A stretch of DNA of 64,000 nt. It comes from Erysipelothrix rhusiopathiae. GTDB taxonomy: Bacteria > Bacillota_I > Bacilli_A > Erysipelotrichales > Erysipelotrichaceae. Shown here piece by piece: positions 1-64,000 of the stretch. The stretch lies in the NCBI RefSeq assembly GCF_900637845.1, contig NZ_LR134439.1, positions 558,001-622,000 on the forward strand, in the 5' to 3' direction. Every line of letters begins with the position of its first letter. Positions within the stretch are counted from its first letter, which is position 1. The notes below the pieces were generated by a model. The model was not told the origin of the DNA, did no database searches, and saw only the letters and a program-made list of their open reading frames with translations. A program made the position numbers and the translations under genes.

Positions 1-2
1 CA

Positions 3-272
3 ATGCCGGCTAAGATTATTCGGATAGCGGAAGAAAAAAAACCAGAGGAAACGAAACCAGAGGAAACGAAACCAGAGGAAACGAAACCAGAGGAAACGAA
101 ACCGGAACAAAACGTACCAGAAACAGAAACACAATTAACCCCTGATTCAAGTGATCTGAAAAAAGAAAGAGATCAAGTTTTACCTAAAACAGGTGTTGGA
201 TTCAAAACAATCGAATTAGCGGGAATTCTTATTTCTTGTGGTGTCATAATGAGTCATCGTCGCAAGGAATAG
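3..272 (+). CDS. C-terminal end of an LPxTG cell-wall surface protein (partial)
   Basis: Only the last 89 codons are inside the window. The reading frame is open to the left edge, so the ATG at position 3 is probably internal. The visible part has four identical five-residue repeats (PEETK type), encoded by a 15-bp tandem repeat at about 42-101. A charged linker follows, then an LPKTG sortase motif, a hydrophobic segment and the basic tail SHRRKE. This is the standard layout of a sortase A substrate with a repetitive stalk that crosses the peptidoglycan. The function of the exported domain cannot be judged from here. Confidence 0.85.
   Translation: MPAKIIRIAEEKKPEETKPEETKPEETKPEETKPEQNVPETETQLTPDSSDLKKERDQVLPKTGVGFKTIELAGILISCGVIMSHRRKE
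42..101 (+). repeat. 15-bp tandem repeat encoding the wall-spanning stalk
   Basis: Four perfect copies of ccagaggaaacgaaa, followed by a diverged fifth copy at about 102-116. The unit is a multiple of three, so copy-number change would lengthen or shorten the stalk without breaking the frame. Confidence 0.85.
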
Positions 273-420
273 AAATTGTATGGAGTACACAAGTAGCTTA
301 TTGGGACTACATCAAGATAATTATTTAAAGTAACAAGAGATTACCCCTACGAGTTCACAGCTCTTCTTAAGTTAATTATAAATCAATAAATGTATACAAA
401 TCTGTTTTAGTTATAAAAAC

Positions 421-456
421 AAAAAAAAGAGAGGAAGCGTAAATTCTCTCTTTTTT
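421..456 (+). terminator. Rho-independent terminator downstream of the LPxTG gene
   Basis: The arms aaagagag (426-433) and ctctcttt (446-453) pair around an 8-12 nt loop and run into a T tract. It lies about 150 bp after the stop codon of the surface protein. The bases between 273 and 420 show no gene. Confidence 0.7.
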
Positions 457-460
457 GTTT

Positions 461-487
461 AAAAAAGCACACGCTTTCGCATGTGCT
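461..487 (-). terminator. Terminator of the leftward deacylase gene
   Basis: The arms agcaca (466-471) and tgtgct (482-487) form a hairpin. The A run at 461-466 becomes the U tract on the minus strand. It sits directly after the minus-strand gene that ends at 497. Confidence 0.65.
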
Positions 488-496
488 ATATGATGA

Positions 497-997
497 TTAT
501 TCTTTATCCAGTAAAGGAATGTAACGGGGTGTATAACCAAGATGATCAAGGTAACGTTCAAGATCTTTAAATGCAATGGTATACGTAATGGAATTATCAT
601 TTGGGTGAATTCCAATTGTATCATCACGATTAATGGCTTCATCCACGATTACGGTAATTTCATGATTTTTATCCGCAATTACGGAAGCTGCAGTAAGGCT
701 TCCAAATTCAACGCCAATTAATTCGCTCATCTCTTCACTGGTAGGGAAGGTTAAGCGTTTGGTTCCAAGTTGAGCTTGTAAGTCTTTTAGATCGGGATGT
801 TTTTCATCATGTGCAAGAATTAAATAGAACTCATGTTCCGTTTTTTTAGGTTTCACAAGAAGATATTTTATTTGTGGTCCAGGAAGCTCGGGGATTTCAA
901 CTTCTACTGAAAATATGGGTTCATGATGATCTTCACGATATTCAATATTCAGTTCGTGCAATAAGTCTGTAATCTGTTGTCCGTATTGATTTTTCAT
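497..997 (-). CDS. YbaK/ProX-type aminoacyl-tRNA deacylase (first paralog)
   Basis: A 166-residue protein of the YbaK/EbsC/ProX superfamily, whose members hydrolyse mis-charged tRNAPro (or related tRNAs) in trans. The signs are the single-domain length, the LGTKRLTF segment and the following GVEFGSLT stretch, which corresponds to the conserved G-x-x-x-G-S-[VL]-T motif of the editing site. An AAGGAG site precedes the ATG. A second copy of the same family lies at 3004-3501, with long identical stretches near the N-terminus (EYREDHHEPIFSVE versus SYREDHHKPIFSVE). Which mischarged amino acid it removes (Ala or Cys on tRNAPro) cannot be told from sequence alone. Confidence 0.8.
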   Translation of the reverse strand: MKNQYGQQITDLLHELNIEYREDHHEPIFSVEVEIPELPGPQIKYLLVKPKKTEHEFYLILAHDEKHPDLKDLQAQLGTKRLTFPTSEEMSELIGVEFGSLTAASVIADKNHEITVIVDEAINRDDTIGIHPNDNSITYTIAFKDLERYLDHLGYTPRYIPLLDKE

Positions 998-1082
998 TCT
1001 ATTGCTCCTTTTTCTATTTGTACCTCAATCGTAACGCAAATATAACGTGATTACAAGGAACATTCTTGCTAAGTGGTGTGTC

Positions 1083-1110
1083 TTGCGATGTAAAATATAT
1101 CTGCTATACT
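1083..1110 (+). promoter_or_regulatory. Sigma-A type promoter of the first MATE gene
   Basis: TTGCGA (1083-1088) and TATACT (1105-1110) with a 16-bp spacer, 36 bp upstream of the ATG at 1147. Confidence 0.6.
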
Positions 1111-1146
1111 TATCATTATGCTTAGAAAATAATAGAGGTTTATGAT

Positions 1147-2454
1147 ATGCGTAAAGATTTTTATCGCAATGTGTTACCCGCGATGTTTGCGTTCGCATTT
1201 TCTGGCTTATATGCCATTGTCGATGGGTGGTTTATTGGTCAAAATGTAGGCGATTTAGGAATTGCTGGAATTAATTTAGCCTATCCGATTACGTCCTTTA
1301 TACAGGCTTTAGGAACAGGAATTGGGTTAGCGGGTGCGATTCAAATAGCGATTGCACTGGGGTCGAATGATCATGAAGACCAGGCACGTTATCTCAAAAC
1401 AACGGTATGCTTACTGATCGTTGCTTCCCTTGTAGCTTTTGTTTTACTCTTTAAAACCTACCCACAGATTTTAACGTTTTTTGGAGCGCAAGGACGTCTT
1501 TTCGATTATGCAGCCGATTATATTCGAATTATTATCCTTTTCTCAATTTTTCAAATAATGGCAACTGGTTTGGTTCCCATTATCCGTAATTATGGTGGTA
1601 CCCTCTTCGCGATGGTTGCGATGATAACTGGATTTATAACGAATGTTATTTTGGATGGTTATTTTGTATCCGTTCTTAAGTTAGGAACAGCTGGAGCCGG
1701 TTATGCTACAATTATCGGCCAAGCTTTAACCATGCTTTTATGCGTCGGCTACATGTTTAAACACGTGCCATTTGGTGGATCTGAGAAAATCAAAGTTAAA
1801 ATGAGTTCTGTGGTTCAGGTCCTAAAGGTTTCGTTATCACCTTTTGGATTAATCTTATCCCCCAATCTCATGATTATTGTTTTAAACCAATCTGCCATTC
1901 AATATGGTGGTGATATCGCAGCAGCAAGCTATGGTGTCATCTGTTATGTTGTTTTTAGTGTTCAATTATTACTTCATGGAATTGGCGATGGCTGTCAACC
2001 TTTAATCAGTCGTTATTATGGTAATGATAGTATGGACAAAGTTCATGAGATTGTATCAATTGCGATTCGATTTGCGTTAGGGGTTGCACTGACATGTATG
2101 GTAATTCTATACAGTTTAAGATTTATGATTCCTGGATTTTTTGGTGCATCAGAAGAAGTTGCCTTGATGATTGCGGAAGTCATGCCATTATTCTTATTAG
2201 GATTAATTCCGATTGCATTTCTTCGTGTTTCCACATCTTACGCCTATGCAACGCGAGACAACCATACTGCTTATCGTCTGATCTACAGTGAACCTATTTT
2301 GACCACAGTTCTTCTACTATGGGTGTTACCGGGTATGTTTGGATTAAAAGGTGTTTGGCTTTCTGTCCCACTCGCTCAATACTGTGTTTTAATGTACTCA
2401 ATAGTGGTGTATTGGAAACAGGTAAAGCAATACAAACACGATTTTCACGTATAA
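1147..2454 (+). CDS. MATE family multidrug/Na+ antiporter (first copy)
   Basis: A 435-residue integral membrane protein with about twelve hydrophobic segments. Its N-terminal sequence (MFAFAFSGLYAIVDGWFIGQ...LGIAGINLAYP) is the typical first helix pair of MATE exporters, which expel cationic drugs or metabolites using the Na+ or H+ gradient. Length is normal for the family. It stands as its own unit behind a promoter at 1083-1110. A second MATE protein is encoded at 5290-6612 on the other strand. The two share the opening pattern (F-S-x-L-Y-x-[IM]-V-D-G-x-F) but differ widely elsewhere, so they are not recent duplicates. Substrate unknown. Confidence 0.85.
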   Translation: MRKDFYRNVLPAMFAFAFSGLYAIVDGWFIGQNVGDLGIAGINLAYPITSFIQALGTGIGLAGAIQIAIALGSNDHEDQARYLKTTVCLLIVASLVAFVLLFKTYPQILTFFGAQGRLFDYAADYIRIIILFSIFQIMATGLVPIIRNYGGTLFAMVAMITGFITNVILDGYFVSVLKLGTAGAGYATIIGQALTMLLCVGYMFKHVPFGGSEKIKVKMSSVVQVLKVSLSPFGLILSPNLMIIVLNQSAIQYGGDIAAASYGVICYVVFSVQLLLHGIGDGCQPLISRYYGNDSMDKVHEIVSIAIRFALGVALTCMVILYSLRFMIPGFFGASEEVALMIAEVMPLFLLGLIPIAFLRVSTSYAYATRDNHTAYRLIYSEPILTTVLLLWVLPGMFGLKGVWLSVPLAQYCVLMYSIVVYWKQVKQYKHDFHV

Positions 2455-2491
2455 TCCAACTGAATTTGATATGATAGCGGTGAGGTGAATT

Positions 2492-2983
2492 ATGGAACTC
2501 AAAACACACAAATGTATTATTAGACCCTTTTGTAGGGAAGATTTTAATTATGCGAAAACATGGCTTAAAGACTCCACGGTCATGCAGTTTATTGAACCGG
2601 TAATGGATGATGAAACCATCAAAGGATTTCTAAAGACATATTGTTTAATTGATAATCCTCCCTTATTTGCGATTGAAGATCGTGAGAGCCAAGAAGCGAT
2701 TGGACATGTGATTTTTCATGAATTGGAAACTGAGGATGTCGGTGACGACCTTAAAACGTATGAAATGGGTTGGCTTTTACGTCAGAGTGCCCAGAAACAG
2801 GGAATTGGTCGTGAAGTCAGTGAGGCCCTTATTGAGTACGGTTTTAGAACTTTAGCCTTGAAACGAATTGTTGCTTATTCCATCCCACATAATACATCTG
2901 CCATTCATTTATTGACAGATCTCGGATTTACCGTAAAGATGCAAGATCATGAAATGATTGAGTTTGAACTTGTATATCATTAA
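2492..2983 (+). CDS. GNAT family N-acetyltransferase (RimJ/RimL-like)
   Basis: A 163-residue acetyl-CoA dependent acetyltransferase. The acetyl-CoA pyrophosphate loop is visible as QKQGIGREVSEALIEYGF, followed by the LKRIVAYSIPHNTSAIHLLTDLGF segment typical of RimJ/RimL-like enzymes that modify protein N-termini or small molecules. It starts 37 bp after the MATE gene behind a GGTGAGGTG ribosome site and ends in a palindromic terminator, so it may be co-transcribed with the exporter. The substrate cannot be predicted. Confidence 0.8.
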   Translation: MELKTHKCIIRPFCREDFNYAKTWLKDSTVMQFIEPVMDDETIKGFLKTYCLIDNPPLFAIEDRESQEAIGHVIFHELETEDVGDDLKTYEMGWLLRQSAQKQGIGREVSEALIEYGFRTLALKRIVAYSIPHNTSAIHLLTDLGFTVKMQDHEMIEFELVYH

Positions 2984-3005
2984 AAAGACCTCCTAGGAGG
3001 TCTTT
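2984..3005. terminator. Bidirectional terminator, perfect 22-bp palindrome
   Basis: aaagacctcct and aggaggtcttt are exact reverse complements, flanked by A and T runs. It separates the convergent acetyltransferase and deacylase genes. Confidence 0.8.
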
Positions 3006-3501
3006 ATTTTTGTTTTAACTCAAGATAGCGTGGTGTATACCCAAGGTGCTCGAGGTATTTCTCTACATCACGAACTTGTAAAGTTAAGGTGATGGTGTTG
3101 TTGTTGGCGAGAAGGCCGATGGTATCATCACGATCAATCGCGGTATCAAAAATTGGTGTGACTTTGTGGTCTGTATCCGCTATGAGTGAAAGCAAGGTCA
3201 AGGAGCCAAACTCAATGCCTAATAAATCTTTCATTGCCTCATTCGAAGGAAATGAAAGACGCTTAGTTCCTAGGTCTTGTGCAAGTTGTTTTAAATCAGG
3301 ATGTGTTTCATCGTGAGCGACGACTAAGTAATATTCATCCGTTTTCTTAGGTTGTAATAGTAAATATTTTACTTGTGGACCTGGAATATCGAGATCATCG
3401 GATTCAACGGAAAAAATTGGTTTATGATGATCTTCCCGGTAAGAAATGTCGAGTTCATGGAGTAAATGATAGATTTCTTCTTGATATGGTTGTGGATTCA
3501 T
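3004..3501 (-). CDS. YbaK/ProX-type aminoacyl-tRNA deacylase (second paralog)
   Basis: A 165-residue paralog of the protein at 497-997, clearly homologous over the full length (same DDTIG, LGTKRL.FP and GIEFGSLT stretches, same C-terminal LGYTPRYL). Known members of this superfamily deacylate mischarged tRNAs. The two copies, 2 kb apart on the same strand with a MATE gene and an acetyltransferase between them, suggest an old local duplication with later specialisation. A CAGGAGGGG ribosome site supports the start. Confidence 0.8.
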   Translation of the reverse strand: MNPQPYQEEIYHLLHELDISYREDHHKPIFSVESDDLDIPGPQVKYLLLQPKKTDEYYLVVAHDETHPDLKQLAQDLGTKRLSFPSNEAMKDLLGIEFGSLTLLSLIADTDHKVTPIFDTAIDRDDTIGLLANNNTITLTLQVRDVEKYLEHLGYTPRYLELKQK

Positions 3502-3646
3502 AAAAACCCCTCCTGTTTCTTTATAATCATCATAATTGATTTTGAAACAGGTTTCAAGGCAGAACCATGCAAGTATGATAAATGCGTGAACTCATTGCTT
3601 TTAAAACGTGCCTAAGCTATTATTTTCTTACATATTGGAGGACGTT

Positions 3647-4474
3647 ATGAAAAAAATATATGGAATCATCCTGGTTATGTTAAGTCTTGTGCTAGTGGGG
3701 TGTGGCACGAATTCGCAAGGGTCGGGACAAAAAGCAATTGACGCTTTTTTTGCGGGTAAAACTTATACAGCCTATATCTCAAGCATGGAGTCATCGAGTG
3801 AATTGGATACTTATTTAAATCCATTGGATTATGCCTATGGGAATATGGATGATCTTAATGGTCGTGTTTACTATAAAGAAAATACGGATGGAGATTTGGT
3901 AGTTGGTACCGTGACGATTTTAAACGGTCAAAACCTAAGAACTGAAAAGATTCACATATTGAGCCACCGTAAGAATCCAGATGGAGTTTTTGTCACTGAA
4001 AATATTAAAAAATCAAATGAAATTGCCTTAAAGAAACTGACAGAGAAACCACCCTTTTCGACGAGTTATGAGTTTCTTGAGTTGAAGAATGGTAAGCGTG
4101 TCTTACTTCAATACGATGAAGACACGAATTATGTAGACTCAATCTATATGTTTGACGAACTGATGGATCACTTATTAAACATCTCACTGTCAAAGAGTGA
4201 TTTTGAAGATGTTATCGATTTAACAAAAACAAGAGGAGGCATTATTCGATCTTTAGATCGTGATGCTCTGAAGGAACTGCTTCAAGATGAGAACAATCCA
4301 TTTTGGGATGTTCTAAATAAAAATATTAAGGCAAGCCGTGATTCGTTTACAAGCTCTGATCAAAGTGAAACAAACTCAAATGGTATTCAACGTTATTTCG
4401 TAGCAGATAATGGTAAAACCGTTGAAGGATGGAAAGAATTCTTAGGTGGTTTTGACGTTAAAAATATCGACTAG
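3647..4474 (+). CDS. Lipoprotein of unknown function
   Basis: The start is set at the ATG behind TTGGAGGACGTT; longer readings lack a ribosome site. The 275-residue product begins with a basic n-region and hydrophobic core ending in the lipobox LVGC (Cys about residue 20), so it should be lipid-anchored outside the membrane. The mature part is hydrophilic, rich in Asp, Lys and Ser, with no motif I recognise. The following esterase gene starts only 26 bp after the stop, so the two may be co-transcribed. Confidence 0.75.
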   Translation: MKKIYGIILVMLSLVLVGCGTNSQGSGQKAIDAFFAGKTYTAYISSMESSSELDTYLNPLDYAYGNMDDLNGRVYYKENTDGDLVVGTVTILNGQNLRTEKIHILSHRKNPDGVFVTENIKKSNEIALKKLTEKPPFSTSYEFLELKNGKRVLLQYDEDTNYVDSIYMFDELMDHLLNISLSKSDFEDVIDLTKTRGGIIRSLDRDALKELLQDENNPFWDVLNKNIKASRDSFTSSDQSETNSNGIQRYFVADNGKTVEGWKEFLGGFDVKNID

Positions 4475-4500
4475 TATTTAAAATAGAAAAGAGGGGTTCT

Positions 4501-5283
4501 ATGGGAAAAAGCGGTGAGATGGTCGATGGCACAATCTATTCACCATCATTAGGATTTGATTGGAATTACAGTGCTTACTGTCCATATTTAGATGGTGAGG
4601 CATCAATCAGTACGCTCCCTGTTGTTTATTTATTACACGGGGCAACTGGAAACCATCGTAATATGACGGAACGGTTTTTATTGCCGGAATTTCTGGATGA
4701 ATGTATGGAACTGGGTGAATGTCGTAAATGTGTTGTGATTTTTGTAGATGGCTTTAACTCGTTTTATCTAAACAGTCGTTGTTTTCAAATGGAGACGGCC
4801 GTGATCGAAGATCTCATTCCGACGCTTGAAGCACGTTTAGAGCTTAAGCCTACCCGAGACAAGCGCTTTATTGGTGGTTTATCTATGGGAGGTTATGGCG
4901 CAAGTAATTTAGCTTTACGCTATCCTGAGTATTTTTCAAAGGTAATGGCTTTATCACCTGCAGTTTGGTATTCCATGACACCCTCTACCGTAACTTATGA
5001 GTGGCATGTATTCCGAGATCAAAATGATGTATTTGATCATGAACTTTGGAATCGCCAACATCCAAGTGCAAGTCTTGCGTCATACCAATCAAAAAACCTA
5101 CCTGTGTCTTTTTTGGTTATGACAGGCGGAATGGATGACGCCGTTTCGATTTCAGAAGTAAAACGCTTTGTCACCGATTTACAAGCCTATACAGAGGTGG
5201 ATGTTCATTATCTTGATGATGGAGACCACTCTTGGCCTTTTTGGGAGTATGGCACCTATTATGCGTTTAAACATTTTTTCTAA
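4501..5283 (+). CDS. Putative esterase (alpha/beta hydrolase, esterase D-like)
   Basis: A 260-residue alpha/beta hydrolase of the putative esterase family (PF00756; relatives include S-formylglutathione hydrolase, acetylxylan and feruloyl esterases). The nucleophile elbow is GLSMGG, the oxyanion region is YLLHGATGNH, and a C-terminal DDGDHSWPFW supplies the catalytic His. There is no signal peptide, so it is probably cytoplasmic. Start chosen behind AGAGGGG. In streptococci similar proteins are called tributyrin or acetyl esterases. Real substrate unknown. Confidence 0.8.
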   Translation: MGKSGEMVDGTIYSPSLGFDWNYSAYCPYLDGEASISTLPVVYLLHGATGNHRNMTERFLLPEFLDECMELGECRKCVVIFVDGFNSFYLNSRCFQMETAVIEDLIPTLEARLELKPTRDKRFIGGLSMGGYGASNLALRYPEYFSKVMALSPAVWYSMTPSTVTYEWHVFRDQNDVFDHELWNRQHPSASLASYQSKNLPVSFLVMTGGMDDAVSISEVKRFVTDLQAYTEVDVHYLDDGDHSWPFWEYGTYYAFKHFF

Positions 5284-5300
5284 AACAGCCTAGGCTGTTT
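5283..5300. terminator. Bidirectional terminator, perfect 18-bp palindrome
   Basis: aaacagcct and aggctgttt are exact reverse complements, followed by a T tract. It overlaps the convergent stop codons of the esterase and the second MATE gene. Confidence 0.75.
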
Positions 5301-6612
5301 TTTTATAGTGTTTAAAAAGGATTAATGAAACGACTAGGGTAAGCAATTCGTACGTTAGGGGAGCAAACCAAATCCCGCTTGCACCGAATAAGTAAGGAAG
5401 GATGATTACACACAGCGCTACAAGAAGATAGCCACGCATCATTGAAATAAGCATTGCCGGACGAATACGTTCCAGCGCAGCAAAATAGCCGGCTAAGACA
5501 ATATTAATTCCCGATAGAAGGAATCCAAAACTAAAGATCGGTAATGCTTCAACCGCAAGGTTGAAAGGTTCGATGTTCTTTGCATCAATAAAGCCACTTA
5601 CAAGGACTTTTGGAAAAGCCTGACAAAGGATGAAGAACCCAAGTCCACACAACACACTGACAAAAAGTGCATCGTTTAAAATCCAATTAATAAGTTTTGG
5701 TTGTTTTTGACCGTGATAGTAACTGATTAAGGGTTGTATACCTTGATTGATTCCAATCATGGTAACCGTAACCAGATTGGTTAGATACATTAAGACTCCA
5801 AAGGCCGCAAGCCCATTGGATCCAAAATAGAAGGCAACTCCAAGGTTAAAGACAAAGGTAATAAATCCAGAAGAAAGTTCTGTTAAGGCATCAGGAATTC
5901 CAATTTGAATCATTTTTATGAGAGTCTGAAAATTCCAAGTAGGCTTGATAAATTTTAGGGTTGATTTAGAAGATAGGAAATACGATAAAAAGAAGATAAA
6001 GCCGAAGACTTGCGCAATCCCTGTCGCAATTGCCGCACCTTGAATGCCCCATTGAAACTGAATTACAAAAAGATAATCCAGGATAATGTTCACAAAGGCA
6101 CTTAAGATGATACCCAGCAACGATAAACCAGGAGCACCATCGGCTTTAACCAATACCTCAAGGTAATAGGTCAACATAAAGAATGGACTAAATAGGATCA
6201 TCATACTTAGGTATTGAGAAACAGAGTGCATGGTATCAGGTGTTGCCCCTAACAAAAGAATTAAGGAGTCACGGAATAGACCCATAAGTATGGCTAAGGC
6301 CAAAGCGAAAAGCCCTAAAAACCAGAAACCCAGTGAGAAGATGACGTTACTTTCATAGAGGTTCTTTTTACCGAAGTAATAGGTGATGCGGGTTGATGCA
6401 CCGACCGCAATCATTAAGGCAAACGCAAAAATCATATTGATGTAAGGCATTGAAAGGTTTACGGAGGCTAAAGCTTGTGGTCCGACGCCTTTACCGACAA
6501 ACATCCCATCAACCATGGTATATAAAGAAAAAAAGATCATCGCTCCGATTGAGGGAAGGATGTAACGGGCGAGATTGTGACGCAATTGCTTGCGTGTGGT
6601 TATTGTATTCAT
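5290..6612 (-). CDS. MATE family efflux protein (second copy)
   Basis: A 440-residue protein with about twelve membrane segments and the MATE N-terminal pattern (FFSLYTMVDGMFVGKGVGPQALASVNLSMP). The longer hydrophilic N-terminus and the style of the helices resemble the MepA/DinF branch that exports drugs or metabolites by cation antiport. CGGAGG precedes the ATG. It stands alone, transcribed leftward and convergent with the esterase gene. Substrate unknown. Confidence 0.85.
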   Translation of the reverse strand: MNTITTRKQLRHNLARYILPSIGAMIFFSLYTMVDGMFVGKGVGPQALASVNLSMPYINMIFAFALMIAVGASTRITYYFGKKNLYESNVIFSLGFWFLGLFALALAILMGLFRDSLILLLGATPDTMHSVSQYLSMMILFSPFFMLTYYLEVLVKADGAPGLSLLGIILSAFVNIILDYLFVIQFQWGIQGAAIATGIAQVFGFIFFLSYFLSSKSTLKFIKPTWNFQTLIKMIQIGIPDALTELSSGFITFVFNLGVAFYFGSNGLAAFGVLMYLTNLVTVTMIGINQGIQPLISYYHGQKQPKLINWILNDALFVSVLCGLGFFILCQAFPKVLVSGFIDAKNIEPFNLAVEALPIFSFGFLLSGINIVLAGYFAALERIRPAMLISMMRGYLLVALCVIILPYLFGASGIWFAPLTYELLTLVVSLILFKHYKKTA

Positions 6613-6712
6613 AAAAGACCTCCGAGATTCTACTTTGAAACGTTGAATTTAAGCTCATCATATCATGTTTGTCTTTAATGTATGATAGAATAAAGAGGAT
6701 TTGGAGGACATT

Positions 6713-7396
6713 ATGACATATACTACATTACTATTTGATATTGATAATACCTTGTTAAATTTTAAGGAATCTGAAACGATTGCGCTTAAACAACTTTTTG
6801 AAACGTTAAAGGTACCGTATACCAAAGAAGTCTTGGATTACTACTATGATGTGAACCATAAGTTATGGGAAGCACATGAACGTGGTGAGATTAATCAACA
6901 AACCATTCTTGACGAGCGCTTTGGTGTCTCCCTAGCATCTTTTAATTTACCGTATACAGGTCGTGAGATGGATCAAATGTTTCGAACACTGATTGAAGAA
7001 AATAATATCTTTATGCCTGGTGCAATGGAATTACTGGAGGCAGTCAAGGATGACTATCGTTTAGGCATTGTGACCAATGGGATTACGGATACACAATATA
7101 AACGACTGGATCACGCAAACATTCGTGATTGGTTTGGTCATATCTTTATTTCTCAAGAACTTGGGTATGCGAAACCGATGATTGAGTTTTTTGAGATTGT
7201 CGCCAAAGAAATGCAACCGTTTAATCCTGCAGAAACAATTGTATTGGGTGATAATATTAAAGCAGATGTTTATGGTGCGATGAATGCGGGACTTACTGGA
7301 TGTTGGTATAACCCTGAAGGGAAAGCCAACTCAACAGATATTAAACCGGATTTTGAGATTAATAATTTGCTTGATTTCCTTGATATTATTAAATAA
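6713..7396 (+). CDS. HAD superfamily phosphatase, YjjG-like nucleotidase
   Basis: A 227-residue haloacid dehalogenase-type phosphatase. Motif I is FDIDNTL (nucleophile and general acid Asp), motif II is VTNG, motif III the Lys in GYAKP, and motif IV VLGDNIKADVYGA. The helical cap after motif I is that of the YjjG/YfnB branch, which dephosphorylates non-canonical nucleotides such as dUMP. An upstream TTG in the same frame lies inside the ribosome site GGAGG, so the ATG at 6713 is preferred. Confidence 0.82.
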   Translation: MTYTTLLFDIDNTLLNFKESETIALKQLFETLKVPYTKEVLDYYYDVNHKLWEAHERGEINQQTILDERFGVSLASFNLPYTGREMDQMFRTLIEENNIFMPGAMELLEAVKDDYRLGIVTNGITDTQYKRLDHANIRDWFGHIFISQELGYAKPMIEFFEIVAKEMQPFNPAETIVLGDNIKADVYGAMNAGLTGCWYNPEGKANSTDIKPDFEINNLLDFLDIIK

Positions 7397-7418
7397 GAAC
7401 GTAACGATAAAAAATATA

Positions 7419-7452
7419 TTTACGAAAATGATTTTAATGAAAATAATTTTCG
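7419..7452. promoter_or_regulatory. Long AT-rich dyad, candidate sialic acid regulator operator
   Basis: A 30-bp near-perfect inverted repeat (7423-7452) that begins CGAAAAT and ends ATTTTCG. The motif TTTACGAAAATGA at 7419-7431 recurs exactly at 10308-10320 in front of the sialic acid transporter, and partially at 10267-10279. RpiR-type NanR proteins of other Firmicutes bind GAAA/TTTC-rich dyads, so this is a candidate site. Odd point: it lies upstream of the terminator at 7482, about 150 bp before the nanA promoter. Confidence 0.5.
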
Positions 7453-7481
7453 ATTGAATTCAAAATTTAAAAAACAAACAG

Positions 7482-7505
7482 AAGAACCACTATAAAGTGG
7501 TTCTT
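7482..7505 (+). terminator. Terminator after the HAD phosphatase gene
   Basis: Ten-bp perfect stem (aagaaccact / agtggttctt) with a 4-nt loop, followed by TTTTTAT. Confidence 0.8.
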
Positions 7506-7553
7506 TTTATATTTGGTAATCATTTACAAAGTTAAAGATAGTATACACTGCGT

Positions 7554-7567
7554 TGTAAGGGCTTACG
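7554..7567. promoter_or_regulatory. Weak cre-like dyad upstream of nanA
   Basis: TGTAAGGGCTTACG matches 12 of 14 positions of the CcpA consensus TGWAANCGNTNWCA and holds the inverted repeat GTAAG-GG-CTTAC. It lies 30 bp upstream of the -35 box at 7597. Confidence 0.35.
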
Positions 7568-7596
7568 CAAACGGTATTTGTTTTCAATAAATCATC

Positions 7597-7625
7597 TTGA
7601 TTAAAACAATTTTCGATGCTATACT
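7597..7625 (+). promoter_or_regulatory. Promoter of the sialic acid catabolic operon
   Basis: TTGATT (7597-7602), 17-bp spacer, TATACT (7620-7625). The nanA ATG follows 40 bp downstream. Confidence 0.6.
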
Positions 7626-7665
7626 CCAAATGTAAGCGATACCAAGATAATCGCAGAGGTGGAAA

Positions 7666-8538
7666 ATGAAAAAACTATATTCAGCATTACTGGTTGCCTT
7701 TGATGAAAACGGGGATCTTTCCGAACAAGGATTACGTGAAATTGTCCGTTACAATATCGATCATAATAAAGTCGATGGGCTTTATGTCGGGGGAAGTACG
7801 GGGGAAAACTTCTTAATCTCTACGGAAGAGAAAAAACGTATCTTCGAGATTGCCTTTGAAGAAACTCAAGGTGCTTGTGATTTAATTGCGCAAGTAGGTT
7901 CCACAAACCTTAAAGAAGCAAAAGAATTGGCTCGATTTGTAACTGATCTCGGATATAAAACGATCTCAGCCGTTACGCCTTTCTATTACAAATTTGATTT
8001 CGAGGAAGTTAAAAACTACTACAACCGCATTTTAGAAGATATCGATACTGAAATGATTATTTATTCAATTCCTTATCTAACCGGTGTATCCCTTTCATTG
8101 GATCAATTTGCAGAGCTCTTTGAAAACGAGAAAATTAAGGGTGTTAAGTTTACGGCAGCAGATTTCTATCTTCTTGAACGTATGCGCACAACATTCCCAG
8201 AAAAATTAATTTATGCAGGTTTTGATGAGATGTTGTTGCCAGCATGTGCATTGGGTGTTGATGGTGCAATTGGTTCAACCTTTAATGTGAATGCATTAAA
8301 AGCTCGTCAAACCATGGATGCCGTGGATGCAGGGGATTTAAAAACTGCATTACAACTCCAAAAAGAAACTAACGATTTAATCAGTGCGGTCTTAGATAAT
8401 GACCTATATAACACATTAAAATTAATTTTAGCGGAGGAAGGGGTTCATGCAGGTATTTGTCGCGAACCGATGAAAGCACCTCAAGATGCACAACGTAAAC
8501 GTGCAATTGAAATTCACCGGATGTATGTAAAGGCATAA
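7666..8538 (+). CDS. nanA: N-acetylneuraminate lyase
   Basis: A 290-residue (beta/alpha)8 aldolase of the DHDPS/NAL family that cleaves N-acetylneuraminate to ManNAc and pyruvate in the cytoplasm. Visible hallmarks are GGSTGE (42-47) for the pyruvate carboxylate, Tyr133 in IYSIP, and Schiff-base Lys161 in GVKFTAADFYLL, a stretch characteristic of sialic acid lyases rather than DHDPS. Length matches the family. It is the first gene of a run continuing with the ROK kinase (12 bp apart), the RpiR regulator, the ABC transporter and NanE, which together define sialic acid use. Confidence 0.93.
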   Translation: MKKLYSALLVAFDENGDLSEQGLREIVRYNIDHNKVDGLYVGGSTGENFLISTEEKKRIFEIAFEETQGACDLIAQVGSTNLKEAKELARFVTDLGYKTISAVTPFYYKFDFEEVKNYYNRILEDIDTEMIIYSIPYLTGVSLSLDQFAELFENEKIKGVKFTAADFYLLERMRTTFPEKLIYAGFDEMLLPACALGVDGAIGSTFNVNALKARQTMDAVDAGDLKTALQLQKETNDLISAVLDNDLYNTLKLILAEEGVHAGICREPMKAPQDAQRKRAIEIHRMYVKA

Positions 8539-8549
8539 GGAGGTTTGTC

Positions 8550-9425
8550 ATGAAGCGTTACCGTTGCATTGATATCGGAGGCACATCGATAAAACATGCA
8601 TGTTATAACGAGTTGGGTGAGGCGTTAACTGAAACTGAAACCCTTTCTGTAAAACAAACAGCCGGTAATCATGAAATTGTTGATACCTTGCATCAAATTT
8701 TAAAGCAGGATTTAGATGTCGATGGTGTTGCGATTTCAACGGCCGGTGTTGTGGATTTAGAAACCGGATCGATTCAATATGCGGGGTATACCATTCCTGA
8801 TTACACGGGAACCCCGCTTAAAGAAATTATCGAATCAACCTATCACATTCCATGTTTCGTAGAGAATGATGTGAATTGTGCCTGTATGGGTGAGTATTGG
8901 CAAGGTGCTGCACGTGGTGCATCGTCGGTGGTATGCCTTACCATTGGTACAGGGGTTGGTGGTGCATTAATGTTTGAAGGAAATCTTTGGCATGGTGCAA
9001 GCGGTACGGCAGGGGAAGTCGGGTACATTCCAATAAAGAACGCATATTTTCAAGATTTAGCGTCCACAACCGCATTGGTCGAAGATGTGATGAAACATCA
9101 TCCCAGTGATCAAATATTTGATGGACGATTGGTAATTGCCAATGCAAAAAGAGGGGATCTTATTTGCCAACAAGCACTTACACGATTTGTAGATCATTTA
9201 GTTCAAGGTCTTGCTACCATTCAATACTTAATCAACCCCGAGGTAATTGTCCTTGGTGGGGGAATTATGGCACAGCAAGCTTATCTTGAACCGATGATCA
9301 AAGCTGCACTTGAAGAAACCATGATCCCATCCTTTAATACCGCAAACATCCAGTTTGCAAAACTTAAAAACGATGCGGGCATGGTTGGTGCGCTCTATCA
9401 CTTTTTAAGAAGAAAGGAAGGATAA
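8550..9425 (+). CDS. nanK: ROK family sugar kinase, probable N-acetylmannosamine kinase
   Basis: A 291-residue ROK kinase with the N-terminal phosphate motif DIGGTSIK and the ROK signature around CLTIGTGVGGALMFEGNLWHG. Placed 11 bp after nanA and followed at once by the regulator, it is best read as the kinase making ManNAc-6-P for NanE. The Cys-rich zinc motif (CxCGxxGCxE) found in many ROK proteins is missing; the equivalent segment after GEVGYIPI has no cysteines. ManNAc specificity is inferred from context; a generic glucokinase-like activity is the alternative. Confidence 0.82.
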   Translation: MKRYRCIDIGGTSIKHACYNELGEALTETETLSVKQTAGNHEIVDTLHQILKQDLDVDGVAISTAGVVDLETGSIQYAGYTIPDYTGTPLKEIIESTYHIPCFVENDVNCACMGEYWQGAARGASSVVCLTIGTGVGGALMFEGNLWHGASGTAGEVGYIPIKNAYFQDLASTTALVEDVMKHHPSDQIFDGRLVIANAKRGDLICQQALTRFVDHLVQGLATIQYLINPEVIVLGGGIMAQQAYLEPMIKAALEETMIPSFNTANIQFAKLKNDAGMVGALYHFLRRKEG

Positions 9426-9426
9426 C

Positions 9427-10248
9427 ATGGATATCCTCGATGAAATACAAAAACAATATGTCAATTTTTCTCAGAAAGAGAAACAAATTGCCATGTACAT
9501 TCTGCAAAAAAATAATGAAATTAAAAATATAAATATTGGCAAACTGGCAGAACAAACGGGAACTTCCAGTGCAACGATTACACGCTTTTGTCGCAAAATT
9601 GGGTGTGAGAGTTTTGTTGATATGAAAATTCAAATTTCTGCAGCAGAACAAGATGGGATACCACTTGAGTCTTCGGATATCTTTGATAGTGTTTATTCTT
9701 ACTACAATCGCGTGATTGATCGTACAAAGAAAAACATCGACAAAGAAGAGTTGGAACGTGTAATTACAGCTTTAAAAGATGCTCAGAGAATCTTTATCTA
9801 TGGCGTTGGGAGTTCAGGGCTCACAGCGATGGAAATGACGCAACGATTATTACGTATGGGGTTCAATGTCTCCGGTATTACCGATTCCCATATGATGTTG
9901 ATTAATTCAACCATTACCAAAGAAAAAGATCTTGTAATTGGTATCTCCACATCGGGGAAAACAATTGAAGTACTTAATGCTGTAAAGACAGCTAAAAATA
10001 ATGGATCAAAAATATTATCCATGACCAGTTTCTCAGAAAGTGAATTAGCGCATATTAGTGATTACCAAATGTTTGTATACAACAGTTTATTTATCGACAA
10101 CAAACGTTTTGTGAATTCACAGTTTGCGATTATGTATCTTGTTGATATTATCTCCATGAAATTATTGGAAGATGATCAATACAGTTATGTTATGAGTCAA
10201 ACTGTGGATGCGATTATAAAAAAAGCAAATGAAAAAATGGAAGAATAA
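9427..10248 (+). CDS. RpiR family transcriptional regulator of sialic acid genes
   Basis: A 273-residue RpiR-type regulator: N-terminal helix-turn-helix (about 1-77; IGKLAEQTGTSSATITRFCRKIG is the recognition region) and a C-terminal SIS sugar-phosphate isomerase fold (about 105-245; FIYGVGSSGLTAMEM, GISTSGKTIEVLNA). It starts 2 bp after the kinase stop, so it is part of the operon. In Firmicutes such proteins (NanR) sense ManNAc-6-P and repress nan genes, and that is the likely role here. Candidate operators lie at 7419-7452 and 10308-10340. Confidence 0.88.
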   Translation: MDILDEIQKQYVNFSQKEKQIAMYILQKNNEIKNINIGKLAEQTGTSSATITRFCRKIGCESFVDMKIQISAAEQDGIPLESSDIFDSVYSYYNRVIDRTKKNIDKEELERVITALKDAQRIFIYGVGSSGLTAMEMTQRLLRMGFNVSGITDSHMMLINSTITKEKDLVIGISTSGKTIEVLNAVKTAKNNGSKILSMTSFSESELAHISDYQMFVYNSLFIDNKRFVNSQFAIMYLVDIISMKLLEDDQYSYVMSQTVDAIIKKANEKMEE

Positions 10249-10307
10249 GGTAATTTAAAGCCGTTTTTTACGAAAACTGTTTTAATAAAAGCAAAATCTA
10301 AACTGTG

Positions 10308-10340
10308 TTTACGAAAATGAATTTCATGAATTATGAAATT
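10308..10340. promoter_or_regulatory. Candidate operator upstream of the sialic acid transporter
   Basis: Contains TTTACGAAAATGA (10308-10320), identical to the copy at 7419-7431, overlapping by one base a perfect inverted repeat of 8-bp arms AATTTCAT (10320-10327) and ATGAAATT (10333-10340). A weaker copy, TTTACGAAAACTG, is at 10267-10279. It lies 23 bp upstream of the -35 box. Confidence 0.55.
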
Positions 10341-10353
10341 GTAAATAATTTTA

Positions 10354-10367
10354 TGAAAACGCTTGCA
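10354..10367 (+). promoter_or_regulatory. cre site for CcpA at the transporter promoter
   Basis: TGAAAACGCTTGCA matches 13 of 14 positions of TGWAANCGNTNWCA. It overlaps the -35 box, a position expected to give catabolite repression. Confidence 0.65.
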
Positions 10368-10390
10368 AAGATACAAATAGATGCTATTAT
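10363..10390 (+). promoter_or_regulatory. Promoter of the sialic acid ABC transporter genes
   Basis: TTGCAA (10363-10368), 16-bp spacer, TATTAT (10385-10390), 55 bp upstream of the binding-protein ATG. It implies the transporter can be transcribed separately from nanA. Confidence 0.6.
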
Positions 10391-10445
10391 GAAATTACGT
10401 ACAGCATATTCAAATGCTTGATATGCATGTTAGAGGAGGAAAAGC

Positions 10446-11741
10446 ATGAAACGATTTACGAAAGGTGTTATCACAACAGCAGCATTAGCGTTGTTGTTGA
10501 CAGGATGTGGTAAGAAGAAAGATTCTGAAGAAGTAACCATTAAATATTGGAACTTCCCAAACTTTACCAATGATCAAGAATTTCCAGATTCAGCAGATTA
10601 CGATGCAGCGCTTATTAAAGCATTTGAGGAAAAAAACCCAACCATTAAGGTTGATTACCAAAAAATTGACTTTACAGATGGTCCTGCAAAAGTTGAAACC
10701 GCAATTCAATCAAAAACAAATCCTGATGTAATCTATGATGCTCCAGGTCGTGTTATTGACTGGGCTTCAAAAGGATACCTCAAAGAATTTGCAGATGTTG
10801 ATACAAAACAACTTGATGCATCAGCAGTAAAAGCAAGTAGTCTTGATAATAAACTCTATCTTTACCCACAAGGGATTGCACCGTTCTTAATGGCTGTAAA
10901 TACCAATGTAACAGATAAGTTAGGAATCACAGATTTACTTCCATTAGATAAAGAAGATAATCCAGGACGTAATTGGACTGTTGATGAATTTGAAACATTC
11001 TTAAAAGCAGTTAAAGAAAAAGATCCAGAAATGATTCCGACATTACTTTATGCGAAATCAGCTGCAGGGGATCAAGGTCCTCGTGCCTTTGTTTCAAACT
11101 TATACGGCTCATGGATTACAGATGAAGCAATCTCAGAATATACCATTAATAACGAACAAGGTGTTAAAGGTCTAGAATGGGTAGCTAAAGCTTCAAAAGA
11201 GGGATTACTTGGAAGTGGACAAGGTCTTGAATCAAAAGATGGTCAAGAATACTTCAAATCCAATAAAACCGCAATTTCAATTCTTTCATCTCCAGGACTT
11301 CGTACACAACACATGCAAGGTTCAGACATGAATGCACGTTTCTTACCTTATCCAAATGATGCGAAAGCACCTAAATATGAATTCTTAGTTGCAGGTCCAG
11401 CCGTATTTGACAACGGTGATGATGCGAAAGCAGCAGCAGCTCAAAAATTCGCAGACTTCATGATCAATGATGAAGTATGGGGTAAACGTACACTTCTTGC
11501 AACAGGAAACTTCTCAGCACAACAAGGTCAAACTGGATTATATGATGATGCAGAACTTAAATTCGCAGAATCACTAACACCTCAATTTGGTCCTTACTAC
11601 AATACCATTGAAGGTTATGCAAAAATGCGTCCTTACTGGTTCCCAATGTTACAATCTGTAATGAGTGGTGAAGCAGAACCGAAAGCCGCAGCGGATGCAT
11701 TTGTAGAAAAAGCAAATAATACAATAAAAGAAGCACAATAG
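10446..11741 (+). CDS. Sugar ABC transporter substrate-binding lipoprotein (probable sialic acid)
   Basis: A 431-residue extracellular binding protein. A signal peptide ends in the lipobox LLTGC with Cys21 as lipid anchor. The rest is a family 1 solute-binding fold (VTIKYWNFPNFT near the N-terminus, the usual carbohydrate-binder opening). The gene is followed by two sugar permeases and NanE, as in the streptococcal SatABC sialic acid transporter, so sialic acid is the likely ligand. A GAGGAGG site precedes the ATG. A stem-loop between this gene and the first permease should make the binding protein more abundant than the membrane subunits. Confidence 0.88.
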   Translation: MKRFTKGVITTAALALLLTGCGKKKDSEEVTIKYWNFPNFTNDQEFPDSADYDAALIKAFEEKNPTIKVDYQKIDFTDGPAKVETAIQSKTNPDVIYDAPGRVIDWASKGYLKEFADVDTKQLDASAVKASSLDNKLYLYPQGIAPFLMAVNTNVTDKLGITDLLPLDKEDNPGRNWTVDEFETFLKAVKEKDPEMIPTLLYAKSAAGDQGPRAFVSNLYGSWITDEAISEYTINNEQGVKGLEWVAKASKEGLLGSGQGLESKDGQEYFKSNKTAISILSSPGLRTQHMQGSDMNARFLPYPNDAKAPKYEFLVAGPAVFDNGDDAKAAAAQKFADFMINDEVWGKRTLLATGNFSAQQGQTGLYDDAELKFAESLTPQFGPYYNTIEGYAKMRPYWFPMLQSVMSGEAEPKAAADAFVEKANNTIKEAQ

Positions 11742-11757
11742 GTTATCAATCATAGTG

Positions 11758-11793
11758 ATGGGAGATGGATGTTTGTTTCATCTCCCATTTTTA
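11758..11793 (+). terminator. Intra-operon stem-loop between binding protein and permease
   Basis: Perfect 10-bp stem, atgggagatg (11758-11767) and catctcccat (11779-11788), followed by TTTTTATT. It lies 17 bp after the binding-protein stop. In sugar ABC operons such partial terminators or stabilisers set a higher level of binding protein. Confidence 0.8.
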
Positions 11794-11809
11794 TTAGAAG
11801 GGGATATGT

Positions 11810-12706
11810 ATGAAGGCATTAAAACAGAAAATTAAAAAGAAGCATATTGATACAAGTGGATATTTATTCTTACTCCCTGCATTGTTATTCTTCGTGACAT
11901 TCGTTTTATATCCCATGGTCAAAGGGATCTACTTATCATTTTTCAGATTTAGAGGACGTAACCAGGTCTTCTATGGACTCAATCATTACGCAAACTTAAT
12001 GCATGATGATATATTCTTAAAATCAATGCGTAATACAGCAGTTATTACCTTGGTTGCTGTTCCAATTGTGGTAATGTTGGCACTGTTTATCGCAATTCAT
12101 ATTTATAATAAACACGCTGCAGTTCGTTCGTTCTTTAGAGGTGTATTCTATATTCCTGCAATCTCATCCGTTGTATCCATTACAGTTGTTTGGTTATGGA
12201 TTTATAACCCTGATTTTGGAATCTTGAACTATATCCTAAAAAATGTAGGACTCATTAGTGAAAATGTACAATGGCTTGGAAACTCTAAGACCGCAATCTA
12301 TGCAATTATTGCAGTTCTGATTACCACAAGTCTTGGACAACCCATTATTCTTTATGTCGCAGCTTTAGGAAACGTTCCAGAAGAGTTATTGGAATCAGCA
12401 CGTATCGATGGTGCTGGGAACTGGGTTATTTTTAGAAAAATAATCTGGCCACTGATCAAACCAACCACACTTTATATTGTGGTCACCACGACCATTAACA
12501 GCTTCCAAATTTTCTCACTGATTCAATTAATGACAGCCGGAGGACCAAACTACTCTACCTCAACCGTAATGTATCTGGTTTATGAAACGGCGATTATTCT
12601 ACAAGAATATGGAAAGGCGTCAGCGATGGGGGTTATTCTTGCGGTAATTATCGCAATTATCTCAACTCTACAATTCAAATTCTTGTCCGATGACGTTAAT
12701 TATTAG
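11810..12706 (+). CDS. Sugar ABC transporter permease 1 (probable sialic acid)
   Basis: A 298-residue permease with six predicted membrane helices and the cytoplasmic EAA loop (EELLESARIDGAGNWVIF followed by WPLIKP) that docks the ATPase. It is the MalF-like partner of the permease at 12719. The 69-bp gap after the binding-protein gene holds the stem-loop at 11758. No ABC ATPase is encoded in this cluster, so a shared ATPase of the MsmK type, encoded elsewhere, is expected to drive it. Confidence 0.88.
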   Translation: MKALKQKIKKKHIDTSGYLFLLPALLFFVTFVLYPMVKGIYLSFFRFRGRNQVFYGLNHYANLMHDDIFLKSMRNTAVITLVAVPIVVMLALFIAIHIYNKHAAVRSFFRGVFYIPAISSVVSITVVWLWIYNPDFGILNYILKNVGLISENVQWLGNSKTAIYAIIAVLITTSLGQPIILYVAALGNVPEELLESARIDGAGNWVIFRKIIWPLIKPTTLYIVVTTTINSFQIFSLIQLMTAGGPNYSTSTVMYLVYETAIILQEYGKASAMGVILAVIIAIISTLQFKFLSDDVNY

Positions 12707-12718
12707 GGGGGAACATAT

Positions 12719-13552
12719 ATGAAGTTTAAAAAATTTGGACTCTTTAATATCATTTCAATGATATTCTTAGTCGCACTCACAATATTCTTTATCTTTCCAT
12801 TTTACTGGATTGCATCCGGTTCATTTAAATTACAAGATGTTGCGATCGCATTGCCACCCGAGTGGTTTCCTTTAAATCCAACATTTGATAACTATAAATT
12901 ATTACTACAACCACTAACCGCTCGCTGGTTCTTTAACTCAGTCTTTGTGTCCTTAACCACAACTTTGTTAGTGTGTACAACGGCTTCGCTTGCTGGATAT
13001 GCCTTAGCGAAGAAAAAATTCCCTGGGGTTAAGCTGATCTTCGCAATCTTTATTGCTGCGATGGCTCTACCGAAACAGGTAATCTTAATACCACTTCTAC
13101 GTTTCATAACTGAACTTGGGTTAATGGATACCTATGCAGCTTTAATTCTTCCAGCAGTTGGATGGCCCTTTGGTGTCTTCTTAATGAAACAGTTCTCTCA
13201 TGCAGTTCCAGATTCTTTGTTAGAATCTGCGGACATTGATGGCTGTAGTGAAATTAAGAAATTCTGGCACATTGTGCTTCCAATTGTGAAGCCAGGAATT
13301 GGTGCACTTGCAATCTTTACCTTTATTTCAAGTTGGAATGATTACTTCTCACAACTTGTCTTTACAAACTCGGAAGTTATGAAGACACTTCCATTAGGCC
13401 TTGCTTCCATGGCACAGTCTGCAGAGTTCTCATTAAACTACGGACTTCTAATGGCAGGGGCATTACTTGCATCCTTACCGATGATTGTTGTGTTCCTCTG
13501 TTTCCAAAGCTTCTTTACACAAGGTGTTACAGTAGGTGCTGTGAAAGGATAA
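12719..13552 (+). CDS. Sugar ABC transporter permease 2 (probable sialic acid)
   Basis: A 277-residue MalG-like permease with six membrane segments and an EAA loop (DSLLESADIDGCSEIKKF followed by LPIVKP). It begins 12 bp after permease 1 behind GGGGGG and is followed 4 bp later by nanE, so all are one transcript. Together with permease 1 it should form the membrane channel of the sialic acid importer. Confidence 0.88.
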   Translation: MKFKKFGLFNIISMIFLVALTIFFIFPFYWIASGSFKLQDVAIALPPEWFPLNPTFDNYKLLLQPLTARWFFNSVFVSLTTTLLVCTTASLAGYALAKKKFPGVKLIFAIFIAAMALPKQVILIPLLRFITELGLMDTYAALILPAVGWPFGVFLMKQFSHAVPDSLLESADIDGCSEIKKFWHIVLPIVKPGIGALAIFTFISSWNDYFSQLVFTNSEVMKTLPLGLASMAQSAEFSLNYGLLMAGALLASLPMIVVFLCFQSFFTQGVTVGAVKG

Positions 13553-13556
13553 GCAT

Positions 13557-14255
13557 ATGAAAAAGCATAGTATTTTTAAACAACTCGAGAAGGGTCTTGT
13601 CGTTTCATGTCAAGCACTTCCCGATGAACCACTTTATCGTGAAGAGGGTGGGATCATGGTTTTAATGGCTCAAGCAGCAGTCCGTGCGGGTGCCGTAGGG
13701 ATCCGCGCACAAGGGGTTACAGATATCAAACAAATTAAAGATGCTGTAGAACTTCCAGTAATTGGGCTCATTAAAAAACCTTATCCAAATTATCAACAGT
13801 ATATCACGGTAACAATGGCTGAAATTGATGCACTTGTTGAAACGGGCTGTGATATCATTGCACTTGATGCAACCTTAAGACCAAGAGGTGATGGGAAATC
13901 CATCGAAGCCTTTATTCATGAAATTAAAACAAAATATCCAAATTGTATTTTAATGGGTGATATTTCAACGTTAGAAGAAGGGATACATTGTGAAGCAATC
14001 GGTATGGACTGTGTGGGCACAACACTTAGTGGCTATACGGATTATTCACCACAACAAGAAGGACCGGATTACCAACTTATGGTAGATCTAGTACAACAGT
14101 TGTCGATACCAGTGATTGCGGAAGGAAGAATACATTCTCCCGAAGCAGCACGTAAGGCTATTGAATGTGGTGTACATTGTGTTACTGTAGGGGGTGCAAT
14201 TACGCGACCTCAAGAAATAACAAATCGCTTTGTGAAAGCGATGAACGATAACTAG
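13557..14255 (+). CDS. nanE: N-acetylmannosamine-6-phosphate 2-epimerase
   Basis: A 232-residue TIM-barrel enzyme converting ManNAc-6-P to GlcNAc-6-P, which then enters the NagA/NagB route (encoded here at 48316-50348). Family marks: GLVVSCQALPDEPL at the N-terminus, AGAVGIRAQG, the Lys/Asp stretch IGLIKKPYP, and VIAEGRIHSPEAARKAIECG with VTVGGAITRPQEIT near the end. Length is normal. It starts 4 bp after the permease stop. Confidence 0.93.
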   Translation: MKKHSIFKQLEKGLVVSCQALPDEPLYREEGGIMVLMAQAAVRAGAVGIRAQGVTDIKQIKDAVELPVIGLIKKPYPNYQQYITVTMAEIDALVETGCDIIALDATLRPRGDGKSIEAFIHEIKTKYPNCILMGDISTLEEGIHCEAIGMDCVGTTLSGYTDYSPQQEGPDYQLMVDLVQQLSIPVIAEGRIHSPEAARKAIECGVHCVTVGGAITRPQEITNRFVKAMNDN

Positions 14256-14269
14256 AAGGAGTTGGTTTG

Positions 14270-14563
14270 ATGACTTTAAGTCAATTAATTATTGGGTGGT
14301 TCTATTACGGTATTGTATTTATGGGTTTATCCGTATTAGCGACATTCCTCTTAAATAAAGTAACGACAAAGCGATGGTTACCCCCCTTAATTATTAATGC
14401 GGTAGCGATTCTCTTGCTTTTAGGACTTGCAGCGAAGGGACTTGTACCACCAAACCAACAAGCTTATGCACTTTACTTTATTTATATGCCTGTTGTTGCC
14501 GCAAGTGTCTTGTATAATGGATCCCTTGTCGCAATACAACGCATTCGTATTTTTATGAAATAA
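14270..14563 (+). CDS. Small membrane protein at the end of the sialic acid operon
   Basis: A 97-residue protein with about three hydrophobic helices and a basic C-terminus (RIRIFMK). A TTG one codon upstream is in frame, but the ATG at 14270 has better spacing to AAGGAG. It follows nanE by 14 bp and is closed by the terminator at 14571, so it belongs to the operon. I do not recognise the family. A helper of sugar uptake is possible, based only on position. Confidence 0.65.
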   Translation: MTLSQLIIGWFYYGIVFMGLSVLATFLLNKVTTKRWLPPLIINAVAILLLLGLAAKGLVPPNQQAYALYFIYMPVVAASVLYNGSLVAIQRIRIFMK

Positions 14564-14570
14564 TTCTCCT

Positions 14571-14602
14571 AAAAAGGCAAAGTCACCATTTGCCTTTTTT
14601 AT
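14571..14602 (+). terminator. Terminator of the sialic acid operon
   Basis: An 11-bp perfect stem (aaaaaggcaaa / tttgccttttt) with a 7-nt loop and T tract. Confidence 0.85.
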
Positions 14603-14675
14603 TTGTAAAAAATACTTGATATTCTAAAATCATTTCATGTATACTCTAATGAAGTGGGAACGAATGGAGAAGGTT

Positions 14676-15173
14676 ATGATTAATTTATTTTTGTATTTTG
14701 CCATTCTACATATACTTGCGGATTTTCATCTACAATCCAATAAAATGTTTGAGAACAAGAGCTCATCATTTTCATGGTTAATTGCACATATTAGTGTCCA
14801 TGCGATTGTATTTGGAATGTTTGCGTTTATGTTTGATGGAGAAGCCTGGATTTATGTAGCAGCCATGGTTTTTGTTCACTTTATCTTAGAGTTGATGAAA
14901 GCAATCATCATTCAATGTGAATTTAAAGGTGTTTGTAATCGTCTAGAGCTTGTGGAAGTGATCAGTCAATTGGTTCATTTTGGAGTGCTTTATGCATTCT
15001 CTAGTTATTTATTTAGACATCAGTTCTTCTTGGAAATTACGCAAATGCATACTGTATTTGGAATGGATGCAACCGTTGGTTTAAGTGTTGTGGTGGCTGT
15101 TTTAATGCTTACACGACCTGTACATGTTTTATTTAAAATTAAAAAAGGTTCACTTGAACTTGTGAACATCTAA
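14676..15173 (+). CDS. DUF3307-type membrane protein
   Basis: A 165-residue protein. The ATG at 14676 behind GGAGAAGG is preferred over a longer reading from 14637. Near the N-terminus it has LADFHLQSNKM and a following HISVHAIVF, the conserved His/Asp pattern of DUF3307 proteins. About five hydrophobic segments follow. The biochemical role of the family is not established. The gene lies alone between two terminators. Confidence 0.65.
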   Translation: MINLFLYFAILHILADFHLQSNKMFENKSSSFSWLIAHISVHAIVFGMFAFMFDGEAWIYVAAMVFVHFILELMKAIIIQCEFKGVCNRLELVEVISQLVHFGVLYAFSSYLFRHQFFLEITQMHTVFGMDATVGLSVVVAVLMLTRPVHVLFKIKKGSLELVNI

Positions 15174-15195
15174 CAGGCTTATGTCTGTTTTTTTT
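15172..15195 (+). terminator. Short terminator after the DUF3307 gene
   Basis: The arms aacag and ctgtt (5 bp) are followed by an eight-base T run that ends just before the ribosome site of the next gene. Weak stem. Confidence 0.45.
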
Positions 15196-15209
15196 AAAGG
15201 AGTCTTAGA

Positions 15210-15632
15210 ATGATACGAAAAACTCAGTTGGATGATTTACCTGTAATTTGGGAATTAATGAATGACTTGGAATGTACTGAATTTCCTTATGAATTATTTT
15301 GTGATGCATTTGAAGCTGTGTATTCCAATCCATATATGCATATGTTTGTCTATGAGGCAAATAAGACGGTTTTAGGCTGTTTAAATATGAGAATTGATGT
15401 CCAACTCCATCACAGTGGTTTCATCGCAGAAATCAACGATTTTGTCATGAATGCAAGTTGTCGTGGTAAAGGATACGGATCTGCATTATTAAATCATGCG
15501 GAAGCCTATGCAATCGAAAAAGGTGCATTACAACTTGAGCTGACAACCAACAAAAATCGCATCCGTGCTCATGAATTTTATACAGCTCATGGCTTTGAAT
15601 CAACACACTATAAATTTGTGAAAATGCTTTAG
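15210..15632 (+). CDS. GNAT family N-acetyltransferase
   Basis: A 140-residue single-domain acetyltransferase. The acetyl-CoA binding motif is ASCRGKGYGSALLNHAEAYA (R/Q-x-x-G-x-G/A pattern), preceded by the usual beta strand IAEINDFVM and followed by LELTTNKNRIRAHEFYTAHGF. Start behind AAAGGAG. The substrate is unknown; similar enzymes acetylate small amines or peptides. Confidence 0.82.
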   Translation: MIRKTQLDDLPVIWELMNDLECTEFPYELFCDAFEAVYSNPYMHMFVYEANKTVLGCLNMRIDVQLHHSGFIAEINDFVMNASCRGKGYGSALLNHAEAYAIEKGALQLELTTNKNRIRAHEFYTAHGFESTHYKFVKML

Positions 15633-15703
15633 TTTTTACGCGTTGGTCTATTGGAATAGATGTGATACAATGACAGTCAACGTAACCCGTAAAGGAGTCT
15701 TTG

Positions 15704-16312
15704 GTGATCATATTAATGAGTACATGGTTGGACGCGATTCGCAATGGTCCTGTTCAACTGAATACTGGAATTTATCTCTACATTGCTTTATTTGTTGTAT
15801 GTTATTTTACTTATTTTAGAAAACAAGAGCGTAACGAAAGTGCCATCAACATACTTCTCTTTATTTACTTTTGTGGTGTCTTTGAGGTAGCGTTGTTACC
15901 CATCCCGATGAACGATAAACAAATTCTTGCAAATCAAGCCCTTAAGTTTGGACTAAATTATAATACACAACCTTTTTTTATTGATCTTTTTGTAAGCCAA
16001 TATTCCAGTTATATGGATTATCTTATTCCAAATATTGTGATGTTAGTACCGTTTGGATTTCTTATGAATTATAAACTTAAAAAACCGAGTTTTTTAAAGA
16101 TTGTGCTTTTAAGTATGACCTTCTCCTTGTGTATTGAAATGACACAACTTATGATGCAGTTAACGCTGTATACACGTCGTGTTGCGGATATTAATGATCT
16201 TCTGTCCAATACCTTTGGAGGAATGCTTGGGTGGTCCTTGTACATGCTATGTGCTCCTGCAATTGAAAAAATCTTCGCTCTTATACCCGAACGAAGATCT
16301 CATAATATTTAG
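15704..16312 (+). CDS. VanZ-like family membrane protein
   Basis: About 202 residues with five or six hydrophobic segments. The conserved VanZ features are present: an N-terminal helix pair, NIVMLVPFGFLMNY (the N-x-x-x-x-x-P-F-G motif), and SFSLCIEMTQL followed by RRVADINDLLSNTFGGMLGW. The start is ambiguous: TTG 15701, GTG 15704 and ATG 15716 are all in frame, and GTG has the best distance to AAAGGAG. VanZ of enterococci gives low-level teicoplanin resistance, but the general family role is unclear. Confidence 0.82.
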   Translation: MIILMSTWLDAIRNGPVQLNTGIYLYIALFVVCYFTYFRKQERNESAINILLFIYFCGVFEVALLPIPMNDKQILANQALKFGLNYNTQPFFIDLFVSQYSSYMDYLIPNIVMLVPFGFLMNYKLKKPSFLKIVLLSMTFSLCIEMTQLMMQLTLYTRRVADINDLLSNTFGGMLGWSLYMLCAPAIEKIFALIPERRSHNI

Positions 16313-16328
16313 ACGCATTGCGTCTTTT
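16311..16328 (+). terminator. Terminator after the VanZ-like gene
   Basis: agacg / cgtct stem with a 5-nt loop and an eight-base T run, between convergent genes. Confidence 0.65.
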
Positions 16329-16330
16329 TT

Positions 16331-16747
16331 TTATTGCATGTGATGCAAATCGTTAACAATACCGCGAACACTATGAATTAAACCATCAAGTTTTGAAAGG
16401 GCATTGTTTATTTTTGTTTGAACCATATAATCCGCAAAAAACCCATCCATAAAATAATCTGCAAAGGTCCAGAAACCATTCAAATCACCTAAGTCATCAA
16501 AGGTACCATGCACATCCCGTAATTCTTTACTAAATCGTTGAAGTAGAAACTGTGCATCATTCATATGTTGTTTTGCTTCATTAATACGGTTATGTTTGAT
16601 CATCGTCACAAACATCCCACCACCAAACATATCAAAAAGTCCCCAGTCTGATGCTTTCTTTAATTGAGCACGAGATTGCTCCAGTTGATAGAGCAGTTGT
16701 TCTCCAGCACTGATTGCTTCGCGTATTTCTATGTTTTGTTGTGTCAT
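16331..16747 (-). CDS. Helical protein of unknown function (paralog of 20653-21063)
   Basis: 138 residues, predicted mostly alpha-helical with heptad-like stretches. The ATG at 16747 is chosen because the ATG two codons upstream overlaps GGAGG. The signature ASDWGLFDMFGGGMFVTMIKHNRINEA is echoed by ASNWGLLDLLSGNYYMTYTKYHKIESA in the protein at 20653, and both share a later W/YF-D-x-FFADY/LYADF stretch, so they are paralogs. Similar small proteins occur in other Firmicutes to my knowledge, without assigned function. It is probably cytoplasmic. Confidence 0.7.
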   Translation of the reverse strand: MTQQNIEIREAISAGEQLLYQLEQSRAQLKKASDWGLFDMFGGGMFVTMIKHNRINEAKQHMNDAQFLLQRFSKELRDVHGTFDDLGDLNGFWTFADYFMDGFFADYMVQTKINNALSKLDGLIHSVRGIVNDLHHMQ

Positions 16748-16833
16748 AACCATGCCTCCATGTTGTATAGCTTGAGTATACCGTTAAAGCATAATGGTAG
16801 GCATGAAGTGGGCTTAATCGACGTATAATCGTC

Positions 16834-17358
16834 CTAATTGACCCGATTTCGTAAGAATATAATCTCGGACAAGCGTCCTTCATGATTGATAAGCATCGCA
16901 CCGACAAGAGAAATTAACCCCACATCTAAGAAAACATCTTTAAGATCAAAAGAAAATTGAGATAAGGATTGTGTCGTGTATTGAATCCAGTTGAGTGATC
17001 CACCCCATAATGTTTGATCGAGAATCGAGGCTAAGGTAGCACTGGTAATGAGTGCAACACTAATACGATAATGACTGTCTAAACGTCGATTATCAATCCC
17101 GATATGATAGATTAAGTACATGATGATAATAATAAACAGGGCAATACGCATGAGTAAGATAAAATGCGCTGAAAAAGTTAGATTAAACGTATCTTTCATA
17201 AAATGATTTATCCAACTTAAATCTTGACTGAATTGTGGATGGATTTGTAGTGAATCTCCCCACAGATATAGTGTCGATTGATTTAAGGTTGATGCAACAT
17301 AATACTTACTTCCTTGATCAACAATTAGAAAGCTTAATACCCATAGCATTGTTTTCAT
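16834..17358 (-). CDS. LspA-like (signal peptidase II family) membrane protein, divergent
   Basis: 174 residues with four hydrophobic segments. The N-terminal VDQGSKYYVA matches the DQxxK of lipoprotein signal peptidase. Two aspartates sit where LspA carries its catalytic pair: Asp114 in LASILDQ (family: G-N-x-x-D-R) and Asp141 in FDLKDVF (family: F-N-x-A-D). The usual GGAxxN stretch is not recognisable and the first periplasmic loop is unusual, so it may have changed substrate or lost activity. It stands alone behind GGGGGG. A canonical lspA would be expected elsewhere in the genome. Confidence 0.6.
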   Translation of the reverse strand: MKTMLWVLSFLIVDQGSKYYVASTLNQSTLYLWGDSLQIHPQFSQDLSWINHFMKDTFNLTFSAHFILLMRIALFIIIIMYLIYHIGIDNRRLDSHYRISVALITSATLASILDQTLWGGSLNWIQYTTQSLSQFSFDLKDVFLDVGLISLVGAMLINHEGRLSEIIFLRNRVN

Positions 17359-17421
17359 AAGAATCCCCCCCTATGTATGTAAATTATAGGGGGGACGTGT
17401 GATATTTATGTGCAAAAAAAA

Positions 17422-17444
17422 CACTAAAGTGTTGTACTTTAGTG
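17422..17444 (-). terminator. Terminator of the leftward gene at 17449
   Basis: 8-bp stem cactaaag / ctttagtg with a 7-nt loop. The A run at 17414-17421 is the U tract on the minus strand. Confidence 0.75.
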
Positions 17445-17448
17445 CCGC

Positions 17449-17895
17449 TTACGCGCCTTTAACCAAATCAAAGGCTTTTTGAGTGATGGTATCCATAATA
17501 GAACCACGTGTTTCTTCTTTGACATCTTGTGCAGATAAGGCATCATTTAAATCATTCACAACATCAAACGATTTATTGCGAATCATTGTTTCCATAAGTG
17601 ATTTTACGACTTTTACGCCGGTATCAACACTTAATTGTGATGTAATGGTTTTGATTATTACATCGAAGAATTGATTTCCTTGTGTACTATCCGTTTTTGT
17701 GAAATGAGATAGTGCTTGGTTCATCAGATTTTGGACTAAATCTTCTTGACTTGTTTTCTTCAACATCTCCATAACCATTGCGGAAGGATTATTTGCTAGA
17801 CCCATTAAGGACTTCACATCGAAGTTATCCATCAAAGCATCTGTTGTTTCGTCTTGCGGTAGAAATTGCTTCACTAAATCTTTTAAATTTGCCAT
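17449..17895 (-). CDS. Hypothetical helical protein
   Basis: 148 residues, no signal peptide or membrane segment, predicted all-helical with many Met, Lys and Asp residues. CAAGGAGAC precedes the ATG and a clear terminator follows, so it is a real single-gene unit. I do not recognise the family. Amphipathic helices with regular Leu/Val/Met spacing suggest an oligomeric cytoplasmic protein. Confidence 0.6.
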   Translation of the reverse strand: MANLKDLVKQFLPQDETTDALMDNFDVKSLMGLANNPSAMVMEMLKKTSQEDLVQNLMNQALSHFTKTDSTQGNQFFDVIIKTITSQLSVDTGVKVVKSLMETMIRNKSFDVVNDLNDALSAQDVKEETRGSIMDTITQKAFDLVKGA

Positions 17896-18049
17896 ATTGG
17901 TCTCCTTGTTTTATCTATTATAACGGATTAAAACATGAACAATGAGTGAAACGCTAGAAAAATCATGAAATTATTACCCAACCTTTGTTGAGAATCATCA
18001 AGAGCTTCAAAATATTGATATAATAAGACTAATATTTGAGGGGATATTT

Positions 18050-19402
18050 ATGAAGAAGATAACACATATTTGGTTTTTTCTTGCAGTGCTTGCAGGTGGA
18101 TTTACCGCGCTTATAATACCAGAAAGAAGGATTACAGGTCTTTACTTCTCAACTGTTTTCTTGAGTTTAGGTTATATTCCACATGGGGTTTTTGAACTCA
18201 AAATGGAATATGGAACGCAAGATCCTTGGTACCACGAGGCAACCTTGAAAGCTGTATTGCTTTTTATTGCGTTTAAATACAGAAATATAACAACGTATCG
18301 TGAACTCGGTACACTTGTTTTTGCTTTCTTTGTTTTGTGGATTACGTATAAAAAACTCTTTGGAATTCGTATTGATTATCGTCGTAAACGTCGGGCAGAA
18401 ACGCATTCGTCCCGAGAACTAAAATTAACCCGTAGCGATTATGTGCACAATGAAGGTTCATCATCAACTTGCGAAGCAAATCCAAATCAACCAAATCTTG
18501 AAAGACTCATACATCAATTTGTTTTGGAGTATCAAGACTTATCATCTTTGAGTCTGGTTCAAATTGGAAGACTTTATGCGTATCATGAAGCGAATGGCTT
18601 GGATGTATTTCCTTTGCATCAACTCGTTGTAACGATAGCACTCGCACATAAGAAAACGAAAGATATGGCGATGTTTTATCGTGCAATTGAGTGGAAGGAT
18701 ATTCTAAGGTTTTTAAAGCGAAATTTAGATCAAGATGTCTACCGTGAATTTCGGAAAACATACCGCATGCATCACGATAATTTTAAGTACAGACAAGCAT
18801 TTCTCATGACTGATGTTTCAAGTTTTTCGTTACTGAATAACGTTCTCACGAATAAACATGATGAAAACATCTATTTAACGCAACATAGCCTCTCTGACCA
18901 AATATTAGTTTCTAGCTTTGTAGCTTATGCAATCAATGCTATTTTTATTATGGATCGAATGGGTAAATACATCTATTCCACATCGGATTTGGGAGTGTAT
19001 CTATTAAATAATGAGAATCCTGAAGAACCTGTTGGAACCATGTGTTCACACGAAAAAATCGAATTATTGGAACTGTTTTCGGATGTATTACCCGGTATAA
19101 CGGCGTGTTTTTTAGACCTCGTTCTCAAATCATTTTTTGAAAAGCAAAATGCATTAACTTGGGACTATCAGATAACAGCAGATTTAGATTTATTTGCGAA
19201 TATGAAGAAACAAGTAACCGATAAAGTTTTAGCGGATTCTAGACAAGCACCAACCATTGCATTTGAATGGGCGATGTTGATGAAACATTCTTCCAAGCTG
19301 ACTTCCGTATCACTGTGGGATTTATTACGTTTTTCATCGACACTCTCATCATTTGAGACAATGTATATTCGGGAATGGCAAGAAAACGCAATGAACCCAT
19401 AA
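18050..19402 (+). CDS. Membrane protein with four N-terminal helices and a cytoplasmic domain, unknown function
   Basis: 450 residues. About four hydrophobic segments (residues 5-110) are followed by a basic linker (RRKRRAE near 125) and a soluble C-terminal part of about 300 residues. It is a paralog of the protein at 19472: same order of membrane segments, and matching AYAINAIFIMDRMGKYIYST versus AYTFNEILIVDRMGMDVFSY. A TTGAGGGG site supports the start. There is no known motif. Sensor-like architecture (membrane bundle plus cytoplasmic helical domain) is only a shape argument. Confidence 0.65.
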   Translation: MKKITHIWFFLAVLAGGFTALIIPERRITGLYFSTVFLSLGYIPHGVFELKMEYGTQDPWYHEATLKAVLLFIAFKYRNITTYRELGTLVFAFFVLWITYKKLFGIRIDYRRKRRAETHSSRELKLTRSDYVHNEGSSSTCEANPNQPNLERLIHQFVLEYQDLSSLSLVQIGRLYAYHEANGLDVFPLHQLVVTIALAHKKTKDMAMFYRAIEWKDILRFLKRNLDQDVYREFRKTYRMHHDNFKYRQAFLMTDVSSFSLLNNVLTNKHDENIYLTQHSLSDQILVSSFVAYAINAIFIMDRMGKYIYSTSDLGVYLLNNENPEEPVGTMCSHEKIELLELFSDVLPGITACFLDLVLKSFFEKQNALTWDYQITADLDLFANMKKQVTDKVLADSRQAPTIAFEWAMLMKHSSKLTSVSLWDLLRFSSTLSSFETMYIREWQENAMNP

Positions 19403-19471
19403 AATTAAGATGATTATCAAAGACGCCGGAAATAAAACTTGTTATAATGAGGAAGATTAAGGAGGACTTAT

Positions 19472-20371
19472 ATGCGAAAATTTAAATTTAAATGGCTTCT
19501 TTTAGTCAGTGCTCTTGTTTATGCGTATTACTCATTTTTCTATAAGTCACCTGAAACTGGAATGCCATTTGCGCTTCTTACGATTTTGCTTTCATGGTTT
19601 GTTCTGGAGTGTTATTTTGAATTCTTGTATAAAAAACGAAAGTTAACTTTCAAATTCAGTGAACGAATTATTATCGGGTCATCCTCAATTTTAATGATGA
19701 TTGGGATTACCGGTGGGAATTTAGGCATGTTGTCTCGTTATCATCTTGTAATATTCACAAGTCTATGGCTTGGACTCTTGATACTGAGTGCGGTGTATTT
19801 ATTACATCATGTGGATGTTGACCCACGTAGCCGTGTTTTAAAAATGTTTGTGGAACAAATGAACCAGGTTTCCGAATTTGGTCTGCAAAGGATGCATGCG
19901 CTTTATCAAGCGATGGTTTTGACCGCACCGAAATTCCCCATTGATAATCTTGTATTGACGCTCTATGCAGACCTAATACAGTACGATCATCTTAATTTCG
20001 AGATACCCTCTCAAAAATTAGAACACTTTATCAGTCACAATGTTCCTCAAAATCAAATCATCGAACTGTTGAATCATCATAAACTTGAAAATCATTTTGA
20101 AGGCATTCAAGAAAGTATTGGGAAGACACTGAAAGATGTTCTTGAAGATGGAACGTTTGAAGTGACGGGTGTATCTCCACTCTATATGATGGTTGTATTT
20201 GCCTACACCTTTAATGAAATTCTTATTGTTGATCGTATGGGTATGGATGTGTTTTCTTATCAGGTTCAAAGTTCTGAAAATACATCGAAAAAAACACCGT
20301 ATCATAAATCGCTTCAACGAAATGATGCCTTTGGTATTTTACGTTTGTTGCGTGAAAAGTCTATAGACTAG
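19472..20371 (+). CDS. Membrane protein, paralog of the preceding gene, unknown function
   Basis: 299 residues with four hydrophobic segments in the first 115 residues, then a helical soluble part. It is shorter than its upstream neighbour mainly in the linker and the C-terminal end. The shared N-x-I-x-I-x-D-R-M-G stretch marks the two as a tandem duplication. AAGGAGG precedes the ATG, and a very strong terminator at 20388 ends the unit. The 69-bp gap from the preceding gene fits co-transcription. Confidence 0.65.
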   Translation: MRKFKFKWLLLVSALVYAYYSFFYKSPETGMPFALLTILLSWFVLECYFEFLYKKRKLTFKFSERIIIGSSSILMMIGITGGNLGMLSRYHLVIFTSLWLGLLILSAVYLLHHVDVDPRSRVLKMFVEQMNQVSEFGLQRMHALYQAMVLTAPKFPIDNLVLTLYADLIQYDHLNFEIPSQKLEHFISHNVPQNQIIELLNHHKLENHFEGIQESIGKTLKDVLEDGTFEVTGVSPLYMMVVFAYTFNEILIVDRMGMDVFSYQVQSSENTSKKTPYHKSLQRNDAFGILRLLREKSID

Positions 20372-20387
20372 CAGATAACTTGAAACA

Positions 20388-20428
20388 AAAACCCCCATAT
20401 TCATCACCAAAGTGAATATGGGGGTTTT
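20388..20428. terminator. Strong bidirectional terminator
   Basis: 16-bp perfect stem (20388-20403 with 20413-20428) with five consecutive G-C pairs and a 9-nt loop, flanked by A and T runs, between convergent genes. Confidence 0.9.
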
Positions 20429-20429
20429 A

Positions 20430-20642
20430 TTAAGACCCTATTTGCTTATAAACCAAGATAATTTCGCGATCATAATGTTTTGCCGTCCAACCCGCTAAAC
20501 GCTCACGTGAAGTACGGTTTGCATGGGAATGCCCGAGATACTCAATATCATCTTGATTAATGAATAATTCCATTTGTTTTAAGGCGTCTAATGGTTCTTC
20601 GTCTAAACTACTGTGGTCTTGGAAAACTTTAGTTTTAATCAT
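20430..20642 (-). CDS. Small hypothetical protein
   Basis: 70 residues, hydrophilic, starting MIKTKVF behind AGAGGAGG. The N-terminal MIKTKVF and the acidic middle faintly resemble the small Cse60-type proteins of bacilli, but the match is too weak to name it. It follows the gene at 20653 by 10 bp in the same direction and is probably co-transcribed with it. Confidence 0.5.
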   Translation of the reverse strand: MIKTKVFQDHSSLDEEPLDALKQMELFINQDDIEYLGHSHANRTSRERLAGWTAKHYDREIILVYKQIGS

Positions 20643-20652
20643 ATAACCTCCT

Positions 20653-21063
20653 CTAAGATTGATGATTGATTGTTCTTATAATATTCTCAGTACAGCGCAT
20701 CATTTCACGTAATGCTTCTTTTGCTTCCGCAATATTTCCTTGTATTAAGAAATCAGCATAAAGATTATCAAAGAAATAATGTGAAATGGTATGGAACGGT
20801 TTTACATCAATGATGTTTGGCCTACTTTGATTAAAGGTTTCCAGTTCACATTCAAATTGGCGTGCCAAATCTTTTACATGTGCAAGATTTACTTCAGCGG
20901 ATTCAATTTTATGATATTTTGTGTATGTCATATAATAATTTCCACTTAAAAGATCCAATAAGCCCCAATTAGAAGCACCATCCATCGTTGAGAGTGCATT
21001 TTCAAGTGCTTTCCTTAAATCATTGCCCACACGTATGAGTTCATCACTAAGATTTTGTTGCAT
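20653..21063 (-). CDS. Helical protein of unknown function (paralog of 16331-16747)
   Basis: 136 residues. The ATG at 21063 is used; an in-frame GTG at 21072 would overlap the ribosome site AGAGGTG. It shares the central WGLLDLLSGNYYMTYTKYHKIESA-type signature and the C-terminal FFDNLYADFLIQGNIAEAKEAL with the protein at 16331. Probably cytoplasmic and oligomeric. Function unknown. Confidence 0.68.
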   Translation of the reverse strand: MQQNLSDELIRVGNDLRKALENALSTMDGASNWGLLDLLSGNYYMTYTKYHKIESAEVNLAHVKDLARQFECELETFNQSRPNIIDVKPFHTISHYFFDNLYADFLIQGNIAEAKEALREMMRCTENIIRTINHQS

Positions 21064-21160
21064 GAGAATCACCTCTTGTAAATGTATTATACCATAAGAT
21101 TTTTGCTGTTATTCACACAACATTGTGAAGATATTGTTAAAGTAGGAACAGGAGGTTCAT

Positions 21161-22336
21161 ATGGAAAATTTCAAAACGATACGCAATCGACGTGATGACC
21201 GTTCCTATAAGTGGATGGAGATGGATCAAAGTGCTCCACATCACGGTGACGATGCGTTCCCTTTTACAGTAGCAGATGTAGATTTCTTTCATCCTAAAGC
21301 ATTAACAGAAGGATTAAAAGATTATCTTGATGATATGGTTTTTGGTTATACTGCACCAAGTAATGCGTATTATGATGCTGTTATTCGTTGGTATCAAAGA
21401 CGCCACCAATGGCATTTAAAACTAGATTGGATTCTTCAAGCCCCAGGTGTTGTCGTAGCGATTAATAATGCCCTCAAGGCCTTTACACGTACCGGAGATG
21501 GCGTCTTGATTATGACCCCAGTTTATTATCCCTTTAAGCGAAGTATTGAAAATTTAGATCGAAAGGTTGTTGAGACAAAACTTGTGGAAGTGGATGATGT
21601 CATGGTGATTGATTTCAAGGATTTTGAAGCAAAGGCTTCAGATGAAAATACGAAAGTGCTTTTATTATGCAGTCCGCATAATCCAGTTGGGCGTGTATGG
21701 AGTCATCATGAACTAAGTCGCATCGAAGCAATTTGTTCGAAACATAATGTTTTAGTGTTTGCAGATGAGATTCACGGTGATTTGATCATGCCAGGCTATA
21801 CCTTTATTCCGTATGCATCATTAAGCGATAAAGCCTGCAGTCATACGATTACGTTTGCTTCCGCAAGCAAGTCGTTTAATCTTGCAGGGCTTCAAAATGC
21901 GCATGTGATTATCGCATCGGAATCGTTAAGAAATCAGTATAAAGAGCATGTTTCTCGTGCCAGTGGGTCGTTAAGTACTAATATTTTGGGATTAGCTGCA
22001 ACACAAATTGCGTACACTCAATGTGAAACGTGGTTTGATGAATTTGTTGAACTGATTGCTCAGAATCATCACTTGGTTCAAACATTTGTCGAGAAAGAAC
22101 AACTCCCCATTCGTGTTTTTCCTCTTGAAGGGACTTATCTTCAATGGCTTGATTTCCGAGATGTTGGTTTTTCTGAAGATGTATTAATAGAGAAATTGAT
22201 AGCACACGATGTGTTTTTAAGTAATGGTTCAAAATTTGGGGATTCGGGAGATGGATTTATGCGCATGAATCTTGCTTGTCCTCAGTCAATTTTAGAAGCT
22301 GCGCTCAAGCGAATCCAATCTGCTATTCAAGAGTGA
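21161..22336 (+). CDS. MalY/PatB family PLP-dependent aminotransferase / C-S lyase
   Basis: 391 residues, class I/II aminotransferase fold. The family-specific N-terminal DDAFPFTVADVDF, the SPHNPVGRVW motif, ADEIHGDL for the pyridine ring and the PLP lysine Lys237 in SASKSFNLAGLQ are all visible. MalY/PatB proteins are mostly cystathionine or cysteine-S-conjugate beta-lyases giving pyruvate, ammonia and a thiol. The gene stands alone behind CAGGAGG and ends on a palindromic terminator. Confidence 0.88.
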   Translation: MENFKTIRNRRDDRSYKWMEMDQSAPHHGDDAFPFTVADVDFFHPKALTEGLKDYLDDMVFGYTAPSNAYYDAVIRWYQRRHQWHLKLDWILQAPGVVVAINNALKAFTRTGDGVLIMTPVYYPFKRSIENLDRKVVETKLVEVDDVMVIDFKDFEAKASDENTKVLLLCSPHNPVGRVWSHHELSRIEAICSKHNVLVFADEIHGDLIMPGYTFIPYASLSDKACSHTITFASASKSFNLAGLQNAHVIIASESLRNQYKEHVSRASGSLSTNILGLAATQIAYTQCETWFDEFVELIAQNHHLVQTFVEKEQLPIRVFPLEGTYLQWLDFRDVGFSEDVLIEKLIAHDVFLSNGSKFGDSGDGFMRMNLACPQSILEAALKRIQSAIQE

Positions 22337-22352
22337 TGAATTCATCACTCTT
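22329..22352 (+). terminator. Palindromic terminator overlapping the aminotransferase stop
   Basis: aagagtgatgaa and ttcatcactctt are exact reverse complements, followed by TTTTAT. The stop codon TGA lies within the stem. Confidence 0.75.
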
Positions 22353-22386
22353 TTTATGTATAATAAGAGAAAGATTGGAGTTTTAT

Positions 22387-23559
22387 ATGAAAAATATTGT
22401 TGTTATTGGAGGCGGTCCATCGGGGATGATGGCTGCAATTTCTGCTAAGATAAATCATCCTCAAGCTCATGTTATATTACTTGAACGCAATGAACGATTA
22501 GGAAAAAAATTACGGATGACCGGAGGGGGACGCTGTAATGTTACCGCAAATGTAAGCAATGAAGAGGTTATTAAGCATGTGCCCAAAAATGGTAAATTCT
22601 TGTTTTCGAGTTTAACGAATTTTAACCCACAAAGCATTCAATCCTTTTTCCCTGAAAATGGTTGTCCTTTAAAAATTGAAGATCATCATCGTGTATTTCC
22701 AGAAAGTAACAAGTCTCAAGATATTGTAGAGGCATTGAATCGTAAGCTTTTGAATTCAGATGTTGAGGTTCATTTACATGCCTTTGTAACAGGGATCGAC
22801 ACTGCAAGTCAAGTTGTTCTTACTGAGACACGAAAATTTCCTTATGACCATCTAATTCTTGCAACAGGAAGTCGTACACTTCCTGGAACGGGTTCGGATG
22901 GAAACGGTTATGAACTTTCTAAATCACTGGGTCACTCAATTACAGATCTTGTACCTGCAGAAGTTCCTTTGGTTTCTAATGATCTTTTTGTTCAAGAGAA
23001 AACGTTACAAGGTTTATCGTTTCATGATGTAACGGTTCACGTGTATAAAGGTACTAAGATTAAACACAGTATTACTCATGATCTATTGTTTACTCATTTT
23101 GGAATTTCAGGTCCCGCTGCTTTACGTGCAAGTTTTTATGTTATGCGTATCTTAGATAAAGAGAATCCTGTAAACTTAAGCATTGATTTTTTACCGAAGA
23201 TTTCGTTAGAGCAATTACAAGCTCAAGAAGACTGGGAAGCCTTTGTTCAAGAACAAGGCATTCCAAAGCGTTTACTCGCTTATTTTAAAACATTTTGCAA
23301 AGGGGATCATGAAATCATTCAAACCCTTAAAAAATTCCCAATGACGGTTTATGCTACACGAGGATTTGCACATGCATTTGTGACGAATGGTGGCGTTAAT
23401 CTAAAAGAAATTGATCCAAAGACGATGCGTTCTAAGATTAATCCAACGATTTCTTTCTGTGGCGAGTTGATGGACTATAACGCCTACACAGGTGGTTTCA
23501 ATATAACTTCAGCATTTTCAACAGGTTATACAGCAGGACTTTTTGCACTTGAAGATTAG
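22387..23559 (+). CDS. FAD-dependent oxidoreductase, HI0933/YhiN family
   Basis: 390 residues. The start at 22387 places the dinucleotide-binding motif VIGGGPSGMMAA at the N-terminus; a longer frame would begin inside the previous gene. Further hallmarks are LLERNERLGKKLRMTGGGRCNVTA, typical of the HI0933 family, and C-terminal GGVNLKEIDPKTMRSK with the NAYTGGFNIT segment. Members bind FAD; one role proposed for relatives is NAD(P)H-dependent reduction, but the substrate is unknown. Confidence 0.87.
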   Translation: MKNIVVIGGGPSGMMAAISAKINHPQAHVILLERNERLGKKLRMTGGGRCNVTANVSNEEVIKHVPKNGKFLFSSLTNFNPQSIQSFFPENGCPLKIEDHHRVFPESNKSQDIVEALNRKLLNSDVEVHLHAFVTGIDTASQVVLTETRKFPYDHLILATGSRTLPGTGSDGNGYELSKSLGHSITDLVPAEVPLVSNDLFVQEKTLQGLSFHDVTVHVYKGTKIKHSITHDLLFTHFGISGPAALRASFYVMRILDKENPVNLSIDFLPKISLEQLQAQEDWEAFVQEQGIPKRLLAYFKTFCKGDHEIIQTLKKFPMTVYATRGFAHAFVTNGGVNLKEIDPKTMRSKINPTISFCGELMDYNAYTGGFNITSAFSTGYTAGLFALED

Positions 23560-23579
23560 TACACTACGGTGTACTTTTT
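23558..23579 (+). terminator. Terminator after the flavoprotein gene
   Basis: 7-bp stem agtacac / gtgtact, loop TACG, followed by TTTT. Confidence 0.7.
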
Positions 23580-23665
23580 CTTTGTTCATTAAAAGTATTG
23601 TAAAGGACAGTATATAGGTACAATATCAATTCATTCCATGCTATTATTATAGAAAAGGAGGCCGT

Positions 23666-24787
23666 ATGTCACAACAAAATCAAAATAATCGTACTGTACC
23701 ATCGTCATCTGTTGATAAGACACAAACCTTTTTGCCGAGTGATTCCAATAAGAATCGTACCCGTTGGATCATAATCTTATTGATTCTTGGTTTTATTTCG
23801 GTGGGTGGTTATTTTCTTTGGGATCATGTCTATCGTATCACGAAAATTGATCCGTTTGAGAATGTGAGTGTTCGGTTCCAAGGTGATGGTGAAGGTGCGA
23901 CTGGCTTTATTGAAATCAATAAGAAGTTAATCGAATCAGATCCACAACTAAATCGTGTGCATAAGGCAATTAAATATTCTCTTGAACCGAATCAGGATTT
24001 GAAAATTGGCGATCGGGTCGTCCTAAAAGCGAAAGTACCAGAATCGACACAACGCTTTATGGATTCAAATAAACTTCTATTTACGGATACCGAAAAGGTT
24101 TTTGTAGTTCAGGAAATTCATAACGAAGTGGTCTTTGATCCTTTCGATGGTTTTAAGTTAAGATTCAGCGGATCCAATGGTGAAGGTATTGCGGAAATGG
24201 ATACTTCCGGTGTTCTGTTAGCGGATGATGTTATGTCTGAATTGTTTTCGATGTTAGATTATTCAATTGTGAATCCAAGTGATTTATCGATTGGTGACTC
24301 GGTGACGGTGACGGTTAAACCTTCGACAGCAGGTAAGACCTTTATGTTAGAACACAGAATTATGCTCGCACAAACAAGTATGGCTTTTGATGTGGATACC
24401 TTGGCTAAAGTTCCGAAGAATACAGATGAGATTAATAATCTAGATCGTCTTCGTATTGACGCGAAGAAGCGGGTTGAGGATACGGTTAATGCGGATACGC
24501 AAGAGGTTTATGTCTGTTATGGCATTTTACCTAAGAATATTGCGAATGCTCGAGATCGTGATTCTCAACAAGCTTATGTGAATGGAACTTTAATGTTTGT
24601 TTATCAGTATGAGTATAATAATCGAATGTTTGCGATCGCTTCAGGCTATACCAACTTGATGTTGGAGAGGGATTTAATAGATGAGTCGATGTTGATGCCA
24701 ATGCAACCTGTCTCATACCAACAGTCGCTTGAAAATGTATTGCTGGAACTTCAGGATAATAATCTTACGTGTTCACCGACTTCTTAA
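23666..24787 (+). CDS. Single-pass membrane protein with duplicated extracellular domain, unknown function
   Basis: 373 residues. About 36 cytoplasmic residues rich in Gln, Asn and Ser precede one membrane helix (WIIILLILGFISVGGYFLW), leaving about 310 residues outside. The outside part begins with two related units of roughly 90 residues, each opening DPF-(E/D)-x-x-x-(V/L)-R-F-x-G-x-(D/N)-G-E-G and ending I-G-D-x-V-x-(L/V)-x-(A/V)-K. A third region follows without the motif. Start behind AAGGAGG. Similar duplicated domains occur behind zinc ribbons in streptococcal membrane proteins, to my recollection, without known role. Confidence 0.6.
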   Translation: MSQQNQNNRTVPSSSVDKTQTFLPSDSNKNRTRWIIILLILGFISVGGYFLWDHVYRITKIDPFENVSVRFQGDGEGATGFIEINKKLIESDPQLNRVHKAIKYSLEPNQDLKIGDRVVLKAKVPESTQRFMDSNKLLFTDTEKVFVVQEIHNEVVFDPFDGFKLRFSGSNGEGIAEMDTSGVLLADDVMSELFSMLDYSIVNPSDLSIGDSVTVTVKPSTAGKTFMLEHRIMLAQTSMAFDVDTLAKVPKNTDEINNLDRLRIDAKKRVEDTVNADTQEVYVCYGILPKNIANARDRDSQQAYVNGTLMFVYQYEYNNRMFAIASGYTNLMLERDLIDESMLMPMQPVSYQQSLENVLLELQDNNLTCSPTS

Positions 24788-24807
24788 TGCCTTCGGGCAT
24801 TTTTTTT
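24786..24807 (+). terminator. Terminator overlapping the membrane protein stop
   Basis: atgcc / ggcat stem closed by a stable TTCG loop, then eight T. Confidence 0.75.
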
Positions 24808-24878
24808 GCATGAGCGGTTTTGATTTAAGATTGATTAATGAAATTCGGTGCTATACTTGTCGTCGAAAGGAGTTAGTA

Positions 24879-27002
24879 ATGAAAATCAAAGCACTACTAT
24901 TAATGATTTTTTGTATGATGCTTGCGCTTCCCATTGCAGCAGATGATGGGATGGATGATGCAGCACGTCAGCATTTATGGAACAAATATACAATTCCAGC
25001 TGATAGTTTTAGACCGGTAATCCAAATTTTTGAGGATGGTTCACAGACTTTTGTCTGTGATAAAGTTGAGTTAAACTACTACTATACGCTTCTAGAAGAT
25101 GATTTGGATGAGGGGATTGATAACTACCAAAACTATGCTTACATTATTGATACAGCACGCGAAGAACCAGTAATTCGAACGAATCGTTATGATATGCGAG
25201 GTATTTTGCGTAAACAAAAGATTACAATACCTCAATTAGATCTAACACGTCCTAAAAGACTTCCATTTAAAATTAGAAGTCTAAAGAAAGATGAAGGCAT
25301 GACCCAGTGGTATGTCGATGTCAATGATGATTTTCGTGGTGTTCAAAAAGATGGAAAGGGTATGGTTGGCTACGATCTTTATTTAAGTCCATTTCATCTT
25401 GAAAATTATGAACACAACAATCTACTTTTTAATGAACTTGTTGATGTAACCGTTTCGGTGATACGGGCTCAAGATGGCAAAGAACCGGATATTAAACGGT
25501 ATACCTTAACAAAGTCCAAACCTCTAATCACATTTGAAGGTGGTCGGATCGAAGTTAGTCATGAACAAGGAATGAAACACATTCGTTTGGTTGATGATGG
25601 TACATTTGGTTACGGTCAGCTCAAATTTGAGGTGGAAGGAAGCGGTGCTTCCATAACAAAAGACCCAGACAAACCCTTAGATGATTTACCAATGGGACTA
25701 AGAGCTCGATTTGATTTGTTTGATTCAAAACGCAAAAGTATTCGTTTTAATGAGTTGGATGAAGTGCGTATTTTAGAAGAACATAACACACCACGAGGAA
25801 CGGTTGTACATCATGTTTATAGTGATGACCGGAACTATGGATGTAGTTTAACGGATTTGAAACAGAAACATGATAAGTATGTTGATACGATTGTAAATCG
25901 TATGGTGAATCGATTCAATCAACTTGATGAAAGTAAAAAGCAAAGTTTACTTGAAAAACATGACGTTAAAACAAGTCAAGATTTGGCGGATTTAATGGAG
26001 CATTACGACCTTAATATTTATCCTTTTGAACTCAATACAAAGAATGATTTATTTCCGCAACAGGGAGCGTCAAATACCGCTTTGAAGGATGTTGAGGAAT
26101 CAACTGAGATAAGTTCAAAAGAAATGAAAGTTCCAGTAGGAAAAATCCAGTCTGATAATCATCAGCAATCAGACTTAATCTCTGAAAAAACAAAAGACCT
26201 GCAAACTGAACCTCTACCAGGTAACGTCACATTAGATGCTTCAAAACCAAGCGAGTCCAAGTCTATACAAATAGGGGCGATAAAGGACACAGAGCAAATA
26301 ATGGAGAAAAATCATGACATGCATACAGAATCTTCGCTTTCAAATGCGGTAACAAATGAGCCCAAACCAAGTGCTTCTAAAACATTCGTTTCTACCCAAG
26401 TAGAGCCGAACAAAGAGATAAAATTGATATCACCTTCAATGGATATGAAAATGAATCGGTTGATTCAAAATGAGGAGGTCATGCCTGAGAGTCATTCACA
26501 TCTCGAACAACTATTACCTAAATTTAGACCATTTGAGTCGGTAGTTAAAGATGGAATCGTAACAAACCAACAGGATAATTCTGAACCTATATTGATGCGA
26601 AGTCCTAGGTACGTAGACTCTAAGCCTGCGAATAAAACACATGATTCCTTAATGTATCATGTAGTTAAAGAAGACAAAGATATGGACGTTAATACAAGTA
26701 GTTCACAGGCATTAAAACAAAGTATACCGCAAGATGTGGAAAGTCCTGTTCTAATGAACTTGATGCATAAGCAGGCGGTAGAACATTTAAATGATCCAAA
26801 TCATCAGGACTTAGAAGTACAAGCGCCTCTTTCACATGAAGTACAAAAGGGCACTGAATATTCAAAGAATACAAGAGACGATCTAAAACCTCTTCACAGT
26901 AAGCCAAAATACCTACCGGCAACCGGAGTGCCTGAGCAATCATCATGGTTACTCGGATCTTTACTTTGCATTCTCGGAATCCTATTCCGTCATAAACGAT
27001 AA
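24879..27002 (+). CDS. LPxTG cell-wall anchored surface protein
   Basis: 707 residues from the ATG behind AAAGGAG; longer readings run into the preceding gene and lack a ribosome site. A signal peptide ends near AAADDG. An N-terminal globular region (about 25-350) shows no motif I recognise. A long low-complexity stalk rich in Ser, Lys, Glu, Asn and His follows (about 385-670), then LPATG, a hydrophobic helix and RHKR. This is a sortase substrate. The gene follows the membrane protein by 91 bp and ends at a bidirectional terminator. A role in host contact is possible but not shown by sequence. Confidence 0.75.
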   Translation: MKIKALLLMIFCMMLALPIAADDGMDDAARQHLWNKYTIPADSFRPVIQIFEDGSQTFVCDKVELNYYYTLLEDDLDEGIDNYQNYAYIIDTAREEPVIRTNRYDMRGILRKQKITIPQLDLTRPKRLPFKIRSLKKDEGMTQWYVDVNDDFRGVQKDGKGMVGYDLYLSPFHLENYEHNNLLFNELVDVTVSVIRAQDGKEPDIKRYTLTKSKPLITFEGGRIEVSHEQGMKHIRLVDDGTFGYGQLKFEVEGSGASITKDPDKPLDDLPMGLRARFDLFDSKRKSIRFNELDEVRILEEHNTPRGTVVHHVYSDDRNYGCSLTDLKQKHDKYVDTIVNRMVNRFNQLDESKKQSLLEKHDVKTSQDLADLMEHYDLNIYPFELNTKNDLFPQQGASNTALKDVEESTEISSKEMKVPVGKIQSDNHQQSDLISEKTKDLQTEPLPGNVTLDASKPSESKSIQIGAIKDTEQIMEKNHDMHTESSLSNAVTNEPKPSASKTFVSTQVEPNKEIKLISPSMDMKMNRLIQNEEVMPESHSHLEQLLPKFRPFESVVKDGIVTNQQDNSEPILMRSPRYVDSKPANKTHDSLMYHVVKEDKDMDVNTSSSQALKQSIPQDVESPVLMNLMHKQAVEHLNDPNHQDLEVQAPLSHEVQKGTEYSKNTRDDLKPLHSKPKYLPATGVPEQSSWLLGSLLCILGILFRHKR

Positions 27003-27006
27003 AAAA

Positions 27007-27030
27007 AAAGACCCAGGAAGCAGGGTCTTT
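27007..27030. terminator. Bidirectional terminator with long A/T flanks
   Basis: 8-bp stem aaagaccc / gggtcttt and an 8-nt loop AGGAAGCA. On the plus strand it ends the LPxTG gene with five T. On the minus strand the flank gives a ten-base U tract, the stronger direction, which would end any leftward transcript coming through the stem-loop region at 27051-27318. Confidence 0.85.
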
Positions 27031-27050
27031 TTCAATTATTATATTATGTG

Positions 27051-27318
27051 TACTTTCTACTAAGACGGGATATAGTAGGAAGTATTGCGCTTACTGATAG
27101 CAGTGTAATTAAGGAAGAGCGACGTAAACGTCTATCTGCTATCATATCTAAACCTTAACTATATCGGAGAATTAAGGCTTAGTTGACCTTCTGCGATTGG
27201 AAGCCGGTAGAAGGGCACTGAATTGTGATAAAGGAGAAATTACAAGTTGTAAGACACAGATTCAGTGTAATATTTGGAGAAATGTTTATACGAACGATTT
27301 GTGGAGCCTTCGTATAAA
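27051..27318. ncRNA. Candidate structured RNA: six consecutive stem-loops
   Basis: No gene fits here. Read by eye, the bases form: SL1 27051-27084 (12 bp including one G-T wobble); SL2 27095-27144 (9-bp outer stem with inner GACG/CGTC hairpin); SL3 27148-27182 (10 bp plus one A-C mismatch); SL4 27187-27214 (8 bp with one wobble); SL5 27216-27267 (8+4 bp with a one-base bulge); SL6 27285-27318 (10 bp perfect). Unpaired parts carry GGA near 27068, 27113, 27167, 27199, 27234, 27277 and 27303, with GGAGAA three times. On the minus strand these are UCC/UUCUCC loops in a 3' UTR of the isomerase gene. Strand is undecided: two wobbles favour plus; the terminator at 27007 favours minus. Confidence 0.5.
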
Positions 27319-27330
27319 TTAATTATTTTA

Positions 27331-27972
27331 TTAAGCAGCTAATACTGAAGTAAGGTATTCAGCGATTTCTGCATCTTGACAGCTTGCAAAGAATAATTCT
27401 TTGAATTCAGGGTAGTCAATTGTTTCTTTTAAGAAGTCTTGATCGATTTCTTTAAGAATTTTGATTAATGGTTGGTGTGTAACTTCTTTAACACCATCTA
27501 AGATTTTTTTGTTGCGTTGTTCAGGGATAACGCGATCTTTAGGATATCCACCACCAAATGATTCTGAGAATAATTTTTCGAATGTGTAGTTAAGGTTTAA
27601 TTCTCCACCCCAACCGAATCCTTGTGCAAATGGCATTGCAATACAGTTACCATCGTTTACTTGACCGAATAGGTAAGCGTCTAATGGGTTTGTAACGTGT
27701 CCGCAAAGTACATTTGGGAATGAGTTACATGCTAACATAGCACCTTGACCTGTTCCACAACCTGTAACAACAAAGTCTACTGCTTTTGTAGTTAATAAGA
27801 TTGAAGCAAGAAGTCCGTTTTTAACATATGTTAATTGGTGTTCTTGTTCACCGTTGTACATACCGTAGTTTACAACTGTGTGCCCAGCTTTTTCAGCTTC
27901 TTGTGTTAATGATGCTAAGATAATTCCGTTTTTAGCAGCTTGTGAGTTTTCGTTAATTAATGCAATTTTCAT
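27331..27972 (-). CDS. dhuI: RpiB/LacA/LacB-type isomerase, probable unsaturated-uronate isomerase
   Basis: 213 residues from the ATG behind AAAGAGG; a longer frame to 28014 runs through a hairpin and lacks a ribosome site. The RpiB fold is visible in MKIALINENSQAAKN, VVTGCGTGQGAMLACNSFPNV and the following Asn-Asp segment. In streptococci an RpiB-like enzyme (DhuI) converts 4-deoxy-L-threo-5-hexosulose-uronate, freed from unsaturated glycosaminoglycan disaccharides, to 3-deoxy-D-glycero-2,5-hexodiulosonate. Its place as last gene after the dehydrogenase, kinase and aldolase supports that role over pentose isomerisation. Confidence 0.8.
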   Translation of the reverse strand: MKIALINENSQAAKNGIILASLTQEAEKAGHTVVNYGMYNGEQEHQLTYVKNGLLASILLTTKAVDFVVTGCGTGQGAMLACNSFPNVLCGHVTNPLDAYLFGQVNDGNCIAMPFAQGFGWGGELNLNYTFEKLFSESFGGGYPKDRVIPEQRNKKILDGVKEVTHQPLIKILKEIDQDFLKETIDYPEFKELFFASCQDAEIAEYLTSVLAA

Positions 27973-27994
27973 ATTAAATCCTCTTTCTAATAAC

Positions 27995-28018
27995 CCACGT
28001 GGTGTGTCCACCACGTGG
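27995..28018 (-). other. Perfect hairpin between dehydrogenase and isomerase genes
   Basis: 10-bp arms ccacgtggtg and caccacgtgg enclose TGTC. No U tract follows on either strand, so it is not a standard terminator. It lies in the 74-bp gap between two genes of one operon, where it could stabilise or set the end of a processed transcript. Confidence 0.7.
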
Positions 28019-28046
28019 CGTTCGATACATCGTTTAAATGTTCAAT

Positions 28047-28841
28047 CTATGCTGGTTGTTTACCAATGTAAGCTAAGATACCACCATCAACGTAAAGGAT
28101 GTGTCCGTTTACGAAGTCTGATGCTTCTGAAGCTAAGAATACAGCAGGTCCCATTAAATCTTCTGGTTTACCCCAACGTGCAGCTGGTGTTTTTGAAATA
28201 ATGAAGCTGTTGAATGGATGTCCATCAACGCGTAATGGAGCTGTTTGAGGTGTTTCAATATAACCAGGTCCAATTCCATTACATTGAATATTGTGTTCAC
28301 CGTATTCTGATGCAATATTCTTAGTAAGCATTTTTAAACCACCTTTAGCAGCAGCATAAGCACTTACAGTTTCACGTCCAAGTTCACTCATCATTGAACA
28401 GATGTTAATGATTTTACCGTGTCCTTTTTCGATCATTGAAGGAAGTACAGCTTTTGACATGATGAATGGTCCGTTAAGGTCGATGTCAATAACTTGACGC
28501 CAATCTTCAACTGACATTTCGATCATTGGTACACGTTTGATGATTCCTGCGTTGTTTACAAGAATATCGATTGTTCCAACTTCTGTTTCAATTTGTTTGA
28601 TCATTGCTGTAACTTGTTCTTCATTTGTTACGTCACATACATAACCATGAGCTTTAATGCCTTCTGCTTCGTATGCTGCAAGTCCTTTGTTTACAAGGTC
28701 TTGATTAATATCGTTAAATACGATTGTTGCGCCTGCTTCAGCATATCCTTGAGCTAAAGCAAAACCAATTCCGTATGATGCTCCTGTTACAAGAGCGATT
28801 TTTCCGTCTAAACGGAAGTTTTCCATTTTAAAGTTACTCAT
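28047..28841 (-). CDS. dhuD: SDR dehydrogenase, probable 3-deoxy-hexodiulosonate reductase (DhuD/KduD type)
   Basis: 264 residues, classical short-chain dehydrogenase: TGASYGIG (19-26) binds NAD(P), NNAG follows strand 4, the catalytic Tyr and Lys lie in SAYAAAKGG, and PGYIETP is the usual loop. In the streptococcal pathway DhuD reduces 3-deoxy-D-glycero-2,5-hexodiulosonate to 2-keto-3-deoxygluconate, the substrate of the next gene product (KDG kinase). AAAGGAA precedes the ATG. It starts 14 bp after the kinase stop. Confidence 0.85.
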   Translation of the reverse strand: MSNFKMENFRLDGKIALVTGASYGIGFALAQGYAEAGATIVFNDINQDLVNKGLAAYEAEGIKAHGYVCDVTNEEQVTAMIKQIETEVGTIDILVNNAGIIKRVPMIEMSVEDWRQVIDIDLNGPFIMSKAVLPSMIEKGHGKIINICSMMSELGRETVSAYAAAKGGLKMLTKNIASEYGEHNIQCNGIGPGYIETPQTAPLRVDGHPFNSFIISKTPAARWGKPEDLMGPAVFLASEASDFVNGHILYVDGGILAYIGKQPA

Positions 28842-28855
28842 ATTTAATTCCTTTC

Positions 28856-29878
28856 CTATCGTTGTACACGACCTGAACCGTCACCTTTAGCAAGTGTTTC
28901 CACTTCCTGAACAGTAACACGGTTGTAATCACCCTCTACAGAGTGTTTTAGACAGCTAGCTGCTGTAGCAAATTCAATTGCATCTTGCGGTGTATAATCA
29001 TGTAGCATTGAATAAATTAATCCAGCACCGAATGAGTCTCCACCACCAACGCGGTCTACAATACGAACGTTATATTTCTTTGAGAAATAAGCTTGATCGC
29101 CTGTATAAAGCATTGTTGACCAATTGTTATCACTTGCTGAGATGCTTTCACGTAATGTGATTGCAACTGCTTTAAAGTTAAAGCGCTCGTGAAGTTGTTT
29201 TGCAACATCAATATAACCATCATGGTTGATTTCACCTGTTGTGATATCTGTGTTTGAAGCTGAAATTCCAAATACATCGTGTGAATCTTCTTCGTTTGCG
29301 ATGACAACATCAACATACTCCATTAATTCACCCATTGTTTTATTTGCTTGTTCATTACTCCATAACTTCTTACGGAAGTTAAGATCACAACTCACAGTTA
29401 AACCGTGTTTTTTAGCTGCTTTTGCAGCTTGTAGTGTAATTTCGGCTACGTTTTCACCTAAAGCAGGTGTGATTCCTGTGGTATGGAACCAGTCATAACC
29501 TTCAAAAATTGCATCCCAGTCAAAATCTTCTGGCTTTGCTTCAGCGATTGCGGAATGTGCACGGTCATAAACAACTTGACTTGCACGTTGTGAAGCACCT
29601 TTTTCCAAGAAGTAGATACCTACACGATCACCACCACGTGTGATCTTGCTTGTATCAACACCATAACGACGTAAATCGTTAACAGCGTTTTGTCCAATTG
29701 CGTGGGTTGGTAATTTTGTTACAAATGCTGCGTCCACTCCAAAGTTTGAAAGTGAAACAGCAACGTTTGCTTCGCCACCGCCGTAAGTCGCTTGATATCG
29801 ATCAGCTTGCGAAAAACGGAGGTAACCTTCTGGAGCAAGACGAAGCATAATTTCTCCAAATGTAATTACTTTTTTCAT
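28856..29878 (-). CDS. kdgK: PfkB family 2-keto-3-deoxygluconate kinase
   Basis: 340 residues of the ribokinase/PfkB family. FGEIMLRLAPEG opens the protein as in KDG kinases, GGGEANVAVSLSNFG is the first PfkB signature region, and VDRVGGGDSFGAGLIYSM is the second with the catalytic Asp. It phosphorylates KDG to KDPG, which the aldolase encoded 14 bp upstream in the same transcript then cleaves. Confidence 0.88.
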   Translation of the reverse strand: MKKVITFGEIMLRLAPEGYLRFSQADRYQATYGGGEANVAVSLSNFGVDAAFVTKLPTHAIGQNAVNDLRRYGVDTSKITRGGDRVGIYFLEKGASQRASQVVYDRAHSAIAEAKPEDFDWDAIFEGYDWFHTTGITPALGENVAEITLQAAKAAKKHGLTVSCDLNFRKKLWSNEQANKTMGELMEYVDVVIANEEDSHDVFGISASNTDITTGEINHDGYIDVAKQLHERFNFKAVAITLRESISASDNNWSTMLYTGDQAYFSKKYNVRIVDRVGGGDSFGAGLIYSMLHDYTPQDAIEFATAASCLKHSVEGDYNRVTVQEVETLAKGDGSGRVQR

Positions 29879-29891
29879 TTAAATACCCTCT

Positions 29892-30869
29892 CTACATCTT
29901 CACGTCAGGATTGATCAAATGAATGGCAAATCCTGCGATTTCTTTATCTAAGTATGCAAAGTTGATTTTGTTTGTTTTCTTGTTGCGAGTAATTGTTTCT
30001 TCTACAACATGGATACCTTTTTTCTCTAATTGATACAGAGCACGTTCTGGGTAAGGGGTGTAAATTCCAAAGTGTCCGTGTTTGCCACGTCCCACTGAGT
30101 TTAGGAATTCAAAACCACGACCTGCGAAATGACTCTTAGGTTTTCCATAATACTTAAATCCAAACAAATTACATAATACTTCAGCATTTTCTTTGGCTTC
30201 TTCACTAGTGTTGTTATTGAAACCAATATGAATTAATTCATATGATAACAATGCATCCACTGCTTCACGACTAAGGCGTTCAACGGTATCCCAATCTTTA
30301 GCTGCAATCGCATCAGCAGGTAACATGAAGCTACCACCAATAGCATTAATGCAAGGTAAAGCTAAGTAATCATGCATGTTCTTAGCATTAATTCCGCCTG
30401 TTGGCATAAATGTAATGTCAGCATACGGTGCACTGAGGTCTTTGATCTTCTTAGCACCACCACTTGATTCTGCAGGGAAGAACTTAACGTTTGTCAATCC
30501 GTAAGAGATTGCTGTTTCAAGTTCTGATGCTGTAGAAATTCCAGGTAATACAAGAACATCATTTTCAACACACCATTTCACAACGTCATGATTAAATCCA
30601 GGTGTTACAATGAACTGTGCCCCAGCCTTGATTGCAGTTTCGGCTTGGGAAACTGATGAGACAGTACCCGCTCCAATTAACATATCTGGTAATTCTTTAG
30701 CGATGATTTCGATTCCGGGTAACGCAAATTCACTTCGGAATGTGATTTCCATACAATCGATGCCACCGTTATAAAGTGCTTGTGCCATTGGCAATGCATC
30801 TTCGATTTCAGTTATTTTAACTACGGGAACGATACCGATTTTTTCAACTCTATTTAAAACTTCACTCAT
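29892..30869 (-). CDS. kdgA: KDPG/KHG aldolase fused to a VOC (glyoxalase-like) domain
   Basis: 325 residues. Residues 1-210 are a complete KDPG aldolase: Glu41 in MEITFR, GAGTV, TPGFN and the Schiff-base Lys129 in VKFFPAE. It cleaves KDPG to pyruvate and glyceraldehyde-3-P. Residues about 212-320 form an extra domain (LIHIGFNNNTSEEAKENAEVLC, then GRGKHGHFGIYTPYPERALYQLEKKGI, FAIHLINP) that looks like a vicinal oxygen chelate fold; plain aldolases of about 210 residues lack it. Its job is unknown. First gene of the leftward operon, behind a TTGACA/TATTAT promoter with a LacI-type operator in the spacer. Confidence 0.87.
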   Translation of the reverse strand: MSEVLNRVEKIGIVPVVKITEIEDALPMAQALYNGGIDCMEITFRSEFALPGIEIIAKELPDMLIGAGTVSSVSQAETAIKAGAQFIVTPGFNHDVVKWCVENDVLVLPGISTASELETAISYGLTNVKFFPAESSGGAKKIKDLSAPYADITFMPTGGINAKNMHDYLALPCINAIGGSFMLPADAIAAKDWDTVERLSREAVDALLSYELIHIGFNNNTSEEAKENAEVLCNLFGFKYYGKPKSHFAGRGFEFLNSVGRGKHGHFGIYTPYPERALYQLEKKGIHVVEETITRNKKTNKINFAYLDKEIAGFAIHLINPDVKM

Positions 30870-30913
30870 ATAGTAGTCTCCCTTTTATTTTGACCAATGT
30901 CCAGTCGGTCTCT

Positions 30914-30925
30914 AGCAAACCAGCT
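30914..30925. promoter_or_regulatory. Weak LacI-type operator near the leftward start site
   Basis: GCAAACCAGCTA resembles TAAACCAGTTTA at 31104, with about three mismatches, and lies about 10 bp downstream of the leftward -10 box. Confidence 0.4.
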
Positions 30926-30931
30926 AAGACA

Positions 30932-30960
30932 ATAATAGGTGAGTAAACCGGTTTTGTCAA
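30932..30960 (-). promoter_or_regulatory. Promoter of the leftward KDG operon
   Basis: On the minus strand, TTGACA (30955-30960) and TATTAT (30932-30937) with an exact 17-bp spacer. The palindrome AAACCGGTTT fills the spacer. Confidence 0.75.
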
Positions 30961-30970
30961 CTGGTTTACT
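30943..30970. promoter_or_regulatory. Double LacI-type operator
   Basis: AAACCGGTTT (30945-30954, perfect palindrome) and AACTGGTTTA (30959-30968) lie 14 bp apart, and together form a larger inverted repeat (agtaaaccggtt / aactggtttact, one mismatch). They cover the spacer and -35 box of the leftward promoter, so binding there should repress. Confidence 0.75.
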
Positions 30971-31031
30971 AAAAAAATAAAGTTTCGCCTATATATAAGG
31001 ACTAAATTGTGAAAAAAATGATAATTTCACA

Positions 31032-31045
31032 TGAAAGCGGTTAGA
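31032..31045 (+). promoter_or_regulatory. cre site for CcpA
   Basis: TGAAAGCGGTTAGA matches 13 of 14 positions of TGWAANCGNTNWCA. It lies 17 bp upstream of the -35 box of the hydrolase-PTS promoter. Confidence 0.5.
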
Positions 31046-31062
31046 TTTATTAAAAAAAACCG

Positions 31063-31091
31063 TTGACATGACAAAAATCAAGGGCTATAAT
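31063..31091 (+). promoter_or_regulatory. Consensus sigma-A promoter of the hydrolase-PTS operon
   Basis: TTGACA (31063-31068), 17-bp spacer, TATAAT (31086-31091): exact consensus. The ATG of the hydrolase follows at 31142. Confidence 0.88.
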
Positions 31092-31103
31092 GCGTATGTC
31101 CAG

Positions 31104-31115
31104 TAAACCAGTTTA
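31104..31115. promoter_or_regulatory. LacI-type operator just after the start site
   Basis: TAAACCAGTTTA, a near-perfect palindrome, 12 bp after the -10 box, in the position of a roadblock or repression operator. Confidence 0.75.
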
Positions 31116-31141
31116 TAAACGTTTTTCAAGGAGGTACTTAC

Positions 31142-32338
31142 ATGGAAAAGCATATTAAGCAAGTGACCATTGAGCCAATCCGCGATATTGATATTTTCAA
31201 GAATGCAACACTGCTTACAAAAGAAGAAGTGAAGCAAGCAATTGAAGATACCATTAAGAAGATTGATCTCAATATGGAGCACATTGGTGAGCGCTTCCCA
31301 TGGTCAGCAACAAAAGATCTGAAATATCCGATCATCGATAATATCGAATGGACAGACGGATTTTGGACTGGTCTATTGTGGTTGGCGTATGAATACACAG
31401 GTGATGAGAAGTATCGTGAGCTCGCAGATAAAAATGTTGATTCTTTCCACCACCGTGTTGTAAATGATATTGAAATTGATCACCATGATCTTGGATTCTT
31501 ATATTCATTATCATGTGTGGCAAGTTACAAACTAACAGGTTCTGAAAAAGCGAAAGAAGCTGCTGTTTTAGCGGCTGATAAGCTCATTACCCGTTGGCAA
31601 GAAAAAGGTGAGTTTATACAAGCCTGGGGCGAGTATAACAATCCTGAGCATTACCGTTTCATTATTGATTGCTTATTGAACATCCCATTATTATATTGGG
31701 CAACAGAAGTAACGGGTGATGACAAATATGCGAATATCGCAGAGCGTCATTTCTACACGAGCTGTCAATACGTAATTCGTGATGATGCAAGTGCGTTCCA
31801 CACATTCTACATGGATCCTGAAACAGGTGGTCCAGTACGTGGTGCTACACGTCAAGGTTATAACGATGAGTCATCCTGGGCAAGAGGCCAAGCTTGGGGT
31901 GTTTATGGAATTCCATTAAACTACCGTTATACACATGAAGATGAAGTGTTCCCACTACACGAAGGAATGACAAATTATTTCTTAAACCGTTTACCAAAAG
32001 ATTTCGTATGTTATTGGGATCTCATCTTTACAGATGGTGATGATCAATCACGCGATTCAAGTGCTGCAGCAATTGCAGTATGTGGTATGCTAGAAATGAT
32101 CAAATATATGAAGAATGATGAACTTAAAACTGTGTATGAGGGAGCATCACACACAATCTTAAGATCGTTGATCGACAACTATACAAAAACAACACATGAA
32201 CCAGGAAATCCAGTGCTTTATCACGGTGTCTATTCATGGCACAGTGGAAAAGGTGTGGATGAAGGAAACATCTGGGGCGACTACTATTATTTAGAAGCTC
32301 TAATGCGTCTTTATAAAGACTGGGAATTGTATTGGTAA
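31142..32338 (+). CDS. ugl: Unsaturated glucuronyl hydrolase (GH88)
   Basis: 398 residues, an (alpha/alpha)6 barrel of family GH88, which removes the 4,5-unsaturated uronic acid from disaccharides made by polysaccharide lyases. The two catalytic aspartates of the family are visible: Asp116 in HHDLGF and Asp176 in YRFIIDCLLN. WARGQAWGVYG and the C-terminal SWHSGKGVDEGNIWGDYYYLEAL also fit. There is no signal peptide, so it acts in the cytoplasm on disaccharide imported by the PTS encoded next. AAGGAGG ribosome site, regulated promoter at 31063. Confidence 0.92.
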   Translation: MEKHIKQVTIEPIRDIDIFKNATLLTKEEVKQAIEDTIKKIDLNMEHIGERFPWSATKDLKYPIIDNIEWTDGFWTGLLWLAYEYTGDEKYRELADKNVDSFHHRVVNDIEIDHHDLGFLYSLSCVASYKLTGSEKAKEAAVLAADKLITRWQEKGEFIQAWGEYNNPEHYRFIIDCLLNIPLLYWATEVTGDDKYANIAERHFYTSCQYVIRDDASAFHTFYMDPETGGPVRGATRQGYNDESSWARGQAWGVYGIPLNYRYTHEDEVFPLHEGMTNYFLNRLPKDFVCYWDLIFTDGDDQSRDSSAAAIAVCGMLEMIKYMKNDELKTVYEGASHTILRSLIDNYTKTTHEPGNPVLYHGVYSWHSGKGVDEGNIWGDYYYLEALMRLYKDWELYW

Positions 32339-32352
32339 GAAAGAGGTAAATT

Positions 32353-32841
32353 ATGAGTACTCCAAATATTGTAATGACACGTATCGATGAACGTCTCGTT
32401 CACGGTCAAGGTCAGCTTTGGATTAAATCACTTGGCGTTAACACCGTTATCGTGGCAAATGATGAAGCTGCACAAGATGTCATGGCTCAGACTCTCATGA
32501 AAACTGTAATTCCAAAATCAGTTGCAATGCGTTTCTTCCCCGTTGACAAAGTTATCGAAGTTATTCATAAAGCGTCACCACAACAAACAATTTTCTTGAT
32601 TGTTAAGGATACAAAAGATGCTTTACGTTTAGTTGAAGGTGGTGTTCCAATTTCAGAGATCAATATTGGAAACATTCACAATTGTGAAGGCAAAGAAAAA
32701 GTTACACGTTCAATCTTCTTAGGTGAAGATGATAAAGACTGCCTAAGAAAAATGGTAGCAAAAGATATTGCTTTCAACACTCAAACAACACCTAATGGTG
32801 GAGACGGTGCAGCACCAGTTGACATCCGTAAATATATTTAA
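32353..32841 (+). CDS. PTS mannose/sorbose-family EIIB component
   Basis: 162 residues. The phosphorylated His17 lies in RIDERLVHGQGQ, the signature of mannose-family IIB proteins. It takes phosphate from IIA and gives it to the incoming sugar. It starts 15 bp after the hydrolase gene and is followed by IIC and IID. In streptococcal hyaluronan loci the equivalent PTS imports the unsaturated hyaluronan or chondroitin disaccharide. No IIA gene follows here; one is at 47308. Confidence 0.9.
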   Translation: MSTPNIVMTRIDERLVHGQGQLWIKSLGVNTVIVANDEAAQDVMAQTLMKTVIPKSVAMRFFPVDKVIEVIHKASPQQTIFLIVKDTKDALRLVEGGVPISEINIGNIHNCEGKEKVTRSIFLGEDDKDCLRKMVAKDIAFNTQTTPNGGDGAAPVDIRKYI

Positions 32842-32893
32842 GCATTAAGGCAATAACTATTTATTTCTAAAAGGAAAAGAGAGGAATTTAATA

Positions 32894-33691
32894 ATGAATA
32901 TTACATTATTTCAAGCGATACTAATCGGTCTATGGACTGCATTCTGTTACGCAGGTATGTTATGGGGTATCTACTCAAACCGTGCTTTATTCTTAGCATT
33001 TGGTGTTGGGTTAATCTTAAACGGAAGTCACCCAGGTGCACTTCAAACAGCTTTACAAGTAGGTGCTATTTCTGAATTAGCATTTATGGGATTCGGTGTT
33101 GGAGCCGGAGGAACTGTTCCACCTAACCCAATCGGTCCTGGTATCATCGGTACATTGATGGCAATTACAAACTCATCAATTACACCTGAAAGTGCATTAG
33201 CATTGTCAATTCCATTTGCTGTTGCAATTCAATTCTTACAAACATTTGTTTACACAATCCGCGCTGGTGCTCCTGAGAGTGCTGCAAAAGCATTAGAAAA
33301 CAAAGATTTCAAGAAATTCCGTATGACTACAAACTTTACAGTATTACTATTTGCTATCGTAGGTTTCCTATTAGGATTCTTGGGTGCTTACAGTATGGAA
33401 CTTTTAACACAACTTGTTGAATTAATCCCAGCATGGTTATTAAAAGGTTTAAACGTTGCTGGTGGTATGTTACCTGCAATTGGATTCGCAATGATCTTAT
33501 CTGTAATGGTTAAGAAAGAATTAATTCCATTCGTAATCTTAGGTTATGTATGTGCAGCTTACTTCCAATTACCAGTAATCGGTATTGCTTTAGTAGGTGC
33601 TATCTTTGCAGTGAAACAATACAATGATTCACAAAACACAGTAAATGTATCAGGAACAGAAGTGGAGGCAGGTAACGATGACTGGATCTAA
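32894..33691 (+). CDS. PTS mannose/sorbose-family EIIC component
   Basis: 265 residues with about seven membrane segments, opening ITLFQAILIGLWTAFCYAGMLWG as IIC proteins of this family do, and with GAGGTVPPNPIGPGIIGT in the central loop. Forms the sugar channel together with IID. Its 3' end overlaps the IID start by 14 bp, implying translational coupling. Confidence 0.9.
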   Translation: MNITLFQAILIGLWTAFCYAGMLWGIYSNRALFLAFGVGLILNGSHPGALQTALQVGAISELAFMGFGVGAGGTVPPNPIGPGIIGTLMAITNSSITPESALALSIPFAVAIQFLQTFVYTIRAGAPESAAKALENKDFKKFRMTTNFTVLLFAIVGFLLGFLGAYSMELLTQLVELIPAWLLKGLNVAGGMLPAIGFAMILSVMVKKELIPFVILGYVCAAYFQLPVIGIALVGAIFAVKQYNDSQNTVNVSGTEVEAGNDDWI

Positions 33692-34493
33692 TAAATTAAC
33701 TAAAAAAGATTATTTCAAAACAACAGCACGTTCATACTTTTTACAAAATGGATTTAACTACAGTAACTACCAAGGTCTTGGTTATGCTTTAGTTCTATAC
33801 CCAGCTTTAAGAAAAGTACATACAAATGATGATGATTTCGCAGCAGCACTTGGTGCAAACTGTGAATTCTATAACACAAACCCTCAATTACTTCCTTTCA
33901 TTACATCATTACACTTAGTAATGGCTGATGAAGGACGTCCTGAGTCAGAAATTCGTCCAATCAAGATGGCTTTAATGGGTCCTCTTGCTGGTATTGGTGA
34001 TTCATTATCACAATTTGCGATTGCACCTTTATTCTCAACAATCTTTGCATCACTTGCAATGGATGGTGTTGCAATTGCTCCACTACTATTCTTAATCACT
34101 ATTAACGCTGTATTATTCGGTATTCGTTACGGAATGGGTGTTTATGGTTATAAAGTTGGTACAAGCATTATTGATAAATTAAGTGAAAAGATGGAACAAA
34201 TCTCAACAGCGGCAAACATTGTTGGTGTTACAGTTATTTCAGGTCTTGCAGCCACATTTGTTAAGATGAAAGTTGATATTTCATTCGCAGCTGGAGAAAT
34301 CCAAGAAGGTGTTAAACAATCAACAGTTAACATCCAAGGTCTTTTAGACAAAGTTGCTCCTGCATTGTTACCAATGCTTTATACAGGTTTAATGTACTAT
34401 CTAATTAAGAAAAAAGGTTGGAATACATACAAACTTGTTATTCTTACAGTAGTACTTGGTGTTGCCTTAAGCTTCTTCGGAATCTTAGCTTAG
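33678..34493 (+). CDS. PTS mannose/sorbose-family EIID component
   Basis: 271 residues from the ATG inside the end of the IIC gene (GGAGGC site just upstream). LTKKDYFKTTARSYFLQNGFNYSNYQGLG is the IID opening, MALMGPLAGIGDSLSQF the conserved central loop, and the C-terminus holds membrane helices. A 12-bp stem terminator follows at 34505, so the PTS transcript can end here. Confidence 0.9.
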   Translation: MTGSNKLTKKDYFKTTARSYFLQNGFNYSNYQGLGYALVLYPALRKVHTNDDDFAAALGANCEFYNTNPQLLPFITSLHLVMADEGRPESEIRPIKMALMGPLAGIGDSLSQFAIAPLFSTIFASLAMDGVAIAPLLFLITINAVLFGIRYGMGVYGYKVGTSIIDKLSEKMEQISTAANIVGVTVISGLAATFVKMKVDISFAAGEIQEGVKQSTVNIQGLLDKVAPALLPMLYTGLMYYLIKKKGWNTYKLVILTVVLGVALSFFGILA

Positions 34494-34504
34494 TATTTAA
34501 CTTT

Positions 34505-34537
34505 AGAGAGCTACTTCGATAAGTAGTTCTCTTTTTT
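34505..34537 (+). terminator. Terminator or attenuator between IID and heparinase genes
   Basis: 12-bp stem with one G-U pair (34505-34516 with 34521-34532), loop CGAT, then TTTTT. The heparinase gene has no clear promoter after it, so partial read-through is likely. Confidence 0.8.
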
Positions 34538-34557
34538 ATTCATAAGGAGAACATAAG

Positions 34558-36474
34558 ATGGTAAAGAATTCTTTATATCAAACAATTGAACATAAATCAC
34601 AAAAACTTGATCTAGAACGTTTAAAATTATTATATGATTTTAAGAAAAATGATGTGGTCGCTTATGCAGATCAACTGATGATGAATATCTTTACATTCAC
34701 TCGTGATTGGGATATGGAGCCATGTGATACACCTTACACCTTAAATCCATTTGGGTGGACAACCACACCAAATGGCGATGATGAGTGGATATTTATGTTG
34801 AATCGAATGGATTATCTTCCATTATTAGTAATGGCTACGGTATTGACGGATGATTTAAAATATATTAAACATGCCCACGATTTGGTATCGAATTGGATTG
34901 GTGCCCATACACCACTTACATCCGGTCCATCAACACGCACGCTTGACACTGCAATGCGTATGAATAACTGGTTGGATTTATGCCCTTATTTAAAGGTCTA
35001 TAATCTTCTGGATGAGGCAAGTTTTAAGTTGATTGAATCAAGTCTTGAAACCCAAGCATTGTATCTCAAAGATCATTATCTAACTAAGTATACCTTAAGT
35101 AATTGGGGAAGTATTCAGACTTGTGTTTTAGCGAAGTATCTTGGATGGTTACAAACAGATGCGGATTTAGGGTTTAAAGCATGGATTGAAGATGAAATCA
35201 CCACACAATTTGAAATCCAAGTCTATCCCGATGGGATGCATTGGGAACAATCAACGATGTATCATGTTGAAGTTTTAAATTATGGTTTAAAAGCGTTGCC
35301 ATACGTAAACAATCAAGAAGGATTAAAACATACTCTCGATAAAATGGCTTATGCCCTGTATTATCAAGCAACACCTCATAATGACATGATTGCTTATGGT
35401 GATAGTGATCGAACGATGTTGAGTGGTATCATGGGAACTTGCGCAGTTGCTTTAGATAATCCGCTTTATAAATCACGTGCGAATTCAGTTCTTGATTTTG
35501 AAGTGTGTTATGCCTATGGTGTTCAAGCTCAAGATGAATTTGATGCGTTTGAGATGGAAGTACCGATCTCACTAAATTATGATGGTGAGGACAGTGGTAT
35601 TTATACAACTCGCAGTCACTGGGGTACGGATGCGCATTTCACCATGTTTACAAATGGTTCTTTAGGAAGTGGTCATGGACATGCAGATAATCTTCATGTT
35701 TCTACGTATTTCCGAGGAAAACCTGTCTTGGTTGATCCCGGTCGTTTAACCTATCGAGAAGATGATCCTCGACGGATGCATTTAAAAGGTATGGAAAGCC
35801 ATAATACTGTAATTTTGGATGGAAAACCATCTGCAGTACCGGATACATCATGGACGTATGCTTCTTTTTATAAGCCACTTAAAAATTATGTCCGCCATGA
35901 TGGAAACTGTCATTATTATGAGGGTGCTCTTCTTGCGAAGGATTCGGTGCATCAACGTAAGCTTATTGTGATTGATGACGGTATTTGGATAATTGTAGAT
36001 GCGATACAAGCTCAAGGAAGCCATGTTGCTACAATGAAGTATCACTTAGATGAATCATTAGTGTATCAAAATGGTATAATAGAGTTCGAAGATGAAACAA
36101 AATTGAATGTCATAAGCACGCAAGCAATTGAGCTTACATCGGATGTCATTGCATATACCTACAACAAACCATCGACACACCCTGTTTTAGTCCAAGAACA
36201 GCGCTTTGAGGATGAATGCGTTAATGTTACATTATTTGTAGATCCAAAATGGGATGTTAAACGAATTCCTATTCTTCAAAATGGTGATACGCCCATCGAT
36301 GATACTCGTGGCTGTGCTTACAGTTTTAAAGCAGAGGGCGAGGAAATTGAAGTTAGTGTGCTTCATGAAGAGATCTGGCAAGGTAAGAAAATTATGTATT
36401 GTAATGGCAAACCGTTCCATGCGAAATGTGTTATACGCTCAAATCGCTTTGGACAAAAGGTTATGCGCGCTTAA
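34558..36474 (+). CDS. Heparinase II/III family protein (PL12-like), cytoplasmic
   Basis: 638 residues. The N-terminal half is an (alpha/alpha) toroid (NNWLDLCPYL, SNWGSIQTCVLAKYLGW, PDGMHWEQSTMYHVEVLNYG with the candidate catalytic His/Tyr region) and the C-terminal half the beta-sheet domain with GSLGSGHGHADNLHVSTYFRG and VDPGRLTY, the heparinase II/III signature. There is no signal peptide, so it should act on imported oligosaccharides. A protein of this type sits in the pneumococcal hyaluronan/GAG locus. True substrate (heparin fragments or another uronide) unknown. Confidence 0.85.
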   Translation: MVKNSLYQTIEHKSQKLDLERLKLLYDFKKNDVVAYADQLMMNIFTFTRDWDMEPCDTPYTLNPFGWTTTPNGDDEWIFMLNRMDYLPLLVMATVLTDDLKYIKHAHDLVSNWIGAHTPLTSGPSTRTLDTAMRMNNWLDLCPYLKVYNLLDEASFKLIESSLETQALYLKDHYLTKYTLSNWGSIQTCVLAKYLGWLQTDADLGFKAWIEDEITTQFEIQVYPDGMHWEQSTMYHVEVLNYGLKALPYVNNQEGLKHTLDKMAYALYYQATPHNDMIAYGDSDRTMLSGIMGTCAVALDNPLYKSRANSVLDFEVCYAYGVQAQDEFDAFEMEVPISLNYDGEDSGIYTTRSHWGTDAHFTMFTNGSLGSGHGHADNLHVSTYFRGKPVLVDPGRLTYREDDPRRMHLKGMESHNTVILDGKPSAVPDTSWTYASFYKPLKNYVRHDGNCHYYEGALLAKDSVHQRKLIVIDDGIWIIVDAIQAQGSHVATMKYHLDESLVYQNGIIEFEDETKLNVISTQAIELTSDVIAYTYNKPSTHPVLVQEQRFEDECVNVTLFVDPKWDVKRIPILQNGDTPIDDTRGCAYSFKAEGEEIEVSVLHEEIWQGKKIMYCNGKPFHAKCVIRSNRFGQKVMRA

Positions 36475-36491
36475 TTGTGAAAGTTAACAAC

Positions 36492-36520
36492 TTGTTAATC
36501 GGTTTACTTAGTAATATAAT
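36492..36520 (+). promoter_or_regulatory. Promoter of the LacI regulator gene with operator
   Basis: TTGTTA (36492-36497), 17-bp spacer, TATAAT (36515-36520). TTAATCGGTTTA (36495-36506) matches the palindrome TAAACCGGTTTA at 10 of 12 positions and covers the -35 box and spacer, which suggests autorepression. Confidence 0.65.
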
Positions 36521-36566
36521 AAGTACGTTATGATGTAAAAAAATAAGTTGATGAAAGGAATTAAAC

Positions 36567-37589
36567 ATGACTCAGGAAAAGAAGTTAACGATTAAAGAAA
36601 TCGCTTCGTTGGCGGGTACATCTAAAACCACCATCTCATTCTTCTTGAACGGAAAATTTGATAAAATGAGTGCGGAAACACGCGAACGCATTGAAAAAGT
36701 AATTGAGGAAACAAATTACAGTCCCAGTGTTGTCGCGCGCTCATTAAATGCAAAAAGCATGAAGCTTATCGGTGTAATCATCGGTGATATTACGAATGCA
36801 TTTGCGAATCAGATTGTTAAAGGAATTGATGAAGCAGCGAAAGAGGGGAAATATCAACTTATCGTAGGGAATACAAACTACGATATTGAAAATGAAGAAA
36901 ATTATGTTAACCGTATGCTTGCTATGGGTGTTGATGGGTTTATTGTCCAACCAACGACAAGTTTTCATAAGTTGATTAAGAAAATTCGTTCTCAAAATAA
37001 AGAAATTGTTTTTATTGATTCACAAACAAATGTTCAAAACAACCCTTGGGTTAAAACGAATAATTATGAAGCCGTTTTAGAAACAACCGAGGAAATGATG
37101 AAACTTGGCTATGAGGAGTTTATTCTTCTAACCGCAGATCCAAGCATCCTCTCAACACGTCAAGAACGCTCACAAGGCTTTATTGATGCGCTAGCACTTA
37201 ATGGGAAACAATGTAATATGCAAATCGTATCGGATAATGTAACACCTGCTGAAATTACAGAAATTATCAGCAATAACATTATGTTAAACCGTAAAACATT
37301 GATCTTTGCAGCCAATTGCTGGCTTCTACCAATTGTTTATATGGGTTTAAAAGAATTACGAAATCTAATTCCTACAACCATCGGTTTACTTGGCTTTGAT
37401 AATACAGAGTGGACCAATGTCGCATCGCCATCTGTTACCACAATTGTTCAACCAGCATATGATGAAGGCTATCAAGCCGGACGTATTCTTATTGATCGTA
37501 TTGAAGGGGACTATATGGAAGCACCCAACCAAATTCTTAAATGTAATATTAACTGGCAAGAATCAACATGCCAAGGAGATCTTCTGTAG
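36567..37589 (+). CDS. LacI family regulator of glycosaminoglycan genes (RegR-like)
   Basis: 340 residues. N-terminal helix-turn-helix (about 8-55: LTIKEIASLAGTSKTTISFFLNG, hinge helix ARSLNA) and a periplasmic-binding-protein-like sensor domain (about 63-330; IGVIIGDITNAFANQIVKGI, VIGLLGFDNTEW region). In pneumococcus RegR of this family represses hyaluronidase and the linked PTS genes. Here AAACCGGTTT-type sites sit on both operons, its own promoter and the PL8 promoter 6 kb away, so it is the likely controller of all. Inducer not known, perhaps a pathway intermediate. Confidence 0.88.
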   Translation: MTQEKKLTIKEIASLAGTSKTTISFFLNGKFDKMSAETRERIEKVIEETNYSPSVVARSLNAKSMKLIGVIIGDITNAFANQIVKGIDEAAKEGKYQLIVGNTNYDIENEENYVNRMLAMGVDGFIVQPTTSFHKLIKKIRSQNKEIVFIDSQTNVQNNPWVKTNNYEAVLETTEEMMKLGYEEFILLTADPSILSTRQERSQGFIDALALNGKQCNMQIVSDNVTPAEITEIISNNIMLNRKTLIFAANCWLLPIVYMGLKELRNLIPTTIGLLGFDNTEWTNVASPSVTTIVQPAYDEGYQAGRILIDRIEGDYMEAPNQILKCNINWQESTCQGDLL

Positions 37590-37601
37590 ATCTCTTTTTT
37601 T
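37576..37601 (+). terminator. Terminator of the LacI regulator gene
   Basis: 7-bp stem gagatct / agatctc, 5-nt loop, then seven T. It overlaps the stop codon. Confidence 0.8.
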
Positions 37602-37679
37602 AATTTGTATTAAATTGAATGAGTGGAATTAAAGGCATATGAAACAGGTGGTATAATAAAAAAAGAAGAGGAGGATGTT

Positions 37680-38192
37680 ATGGATAAATCAAACACTTTA
37701 AAATGGATGGTTCTTACTGCAATGATGAGTGCCTTGATAACAGTTGTTACGATGATGATTAAAATTCCATCGGCAACAGGAGGTTATTTAAATCTTGGTG
37801 ATTTTGTGATTATGATCTCAGTAGCTGTTTTACCCTTTCCTTACGCTTTGTTTGCTGCAGGGATTGGAAGTGCGGGAGCCGATCTAATGGCGGGGTATGC
37901 CGTGTATGCTCCATTTACCTTGTGTATTAAAGCGGGTGAAGTGGTCATCTTATATTTATTCAGAAATCATTTGGAGTCATCACGTCGTTGGATTCCGTTT
38001 GGTTTGGCGGGGCTTTGGATGATGGTGATGTACGGATTTGTTGCAGTATGGCTTGCGCAAAGTTGGGCAGCGATGCTGATTGCTCTTAAAGGTGATGTCT
38101 TCCAAGGACTTCTTGCAGCCGTATTAGCGACACTGTATTATCCAAGAATGGTAAAGCTTGTTTCAAGTTTAAATCCAAAAAAAACACCTTGA
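37680..38192 (+). CDS. ECF transporter S component (substrate-binding membrane subunit)
   Basis: 170 residues from the ATG behind AGAGGAGG. Five to six membrane helices with the layout of ECF S components: an N-terminal MSALITVVTMMIKIP helix, GGYLNLGDFVIMISVAVLPFPYALFAAGIGSAGADLMAGYAVYAPFTLCIKAGE. These subunits bind a vitamin or related small molecule and share the EcfAA'T module encoded elsewhere. The substrate cannot be told from sequence; no vitamin gene is adjacent. It ends at a strong terminator. Confidence 0.78.
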   Translation: MDKSNTLKWMVLTAMMSALITVVTMMIKIPSATGGYLNLGDFVIMISVAVLPFPYALFAAGIGSAGADLMAGYAVYAPFTLCIKAGEVVILYLFRNHLESSRRWIPFGLAGLWMMVMYGFVAVWLAQSWAAMLIALKGDVFQGLLAAVLATLYYPRMVKLVSSLNPKKTP

Positions 38193-38210
38193 TACGTCAA
38201 GGTGTTTTTT
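38181..38210. terminator. Bidirectional terminator
   Basis: 12-bp stem aaaacaccttga / tcaaggtgtttt with loop TACG, flanked by A and T runs, between convergent genes. Confidence 0.88.
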
Positions 38211-38972
38211 CTAATCTTTTTTAATTTTATTCCGTTTGGAACGTGCAGCTGATTTCACATCTTCAAAGAACTCGCTAAACTGCTCTGCTTTCATAGTCGG
38301 GAATGAGCGAATAAGACGACGTTCTGTAAACTTGTATTCCGCTTTAAGTTCCGCAATTCGTTCTTTAATTTCTTCAATGCGCAAGGTACTCTTTTCATTA
38401 AATGTATGAATCAGTTCTGCCATTTCAGTATGTAATACTTCCAAGGACTTAAGACGTTTCTTAAGATTCAATACAGATATAACAGATACAACGAAATCAA
38501 CGGCTATAATTACACCTAAGACACTTGATGCTAAGAGTATTGTTGTGGGACTAAAGCGTGCAATAATATTAGTAACAATAGGGTGAATCCATTCAACTAA
38601 TACAACACAGAGAACACCAAACATTGTACTGTTTAAAAGACAAACACGGCCTTTAATATTATATTTATAGTCGGAATAATCCCACCAACGCATCCCAAAT
38701 GCTTTTTCCATAATATAACTTGTAATGTACTCTAAAACACTTGTTAAGAGAAACCCTAAAACAAATACTAGAATTGGACTATCTAAAAATGGTTTCAAGA
38801 TGCTTAAAACAAACAATGCACCAAATCCATAGATTGGCACAATTGGTCCATTCAAAAAGCCCCGTTCCACAAACTTTCCTTCTGGTATCGAGCAGTATAG
38901 CGTTTCCATGATCCATCCAATTACACCATAAATTACCCAATATATAAAAAATGTTGGAATCATCTCATTCAT
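38211..38972 (-). CDS. CmpB-like putative ABC transporter permease family membrane protein
   Basis: 253 residues. The N-terminal half holds about five membrane segments with the family pattern YWVIYGVIGWIMETLYCSIPEGKFVERGFLNGPIVPIYGFG and TSYIMEKAFGMRWWDYSD. The C-terminal 80 residues are charged and helical, ending in a basic tail. PF06541 proteins are annotated as transporter permeases by homology only; no partner ATPase lies nearby. The function should be treated as unknown. Confidence 0.72.
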   Translation of the reverse strand: MNEMIPTFFIYWVIYGVIGWIMETLYCSIPEGKFVERGFLNGPIVPIYGFGALFVLSILKPFLDSPILVFVLGFLLTSVLEYITSYIMEKAFGMRWWDYSDYKYNIKGRVCLLNSTMFGVLCVVLVEWIHPIVTNIIARFSPTTILLASSVLGVIIAVDFVVSVISVLNLKKRLKSLEVLHTEMAELIHTFNEKSTLRIEEIKERIAELKAEYKFTERRLIRSFPTMKAEQFSEFFEDVKSAARSKRNKIKKD

Positions 38973-39151
38973 ACAATTACCTCAAATTTCTAAACGATAT
39001 TGAAAGTATACCATATTTTCAATAAGGGTTCGTTGAATCGTGTCGTTTATCCACGAATATTTCGAAAATCGCTTAATTTGTTCTCTTTTTCCTATACTTT
39101 TGTCCTAAATTCCAATATGATAAAAGTAAGAAGTGGGATTTGAGGTGACTT

Positions 39152-39958
39152 ATGCAATTATTTATTAAAGCCTTTGACGACACGGAATTAAAAGTTTCTT
39201 TGAGTGAGGTAAGAAATCCTAAAGGGATTGTGATTATCAGTCATGGCTTTTTAGAACAAATTGTTTATTATAACTCGGTAGCTTACGGACTTAACCAACG
39301 TGGTTATACGGTAATTCGTTATGATATGCGAAGTCATGGTGGAACAAGAGCACCTTTGGGTGATTTAAACGATTATCGTGATCTGATTTTAGATTTGGAT
39401 ACGCTTGTTTCTTATTCAAAAACACTTGATTCGGATTGTCCAATCTATACGATGGGATTTAGTTTAGGTGGGATGGTAACAGCGTTATATGGTCTGGATT
39501 ATGGACATCGTATTGATGGGCAAATTTTACTTGCACCCGGTCTTTGTGTTCAAGATGAATGGGCTTCACTTGACCAATCCTCAATCTCAGTTTTAGCGTT
39601 ATTTACTTCATTAATTGAAGATGATTTGTGGCAATTAAGCATGATTGAACAGGCTTTGTCTAAAGGACCGTTTAAGCGTGTTACGCAGTCGTTTGTCTTA
39701 GAGACCCTAATCCATGCACCAACAGTTTTTAAGTCCAGGATGAGCAGCTATGCGTGTCCTTGTCTTATTTTCCATGGAGATAGCGATTCAATTGTTCCCT
39801 TAGAATCGTCACTAATGTTTTACGAAAGCATGAGTAGCAGTGCAAAAGCATTGAAAGTCCTTGAAGGTGTAGGTCATAATATATTTCAAAGTCGAAAAAA
39901 GGAAATGGTGATGGATGCAACGAATACATGGCTCGAAAATTTGAATAGGGTGGGATAA
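39152..39958 (+). CDS. Alpha/beta hydrolase, monoacylglycerol lipase / lysophospholipase-like
   Basis: 268 residues. VIISHGFLEQIVYYN is the oxyanion strand, GFSLGGM the nucleophile elbow, LIFHGDSDSIVP supplies the acid and GVGHNIFQS the His, all as in the hydrolase_4 (serine aminopeptidase S33/monoglyceride lipase) group. There is no signal peptide. TTGAGGTG site upstream. The following lipoprotein gene begins 3 bp after the stop, so they are co-transcribed. Confidence 0.82.
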   Translation: MQLFIKAFDDTELKVSLSEVRNPKGIVIISHGFLEQIVYYNSVAYGLNQRGYTVIRYDMRSHGGTRAPLGDLNDYRDLILDLDTLVSYSKTLDSDCPIYTMGFSLGGMVTALYGLDYGHRIDGQILLAPGLCVQDEWASLDQSSISVLALFTSLIEDDLWQLSMIEQALSKGPFKRVTQSFVLETLIHAPTVFKSRMSSYACPCLIFHGDSDSIVPLESSLMFYESMSSSAKALKVLEGVGHNIFQSRKKEMVMDATNTWLENLNRVG

Positions 39959-39961
39959 TAT

Positions 39962-41680
39962 ATGAAAAAAACACTAACAATACTAGTCATACTGATTAAT
40001 TTGTTTGGTTGCCAATTTGTATCATCACCCAGTAATGATGGCACAAACAAAGATTTTGAGAGTGCATTAGATACAGCTTTAGTGTCAATGATTGGAACAA
40101 CCGACCCATCAAGTAATTATCTCTTAGAACATCCTGAAGAATATGATGTGGATGTTGAACATTACGCATTTCGACTTGGAAGTGAAGAAGATTTTGAAAT
40201 GTCGAAAGACTTAATTAAAGATATTCAAAAGAATATCCGTAAGTTTAAAGATCGAACGTTATCAGACCAACAAATTATTGATAAGCGTGTGCTTCTCTAT
40301 GAATTGGAACGCATGGCCTCGGGTTATCAACCATTTCAATTTCAAGTGGATCCAGAGTTGGATGCCATTCCCCAATATCTCGAAGGGTTTACCTTTAGAA
40401 CTGAAAGTGATATTCGTGGCTATTTCTCTTTAATTGACTCAATACCAACGTATTTTGATGAATCTATTGCATTTTATAATAAGACAGAAATGATGACTCA
40501 GTTTGAACATGAAAAGTTAACGGATTTCGTAGCAGTTATGAAAGAACAATCCCTCTCCGATGATTTTTTCTTAATTAAAGGATTTGATTCAAAAATATCA
40601 TCCCTAGAATTTCTTAAAGAATCCGAAAAGACCGCAACCATCCAAGAGAATCGTGAAGCCATCCGAGATGTCTTTTATAATGCTTTTGTGAAGTTGGAGA
40701 ACGATCTTAAAACGGTAAAGACTCGACCCAATCGAGGCCTTGCCCATCTTGAAAACGGAAAAACTTACTATGAGACCTTAATTCCATCATTAAGTGGACG
40801 AAATTTAACAATTCCAGAATTTCAAATGTGGATTAGTAACCGTCGTATTGAAGTTTATCAACGTTTGAAAGCCGTGGAAACCAGTAACAAGCTTCAAGAA
40901 TACCAGGACTTTGAATCCAAGCAAAGCGCACCTGATTACAAAGATGCTTACGCTTTAATTGATGACCTTTATAAGAAAAGTCTAAGAGATTTCCCTGAGA
41001 TTCCTGAAATACCCTATAAAGTTTATAATATCGATGCATCATTAGCGGCTATATCTAATCCGGCATTCTATTATGTTCCGCCAATTGACAGCAATCCAGA
41101 TCACACGCAACGCATCTACATTAATAGTACTTTTGATCCTGCAAACTTTACAACCTTTGCTCATGAAGCAATTCCGGGACATATGTATCAAACACAATAT
41201 ATGCGTGGTATTAAAGGGATGCATCCAATTCGACTGTACATTCGAAATAATGCGATGACCGAAGGTTGGGCACAATATGTTGAACTACTATCCGTCCGAT
41301 ACCTAGGTGGTCCAAAAGGATATGAAGATTATATACGCGATCTTTATGAATCCATGTACTTAATTCTTCTAGAAGTGGATATCGGTATTCATTATAATGA
41401 TTGGAGTCGTGAGGAGATGGGGGCCTTCTTTGATTCGGTATACGTAAACAATACTGAGGAAGAACGGGATGAAATCTATCGTCAAATCATTTTAGAACCA
41501 GGAAATATCTGGAGTTACTATTATGGAGCCATGTCAATTCAAAGCATGAAAGAACGTGCTCAAAAAGAACTCGGGGATGCATTTGATGAGAAAACATTTC
41601 ATCAAATGATTCTTGATTTAGGCAGTGCAAGTTTTGATACAATGGATATACTGTTTGATGAATATTTACAAACTCAATAA
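39962..41680 (+). CDS. DUF885 family lipoprotein, probable metallopeptidase
   Basis: 572 residues. The signal peptide ends in the lipobox LFGC (Cys about residue 18), so it is surface-anchored. The DUF885 zinc motif HEAIPGH lies in TTFAHEAIPGHMYQTQYM, with the downstream Glu in NAMTEGWAQYVE, the arrangement of gluzincin-like peptidases related to carboxypeptidase families. Length fits. Coupled to the upstream hydrolase gene. Probably digests peptides outside the cell. Confidence 0.83.
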   Translation: MKKTLTILVILINLFGCQFVSSPSNDGTNKDFESALDTALVSMIGTTDPSSNYLLEHPEEYDVDVEHYAFRLGSEEDFEMSKDLIKDIQKNIRKFKDRTLSDQQIIDKRVLLYELERMASGYQPFQFQVDPELDAIPQYLEGFTFRTESDIRGYFSLIDSIPTYFDESIAFYNKTEMMTQFEHEKLTDFVAVMKEQSLSDDFFLIKGFDSKISSLEFLKESEKTATIQENREAIRDVFYNAFVKLENDLKTVKTRPNRGLAHLENGKTYYETLIPSLSGRNLTIPEFQMWISNRRIEVYQRLKAVETSNKLQEYQDFESKQSAPDYKDAYALIDDLYKKSLRDFPEIPEIPYKVYNIDASLAAISNPAFYYVPPIDSNPDHTQRIYINSTFDPANFTTFAHEAIPGHMYQTQYMRGIKGMHPIRLYIRNNAMTEGWAQYVELLSVRYLGGPKGYEDYIRDLYESMYLILLEVDIGIHYNDWSREEMGAFFDSVYVNNTEEERDEIYRQIILEPGNIWSYYYGAMSIQSMKERAQKELGDAFDEKTFHQMILDLGSASFDTMDILFDEYLQTQ

Positions 41681-41735
41681 AAAAACACCAATACAATATG
41701 GAACTGACCAAGTTCCGTCGTATTGGTGTTTTTTT
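41681..41735. terminator. Long bidirectional terminator
   Basis: 14-bp outer stem (41681-41694 with 41720-41733) with an inner GGAACT/AGTTCC hairpin, A run before and T run after. Confidence 0.85.
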
Positions 41736-42142
41736 TAAGCTTCATTGCGTAATAGGGTGAATAAATACATAATTCCAACAGTTAAGATAATGTGACTTAG
41801 ACCTGCTAGACCTGAAATGGCAGCGGACATTCCTGAAGATAAAGAAATATTTAGGACCTCAGTAAGACCTCGTACCAAAAGCATCAGTGTTGTGGTAATC
41901 ACACCTAAATTATAAGTAATATAGAAGCGATTCCACTTAGGGTTTTTATCAAGATCAAATTTCATAAAGAACAAAGCCACAATCAGGGATAAAATCATAC
42001 CCAAGACCAATAAATGTGGATGAATCAGACTCAATCGTGTAAAACCGGTAAAGCCTTGAAATTTCGTAAATTCGCGATAAAACACACCACCAACAAGTCC
42101 TGCAATCAGATAAGCAAAGGACGTATTAATCATCTTTTTCAT
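41735..42142 (-). CDS. DUF2871 family membrane protein
   Basis: 135 residues with four membrane segments and conserved opening NTSFAYLIAGLVGGVFYREFTK and HPHLLVLGM, as in DUF2871 proteins. It starts 13 bp after the TetR gene in the same direction, a common arrangement in which the regulator controls a small membrane protein. Role unknown. Confidence 0.72.
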   Translation of the reverse strand: MKKMINTSFAYLIAGLVGGVFYREFTKFQGFTGFTRLSLIHPHLLVLGMILSLIVALFFMKFDLDKNPKWNRFYITYNLGVITTTLMLLVRGLTEVLNISLSSGMSAAISGLAGLSHIILTVGIMYLFTLLRNEA

Positions 42143-42154
42143 ATAAACCTCTTT

Positions 42155-42718
42155 CTACTCATATAAGAGTCGTTTTAGAACTTCCGCAAGAAAATCAATG
42201 TTTGGACTACCTTTACGTAATGAGATAAATACATGAAGAAATACAAAATCCAACAACCCATCTTGGGTAAAGGAATCGGTAAATGCAGTGGATTTAATCG
42301 TTGAATCTTCTTGAAGAACATAGAGAAGACCGGTTCGAATATGATCAACATATTGCATTCCGACATGATGTCCCTTCATTTTTGCTTCTTGATTCATGAT
42401 TTCCACATGACTCATAAACAAGGAATTGAACTCGTCGATATGATGACGCAAACGATCATATATCTGTTCTATAAAGTCTACAAATCGAATATTTGTATCA
42501 ACTTTACAGATATCATCATAAAAAACTTGTTTCCAAAAATCTTCAATGACATCCAAGAGCAGATCATTTTTGGAGGAGAAGTAATTATATACAGAGCCAA
42601 TGGAAACATCTGCTTTTTGCGCTAAATTACGCATGTTTAACTTATCCAAGCCATCTTTAAATACAATATCTTTCGCAACCTCAAGGAGCGATTCCTTACT
42701 TATTACTGCTTTTTTCAT
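42155..42718 (-). CDS. TetR family transcriptional regulator
   Basis: 187 residues. The N-terminal helix-turn-helix (about 8-55: LLEVAKDIVFKDGLDKLNMRNLAQKADVSIGSVYNYFSSK) is canonical TetR; the C-terminal ligand domain is helical. AATGAGGTG precedes the ATG. Probably controls itself and the DUF2871 gene that follows. It lies divergent to the PL8 lyase gene, but nothing in the shared region points to regulation of the lyase by it. Confidence 0.85.
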   Translation of the reverse strand: MKKAVISKESLLEVAKDIVFKDGLDKLNMRNLAQKADVSIGSVYNYFSSKNDLLLDVIEDFWKQVFYDDICKVDTNIRFVDFIEQIYDRLRHHIDEFNSLFMSHVEIMNQEAKMKGHHVGMQYVDHIRTGLLYVLQEDSTIKSTAFTDSFTQDGLLDFVFLHVFISLRKGSPNIDFLAEVLKRLLYE

Positions 42719-42875
42719 TCAATCACCTCATTACTGAACAATGTTCATTATACGCCTGTCGATAAATGGTGTCAACGAAATTGAATTCGAGAACAACCTG
42801 CGTTTTTCTAACACTATCTTATCATAAAGTTATTAACGATTAACATCTTCGTCAAAAAAACATCGATTTTCACAA

Positions 42876-42883
42876 AACCGGTT
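42876..42883. promoter_or_regulatory. Upstream LacI-type operator of the PL8 gene
   Basis: AACCGGTT within AAAACCGGTTC, 67 bp (centre to centre) upstream of the operator at 42941, a spacing near six helical turns. Confidence 0.5.
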
Positions 42884-42904
42884 CACCTATTTTTTAAAAA
42901 GGTG

Positions 42905-42933
42905 TTGACACAATGTAACCGTTAACATATAAT
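42905..42933 (+). promoter_or_regulatory. Consensus sigma-A promoter of the PL8 lyase gene
   Basis: TTGACA (42905-42910), 17-bp spacer, TATAAT (42928-42933): exact consensus, with a perfect cre inside the spacer and an operator just downstream. Confidence 0.88.
42914..42927 (+). promoter_or_regulatory. Perfect cre site in the PL8 promoter spacer
   Basis: TGTAACCGTTAACA matches all 14 positions of TGWAANCGNTNWCA and lies between -35 and -10, so CcpA binding would block the promoter directly. Confidence 0.8.
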
Positions 42934-42940
42934 TCGTTTG

Positions 42941-42952
42941 TAAACCGGTTTA
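42941..42952. promoter_or_regulatory. Perfect LacI-type operator downstream of the PL8 promoter
   Basis: TAAACCGGTTTA is a perfect 12-bp palindrome 8 bp after the -10 box, of the same type as the operators at 30945, 31104 and 36495. Confidence 0.8.
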
Positions 42953-42984
42953 GGACTAATCTTTAAATTTGAATGGAGACGAAA

Positions 42985-45900
42985 ATGAAGAAACATATTA
43001 GAAAAGTGTTCACATTTTTAATGACGCTTGCAGTGTCATTATCGATGGTAGGGGTTCGTAGCGTTACAGCGGATCATAACGATATTGACAAAATAAACAG
43101 CAATTATCGTGAATATTTATTAGGAAATGAAACAATCAACAACGATGCAGTGAATCAAAAGAAAATTACCGCAATCTATACCAACGGAAAAAAAGCAATG
43201 GAATCCATCGTTGGTCATGATGATGAATACATTACAGGTTTAGTATTACGTGGTGGTGGTAAAACCGATCACGACTTGTCCACAAACCTACAAAAATCAT
43301 ATCAACAACTTAATGCGATTGCCTTGGCTTACTCGATGCCAGGTAATGAAAACCCCCTTTATCAATCCCCTGAAGCGTTAAAGGCAGTTTTAGATGGTAT
43401 TAAGTGGTTGGGTGATAACTACTTTAATAAAATGGATACAGGTTACTATGGAAACTGGTACAGTTGGGAAATTGGTGTACCTCAAAGCTTATCAAACATC
43501 ATGTTCCTACTTGGTGATGAAATCGAAGCTGCACTTCCAGGATTTATCAAAGAATCCGTAATCGCGATGGATTCCTATATCCGTGGTGATGCGAAACCGG
43601 GTGACCCAACAATTGGTGATGTAAACCTTGATGCACGCCAACACACAGGTGCAAACCTTACAGATATTACATTTAACCGCATTCTTCAAGGTGCTGTGCT
43701 CAAGGATGAAGCACGCATTAGTAAAGCCGTAGAAAATTCAATGACCGTATTTAGTACGATTGACCCAAGTAACCTCCAACATGGTGTTACGGATGGTTTT
43801 TATGAAGATGGATCCTTTGTACAACACTCAACGGTTGCTTATACGGGATCATATGGAAAAGTATTACTCGGTCGTATTGCGCAACTTGTAACCGTATTAG
43901 ATGGTACAAAATGGCAAAATGATACCTTATTGGATACAGTTCAAGAATGGATTTACCGTGGTTTTGCGCCTGTAATGTATGAAGGATACATGATGGAAAT
44001 TGTGAAGGGACGTGCTGTATCTCGAACTGGATCCGGTTATGGAGATGCATCAAGTGTTATTGAAGCCTTTGTACAACTATCCCAAAGCCTTCCTCAAGCA
44101 GAACAACTGAAACTTCAAAGCTATATCAAATATTTAATTGAAAACATTCGCTCAACCATTAATCCCGCAACCTTTGTTTCAATTCAAAATATTGCAGCTT
44201 ATGAAGCGATTGTTAAGAATTCAGAAATCAAAGCATTAAACCCATTAGAAACAAATGATCATTACGCATTTAACTTAATGGATAAAGCAATCCATACACG
44301 TGAAGGCTTTGCATTTGCGCTTTCAAGAAGTTCAAATCGTATCTCTAAATATGAATACATGAGTGGAGAAAACCTTCGTTCATGGTTCCAAGGTGATGGT
44401 GCATATTACCTTTACCAAAGTGGAAACGATCAAACAAGCATGCATGGTATTAACTTCTATGCAACCGTTGATCAACATAAACTTCCTGGAATCACAACAG
44501 TTAATGAAGTACGCCAAACAATTCCAGAACTTTACGGAAAAGATTTCTATGATCGTGCTGAAGGATTTGAAGCAGGATCCATTACACAAAATAAATACGT
44601 GTACTTCCCATTGGGTACTAACGACTACTCGGGTGATGTGAAGATGGGAATCTACGGTGCATCCGCAATGCAATTGGGTGATGATGAAGCTTACGCGGAT
44701 GCGCAAGCAGGACTTCTTCCTGAAGATTTCAAAGTTTATAAAAACGCAGAAGCGAATAAATCATGGTTTATGTTTGATGATGAAATTGTTGCTTTAGGAT
44801 CAAACATTCATGATGAAAAACAACGTGACTTAACAACAACCGTTGAAAACCGTATGTTTGAAACTACGGATACAATTAACCTTAAAGGTGAAAACCAAGA
44901 AGGGGTAAAAGATCTTGAAAACGGTGTTCAAAAAGGACTTAAATGGCTCGCAATGGGTACAGATGGTGTTAATAAAGACACAGGTTATGTATTCTTTGGA
45001 AACCAAGATGTGAATGTAAATACATCAAGCAATACACAAAAATACTCATATGTTCGTAATAAAACAGTGGGTGGTGCCGATAAAGAAGTGACACGTCAAT
45101 TCGCAACGGTAACGTATGAACATGATGGTAAAGAAACAAGCCAATATGCTTATGCGATCATACCAAATGCAAGTGCTGATGAAACAGAAGCATATGCGAA
45201 AGCAAATCCTATTGAGATTGTTGCGCAAGAAGATGGCGTTCATGCTGTTCGTCAAAAAGATCTTGGTATGACAGGTTATGCATTCTTTGATGAAGCAGAT
45301 CACACTGTGGAAGATTTAAGTACTAACAGTAAAATGATTGTGATGCGTAAGGGCTTAAACTTTGCAGTTCAAGATCCAACGCACAAACAAGCAACCGTTT
45401 CATTTACTTTAGATGGAACATTTGATGTGGTATCAGGTAATGGCGATGCTGTAATTGAAAACGGAAAAACACACATTACAGTGAATACCGAAAATAAAAA
45501 CGGTGTATCTCAACACCTACAACTTGAAGCTGTAACGGTTATAACACCTGAAAAACCAGAAGTAAAACCAGAAACACCAAAAACATTAACTCTTGTGGAT
45601 GATGCATCCAATGTGGTGATTACCTATACGGAAGGTGATCTCCCTGAAAATACAAGTTTAAGTGTTTCAATCAACAATAACCTCTCAGTTGACGGATTAA
45701 AAAATACAGTTGGCTATGACATCACACTCTTGAGTGATGGTCATGCGGTACAACCTAAAAATCCAGTCAATGTCTCAATTGAACCGAAAAAATCCTTAGA
45801 TCGTGGTAGCCTCCAGGTTTACCATGAAACAAAAGATGGATTCGAATCACTCGCATGGGTAGAAGATGGAACGCGTATTACCTTTGATACTGCTTCATTC

Positions 45901-46044
45901 TCACTCTTTGCCTTGGGTGAAAAAGACGTTAAGGTATTGCCATCAACCGGTGTTACACCGCAAAATGTCCTACCATTTGTGGGTGTACTTGTTGTTGTCG
46001 GAGGATGCTTTGTCCTTTACGGAAAACGTAAAAATAAAAAATAA
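42985..46044 (+). CDS. Cell-wall anchored polysaccharide lyase family 8 (hyaluronate/chondroitin lyase type)
   Basis: 1019 residues from the ATG with GGAG six bases upstream; an ATG four codons earlier has no ribosome site. Signal peptide, then the PL8 alpha/alpha toroid with catalytic residues Asn224 (HTGANLTD), His281 and Tyr290 (DGSFVQHSTVAYTGSYG) and the Arg region EIVKGRAVSRTGSG. Beta-sandwich domains follow (about 400-840), a 100-residue domain near 860-980, and an LPSTG sortase motif with membrane helix and basic tail. PL8 enzymes cut hyaluronan or chondroitin by beta-elimination to 4,5-unsaturated products, which the GH88 hydrolase needs. Hyaluronan versus chondroitin cannot be decided by eye. 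Confidence 0.9.
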   Translation: MKKHIRKVFTFLMTLAVSLSMVGVRSVTADHNDIDKINSNYREYLLGNETINNDAVNQKKITAIYTNGKKAMESIVGHDDEYITGLVLRGGGKTDHDLSTNLQKSYQQLNAIALAYSMPGNENPLYQSPEALKAVLDGIKWLGDNYFNKMDTGYYGNWYSWEIGVPQSLSNIMFLLGDEIEAALPGFIKESVIAMDSYIRGDAKPGDPTIGDVNLDARQHTGANLTDITFNRILQGAVLKDEARISKAVENSMTVFSTIDPSNLQHGVTDGFYEDGSFVQHSTVAYTGSYGKVLLGRIAQLVTVLDGTKWQNDTLLDTVQEWIYRGFAPVMYEGYMMEIVKGRAVSRTGSGYGDASSVIEAFVQLSQSLPQAEQLKLQSYIKYLIENIRSTINPATFVSIQNIAAYEAIVKNSEIKALNPLETNDHYAFNLMDKAIHTREGFAFALSRSSNRISKYEYMSGENLRSWFQGDGAYYLYQSGNDQTSMHGINFYATVDQHKLPGITTVNEVRQTIPELYGKDFYDRAEGFEAGSITQNKYVYFPLGTNDYSGDVKMGIYGASAMQLGDDEAYADAQAGLLPEDFKVYKNAEANKSWFMFDDEIVALGSNIHDEKQRDLTTTVENRMFETTDTINLKGENQEGVKDLENGVQKGLKWLAMGTDGVNKDTGYVFFGNQDVNVNTSSNTQKYSYVRNKTVGGADKEVTRQFATVTYEHDGKETSQYAYAIIPNASADETEAYAKANPIEIVAQEDGVHAVRQKDLGMTGYAFFDEADHTVEDLSTNSKMIVMRKGLNFAVQDPTHKQATVSFTLDGTFDVVSGNGDAVIENGKTHITVNTENKNGVSQHLQLEAVTVITPEKPEVKPETPKTLTLVDDASNVVITYTEGDLPENTSLSVSINNNLSVDGLKNTVGYDITLLSDGHAVQPKNPVNVSIEPKKSLDRGSLQVYHETKDGFESLAWVEDGTRITFDTASFSLFALGEKDVKVLPSTGVTPQNVLPFVGVLVVVGGCFVLYGKRKNKK

Positions 46045-46050
46045 TATATA

Positions 46051-46074
46051 GAAAAAGCACATGTGTGCTTTTTC
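46051..46074 (+). terminator. Terminator after the PL8 gene
   Basis: Inverted repeat gaaaaagcaca / tgtgctttttc with a T-rich 3' arm, 6 bp after the stop. The AraC gene starts 20 bp later, so it may depend on read-through. Confidence 0.7.
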
Positions 46075-46093
46075 GTCTTATAGGAGGTAAGCA

Positions 46094-47281
46094 ATGTATC
46101 AAAAAACCACAGGACCGCAGTTTTTAAAATACGGTCATGCGACGGATAAAGTCAGTTTATATCCCATCATCTCAAAAATTTTAGCCAATAAAAAACCCAA
46201 CGCGCTCACTGCTGTTTCCGAAGCAACCTATATCCGAGTTGTGGAAGGGATCGCCGTTATCTTGGTAGAAGATGCAGATGGGAATCGCGAACGGTTTGTT
46301 ATTCATCGAACAGCAGTAATTCATCCTCATATTCGTTATGCACTGATGCCGATTACCCAAAGCGCTATGGTTGAAATATCCTATCAAACCGAGGGTCAGC
46401 CGACGATGATTGAAACCAATTTGGAATCCGAAATTGAATATGTATCCATTAAACCACAATTTAGTGTCAGTGAAATTTATTCCTATTATTATAATGTGAA
46501 GGGAAAAAATTATCACTTTGAAGGGGAAGCGCATAACTATTGGGAACTTACTTACGTGGACGCAGGGGTATTAACTACAGAAATTGAAGGGACCTCATTT
46601 ACCTTGGAAAATCAAGAAATGATTCTGTACTTCCCCGGTCAATTTCATACTCAGTCGGTGCTTGGTGAAAATGCATGTTCCTACTTAACGATTATGTTTG
46701 ATATGAACATGCTTCCACAATCCATTGAACACATTCAAAACCGTGTCATGAGTTGTGGGAATGAACTGTATACCTTAATGAATCATTTTATCCGACAATC
46801 AACGATTTTAGAGCAGGAACAAAGTCCTTTTGCGAAAGATTTGATGGTATCTTATCTCCAGGAAATTATGATTCTTCTGTTTCAATATGATGAACCGTCA
46901 AGCAGTCATAATACATCCAATCCCATTCAAGTTAATTTTGAGAATGAAATGATGGATGAAATTTACACGTATATCCAAGCAAATATTCATCGTCCTTTAT
47001 CGGTAGAAGATATTTGTAATCAATTTGCGATATCCCGATCTGCTTTACAATTATTGTTTAATAAATACTTTGATATGCCCCCCAAACAATATATTAATGA
47101 ACAGAAACTCGAACGGGCTAAGCACCTCATTCTTGAAGGAAAGTATCCTATTACAGATGTAGCTTTAAAACTTGGTTTTAGCTCGATTCATTATTTTTCA
47201 AGAAAGTTTAAACAACACTTTGGTTTTGCGCCAAGTGAGTACGCACAAAAAATTTATACACAAGAAAAAGGTCCTCGCTAA
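46094..47281 (+). CDS. AraC family transcriptional regulator with cupin-like sensor
   Basis: 395 residues. The C-terminal 100 residues hold two helix-turn-helix motifs (IYTYIQANIHRPLSVEDICNQFAISRSALQLLFNKYF and ITDVALKLGFSSIHYFSRKFKQHFGFAPSEYA), the standard AraC DNA-binding domain. Residues about 130-220 (FEGEAHNYWELTYVDAG, YFPGQFHTQ) look like an AraC-type cupin that binds a sugar; the first 120 residues resemble a further sensing region. It lies 49 bp after the PL8 gene in the same direction. A role as activator of polysaccharide genes is an inference from position. Confidence 0.85.
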   Translation: MYQKTTGPQFLKYGHATDKVSLYPIISKILANKKPNALTAVSEATYIRVVEGIAVILVEDADGNRERFVIHRTAVIHPHIRYALMPITQSAMVEISYQTEGQPTMIETNLESEIEYVSIKPQFSVSEIYSYYYNVKGKNYHFEGEAHNYWELTYVDAGVLTTEIEGTSFTLENQEMILYFPGQFHTQSVLGENACSYLTIMFDMNMLPQSIEHIQNRVMSCGNELYTLMNHFIRQSTILEQEQSPFAKDLMVSYLQEIMILLFQYDEPSSSHNTSNPIQVNFENEMMDEIYTYIQANIHRPLSVEDICNQFAISRSALQLLFNKYFDMPPKQYINEQKLERAKHLILEGKYPITDVALKLGFSSIHYFSRKFKQHFGFAPSEYAQKIYTQEKGPR

Positions 47282-47296
47282 TGCGGGGACCTTTTT
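47265..47296 (+). terminator. Terminator overlapping the AraC stop codon
   Basis: 14-bp stem with one G-U pair (47265-47278 with 47283-47296), loop TAAT, T-rich 3' arm. Its A/T flanks may serve the convergent IIA gene too. Confidence 0.8.
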
Positions 47297-47307
47297 GAAA
47301 TATTAAA

Positions 47308-47742
47308 TTAAATTCCGTCTGAGAAATCGTCAGAAGCTTCTTCAGCTTCAGGCATTTCAAAGAGTTCAACTTGTGAAGCACCTGTTTCAGCAAGTGATTT
47401 CGCAAAGTCATAAATTGCAGGTTCGCTTAGACGCATTAAACTTGCTTCAAGAAGCATTGGTAGGTTAGTTCCTGCAAGAACGTGTACATCAGTATGGTTC
47501 ATTGCGATCATAACGGATTCTTTAAAGGGTGTTCCACCTTTTAAATCTGTAAAGACAAGAACACCTTCGCCTGTATTTACTTCAGCAATCGCTTCTTTAA
47601 GATCGCTTGATAATTTTTCAGGACCTGATTCTTCTAAAAATAAAACACTTTTATATTGAGGTTGTGCACCTGCAATAAGTTCAACGGATGAAGACAAACC
47701 TTCAGCAAATCTTCCGTGACCTGTAACGATAATTCCGATCAT
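47308..47742 (-). CDS. PTS mannose/sorbose-family EIIA component (orphan)
   Basis: 144 residues with the phosphorylated His9 in VTGHGRFAEGL and the family segments LVFTDLKGGTPF and VLAGTNLPMLLEA. It accepts phosphate from HPr and passes it to IIB. It stands alone, next to the PL8/AraC genes, while the IIB-IIC-IID genes at 32353-34493 have no IIA. It is therefore the natural partner of that transporter. AAAGGAG precedes the ATG. No AAACCGGTTT site was seen upstream. Confidence 0.9.
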   Translation of the reverse strand: MIGIIVTGHGRFAEGLSSSVELIAGAQPQYKSVLFLEESGPEKLSSDLKEAIAEVNTGEGVLVFTDLKGGTPFKESVMIAMNHTDVHVLAGTNLPMLLEASLMRLSEPAIYDFAKSLAETGASQVELFEMPEAEEASDDFSDGI

Positions 47743-47880
47743 AGTATTAATCTCCTTTTAAAATATACTATTCTTGAAAAAGAATTTTATGTGAGGCCAA
47801 TCCCATAAAATGGAGCAACTTCTCAAGTTAACAATACAAATAGCATTATAAATTATTAACCGTCTAACTTCAAGTCTAAT

Positions 47881-47909
47881 TTGCAACTCTTAAGGTTCCA
47901 CGGTATACT
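47881..47909 (+). promoter_or_regulatory. Promoter of the phnA-like gene
   Basis: TTGCAA (47881-47886), 17-bp spacer, TATACT (47904-47909), 35 bp before the ATG. The rest of 47743-47944 shows nothing I can name. Confidence 0.65.
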
Positions 47910-47944
47910 CATGAATAGATAAGAAGAGATAAAGGAGCGATACA

Positions 47945-48274
47945 ATGACATTACCTAATTGTCCTCAGTGTACTTCAAAGTACACGTATGAAGATCGAGA
48001 TTTATTCGTATGTCCAGAATGTGGACATGAATGGAATGCCTTGAGCACTCAAGAAGCAATGCTTGTGGTTAAGGATGCACATGGAACGGTGCTTACAGAT
48101 GGTGATGATATCGTCATCACAAAAGACCTTAAAGTAAAAGGGGCATCCAGTGCTTTAAAACAAGGTACAAAGGTTAAAAATATTAAACTTGTGGAAGGGG
48201 ATCATAATATTGATTGTCGCATCGAAGGTTTTGGTGCCATGAGTTTAAAATCAGAATTTGTAAAGAAAGCTTAG
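47945..48274 (+). CDS. phnA: PhnA/YjdM family zinc-ribbon protein
   Basis: 109 residues. The N-terminal zinc ribbon has CPQC and CPECGHEW cysteine pairs; the C-terminal part ([46 protein letters not shown]) is the SH3-like PhnA domain. Despite the old name 'alkylphosphonate utilisation' most members have no proven phosphonate role, and no phosphonate genes are nearby. Confidence 0.88.
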
Positions 48275-48287
48275 TCTTTCTTTTTTT
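48262..48287 (+). terminator. Terminator of the phnA-like gene
   Basis: 8-bp stem aaagaaag / ctttcttt, 6-nt loop, then T run. It overlaps the stop codon. Confidence 0.7.
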
Positions 48288-48298
48288 ATGAGATAAAA

Positions 48299-48318
48299 AA
48301 AGACCGTTTCCGGTCTTA
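48299..48318 (-). terminator. Terminator of nagB
   Basis: Stem aagaccg / cggtctt with a 4-nt loop. The A run at 48295-48300 becomes the U tract on the minus strand. Confidence 0.75.
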
Positions 48319-49038
48319 TTGATGTTTAGAAAGGTCTAATAAAGCTGCTGCAGCTTTATCAATAATTACGATGACATCATCGTGATTTTGAAGTGCACTT
48401 GCAGGACAGTCTTCTGTAGGTGTCCCTTCCATCATATTGTAAACAGCATCTTTTTTCGCATCACCGTATGCAAATAATACGATTTTGCGAGCTGACATGA
48501 TGGATTTAATACCCATTGAGTAAGCATAACGTGGTACATCATCACGAGTTTCAAAGAAACGTGCGTTTGCTTCAATTGTGGATTCTGTAAGTGAAACTTT
48601 TTGTGTTAATCCTTCAAATGATGCTCCCGGTTCATTAAAACCAATATGACCATTGATTCCAAGTCCTAAAATTTGAACATCAATTGGATTTGAAGCAATA
48701 ATATCATCGTAACGTTTACATTCTTTCTCTGCATCTTCTTCCAAACCATTTGGTAAATAGTTTACTTTGAATGGTTTTTTACTGAAGAAATGCTTGTTCA
48801 TGAAGTAGTGGTAACTTTGATCATGATCTGCGCCAATACCAATATATTCATCCAAGTTAATTGAGATAACATTTGAGAAATCTAAATCACTTGCAGTAAT
48901 TTTATCGTAGAATGAAATCGGTGTGCTCCCTGTAGCCAAACCGAATACATTTAATTTTCCTTCGTTTAAATCTTTACTAATGAGTTCGAAACCTAACGCT
49001 GCTCCTGCATCGCTATTTTCTACAACATATAATTTCAT
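48316..49038 (-). CDS. nagB: Glucosamine-6-phosphate deaminase
   Basis: 240 residues from the ATG behind AAGAGAGG; the longer frame to 49101 lacks a ribosome site. Family marks: GLATGSTP, the SINLDEYIGI catalytic Asp stretch, ILGLGINGHIGFNEPG with the active-site His/Asp, and the short C-terminus typical of Firmicute NagB. It converts GlcN-6-P to fructose-6-P and ammonia. It is divergent from nagA across a 155-bp region. Serves both the sialic acid route and the amino-sugar half of hyaluronan. Confidence 0.93.
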   Translation of the reverse strand: MKLYVVENSDAGAALGFELISKDLNEGKLNVFGLATGSTPISFYDKITASDLDFSNVISINLDEYIGIGADHDQSYHYFMNKHFFSKKPFKVNYLPNGLEEDAEKECKRYDDIIASNPIDVQILGLGINGHIGFNEPGASFEGLTQKVSLTESTIEANARFFETRDDVPRYAYSMGIKSIMSARKIVLFAYGDAKKDAVYNMMEGTPTEDCPASALQNHDDVIVIIDKAAAALLDLSKHQ

Positions 49039-49130
49039 ATTGAATAACCTCTCTTCTTTCTCCCATATATTATAAGGGTTCGAATCAATAAAGCAAACCA
49101 AAACAACAACAAAACTATTGTTTATTATAA

Positions 49131-49158
49131 TTGTGTTACGGATTAAGAGTGCTATAAT
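49131..49158 (+). promoter_or_regulatory. Promoter of nagA
   Basis: TTGTGT (49131-49136), 16-bp spacer, TATAAT (49153-49158), 35 bp upstream of the ATG. Confidence 0.55.
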
Positions 49159-49193
49159 TATAAGGTAAACAAAGGTTACAAGGAGGAATTACG

Positions 49194-50348
49194 ATGTTAA
49201 TTATAAACGGACGTATTTATTTAGAAGACCGCGTAATCGAAAACGGTTATGTGCTTACAGAAAATGAAACCATTAAGGCGCTTGGTTTAATGGAAAATGT
49301 TCCCGCTTATTCAGGTGAAATTGTGGATGCGAAGGGAATGAATGTTTTACCAGGATTCATTGATCAACACATTCATGGTGCCAATGGTGCTGATAATATG
49401 GATGGTACTGAAGAAGCAGTCGCAACCATTGCGCGTTTCTTACCGAAAGAAGGTACCACATCTTATTGTGCAACGACCATGACACAATCCGTTGAAGCTG
49501 TAGATAAAGCTTTAGGTGAGATTGTGAAGTATGCGAAAAACAATAATAAACCTGGGGAAGCAGAAATCGTAGGGATTCATTTAGAAGGACCCTTTATTTC
49601 CGCTAAACATATTGGAGCACAAAATCCAAAATATGTTTTAAAACCAACACTTGAAGCATTTGATCATTTCTGGGATGTCTCAGAAGGAATGATTAAGGTC
49701 ATTACTTATGCACCAGAAGAAGCAGAAATTGGATTTACCGATCACTTACGTTCGTTAAATGTTGTGCCTTCCGCAGGTCATACGGATGCATCGTGCCAAC
49801 AAATTGAAGATGAAATTGAGAATGGACTCTCAAACTTAACACACTTCCATAATGCGATGAAACCACATCATCACCGTGAACCGGGGGCCGTTACAGCTGG
49901 TTTTATGAATCCAACACTTAAAGCAGAAATGATCTGTGATGGTATTCATTTAAATCCGGATGTTGTGAAAGCGACATACCAAATTAAAGGTGCAGAGAAC
50001 TTTATCGCGATTACAGACTCAATGCGCGCGAAAGGACTTCCTGATGGTAATTATGACCTTGGTGGTCAAGAAGTTATTAAAAAAGGGAAAGAATGCCGTA
50101 TTGCGACAGGATCGCTTGCAGGTTCAGTAGCTGAAATGGATTTTGTAGTCCGTAACATCAAACACTTTACGGGTGCTCCAATGCATGATCTTGTGAAGAT
50201 GTCATCAGAAAATGCTGCGAAACACTTAGAAATCTTTGGACGCAAAGGAAGCATTGCGATCAATAAAGATGCAGATATCGTTATTTGTGATGATGATATT
50301 AATGTCCAAACAACAATCTGCCGTGGTGTTATCGGATATCAAAAATAA
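49194..50348 (+). CDS. nagA: N-acetylglucosamine-6-phosphate deacetylase
   Basis: 384 residues of the amidohydrolase superfamily. PGFIDQHIHGANGADNMDG holds the first metal-binding HxH, HLEGPFISAKHIGAQNP the conserved Glu, SAGHTDASCQQ and THFHNAMKPHHHREPG further metal and substrate residues, and AITDSMRAKG the catalytic Asp. It removes acetate from GlcNAc-6-P, giving GlcN-6-P for NagB. AAGGAGG precedes the ATG and a TTCG-loop terminator follows. Confidence 0.94.
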   Translation: MLIINGRIYLEDRVIENGYVLTENETIKALGLMENVPAYSGEIVDAKGMNVLPGFIDQHIHGANGADNMDGTEEAVATIARFLPKEGTTSYCATTMTQSVEAVDKALGEIVKYAKNNNKPGEAEIVGIHLEGPFISAKHIGAQNPKYVLKPTLEAFDHFWDVSEGMIKVITYAPEEAEIGFTDHLRSLNVVPSAGHTDASCQQIEDEIENGLSNLTHFHNAMKPHHHREPGAVTAGFMNPTLKAEMICDGIHLNPDVVKATYQIKGAENFIAITDSMRAKGLPDGNYDLGGQEVIKKGKECRIATGSLAGSVAEMDFVVRNIKHFTGAPMHDLVKMSSENAAKHLEIFGRKGSIAINKDADIVICDDDINVQTTICRGVIGYQK

Positions 50349-50353
50349 TCCCC

Positions 50354-50381
50354 AAAAGGATTCTTCGGAATCCTTTTTTTT
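50354..50381 (+). terminator. Terminator of nagA
   Basis: 10-bp perfect stem aaaaggattc / gaatcctttt closed by TTCG, then T run. Confidence 0.88.
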
Positions 50382-50408
50382 GTGGTATGAATGCGATAGA
50401 ATAGGAAT

Positions 50409-51245
50409 ATGAAGAAAAAATATCAAATAATCGTAGGAATCACACTTCTACTCATCACAGGATGCAAACCAACAAGTCCTGAAATAACACAACCTATTAT
50501 TCAAAATAACCTAACTGTTGAAGGTTTAGATCTCATTGATGATTATATGCGTGTTCTGAAGTTTTATGAACAACGTGATGTCCTTTCAACCCATCGTCTT
50601 GCTTATCTAGAATTAAAGGATGATTTAGGGAGCATTCAAACCATGGAGGCATTAAATCAGTTTGAAGAACGCATCAATGCTTTCGCTAAAGAACTGGATG
50701 ATATCTATCAAATGGAAGACGGTACACGTGTCTATCGGAAGGGAATTCTGGTGGTTGACCGTGGTCATTGTTTACCACCCAGTTATGAACCGGGTCCGCG
50801 TTATGAGGCTGAAAATCAATTTTTATACATGCAAGCCGCAGCACTGAAAGACGGTATTGTATTAAGAAAAATAAGTAGTTATCATTCGCATGAATTCCAA
50901 AACCAGTTGTATGAAGGCAACAAAGAACGGTATGGAATCGAACTTGCCCATCGTTATGGAGGGCAAGATGGTTGTTCTGAACATCGTAGTGGATATGGAT
51001 TTGATATCGGTGGTGATGATATTGAAACTTGGAATGAACTGGAGTTTGTTGAGACAAAAGCGTATCAATGGCTTCAAGACAACGCATATCAATTTGGTTT
51101 TATCCAACGATATCCTGAAGGCAAAGAAGAAGAGACCGGATATGCATTTCAACCATGGCATTATCGTTATGTTGGGGCACTTTCGGAAAAAATCATAAGC
51201 GCAGATAAAAGTCTCGATGCATACCTGAATCAATTGCCATTTTAA
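50409..51245 (+). CDS. VanY/LAS-type D,D-carboxypeptidase lipoprotein
   Basis: 278 residues. A signal peptide ends in the lipobox LITGC (Cys about 19), so it is membrane-anchored outside. The catalytic part (about 110-270) has ISSYHSHEFQ, the zinc motif SEHRSGYGFDIGG (S-x-H-x-x-G-x-x-x-D of LAS peptidases) and FQPWHYRYVG with the second zinc His. It should trim the terminal D-Ala of peptidoglycan stem peptides. The ribosome site is weak (AGGAA). Confidence 0.86.
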   Translation: MKKKYQIIVGITLLLITGCKPTSPEITQPIIQNNLTVEGLDLIDDYMRVLKFYEQRDVLSTHRLAYLELKDDLGSIQTMEALNQFEERINAFAKELDDIYQMEDGTRVYRKGILVVDRGHCLPPSYEPGPRYEAENQFLYMQAAALKDGIVLRKISSYHSHEFQNQLYEGNKERYGIELAHRYGGQDGCSEHRSGYGFDIGGDDIETWNELEFVETKAYQWLQDNAYQFGFIQRYPEGKEEETGYAFQPWHYRYVGALSEKIISADKSLDAYLNQLPF

Positions 51246-51337
51246 AATTGTACCCATGAATTCCTTTGATTCTTCATAATTAATGTGAATTTAAGGAAAC
51301 AAACATGATATATTTTATTAAAGGAGGTTTATTCTTT

Positions 51338-51733
51338 ATGGAACCTTGTAATGAAAAATTAGCAAATCTAATTCCTGAAGGTGATCATGTATTTGGGGCA
51401 GTATTAAAACAAATCCAAAGTTTACGTACGGAAGCTCAAACCCATGAGAACAAACACTGGAATGATGAATTTGAAGCATATTGTGATAACATTACTGAAT
51501 TTATTAAAAAGCAAAAAGCCTTATCAGGAACGACCATTCATGAGTGTCTGGATATTATTAAAGAGATTCGTAAAAGTGGTCAAACAGCTCAACGTGTCGA
51601 AGCAGGTCAAATTTCGGAAAAAGCATTACTCGCTGATTATGACATGGATCTTGCCTATCGCAATGATGAAGGCTATGACAAGCTTTGTAATGCATTGTTG
51701 GTGATTATCGAAGATTACCAACAAACAACATAA
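51338..51733 (+). CDS. Hypothetical helical protein
   Basis: 131 residues from the ATG behind AAAGGAGG (15 bp of spacing makes the site somewhat distant; an ATG at 51305 has none). Acidic, predicted alpha-helical, with no signal peptide. I do not recognise it. It stands alone between the VanY-like gene and the terminator shared with pepF. Confidence 0.5.
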   Translation: MEPCNEKLANLIPEGDHVFGAVLKQIQSLRTEAQTHENKHWNDEFEAYCDNITEFIKKQKALSGTTIHECLDIIKEIRKSGQTAQRVEAGQISEKALLADYDMDLAYRNDEGYDKLCNALLVIIEDYQQTT

Positions 51734-51734
51734 C

Positions 51735-51777
51735 AAAAAAATGCCGGGACATCGACTTGATGTTTCGGCATTTTTTT
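51735..51777. terminator. Bidirectional terminator
   Basis: 13-bp stem with two G-U pairs (51741-51753 with 51759-51771), A run before and T run after, between convergent genes. Confidence 0.85.
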
Positions 51778-51782
51778 GTGGT

Positions 51783-53585
51783 TTATTTCATTAGTTCAGT
51801 AAGGTCAATAATTTCATCAATCATCGAGCCAATGTGTTCAATGGTGTGACGTAATGGTGCATCTGTTGAAAGATCAACATCAACCATTTGCGCAAGTTCA
51901 AGCGGTGTTTTGGTTCCTCCGGCTTTCAATACGTCTTTCCAACGTTCAATGTCCAAAGTTCCGTTTAAGACTTTTTGACTTACTTCAGTTGCGATGGTTA
52001 ATCCAGCACTGTAAGTGTAAGGGTATAGTCCCATATAGTAATGTGGTTGACGCATCCATGTGAGCTCAACATTTGGATTAATTGTGACCACATCACCCCA
52101 AAATGCTTCAAGTACTGAGCGCTTCATAGCGTTAAGGCCTGATGTTGATAAAGGCTTACCAGCATCTACGGCACGGTATACTTCACGTTGATAAGCCGCT
52201 TCAAGAAGATGGGTTACAAAGTTATGATAATAGGTACGGCTAATCATTGTAGATAGAACCCAACGTTTGAAGCGTGGATCTTCAGATTGAGTTGTTAGGT
52301 GATTTGCCATGATAAGTTCATTCATGGTTGAAGGTGCTTCGATGAAGTAAAGGGAAGGACGTGTATCATAAATATTTTGATTTTGTCCGGCAAGGTAGAA
52401 GTGTCCTGCATGACCCAACTCGTGTGCTAAGACAAAGACTTCACGCATACGTTCAGTCCAACTAATAAGGACATAAGGGTGTGCGCCATAAGGACTTGAG
52501 CAGAATGCACCCGTTGATTTTCCAATGTTTTGTGGGAAATCAATCCAGCGTTCATCAAAAGCACGGTTAACCATCGCAAGATAGTCGTCACCAAGAATGC
52601 TTAATCCTTCAAGTAATTTTTCACGTGATGCTTCAATTGAAATATCCGGTTCAAATCCAGGATCTAAGGGCATAAGTAAGTCGAAAAATGACATGGACTC
52701 CAAACCATGAACGGATTGGAGTAATTGAGCGTATTTACGCATGTGTGGTGCCAGATGTTCTGTGATTAAGTCAATTTGACGATCATACATATCGCGTGAG
52801 ACTTCTTGATCGAAAAGAAGATAATCAATCACAGAGTCAAAGCCTTTAAGGGTTGCAAGTGCTTTTTCTTTGAGAACTTGCGTTTGGTAGACTTCCGCAA
52901 AAGTATGTTGGTATTCCGCAAGTTTTCCATAAAACTCTTCAAATGCTTTATGACGTACATCATGATCGATCTCATATTCCCATTCGCCTTCAAAAAGTAC
53001 GAAACTGTTGGGATATGTCTTTCCGTTGACTTCAAAATCATCAAAACTCATATCTTGAAGTTTACCGCGATTATAAATACTGTAAGGGGCATCCAATGCG
53101 GCATTTAATGCGGTAACAGCAGCTTCAACCTCAGGTGATAAAGCATGTGGTTTTTCACGAAGAATCTGTTTTAAAAATCCTTTACTAAATTCATCGAGCT
53201 GTGCTGCATCTTCTAATGTTTTATAATCATTGCCAGATATTTCAGATGTAAAGAATGTCAGTTTATTAGAAATTTCAGTTGTGCGAATTGCATAAAGACC
53301 ATAACGTTGAATGGTTTCTTCATTTGATTGATCTGCGGAAGCACTAAGGCTGTTATAAGTGCCAAGGTGAACCATTTTCTCATACATTGGTGCGTAGACA
53401 CCTAATGCCTCAACAATCATCTCAGGCGTGCTTAATTGCCCTTTATAAGTAGAAACAAACGTATCGACTTCTTTTTCAAGCTCATCAAATGTTTGATTGT
53501 AGTCCTCTTCCGTTTTGAAAAGACCACTTAAATCCCATGTATGTTCAGGATTAACGTCACTACGGTGTACTAATTTCTTTGCCAT
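51783..53585 (-). CDS. pepF: Oligoendopeptidase F (M3 family)
   Basis: 600 residues, the normal PepF length. The zinc motif is VLAHELGHAGHFY (HExxH with HExGH pattern); the N-terminal helical domain with HTWDLSGLFKTEEDYNQ and the C-terminal GLYPYTYSAGLTIATEVSQKVL are typical. It is a cytoplasmic enzyme cutting short peptides for amino acid supply. AGGAGG precedes the ATG. A single-gene unit. Confidence 0.92.
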   Translation of the reverse strand: MAKKLVHRSDVNPEHTWDLSGLFKTEEDYNQTFDELEKEVDTFVSTYKGQLSTPEMIVEALGVYAPMYEKMVHLGTYNSLSASADQSNEETIQRYGLYAIRTTEISNKLTFFTSEISGNDYKTLEDAAQLDEFSKGFLKQILREKPHALSPEVEAAVTALNAALDAPYSIYNRGKLQDMSFDDFEVNGKTYPNSFVLFEGEWEYEIDHDVRHKAFEEFYGKLAEYQHTFAEVYQTQVLKEKALATLKGFDSVIDYLLFDQEVSRDMYDRQIDLITEHLAPHMRKYAQLLQSVHGLESMSFFDLLMPLDPGFEPDISIEASREKLLEGLSILGDDYLAMVNRAFDERWIDFPQNIGKSTGAFCSSPYGAHPYVLISWTERMREVFVLAHELGHAGHFYLAGQNQNIYDTRPSLYFIEAPSTMNELIMANHLTTQSEDPRFKRWVLSTMISRTYYHNFVTHLLEAAYQREVYRAVDAGKPLSTSGLNAMKRSVLEAFWGDVVTINPNVELTWMRQPHYYMGLYPYTYSAGLTIATEVSQKVLNGTLDIERWKDVLKAGGTKTPLELAQMVDVDLSTDAPLRHTIEHIGSMIDEIIDLTELMK

Positions 53586-53633
53586 AAAAAACCTCCTAAT
53601 TTTGACTATTATATCAAAATTAAGCGGAGATAA

Positions 53634-53659
53634 TAAAAAAGATGAGTAAAATCCTCATC
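53634..53659 (-). terminator. Terminator of the ankyrin gene
   Basis: Stem gatgag / ctcatc with a 7-nt loop. The A run at 53635-53640 is the U tract on the minus strand. It overlaps the end of the gene. Confidence 0.65.
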
Positions 53660-54272
53660 CTTTTGGTATATAATTCATCACTTTATGATTTCGGTACAGT
53701 TCAAAAATAGACTTACGCGTGTTTGTAGCTTCACGAATATCAGAACCCTTATCAATGAGTAATCCAAACACACGACGAATATCTTCTTCAAATTCATAAT
53801 CAACAATTCCCAAATCAATATTAATGACATCTAAAACAGCTCGCATAAGAGGCGTATTTCCAAATGAATCTTGACCATGGACATCCGCACCCTCATCAAG
53901 CAAGAGTTTAAGACAAGCAAGATGCTTGTCGAAAAGAACCCCATCATTTTTAGGGCCGTCTCGTTGAGGTCGGGGATAACGTGAATGATTCAAGGCTTCA
54001 CTAATGGCAACGTGTAAAATAGGTTGCTGCCAATGTTCGAGTTCACCTTGAACCATAAAGTTAACATTATCCTTTGTTTCAATAATTAACTGAGCAATTT
54101 CAAGACGACTGTTTTGAATTGCTTCTTGTAGGGGGGATTGCAAACGATCACCTGAAGGGTGAGATACGACGTGTGGGTCGTTGATAAGGATTGTCTGAAC
54201 TGAATCAATGTCATTATGATGAATTGCTTCGATCAATTCATTCAAAATATCAATCCTTTCTGTCTTAATCAT
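53655..54272 (-). CDS. Ankyrin repeat protein
   Basis: 205 residues with about four ankyrin units: LIEAIHHNDIDSVQTILINDP, SPLQEAIQNSRLEIAQLIIETKD, LKLLLDEGADVHGQDSFGNTPLMRAVLDVINI and LLIDKGSDIREATNTRKSIFELYRNHK. Ankyrin repeats bind other proteins; the partner is unknown. The start is uncertain: the ATG at 54272 has no clear ribosome site, while AGAAAGG inside the frame could serve a TTG about nine codons downstream. No signal peptide. Confidence 0.75.
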   Translation of the reverse strand: MIKTERIDILNELIEAIHHNDIDSVQTILINDPHVVSHPSGDRLQSPLQEAIQNSRLEIAQLIIETKDNVNFMVQGELEHWQQPILHVAISEALNHSRYPRPQRDGPKNDGVLFDKHLACLKLLLDEGADVHGQDSFGNTPLMRAVLDVINIDLGIVDYEFEEDIRRVFGLLIDKGSDIREATNTRKSIFELYRNHKVMNYIPKG

Positions 54273-54297
54273 AGCACACTTCTAGGTTTAAACCAAA

Positions 54298-54324
54298 AAA
54301 CACCCTCCATTTTGGAAGGTGTTT
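54298..54324 (-). terminator. Terminator of the P-type ATPase gene
   Basis: 11-bp arms with one mismatch (54298-54308 with 54314-54324). The A run before 54298 is the U tract on the minus strand. Confidence 0.7.
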
Positions 54325-54331
54325 GTGTTTT

Positions 54332-56650
54332 CTAGATGTTTTTTGTATTTGTGTAATCAATATACATAAGGGCTAATTTATGGATGATGATTACAATAGG
54401 GATGGCAACAATCAGAAGGATTGCAGTGAATTGCGCATGTTCTGGACTGAGTGGTTGAAGTTCTAAGAGAGGCCAGAAGAGTTTCGTTGCAAGTCCAAAT
54501 CCAATAACATTGATGATAAGGACCGTTGTTCGATACAGATTGAGGGGTTTGTAGATGCGGTAGATCATACCGATTGATACATAACCGTTAATAAAGTACA
54601 TCATCGTTTGAACAACCTCTGTTGTTAATCCAAAGTGGGTTCCCCAAATATTTAGGAAGAGCCACAACAGAATAATGGTCATGGCATTTGGGAATGCATG
54701 ACGTAAAACATGGTTAAGGATTCGTTCTTTAGGCCGTTCATAACTTGGTTGGAACAACAACATGAATGAAGGGAATCCATCAATAAACATATTTGTTAAT
54801 GTAATCTGGAAGGGAATAAACGGGAAGGGAACATTCATAACCACTGCAGTAATGGCAATAAATATGGTTAGAATTGTTCGTAGATAATACATGGATGCGG
54901 AACGGGTGATGTTATTGATCACCATACGCCCCTCTTTCACAACATCTACAAGTGTCGAGAGTTGTCCGTCCATTACAACGATTTGTGAGATATGCAAGGC
55001 TGCATCGCTACCTTCTCCCATAGCAATAGAACAATCAGAGTTTTTTAAAGCAAGAACATCATTGATACCATCACCAGTCATGGCAACTTTTTCACCATGT
55101 TCTTGAAGGATACGTACAAAATCAAGTTTTTGATTTGGCGTTGCCCGACCAATAACGTTGCAATTAAGAATGGCTTCCGTTAAGTCTTCTTCCGTTTTTA
55201 GAGATTGTGCATCTACAACATTTTGATAGTTTTCAATACCTGCTTTGCGAGCAATCGCGGCAACGGTTTCTACGTTATCTCCTGAGATAACTTTTGCAGT
55301 AACATCATTTTCTCGGAAAAATTGTATAGCATCGTATGCGTCATCACGAATTGGATCTTCTAAGGCAATGTAAGCGAGCGGTAAAATTCCTTTGAGAGAA
55401 CTATCTTTATGAACGGGTGATAGGGACTCACAGATTAATAGAATTCGTGCACCATCCCGTCGTAAAGATTCAACTTTTTCAGGAATTCGTGTTCCTGGGA
55501 GTAAAATATCAGGGGCACCAACAAGCACTGCGTGATTGTTAGAAAAATTCATCCCCGCCCACTTTCTCGCGGAGGAGAACGGTATTTGTTCGACAGCTTT
55601 AAGTTGTGTTGGAATGACTTCAAAATAGTCTTTAATTGCAGTCGATGTAGCATTGTTATCACTTGAGTTTTCGATATACGAACTCATATATTCATAGAGA
55701 ATCTCATCAAGTGTTTCCACGTGAATTACCTTCATTACACCATGTGTTAATGTCCCTGTCTTATCCAAGCACAGTACACTGGATTGCGACAAGGTTTCAA
55801 TTGCGTATAAATCTTGTACAAGTGTTTTCTTAGAACCAAGTTTTAAGACGGCTCCAATAAGGACTAAGGTAGTGAGCAGTACCAGACCTTGTGGAAGCAT
55901 ACCAAGTAGTGCAGTTGCAGTATTAACAATTACTGAATCAAAAGCTTGACCTCGTAGTACAAGACCTTGGTAAAGTAAAATGGCACCGATTGGAATAATA
56001 AAGAAACTTGTAATTTTAGTAACCGTTTTAAACGTTTTAAGCAGTTCAGAAGAAATAACGCGGTTAGTTTTCACAGCAGAAGTTACTTTAATGGCGTAGT
56101 TGTCTTTTCCAACATGAATAATCTCTGCATAACACGCACCACTGACAATAAAACTTCCGGATAAAATTTCCGCATCAACCGTTTTATCGACAGGATCAAC
56201 TTCACCAGTAAGAAGGGACTCATTAACTTCCACAGCACCATCCACAATCCGTGCATCGGCACTGATTTGATTTCCTGCCTCATAATAAACCAAATCACCA
56301 AGAACAATGTCTTCGTTATCCAGTTCAAGTCGTTGACCGTCACGAATCACTGTCGTTTTTGGAGAGATAATAATATTGAGTTTGCTGATTAAATTTCGAG
56401 AACGTATTTCCTGGAAAATAAACATGAATGTATTTGAAATGATGACACCCATAAAGAATAAACTTGTCCATGCTTTTACATAAACAAGTGCGGATGCGAT
56501 AATAATGTTATATAAGTTAAAAAGCGTAAATACATTACTGAAAATGATTTGCGCATTTGATTTAATTTCGGGTTTAGGTAGACGATTGACCTTGCCTTCC
56601 TGAGTTAATTGTTTTACTTGTTGTGTCGTTAGACCTTTTTTATTTTGCAT
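54332..56650 (-). CDS. P-type cation ATPase, CtpE-like (probable Ca2+)
   Basis: 772 residues from the ATG at 56650; a longer frame would add 30 residues without a ribosome site. GLTTQQVKQLTQEGKVNRLP opens the protein as in the CtpE branch. Actuator TGEVDPVDK, phosphorylation site LCLDKTGTLTHG, hinge MTGDGINDVLALKNSDCSIAMGEG, and membrane segment 4 with LPQGL where relatives usually have (V/I)PEGL. About ten membrane helices. Mycobacterial CtpE takes up calcium; the ion here is inferred and the Gln for Glu change in M4 leaves it open. Confidence 0.85.
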   Translation of the reverse strand: MQNKKGLTTQQVKQLTQEGKVNRLPKPEIKSNAQIIFSNVFTLFNLYNIIIASALVYVKAWTSLFFMGVIISNTFMFIFQEIRSRNLISKLNIIISPKTTVIRDGQRLELDNEDIVLGDLVYYEAGNQISADARIVDGAVEVNESLLTGEVDPVDKTVDAEILSGSFIVSGACYAEIIHVGKDNYAIKVTSAVKTNRVISSELLKTFKTVTKITSFFIIPIGAILLYQGLVLRGQAFDSVIVNTATALLGMLPQGLVLLTTLVLIGAVLKLGSKKTLVQDLYAIETLSQSSVLCLDKTGTLTHGVMKVIHVETLDEILYEYMSSYIENSSDNNATSTAIKDYFEVIPTQLKAVEQIPFSSARKWAGMNFSNNHAVLVGAPDILLPGTRIPEKVESLRRDGARILLICESLSPVHKDSSLKGILPLAYIALEDPIRDDAYDAIQFFRENDVTAKVISGDNVETVAAIARKAGIENYQNVVDAQSLKTEEDLTEAILNCNVIGRATPNQKLDFVRILQEHGEKVAMTGDGINDVLALKNSDCSIAMGEGSDAALHISQIVVMDGQLSTLVDVVKEGRMVINNITRSASMYYLRTILTIFIAITAVVMNVPFPFIPFQITLTNMFIDGFPSFMLLFQPSYERPKERILNHVLRHAFPNAMTIILLWLFLNIWGTHFGLTTEVVQTMMYFINGYVSIGMIYRIYKPLNLYRTTVLIINVIGFGLATKLFWPLLELQPLSPEHAQFTAILLIVAIPIVIIIHKLALMYIDYTNTKNI

Positions 56651-56830
56651 AGCGATACTCCGTAATCTATTTATAACTATAAATTTAATCGAAAGAAAAA
56701 TCAACACTATACTAGTGTTATAGTACAAAGTATACATCATTATTTTGAACTTATGACGAAAGTTACAATTTTGTTACATATCTGGTATATTTTGATACAC
56801 TAGTATAAGAGAAGTAAAAGGGGATCAAAG

Positions 56831-57859
56831 ATGAAAAAAATCGCAATTATTGGCGGCGGTATTGTTGGTTCGACAGCTGCCTATTATTTAAGTAAACACG
56901 GCAACCAAGTTACCCTATATGATGATACAACGGGACAAGCAACCAAAGCAGCGGTGGGTATTATCTGTCCTTGGGTTAGTCAGCGTCACAATCAAGAATG
57001 GTACCAACTCGCACGTGAAGGAGCAGCATTCTATCAAACGTTGAACCAAGACCTCAAAGACACATCCTATTATCGTCAAAGTGGCGCACTTATAACACAT
57101 GATAAATTATTAGATAAGCTCTATAAAATCGCATTACAACGTCGCATCGACGCACCTGAGATGGGGGAAGTGGAAATTTTAGAAGGCGAAGCACTTCAAG
57201 AAAAGTTACCGCCCTTTATTCAATGTGATCGAGCACTTTATGTTTCAGGTGGAGCACAGGTCGATGGCTTAAAACTAATCGAGACATTACAGAAAGAAGC
57301 TGAAAATCTTACCGTAATCAATAAGCGCGTGTACTGGTCACGTCAAGAAAATCAGCTTATGGTTGATGGGCAAGCCTATGATGCAGTCATCCTTGCTTGT
57401 GGGGCTTGGTTACAAGAACAATTTCCAAATAAGGAACTCAGTGTGAAACCGCAAAAAGGACAACTTATAGAATTCAAGAATATTCTCGAGCCCAATCATA
57501 ACTATCCCGTATTTATGCCACAGGGAGAAATTGACTTTCTTTATGGAAATCAAGGACAATTGGTCATTGGTGCAACCCATGAAAATGAAAAAGGATTTAA
57601 TTTAGATATCGATCCGAATTCAAGTGAATACCTCAAAAGTGAGGCTAAGAAACACTTCCCAGATATAGATAAACTTGAAATTGATCACGTACGTGTAGGA
57701 ACACGTGCTGTGAGCTCGGACTTTAGTCCTTTCTATGGGGAAGTAGAAGGCGAACCGGGTGTATATCAAGCAAGTGGGTTGGGTTCCTCGGGATTGACTA
57801 CTGGGGTTATAATAGGTTCTAAACTTGCGCAAAGTATTATTAAAAGTGATAAACTATAA
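56831..57859 (+). CDS. FAD-dependent amino acid oxidase/dehydrogenase (DAO family)
   Basis: 342 residues. The N-terminal IAIIGGGIVGSTAAYYLSKHG binds FAD; KPQKGQLIEF and the C-terminal GEVEGEPGVYQASGLGSSGLTTGVIIGSKLA are typical of DAO/DadA/ThiO-like enzymes, which oxidise D-amino acids, glycine or sarcosine. No thiamine or D-amino acid gene is adjacent, so the substrate is open. Start behind AAAGGGG. It is the last gene before the AT-rich island. Confidence 0.84.
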   Translation: MKKIAIIGGGIVGSTAAYYLSKHGNQVTLYDDTTGQATKAAVGIICPWVSQRHNQEWYQLAREGAAFYQTLNQDLKDTSYYRQSGALITHDKLLDKLYKIALQRRIDAPEMGEVEILEGEALQEKLPPFIQCDRALYVSGGAQVDGLKLIETLQKEAENLTVINKRVYWSRQENQLMVDGQAYDAVILACGAWLQEQFPNKELSVKPQKGQLIEFKNILEPNHNYPVFMPQGEIDFLYGNQGQLVIGATHENEKGFNLDIDPNSSEYLKSEAKKHFPDIDKLEIDHVRVGTRAVSSDFSPFYGEVEGEPGVYQASGLGSSGLTTGVIIGSKLAQSIIKSDKL

Positions 57860-57881
57860 ATAAATCTGGGGGAAAATAAAT

Positions 57882-60734
57882 ATGGAACTAACAGCATTAC
57901 TCAAGGGTAGTTTAGAAACATCATATTTAGATAACACACTTTTATCAAATGAAAAACTACTAACAGACTTACTTATAAATGATTATAGACGTGGAGAGAA
58001 AGTATTAACGACAATACAGAAAGAACTTCTTACATGTAAAGAATACAAAATGACTGTTGCTTTCATCACTGAAGGTGGTTTAAGCATCCTGGCGAATCAG
58101 ATGTTACATTGTATCGAGAATGATATAAAGGGGAAAATAATTACGTCATCTTATTTATATTTTAATAACCCACGTGTTTTTAGGAAATTAATGTCATATC
58201 CTAATCTCGAAATACGTGTACATGAAAATAAACCGCTGCACTCTAAGGGATATATTTTTCACCATCAAGGATATTCTAACCTTATCGTGGGTAGTTCAAA
58301 TCTCACTCAAGGTGCATTAACAACAAACAACGAGTGGAATATTAAGTTAAGTTCTTTAGAAGATGGAAAAATATATAAGGATTCCATTGATGAGTTTGAT
58401 TATTTATGGAAAAACTCGACAGTTCTGACTAATTCATGGATCGACGAGTATGAAGAAAAATATAATATACATCAACAAATTAAAGAACAAATTGAAGATT
58501 TGAATCAATTTGAAGAAAAAATTAAACCGAATAAAATGCAAAGCGAAGCTTTAGAAAACTTAAAAAATTTTAGAAAGCAAGGTGCTACAAAAGCACTTGT
58601 AATTTCAGCAACAGGCACGGGAAAAACATATTTAGCTGCCTTTGATGTAAAAGCGATAAAACCAAAAAAAATGTTATTTATTATTCATAGAGAACAAGTT
58701 GCGAAGGATGCAATGAATACATTTCAATCGATAATTAGCGATCGATCAATGGGATTATTTAGTGGTAATTATAAGGATGACCAGTTTGATTTCTTATTTA
58801 CAACCATTCAAACAATTTCTAGACCACAAAACCTTCAAAAATTTAAACAAAATGAGTTTGATTATATTGTTATAGATGAAGCGCATCGATCAGTTGCTAA
58901 TTCCTATTTAAATGTAATGGAGTATTTTAAACCAAAGTTCTTTTTAGGAATGACTGCTACACCAGAGCGAAGTGACTCTCTAAATGTTTTTGAGCTCTTT
59001 GACTATAACATTGCCTATGAAATACGATTGCAAAAAGCTCTAGAAGAGAATATGTTAGTACCTTTTCATTATTTTGGAATAACAGATTTGCAAATTGATG
59101 GAGAAATTATTAATGATCATAGTCAGTTTGGTCAATTGGTTTCAGAAGATCGTATCGAACATATATTGAAATATACAAAATACTATGGTCATTGTGGTAA
59201 TAAACTTAAAGGGCTTATGTTTTGTAGTACAAATCAAGAGGCATCAGAGTTGTCTAAAAAACTAAATATACGAGGGATCAGAACTATTTCACTTTCCGGG
59301 GAAAATTCACAAGAGGAGCGTGAAAATGCAATTGTACGTCTCACCTCTGATGATGGCGATCTTAATTATATTTTAACGGTAGATATTTTTAATGAAGGAA
59401 TTGATATCCCAGAAATTAATCAAGTGGTGATGCTTCGTTCGACAGAGTCATCTATTGTTTTTATACAGCAGCTTGGACGCGGATTAAGATTATCAAAAAA
59501 TAAGGATTATGTTGTGGTAATTGATTTTATAGGAAACTATTCAAATAACTACATGATTCCAATTGCACTGTCCGGAAACCGAAGCTATTCCAAGGATGAG
59601 ATTAAAAAATACTTAATTGAGGGGAAAAGCACGATTCCCGGAAGTTCAACTGTAGAATTCGATAAGACAGCGTTAACACAAATTTATAAAGTAATTGATA
59701 ATACAAACTTTTCAGCTACAAAGCACTTACGTTTAGAATATAATAACTTAAAATACAGACTGGGAAGAATTCCTGCATTACAAGAATTTATAACTGAAAA
59801 ATCAATTGATCCTCAATTATTTATTAAATCATCTTCTTATGGAAACTATTTCACATTCCTTAAGAAAATTGATACAACTTACGAAGGGACTCTTTCTGAC
59901 TATGAAATTGGAATCCTAACGATGTTATCGAAGGAAGTTTCTTCAGGAAAAAGAGATACTGAATTAAGAGTTCTCGAGATAATATTAAATCAAGGAAAAA
60001 TTAATGATCAGATGGTTCGAGATTTGTGCAGAAACGAGGCTGAGTATGATTCTACGATAAACATGTTACAGTTGGGTTTCGTAAAATCAGATCTCTTTGT
60101 TAAGTACGGTTCTAAGCCGATAATCATTGCACAAAATAATGATTGGATTTTGAATGATGAATTAAGTCATTCCCAAAATATGGGTACACTTTCATTTCAT
60201 TTACGAGGAATCATCGATTTAGGTTTAGTTAATTATAATGAAAAATATATAGATAGAAAAGTTGAATCAGGTATGGTTTTATATGAACGATATACTCGTA
60301 AAGATATGTGCTGGCTATTTAACTGGAAAAAGGACTCATCTGCTGCTGTTTATGGTTATATGGTTAAGAACAATACAATTCCAATTTTTGTAACTTATCA
60401 TAAGGATGATAAAATTGAGGATTCGATTCGGTATGATGATAAATTTATTGATCAAAATACATTCAGTTGGATGAGCAGAAATAATGTTAAAATTACTGGT
60501 CCAGAAATTGAAGCTATAAAAAATTCAAAAGAGAAAAATACATTGATCTCATTGTTTGTCAAAAAAGAAGATGCAGAACTTGGACAATTTTTCTATTTAG
60601 GAGAAATGGAACCGATACAGATTAAAGAAAGTACAATAATTGCTAAAAACAAAGAATTACCGATCGTTAATGTGGTTTTTAAAATGAAACATACTATTAG
60701 ACATGATATATACTCGTACATAACAGGTTTTTAG
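57882..60734 (+). CDS. PLD nuclease-like / DEAH helicase / DUF3427 protein (probable defence or DNA-repair)
   Basis: 950 residues. Residues about 1-190: phospholipase D-like domain with one HxK (His120-Ser-Lys122), GSSN (137-140) and Glu151. Residues about 215-590: superfamily 2 helicase with Walker A ATGTGKT (243-249), DEAH (332-335), GMTATPER and the QQLGRGLRLS arginine-finger motif. About 600-950: DUF3427-type C-terminal region (YTRKDMCWLFNWKKD). Such fusions are found near restriction and other defence genes. It sits 22 bp after the oxidase, uses many more ATA, AGA and AAT codons than neighbours, and precedes a broken GmrSD-like gene, which suggests an acquired defence island. Confidence 0.85.
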   Translation: MELTALLKGSLETSYLDNTLLSNEKLLTDLLINDYRRGEKVLTTIQKELLTCKEYKMTVAFITEGGLSILANQMLHCIENDIKGKIITSSYLYFNNPRVFRKLMSYPNLEIRVHENKPLHSKGYIFHHQGYSNLIVGSSNLTQGALTTNNEWNIKLSSLEDGKIYKDSIDEFDYLWKNSTVLTNSWIDEYEEKYNIHQQIKEQIEDLNQFEEKIKPNKMQSEALENLKNFRKQGATKALVISATGTGKTYLAAFDVKAIKPKKMLFIIHREQVAKDAMNTFQSIISDRSMGLFSGNYKDDQFDFLFTTIQTISRPQNLQKFKQNEFDYIVIDEAHRSVANSYLNVMEYFKPKFFLGMTATPERSDSLNVFELFDYNIAYEIRLQKALEENMLVPFHYFGITDLQIDGEIINDHSQFGQLVSEDRIEHILKYTKYYGHCGNKLKGLMFCSTNQEASELSKKLNIRGIRTISLSGENSQEERENAIVRLTSDDGDLNYILTVDIFNEGIDIPEINQVVMLRSTESSIVFIQQLGRGLRLSKNKDYVVVIDFIGNYSNNYMIPIALSGNRSYSKDEIKKYLIEGKSTIPGSSTVEFDKTALTQIYKVIDNTNFSATKHLRLEYNNLKYRLGRIPALQEFITEKSIDPQLFIKSSSYGNYFTFLKKIDTTYEGTLSDYEIGILTMLSKEVSSGKRDTELRVLEIILNQGKINDQMVRDLCRNEAEYDSTINMLQLGFVKSDLFVKYGSKPIIIAQNNDWILNDELSHSQNMGTLSFHLRGIIDLGLVNYNEKYIDRKVESGMVLYERYTRKDMCWLFNWKKDSSAAVYGYMVKNNTIPIFVTYHKDDKIEDSIRYDDKFIDQNTFSWMSRNNVKITGPEIEAIKNSKEKNTLISLFVKKEDAELGQFFYLGEMEPIQIKESTIIAKNKELPIVNVVFKMKHTIRHDIYSYITGF

Positions 60735-60863
60735 TAATATAAATTTAACATAAAAATTATTATTGTAATGAATTCATAAGTTTAATAGTAAGTAGCGTAA
60801 ATTACATGCTTTATTGCTATAAAATATATAGTAATATAGTATGTAAACAGTGGAGGGACAAAA

Positions 60864-62729
60864 ATGAGAAGTAATTACGATATATCGATGATCGAGTATA
60901 CTGAACTAGAATACAAGATCGTAGTACCAAAATTTCAAAGACGCTTGGTTTGGAGTAAAAAAACAAAAGCAAGAGCAAGAGTTTATAGAAACGCTTTCAA
61001 ATGGGTATCCATTTGGTTCTATTCTAATCTATAAATATGAAGATAATGATAAATTTAGTTTGATAGACGGACTGCAAAGATTCAGTACTATAAAGGATTT
61101 TAAGGATCACCCCGAGGAATACATTGACCTTACAATTTATACTGAAAAAATACTAGATATTATTGGTTATACTAGAGACAAAGTTAATTCGAATACCTAC
61201 AGCTCGATTAGAGACAAAGTGGATATCATTGTAAAGTTGTTAATCAAAGAGAGTTCTGAAGAAAGACTTAAAGCTTCAGAATTGTTTGATAGAATTTCGA
61301 GTCTAAATAATGAATCTCAAGTCTAAATAATGAATCTCAAGTCATTGATGAGAGGCTTAGCGAGAGTTATATAGTAGCGAATCTTTGTGATATTCAGGGA
61401 CTTGTTTTTGAAGATATTGCTAAAAAAATTGATATTCAAAGCATTAAAATTCCATGTATAGAATTTAAAGGTGATCAAAGTGAATTAGCTATTGTATTTG
61501 AAAATTTGAACCGAGGCGGAAAAAAATTGTCTAAGTATCAGGTTTTTGCTGCACAATGGAGCGATACAATTATAAGACTTAATGAATTAAAGTATAACCA
61601 GAAAATTGAACGCATTGTTATTGATAGATACGAGGATCTTTTGCAGTCGAGAGAAATTGAAATCGAAGATTTCGATGCAGAAACAATTAGAAATAAACAT
61701 GAAATTAATCTTTCAGAATTTTGTTATGCTTATGGGATGTTGATAATAGAATCTTTACCTGCTTTTTTTCAAAGTTCTCGTAAGAACACAGAAGATTTAG
61801 CAAATGAACTAGGATATTCTACACTTGCTATTGTACTAAAAAAAAGCAACAAAAAATTACATGAAATTATTGCATTCAAGAAATTATTTAATGATGACAA
61901 TGGTGCCGATTTTATAGAAAATATTGTGGAAAAGACATTAGATATATACGGAAAAACTAATAAAGTGTTCGATAGTTATTTTAAAATGCCTGGTATAAGT
62001 AGCGGAAATAAATGTAGCTTAGATGGTGCAACAAATTTTCAAATTATGTCATATTTTGCATCCATTTGGTCCGTGAAGTATTCTATTGTCGACAATAAAG
62101 TAATCGTAAACGAGAATACTAAGACCAAGACAACTAAAACATATAATAATTTAATATATTATTATCTAGAAGATTTATGTAACAACTATTGGTCCGGTGC
62201 AGGTGATGGAAAGCTAGATAAAATATATATAGATGGTCAAAACAGGTATACTGTGGTTCTATCGAAAGATCAAATAGAGGCGAGTTTACTAAAGTGGTTT
62301 GAAACCAGATTAACTTCTAGTATTCAATTTGACCATATATCTAAATCACTAATTACACTTTATTCTAATCTGGAAGGTGGCTTCACCTTTGATAAATATG
62401 AGTTTGAACATATAATTCCAAGAAAAATAGTTAGCAAAGACAGCAAGTATAAGAAATATGATGTTCCAGCGGGGAGTCTAGGAAATATCATGTTATTGGA
62501 TGAAGCAAATAATAAGTCAAAAAAAGATCGAACTCTTTATGACCTAAAACCTGGTACGTATGTTGAGGAAAAAATTTTGGAAAGGTCTATATATCCAAGT
62601 CATCAAACTTTAGTAGAAGTAATTGAAGAAATTGAAAATGAAAAAAACAATTTGACTCGATCCAAAAAATTCATAGAGAATAGAGGAAGAGAGATAATTA
62701 CTAGTATAGTTTCAAAGCTGTACAAGTGA
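60864..62729 (+). pseudogene. Broken GmrSD-like nuclease gene (DUF262 + DUF1524)
   Basis: The frame from the ATG at 60864 (TGGAGGG upstream) encodes VPKFQRRLVWSKK, then shifts at a run of seven A (60957-60963) and stops. With six A it continues as FIETLSNGYPFGSILIYKY and SLIDGLQRFSTI, the DGxQR motif of DUF262. A second break is a 20-bp tandem duplication at 61301-61340 that brings in a TAA. The third stretch (from about 61340) has FENLNRGGKKLSKYQVF and a DUF1524 HNH-like end, YEFEHIIPRK...GNIMLLDEANNKSKKDRTLYDL. Repaired, it would encode 614 residues, the size of a single-chain GmrSD-type enzyme that cuts modified phage DNA. Confidence 0.85.
61301..61340 (+). repeat. 20-bp perfect tandem duplication inside the nuclease gene
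   Basis: gtctaaataatgaatctcaa occurs twice in direct succession (61301-61320 and 61321-61340), followed by gtc. The second copy introduces a stop codon and shifts the frame. Confidence 0.97.
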
Positions 62730-62762
62730 TTTCACAATCTTCTTAAGGTTAAAGTGTAAGTG

Positions 62763-62818
62763 AAAAAACTAAGACTTGATGAGAAAGACCAATGGTCTGT
62801 TCAAAATCTTAGTTTTTT
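62763..62818. terminator. Branched bidirectional terminator
   Basis: 12-bp outer stem aaaaaactaaga / tcttagtttttt with an inner AGACC/GGTCT hairpin (62786-62798), T-rich 3' arm. Confidence 0.85.
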
Positions 62819-62882
62819 TATTAAATAATCTACTATTTCTTTTAAAGTACGCTCTCGACTCTTATTATTTCAAAACGTTATT

Positions 62883-63221
62883 TTATCTCTTATACACCAC
62901 TTTATTCGCCACTTGCACAAAAATTGTTTCCGCTATCTCGGATTGACCATCCCACATTACGGTGATGATGCTTTCGGTGTTGTCGGGAGCTGTTTGGATG
63001 AAGGTCCATTTTTCTTCATTGTCTTTGTAGATTTTAATTTGTTCATCTTGATTTACAGAGTATCCATATTCGGAAAATTTACCCGTAACGTAGGTAACGA
63101 TAAATGGATGGTTGATTGATGATTTATCTGTGATGAGTGTTCGGGTTTGGTGGGTAGCCTGACATCCAATTAATAGAGTAAACATTAAGAACAGGACTAC
63201 GATTCGATTGTTTTTTTTCAT
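62883..63221 (-). CDS. Small lipoprotein of unknown function
   Basis: 112 residues from the ATG at 63221; the ATG three codons earlier abuts the ribosome site AAAGG. A short signal peptide ends in the lipobox LLIGC (Cys about 20). The mature part of about 90 residues (FIQTAPDNTESIITVMWDGQSEIAETIFVQ) looks like a small beta-rich domain. No family recognised. Divergent from the response regulator gene. Confidence 0.65.
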   Translation of the reverse strand: MKKNNRIVVLFLMFTLLIGCQATHQTRTLITDKSSINHPFIVTYVTGKFSEYGYSVNQDEQIKIYKDNEEKWTFIQTAPDNTESIITVMWDGQSEIAETIFVQVANKVVYKR

Positions 63222-63266
63222 AAACCTCATCCTTTCTTCGGAAAGAATACCACATTAACATGAAAA

Positions 63267-63300
63267 TTAAACACATGTGTTATGAAATATATGTGTTTAA
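63267..63300. promoter_or_regulatory. 10-bp inverted repeat upstream of the response regulator
   Basis: ttaaacacat (63267-63276) and atgtgtttaa (63291-63300) are exact reverse complements around a 14-nt loop, in the divergent region between the small lipoprotein and the response regulator. Either an operator or a hairpin; the TTTT after it is short. Confidence 0.5.
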
Positions 63301-63437
63301 TTTTGGCAGGATTTGTGATGATAAAACTTGTATGAAATTCTGGTAAAAGTATAGTGAATATGAACCGTATACCTAGTGAATTGTGTATCTTTTTACGCAA
63401 CATGTTATAATACAATCAATGAATAGGGGGTTCTTGT

Positions 63438-64000
63438 ATGGTACGTATTGTCTTGTGTGACGATGATAATGATGTCATTGAGAAATATCGATATTTGATT
63501 AAGCGATATGTGATGTCGCGAGGATTGGAAGTTGAGCTAAGCTCATTTTCTCGGGGTGAGGATTTGATTTTTGAGTTAACGGATCATTATGAAGAACCAG
63601 ATATTATTTTTCTAGATGTTTTTATGGATGAAATTAATGGTGTGGAGGTTGCAAAGCAAATCCGTAGGATGGGTTATAATTCGCAGATTATTTTTCTTAC
63701 TTCATCATCAGATTTTGTTTTTGATGCCTTTGATGTGGGTTCATTCAATTATCTTATAAAGCAGGATACGGATGATACTCGTTTTCGTACCGTATTAGGA
63801 CAAGCACTGACACAAATTGATAAACGATCGGGTGATTTTTTTGATTGTAATTTCGGGGCGGAATCACGACGTATTCCATTTAAAGACATATCTCACTTCG
63901 AGATTTATCGTCGTGTGATGCGTGTACATTTCAATAACGATGAATATTTTGATTTTTATGAGACCATGGATCACTTAACGACACGTCTAGCGAATCGGAA
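63438..64000 (+). CDS. LytTR-type response regulator (partial, runs off the window)
   Basis: 187 codons are visible; the gene continues past the edge. The N-terminal receiver domain has the acidic pocket CDDDND (Asp8-10), the phosphorylation site Asp60 in IIFLDVFMDEINGVE, and IIFLTSSSD with the switch Ser/Thr and a later Lys in YLIKQD. After residue 130 a new domain begins with RRIPFKDISHFEIYRRVMRVHF, the start of a LytTR DNA-binding domain, as in AgrA/ComE. Start behind AGGGGG. A sensor histidine kinase is expected downstream outside the window; quorum sensing is a usual role of this group. Confidence 0.87.
   Translation, partial: MVRIVLCDDDNDVIEKYRYLIKRYVMSRGLEVELSSFSRGEDLIFELTDHYEEPDIIFLDVFMDEINGVEVAKQIRRMGYNSQIIFLTSSSDFVFDAFDVGSFNYLIKQDTDDTRFRTVLGQALTQIDKRSGDFFDCNFGAESRRIPFKDISHFEIYRRVMRVHFNNDEYFDFYETMDHLTTRLANR

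Follow-up and report, generated by a model that had tools for sequence, protein, structure and literature searches.

The window analyzed here, i.e., the whole stretch of 64,000 nucleotides from the Gram-positive animal pathogen Erysipelothrix (species E. rhusiopathiae), carries on its minus strand a sugar-acid operon whose last gene is followed by an array of hairpins. The features, in the direction of transcription, are:

30932..30960, minus strand: predicted operon promoter, TTGACA-17-TATTAT, 11/12 match
29892..30869, minus strand: KDPG/KHG aldolase, first operon gene
28856..29878, minus strand: PfkB-family kinase, KDG kinase-like
28047..28841, minus strand: short-chain dehydrogenase, DhuD/KduD-like
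27331..28014, minus strand: RpiB/LacAB-type isomerase, last gene (Pfam PF02502, PF12408)
27285..27318, minus strand: hp1, 10-bp stem (arms 27285-27294/27309-27318, 100% complementary); loop GGCUCCACAAAUCG
27275..27284, minus strand: linker CAUUUCUCCA, with a UCUCC motif
27216..27267, minus strand: hp2, 8+4-bp stem with an inner 5-bp hairpin (outer 8-bp arms 27216-27223/27260-27267); unpaired UUUCUCCUUUAU; 1 compensatory pair
27187..27214, minus strand: hp3, 8-bp stem (arms 27187-27194/27207-27214); loop CGGCUUCCAAUC, CUUUC in genome G009
27148..27182, minus strand: hp4, 13-bp stem (arms 27148-27158/27172-27182, 11 nt and 91% complementary, which the minus strand can lengthen to 13 bp); loop CUCCGAUAU; Watson-Crick double changes at 6 pairs
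27095..27144, minus strand: hp5, 9-bp stem (arms 27095-27103/27136-27144, 100% complementary) and inner 4-bp GACG/CGUC stem; unpaired CUCUUCCUUAA
27087..27094, minus strand: spacer GUAAGCGC (octamer GTAAGCGC) between hp5 and hp6, invariant and single-stranded
27051..27084, minus strand: hp6, 12-bp stem (arms 27051-27062/27073-27084, 12 nt, 92% complementary); loop UAUCCCGUCU; Watson-Crick double changes at 5 pairs
27036..27047, minus strand: AU-rich spacer AUAAUAUAAUAA from hp6 to the terminator, invariant in the alignment
27004..27033, minus strand: Rho-independent terminator hairpin with a 9-U tail; loop UGCUUCCU

The gene set, taken together, points to the ketouronate branch of glycosaminoglycan breakdown, and in this operon the isomerase is probably a DhuI-type 4-deoxy-threo-hexosulose-uronate isomerase. 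A divergent operon encodes a GH88 hydrolase, PTS components and a heparinase-like enzyme, and this gene content agrees with the glycosaminoglycan operon that an earlier, sequence-only reading of the locus had named. The segment at 30850-31160 of the window contains divergent promoters, with matches of 12/12 at 31063-31091 (plus) and 11/12 at 30960-30932 (minus), together with repeated CCAGTAAACCAGTTT-like sites that are probably operators of a sugar regulator. The operon has a single minus-strand terminator, at 27033-27004, and none between the last gene and the hairpins. A possible internal promoter, TTGACT-18-TATTCT, lies inside the isomerase gene (27390-27419, minus strand), from which a separate RNA could result; promoter-like sites such as this one are expected here by chance.

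The gene-free region, 27031-27335, occurs once in its own genome, and we thus ruled out a repeat or mobile element. All six consecutive stems described by the sequence-only reading are present. It had counted GGA about seven times, whereas we find eight on the plus strand of 27051-27318, a count matched by only 2.5% of same-size stretches on both strands of the window; the three occurrences of GGAGAA were correctly given. Its placement of GGA/UCC in nearly every loop holds overall, all large loops having UCC on the minus strand, except that one repeated motif (27276-27283) sits in a linker; likewise, the terminator hairpin does have GGA in its loop (CUUCC/GGAAG), but its run is of nine U, not ten. 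A consensus scan allowing one mismatch found no catabolite-repression element in spacer GUAAGCGC.

Occurrence and covariation in the genus

The element is found in four Erysipelothrix genomes only, namely its own and those designated G009, G006 and G004 (97%, 93% and 82% DNA identity), in each of which it lies directly 3' of the same isomerase gene at the end of the operon. Four other members of the genus have the isomerase gene without the element. In two of these, G007 and G003 (loci L032 and L033), the slot after the isomerase gene is taken by a reading frame that probably encodes a membrane protein and has a terminator of its own, and G002 has a possible remnant; the octamer GTAAGCGC is also present 3' of the isomerase gene in these RNA-less sister species. 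Covariance models detected no further homologues beyond the four species among 145 genomes of the family and 13 of the genus. One match, in G012 (E 0.002), was rejected because it spans the end of an LPXTG gene and a terminator. A DNA pattern run across 85k species returned E. tonsillarum and four matches in unrelated groups, which is about the chance expectation.

The terminator sequence is kept in all four genomes up to GACCCTGCTTC, and the whole hairpin in three. Just after GACCCTGCTTC, the terminator loop of G009 is split by an insertion with a transposase-like frame (L009 1820-3306), which is probably an IS element; G009 has thus an interrupted terminator, and it has also lost one motif.

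To assess covariation, as the sequence-only reading had proposed, the hairpins were aligned by hand across the four species. Watson-Crick pairs occupy 272 of the 294 cells of this alignment, and 13 stem pairs show double changes from one Watson-Crick pair to another, against a shuffle mean of 4.2, a number reached in none of 20,000 shuffles. The hand alignment omits one bulged U each in hp4 and hp6 of G004, and so leans towards structure. An independent MAFFT alignment of hp4-hp6 contains 9 double-change cells, versus 3.7 upon shuffling (0/500 as high). Most of the double changes are in hp4 (6) and hp6 (5). Taken singly, hp1, hp2, hp3 and hp5 covary little or not at all, hp1-hp3 being too conserved for such an analysis. 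With a sample of no more than four sequences, of which three are about 90-95% alike, hp4 and hp6 are strongly supported, and the evidence on the other hairpins is suggestive. Stems do not exceed unpaired parts significantly in overall variability (P 0.12). We are highly confident that the element is a real, clade-specific conserved structured RNA.

Probable strand of the RNA and predicted exposure of its UCC motifs

The minus strand of 27051-27318 has a fold z of -5.8, below all 120 sampled windows, whereas the plus strand has -2.45, a value that 7.5% of the sampled windows attain. The same holds across the four species, where z ranges from -3.3 to -6.1 for the minus strand and from -2.0 to -4.1 for the plus strand, the minus strand being lower in each. 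Two other segments of the window, 41541-41808 and 48241-48508, also have very low z (-7.6 on the plus strand and -5.3 on both strands, respectively), and both hold terminator-like hairpins. The counts of G-U cells, 11 for the minus strand versus 5 for the plus strand, provide mild evidence on the strand.

In the minus-strand RNA, UCC is present in 8 of the 11 unpaired segments; random genomic segments average 1.1 (P 5e-6), and shuffles of the loops' own letters 2.9 (P 1.6e-4). Of the eight patches, six are in hairpin or internal loops, one is in the linker and one in the terminator loop. The motif takes the form CUCC in hp1, UCUCC in the linker, hp2 and hp4, CUUCC in hp3, hp5 and the terminator loop, and UCCC in hp6, and its positions are invariant in 32 of 34 cases (P 0.005). 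Partition-function calculations for three genomes, in which the mean unpaired probability of all positions is about 0.46, predict values of 0.89-1.00 for the UCC cores, except in hp3 of two species (0.58 and 0.74). That is, C/U-rich motifs complementary to Shine-Dalgarno sequences are present and predicted to be accessible. The GGA cores of the plus-strand RNA are predicted to be unpaired with probabilities of 0.38-0.99.

The sequence-only reading had left two possibilities, namely a plus-strand RNA with GGA loops of the kind that bind CsrA, or a minus-strand 3' UTR with UCC loops. The former fails, because the genome encodes no CsrA (PF02599; control genomes were positive). In addition, we found on the plus strand no promoter-like site from which such an RNA could start and no terminator 3' of hp1; its fold is less distinct, and its GGA motifs are more buried. 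The upstream plus-strand gene, 24729-27002, ends at the same hairpin at 27004-27033, which on that strand is a weaker terminator. The latter possibility is supported by the compensatory changes, the invariant and exposed motifs and a fitting terminator, with no other terminator in the operon. The structured RNA is thus very probably on the minus strand.

Proposed function, rival explanations and known RNAs

Hfq (PF17209) is also absent from the genome, and KhpA/KhpB-type proteins are encoded in it. On these grounds, and by its likeness to LhrC, RNAIII, RsaE and RsaG, we propose, with moderate confidence, that the element is a multivalent RNA which derives from a 3' UTR, needs no Hfq and would block Shine-Dalgarno sites with its C/U-rich loops. 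It would be made from 27331-27004 (minus strand) as the 3' UTR of the ketouronate operon, i.e., about 290 nt plus the terminator, and would probably be freed by processing of the operon mRNA, or else act within it. The conserved hairpins would hold the eight C/U-rich UCC patches open, and these would pair with other mRNAs at Shine-Dalgarno sites of the GGAG type, possibly with the help of KhpA/KhpB, such that translation of those mRNAs would be repressed upon induction of the operon. The sequences AAGGAG, AGGAGG and GGAGAA are frequent at start sites of the same genome. A bolder version, which we regard as speculative and on balance doubtful, is that the eight anti-Shine-Dalgarno patches, released from a host-polysaccharide operon, repress many mRNAs at once; if this were true, uptake of host glycosaminoglycans would reset translation broadly in a pathogen that is free of Hfq and CsrA.

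To identify possible targets, we predicted 329 start sites in 460 kb of sequence, comprising a 396-kb sample of genome stretches and the window. Interaction energies of the loops with these sites were no better than those of flank-shuffled loops; even for the hp2 loop, the best in this search, 7 of 40 shuffles were equally good. Since the loop flanks do not outperform these controls, the search supports no target. Pattern matches to the hp6 and hp4 loops included no conserved start site among the contexts examined, and none of the weak BLAST matches elsewhere in the genome is a start site that could be a target. The complement of the hp2 loop matches 14 of 16 positions at the start site of a gene that we take to be PTS EIIBC, 3' of a nanE-like gene (both names by sequence recognition), in 4/4 genomes, with contexts from three. 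This start site overlaps the end of the upstream coding sequence, and coding alone could conserve the match. It is a weak candidate target.

Among the alternatives, a 3' UTR acting solely in cis, whose hairpins would shield the operon mRNA from exonucleases or set its decay, fits with the continuity of the hairpins with that mRNA, uninterrupted by a terminator, and with stems that are kept by pairing rather than by sequence. Protection requires stems, however, and would not call for UCC motifs that are invariant and exposed in almost all unpaired segments, and we consider this explanation unlikely. Less probable again is a sponge for another small RNA, in which the C-rich loops would pair with a G-rich partner, as reported for RsaE and RsaI; the element does contain several equivalent motifs, and pairing between small RNAs via UCCCC and GGGG has been described (PMC9217828).

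An independent RNA from the plus strand could act either as a sponge that takes up an RNA-binding protein or as a decoy of the 16S anti-Shine-Dalgarno sequence. The eight GGA occurrences and the ability of this strand to fold are in its favor, yet the lack of CsrA, of a promoter-like site and of a terminator, the weaker z and the less exposed GGA cores speak against it; we consider it improbable, about as much as the small-RNA sponge or slightly more so. Decayed DNA or a coding remnant with chance structure is very improbable: short ORFs of 22-41 aa do overlap the element, but single-base indels between species break them, and decay is at odds with double-compensatory changes and invariant motifs.

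The preferred reading, a multivalent RNA derived from the operon's 3' UTR, can be compared with several known systems. Rfam has no match at gathering score in the whole window, and the available portions of the literature on Erysipelothrix and small RNA give no sign that such a regulatory RNA has been described in the genus; within these sources, and also at permissive Rfam thresholds, the element is indeed undescribed, as the sequence-only reading had supposed. The CsrB/CsrC-type sponges of CsrA share with it a hairpin array and, on the plus strand, GGA loops, but here there is no CsrA and the other strand is favored. RsaE is much shorter than the element. It resembles the element in its repeated C-rich seed motifs, although the element has no Rfam match to it; in S. 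aureus and B. subtilis, two UCCCC motifs of RsaE pair with Shine-Dalgarno sites (PMC9217828). RNAIII of S. aureus is long, with many hairpins and several UCCC loops that pair with Shine-Dalgarno sites (PMC3861533); unlike RNAIII, the element is without a supported coding part, an agr context or an Rfam match.

RsaG of S. aureus is described as a small RNA from the 3' UTR of the sugar transporter gene uhpT, with which it is co-induced (cited in PMC10578931). The element is alike in lying in the 3' UTR of sugar genes, and it shares the terminator of its operon with no terminator in between, a trait of 3' UTR-derived small RNAs; it differs in the operon and in having many more loops, and the Rfam scan indicates no relation in sequence. 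The best permissive Rfam match is LhrC (RF00616), which covers hp6 and the terminator of the minus strand with 26.8 bits (E 0.054) against a gathering score of 110 bits, and thus short of membership. LhrC of Listeria blocks Shine-Dalgarno sites, and its regulation dispenses with Hfq (PMC4132741). Like LhrC, the element has several UCC motifs, distributed over loop, single strand and terminator loop; unlike LhrC, it is a single-copy operon 3' UTR of about 290 nt, with UCCC proper in hp6 only. As the genome lacks both Hfq and CsrA, the proposed RNA would allow base-pairing regulation to be tested where neither protein is present, and, if real, it would link the breakdown of a host tissue polymer to the translation of other genes. 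With eight motifs versus three in LhrC, the element exceeds the motif count of the Gram-positive examples compared here.
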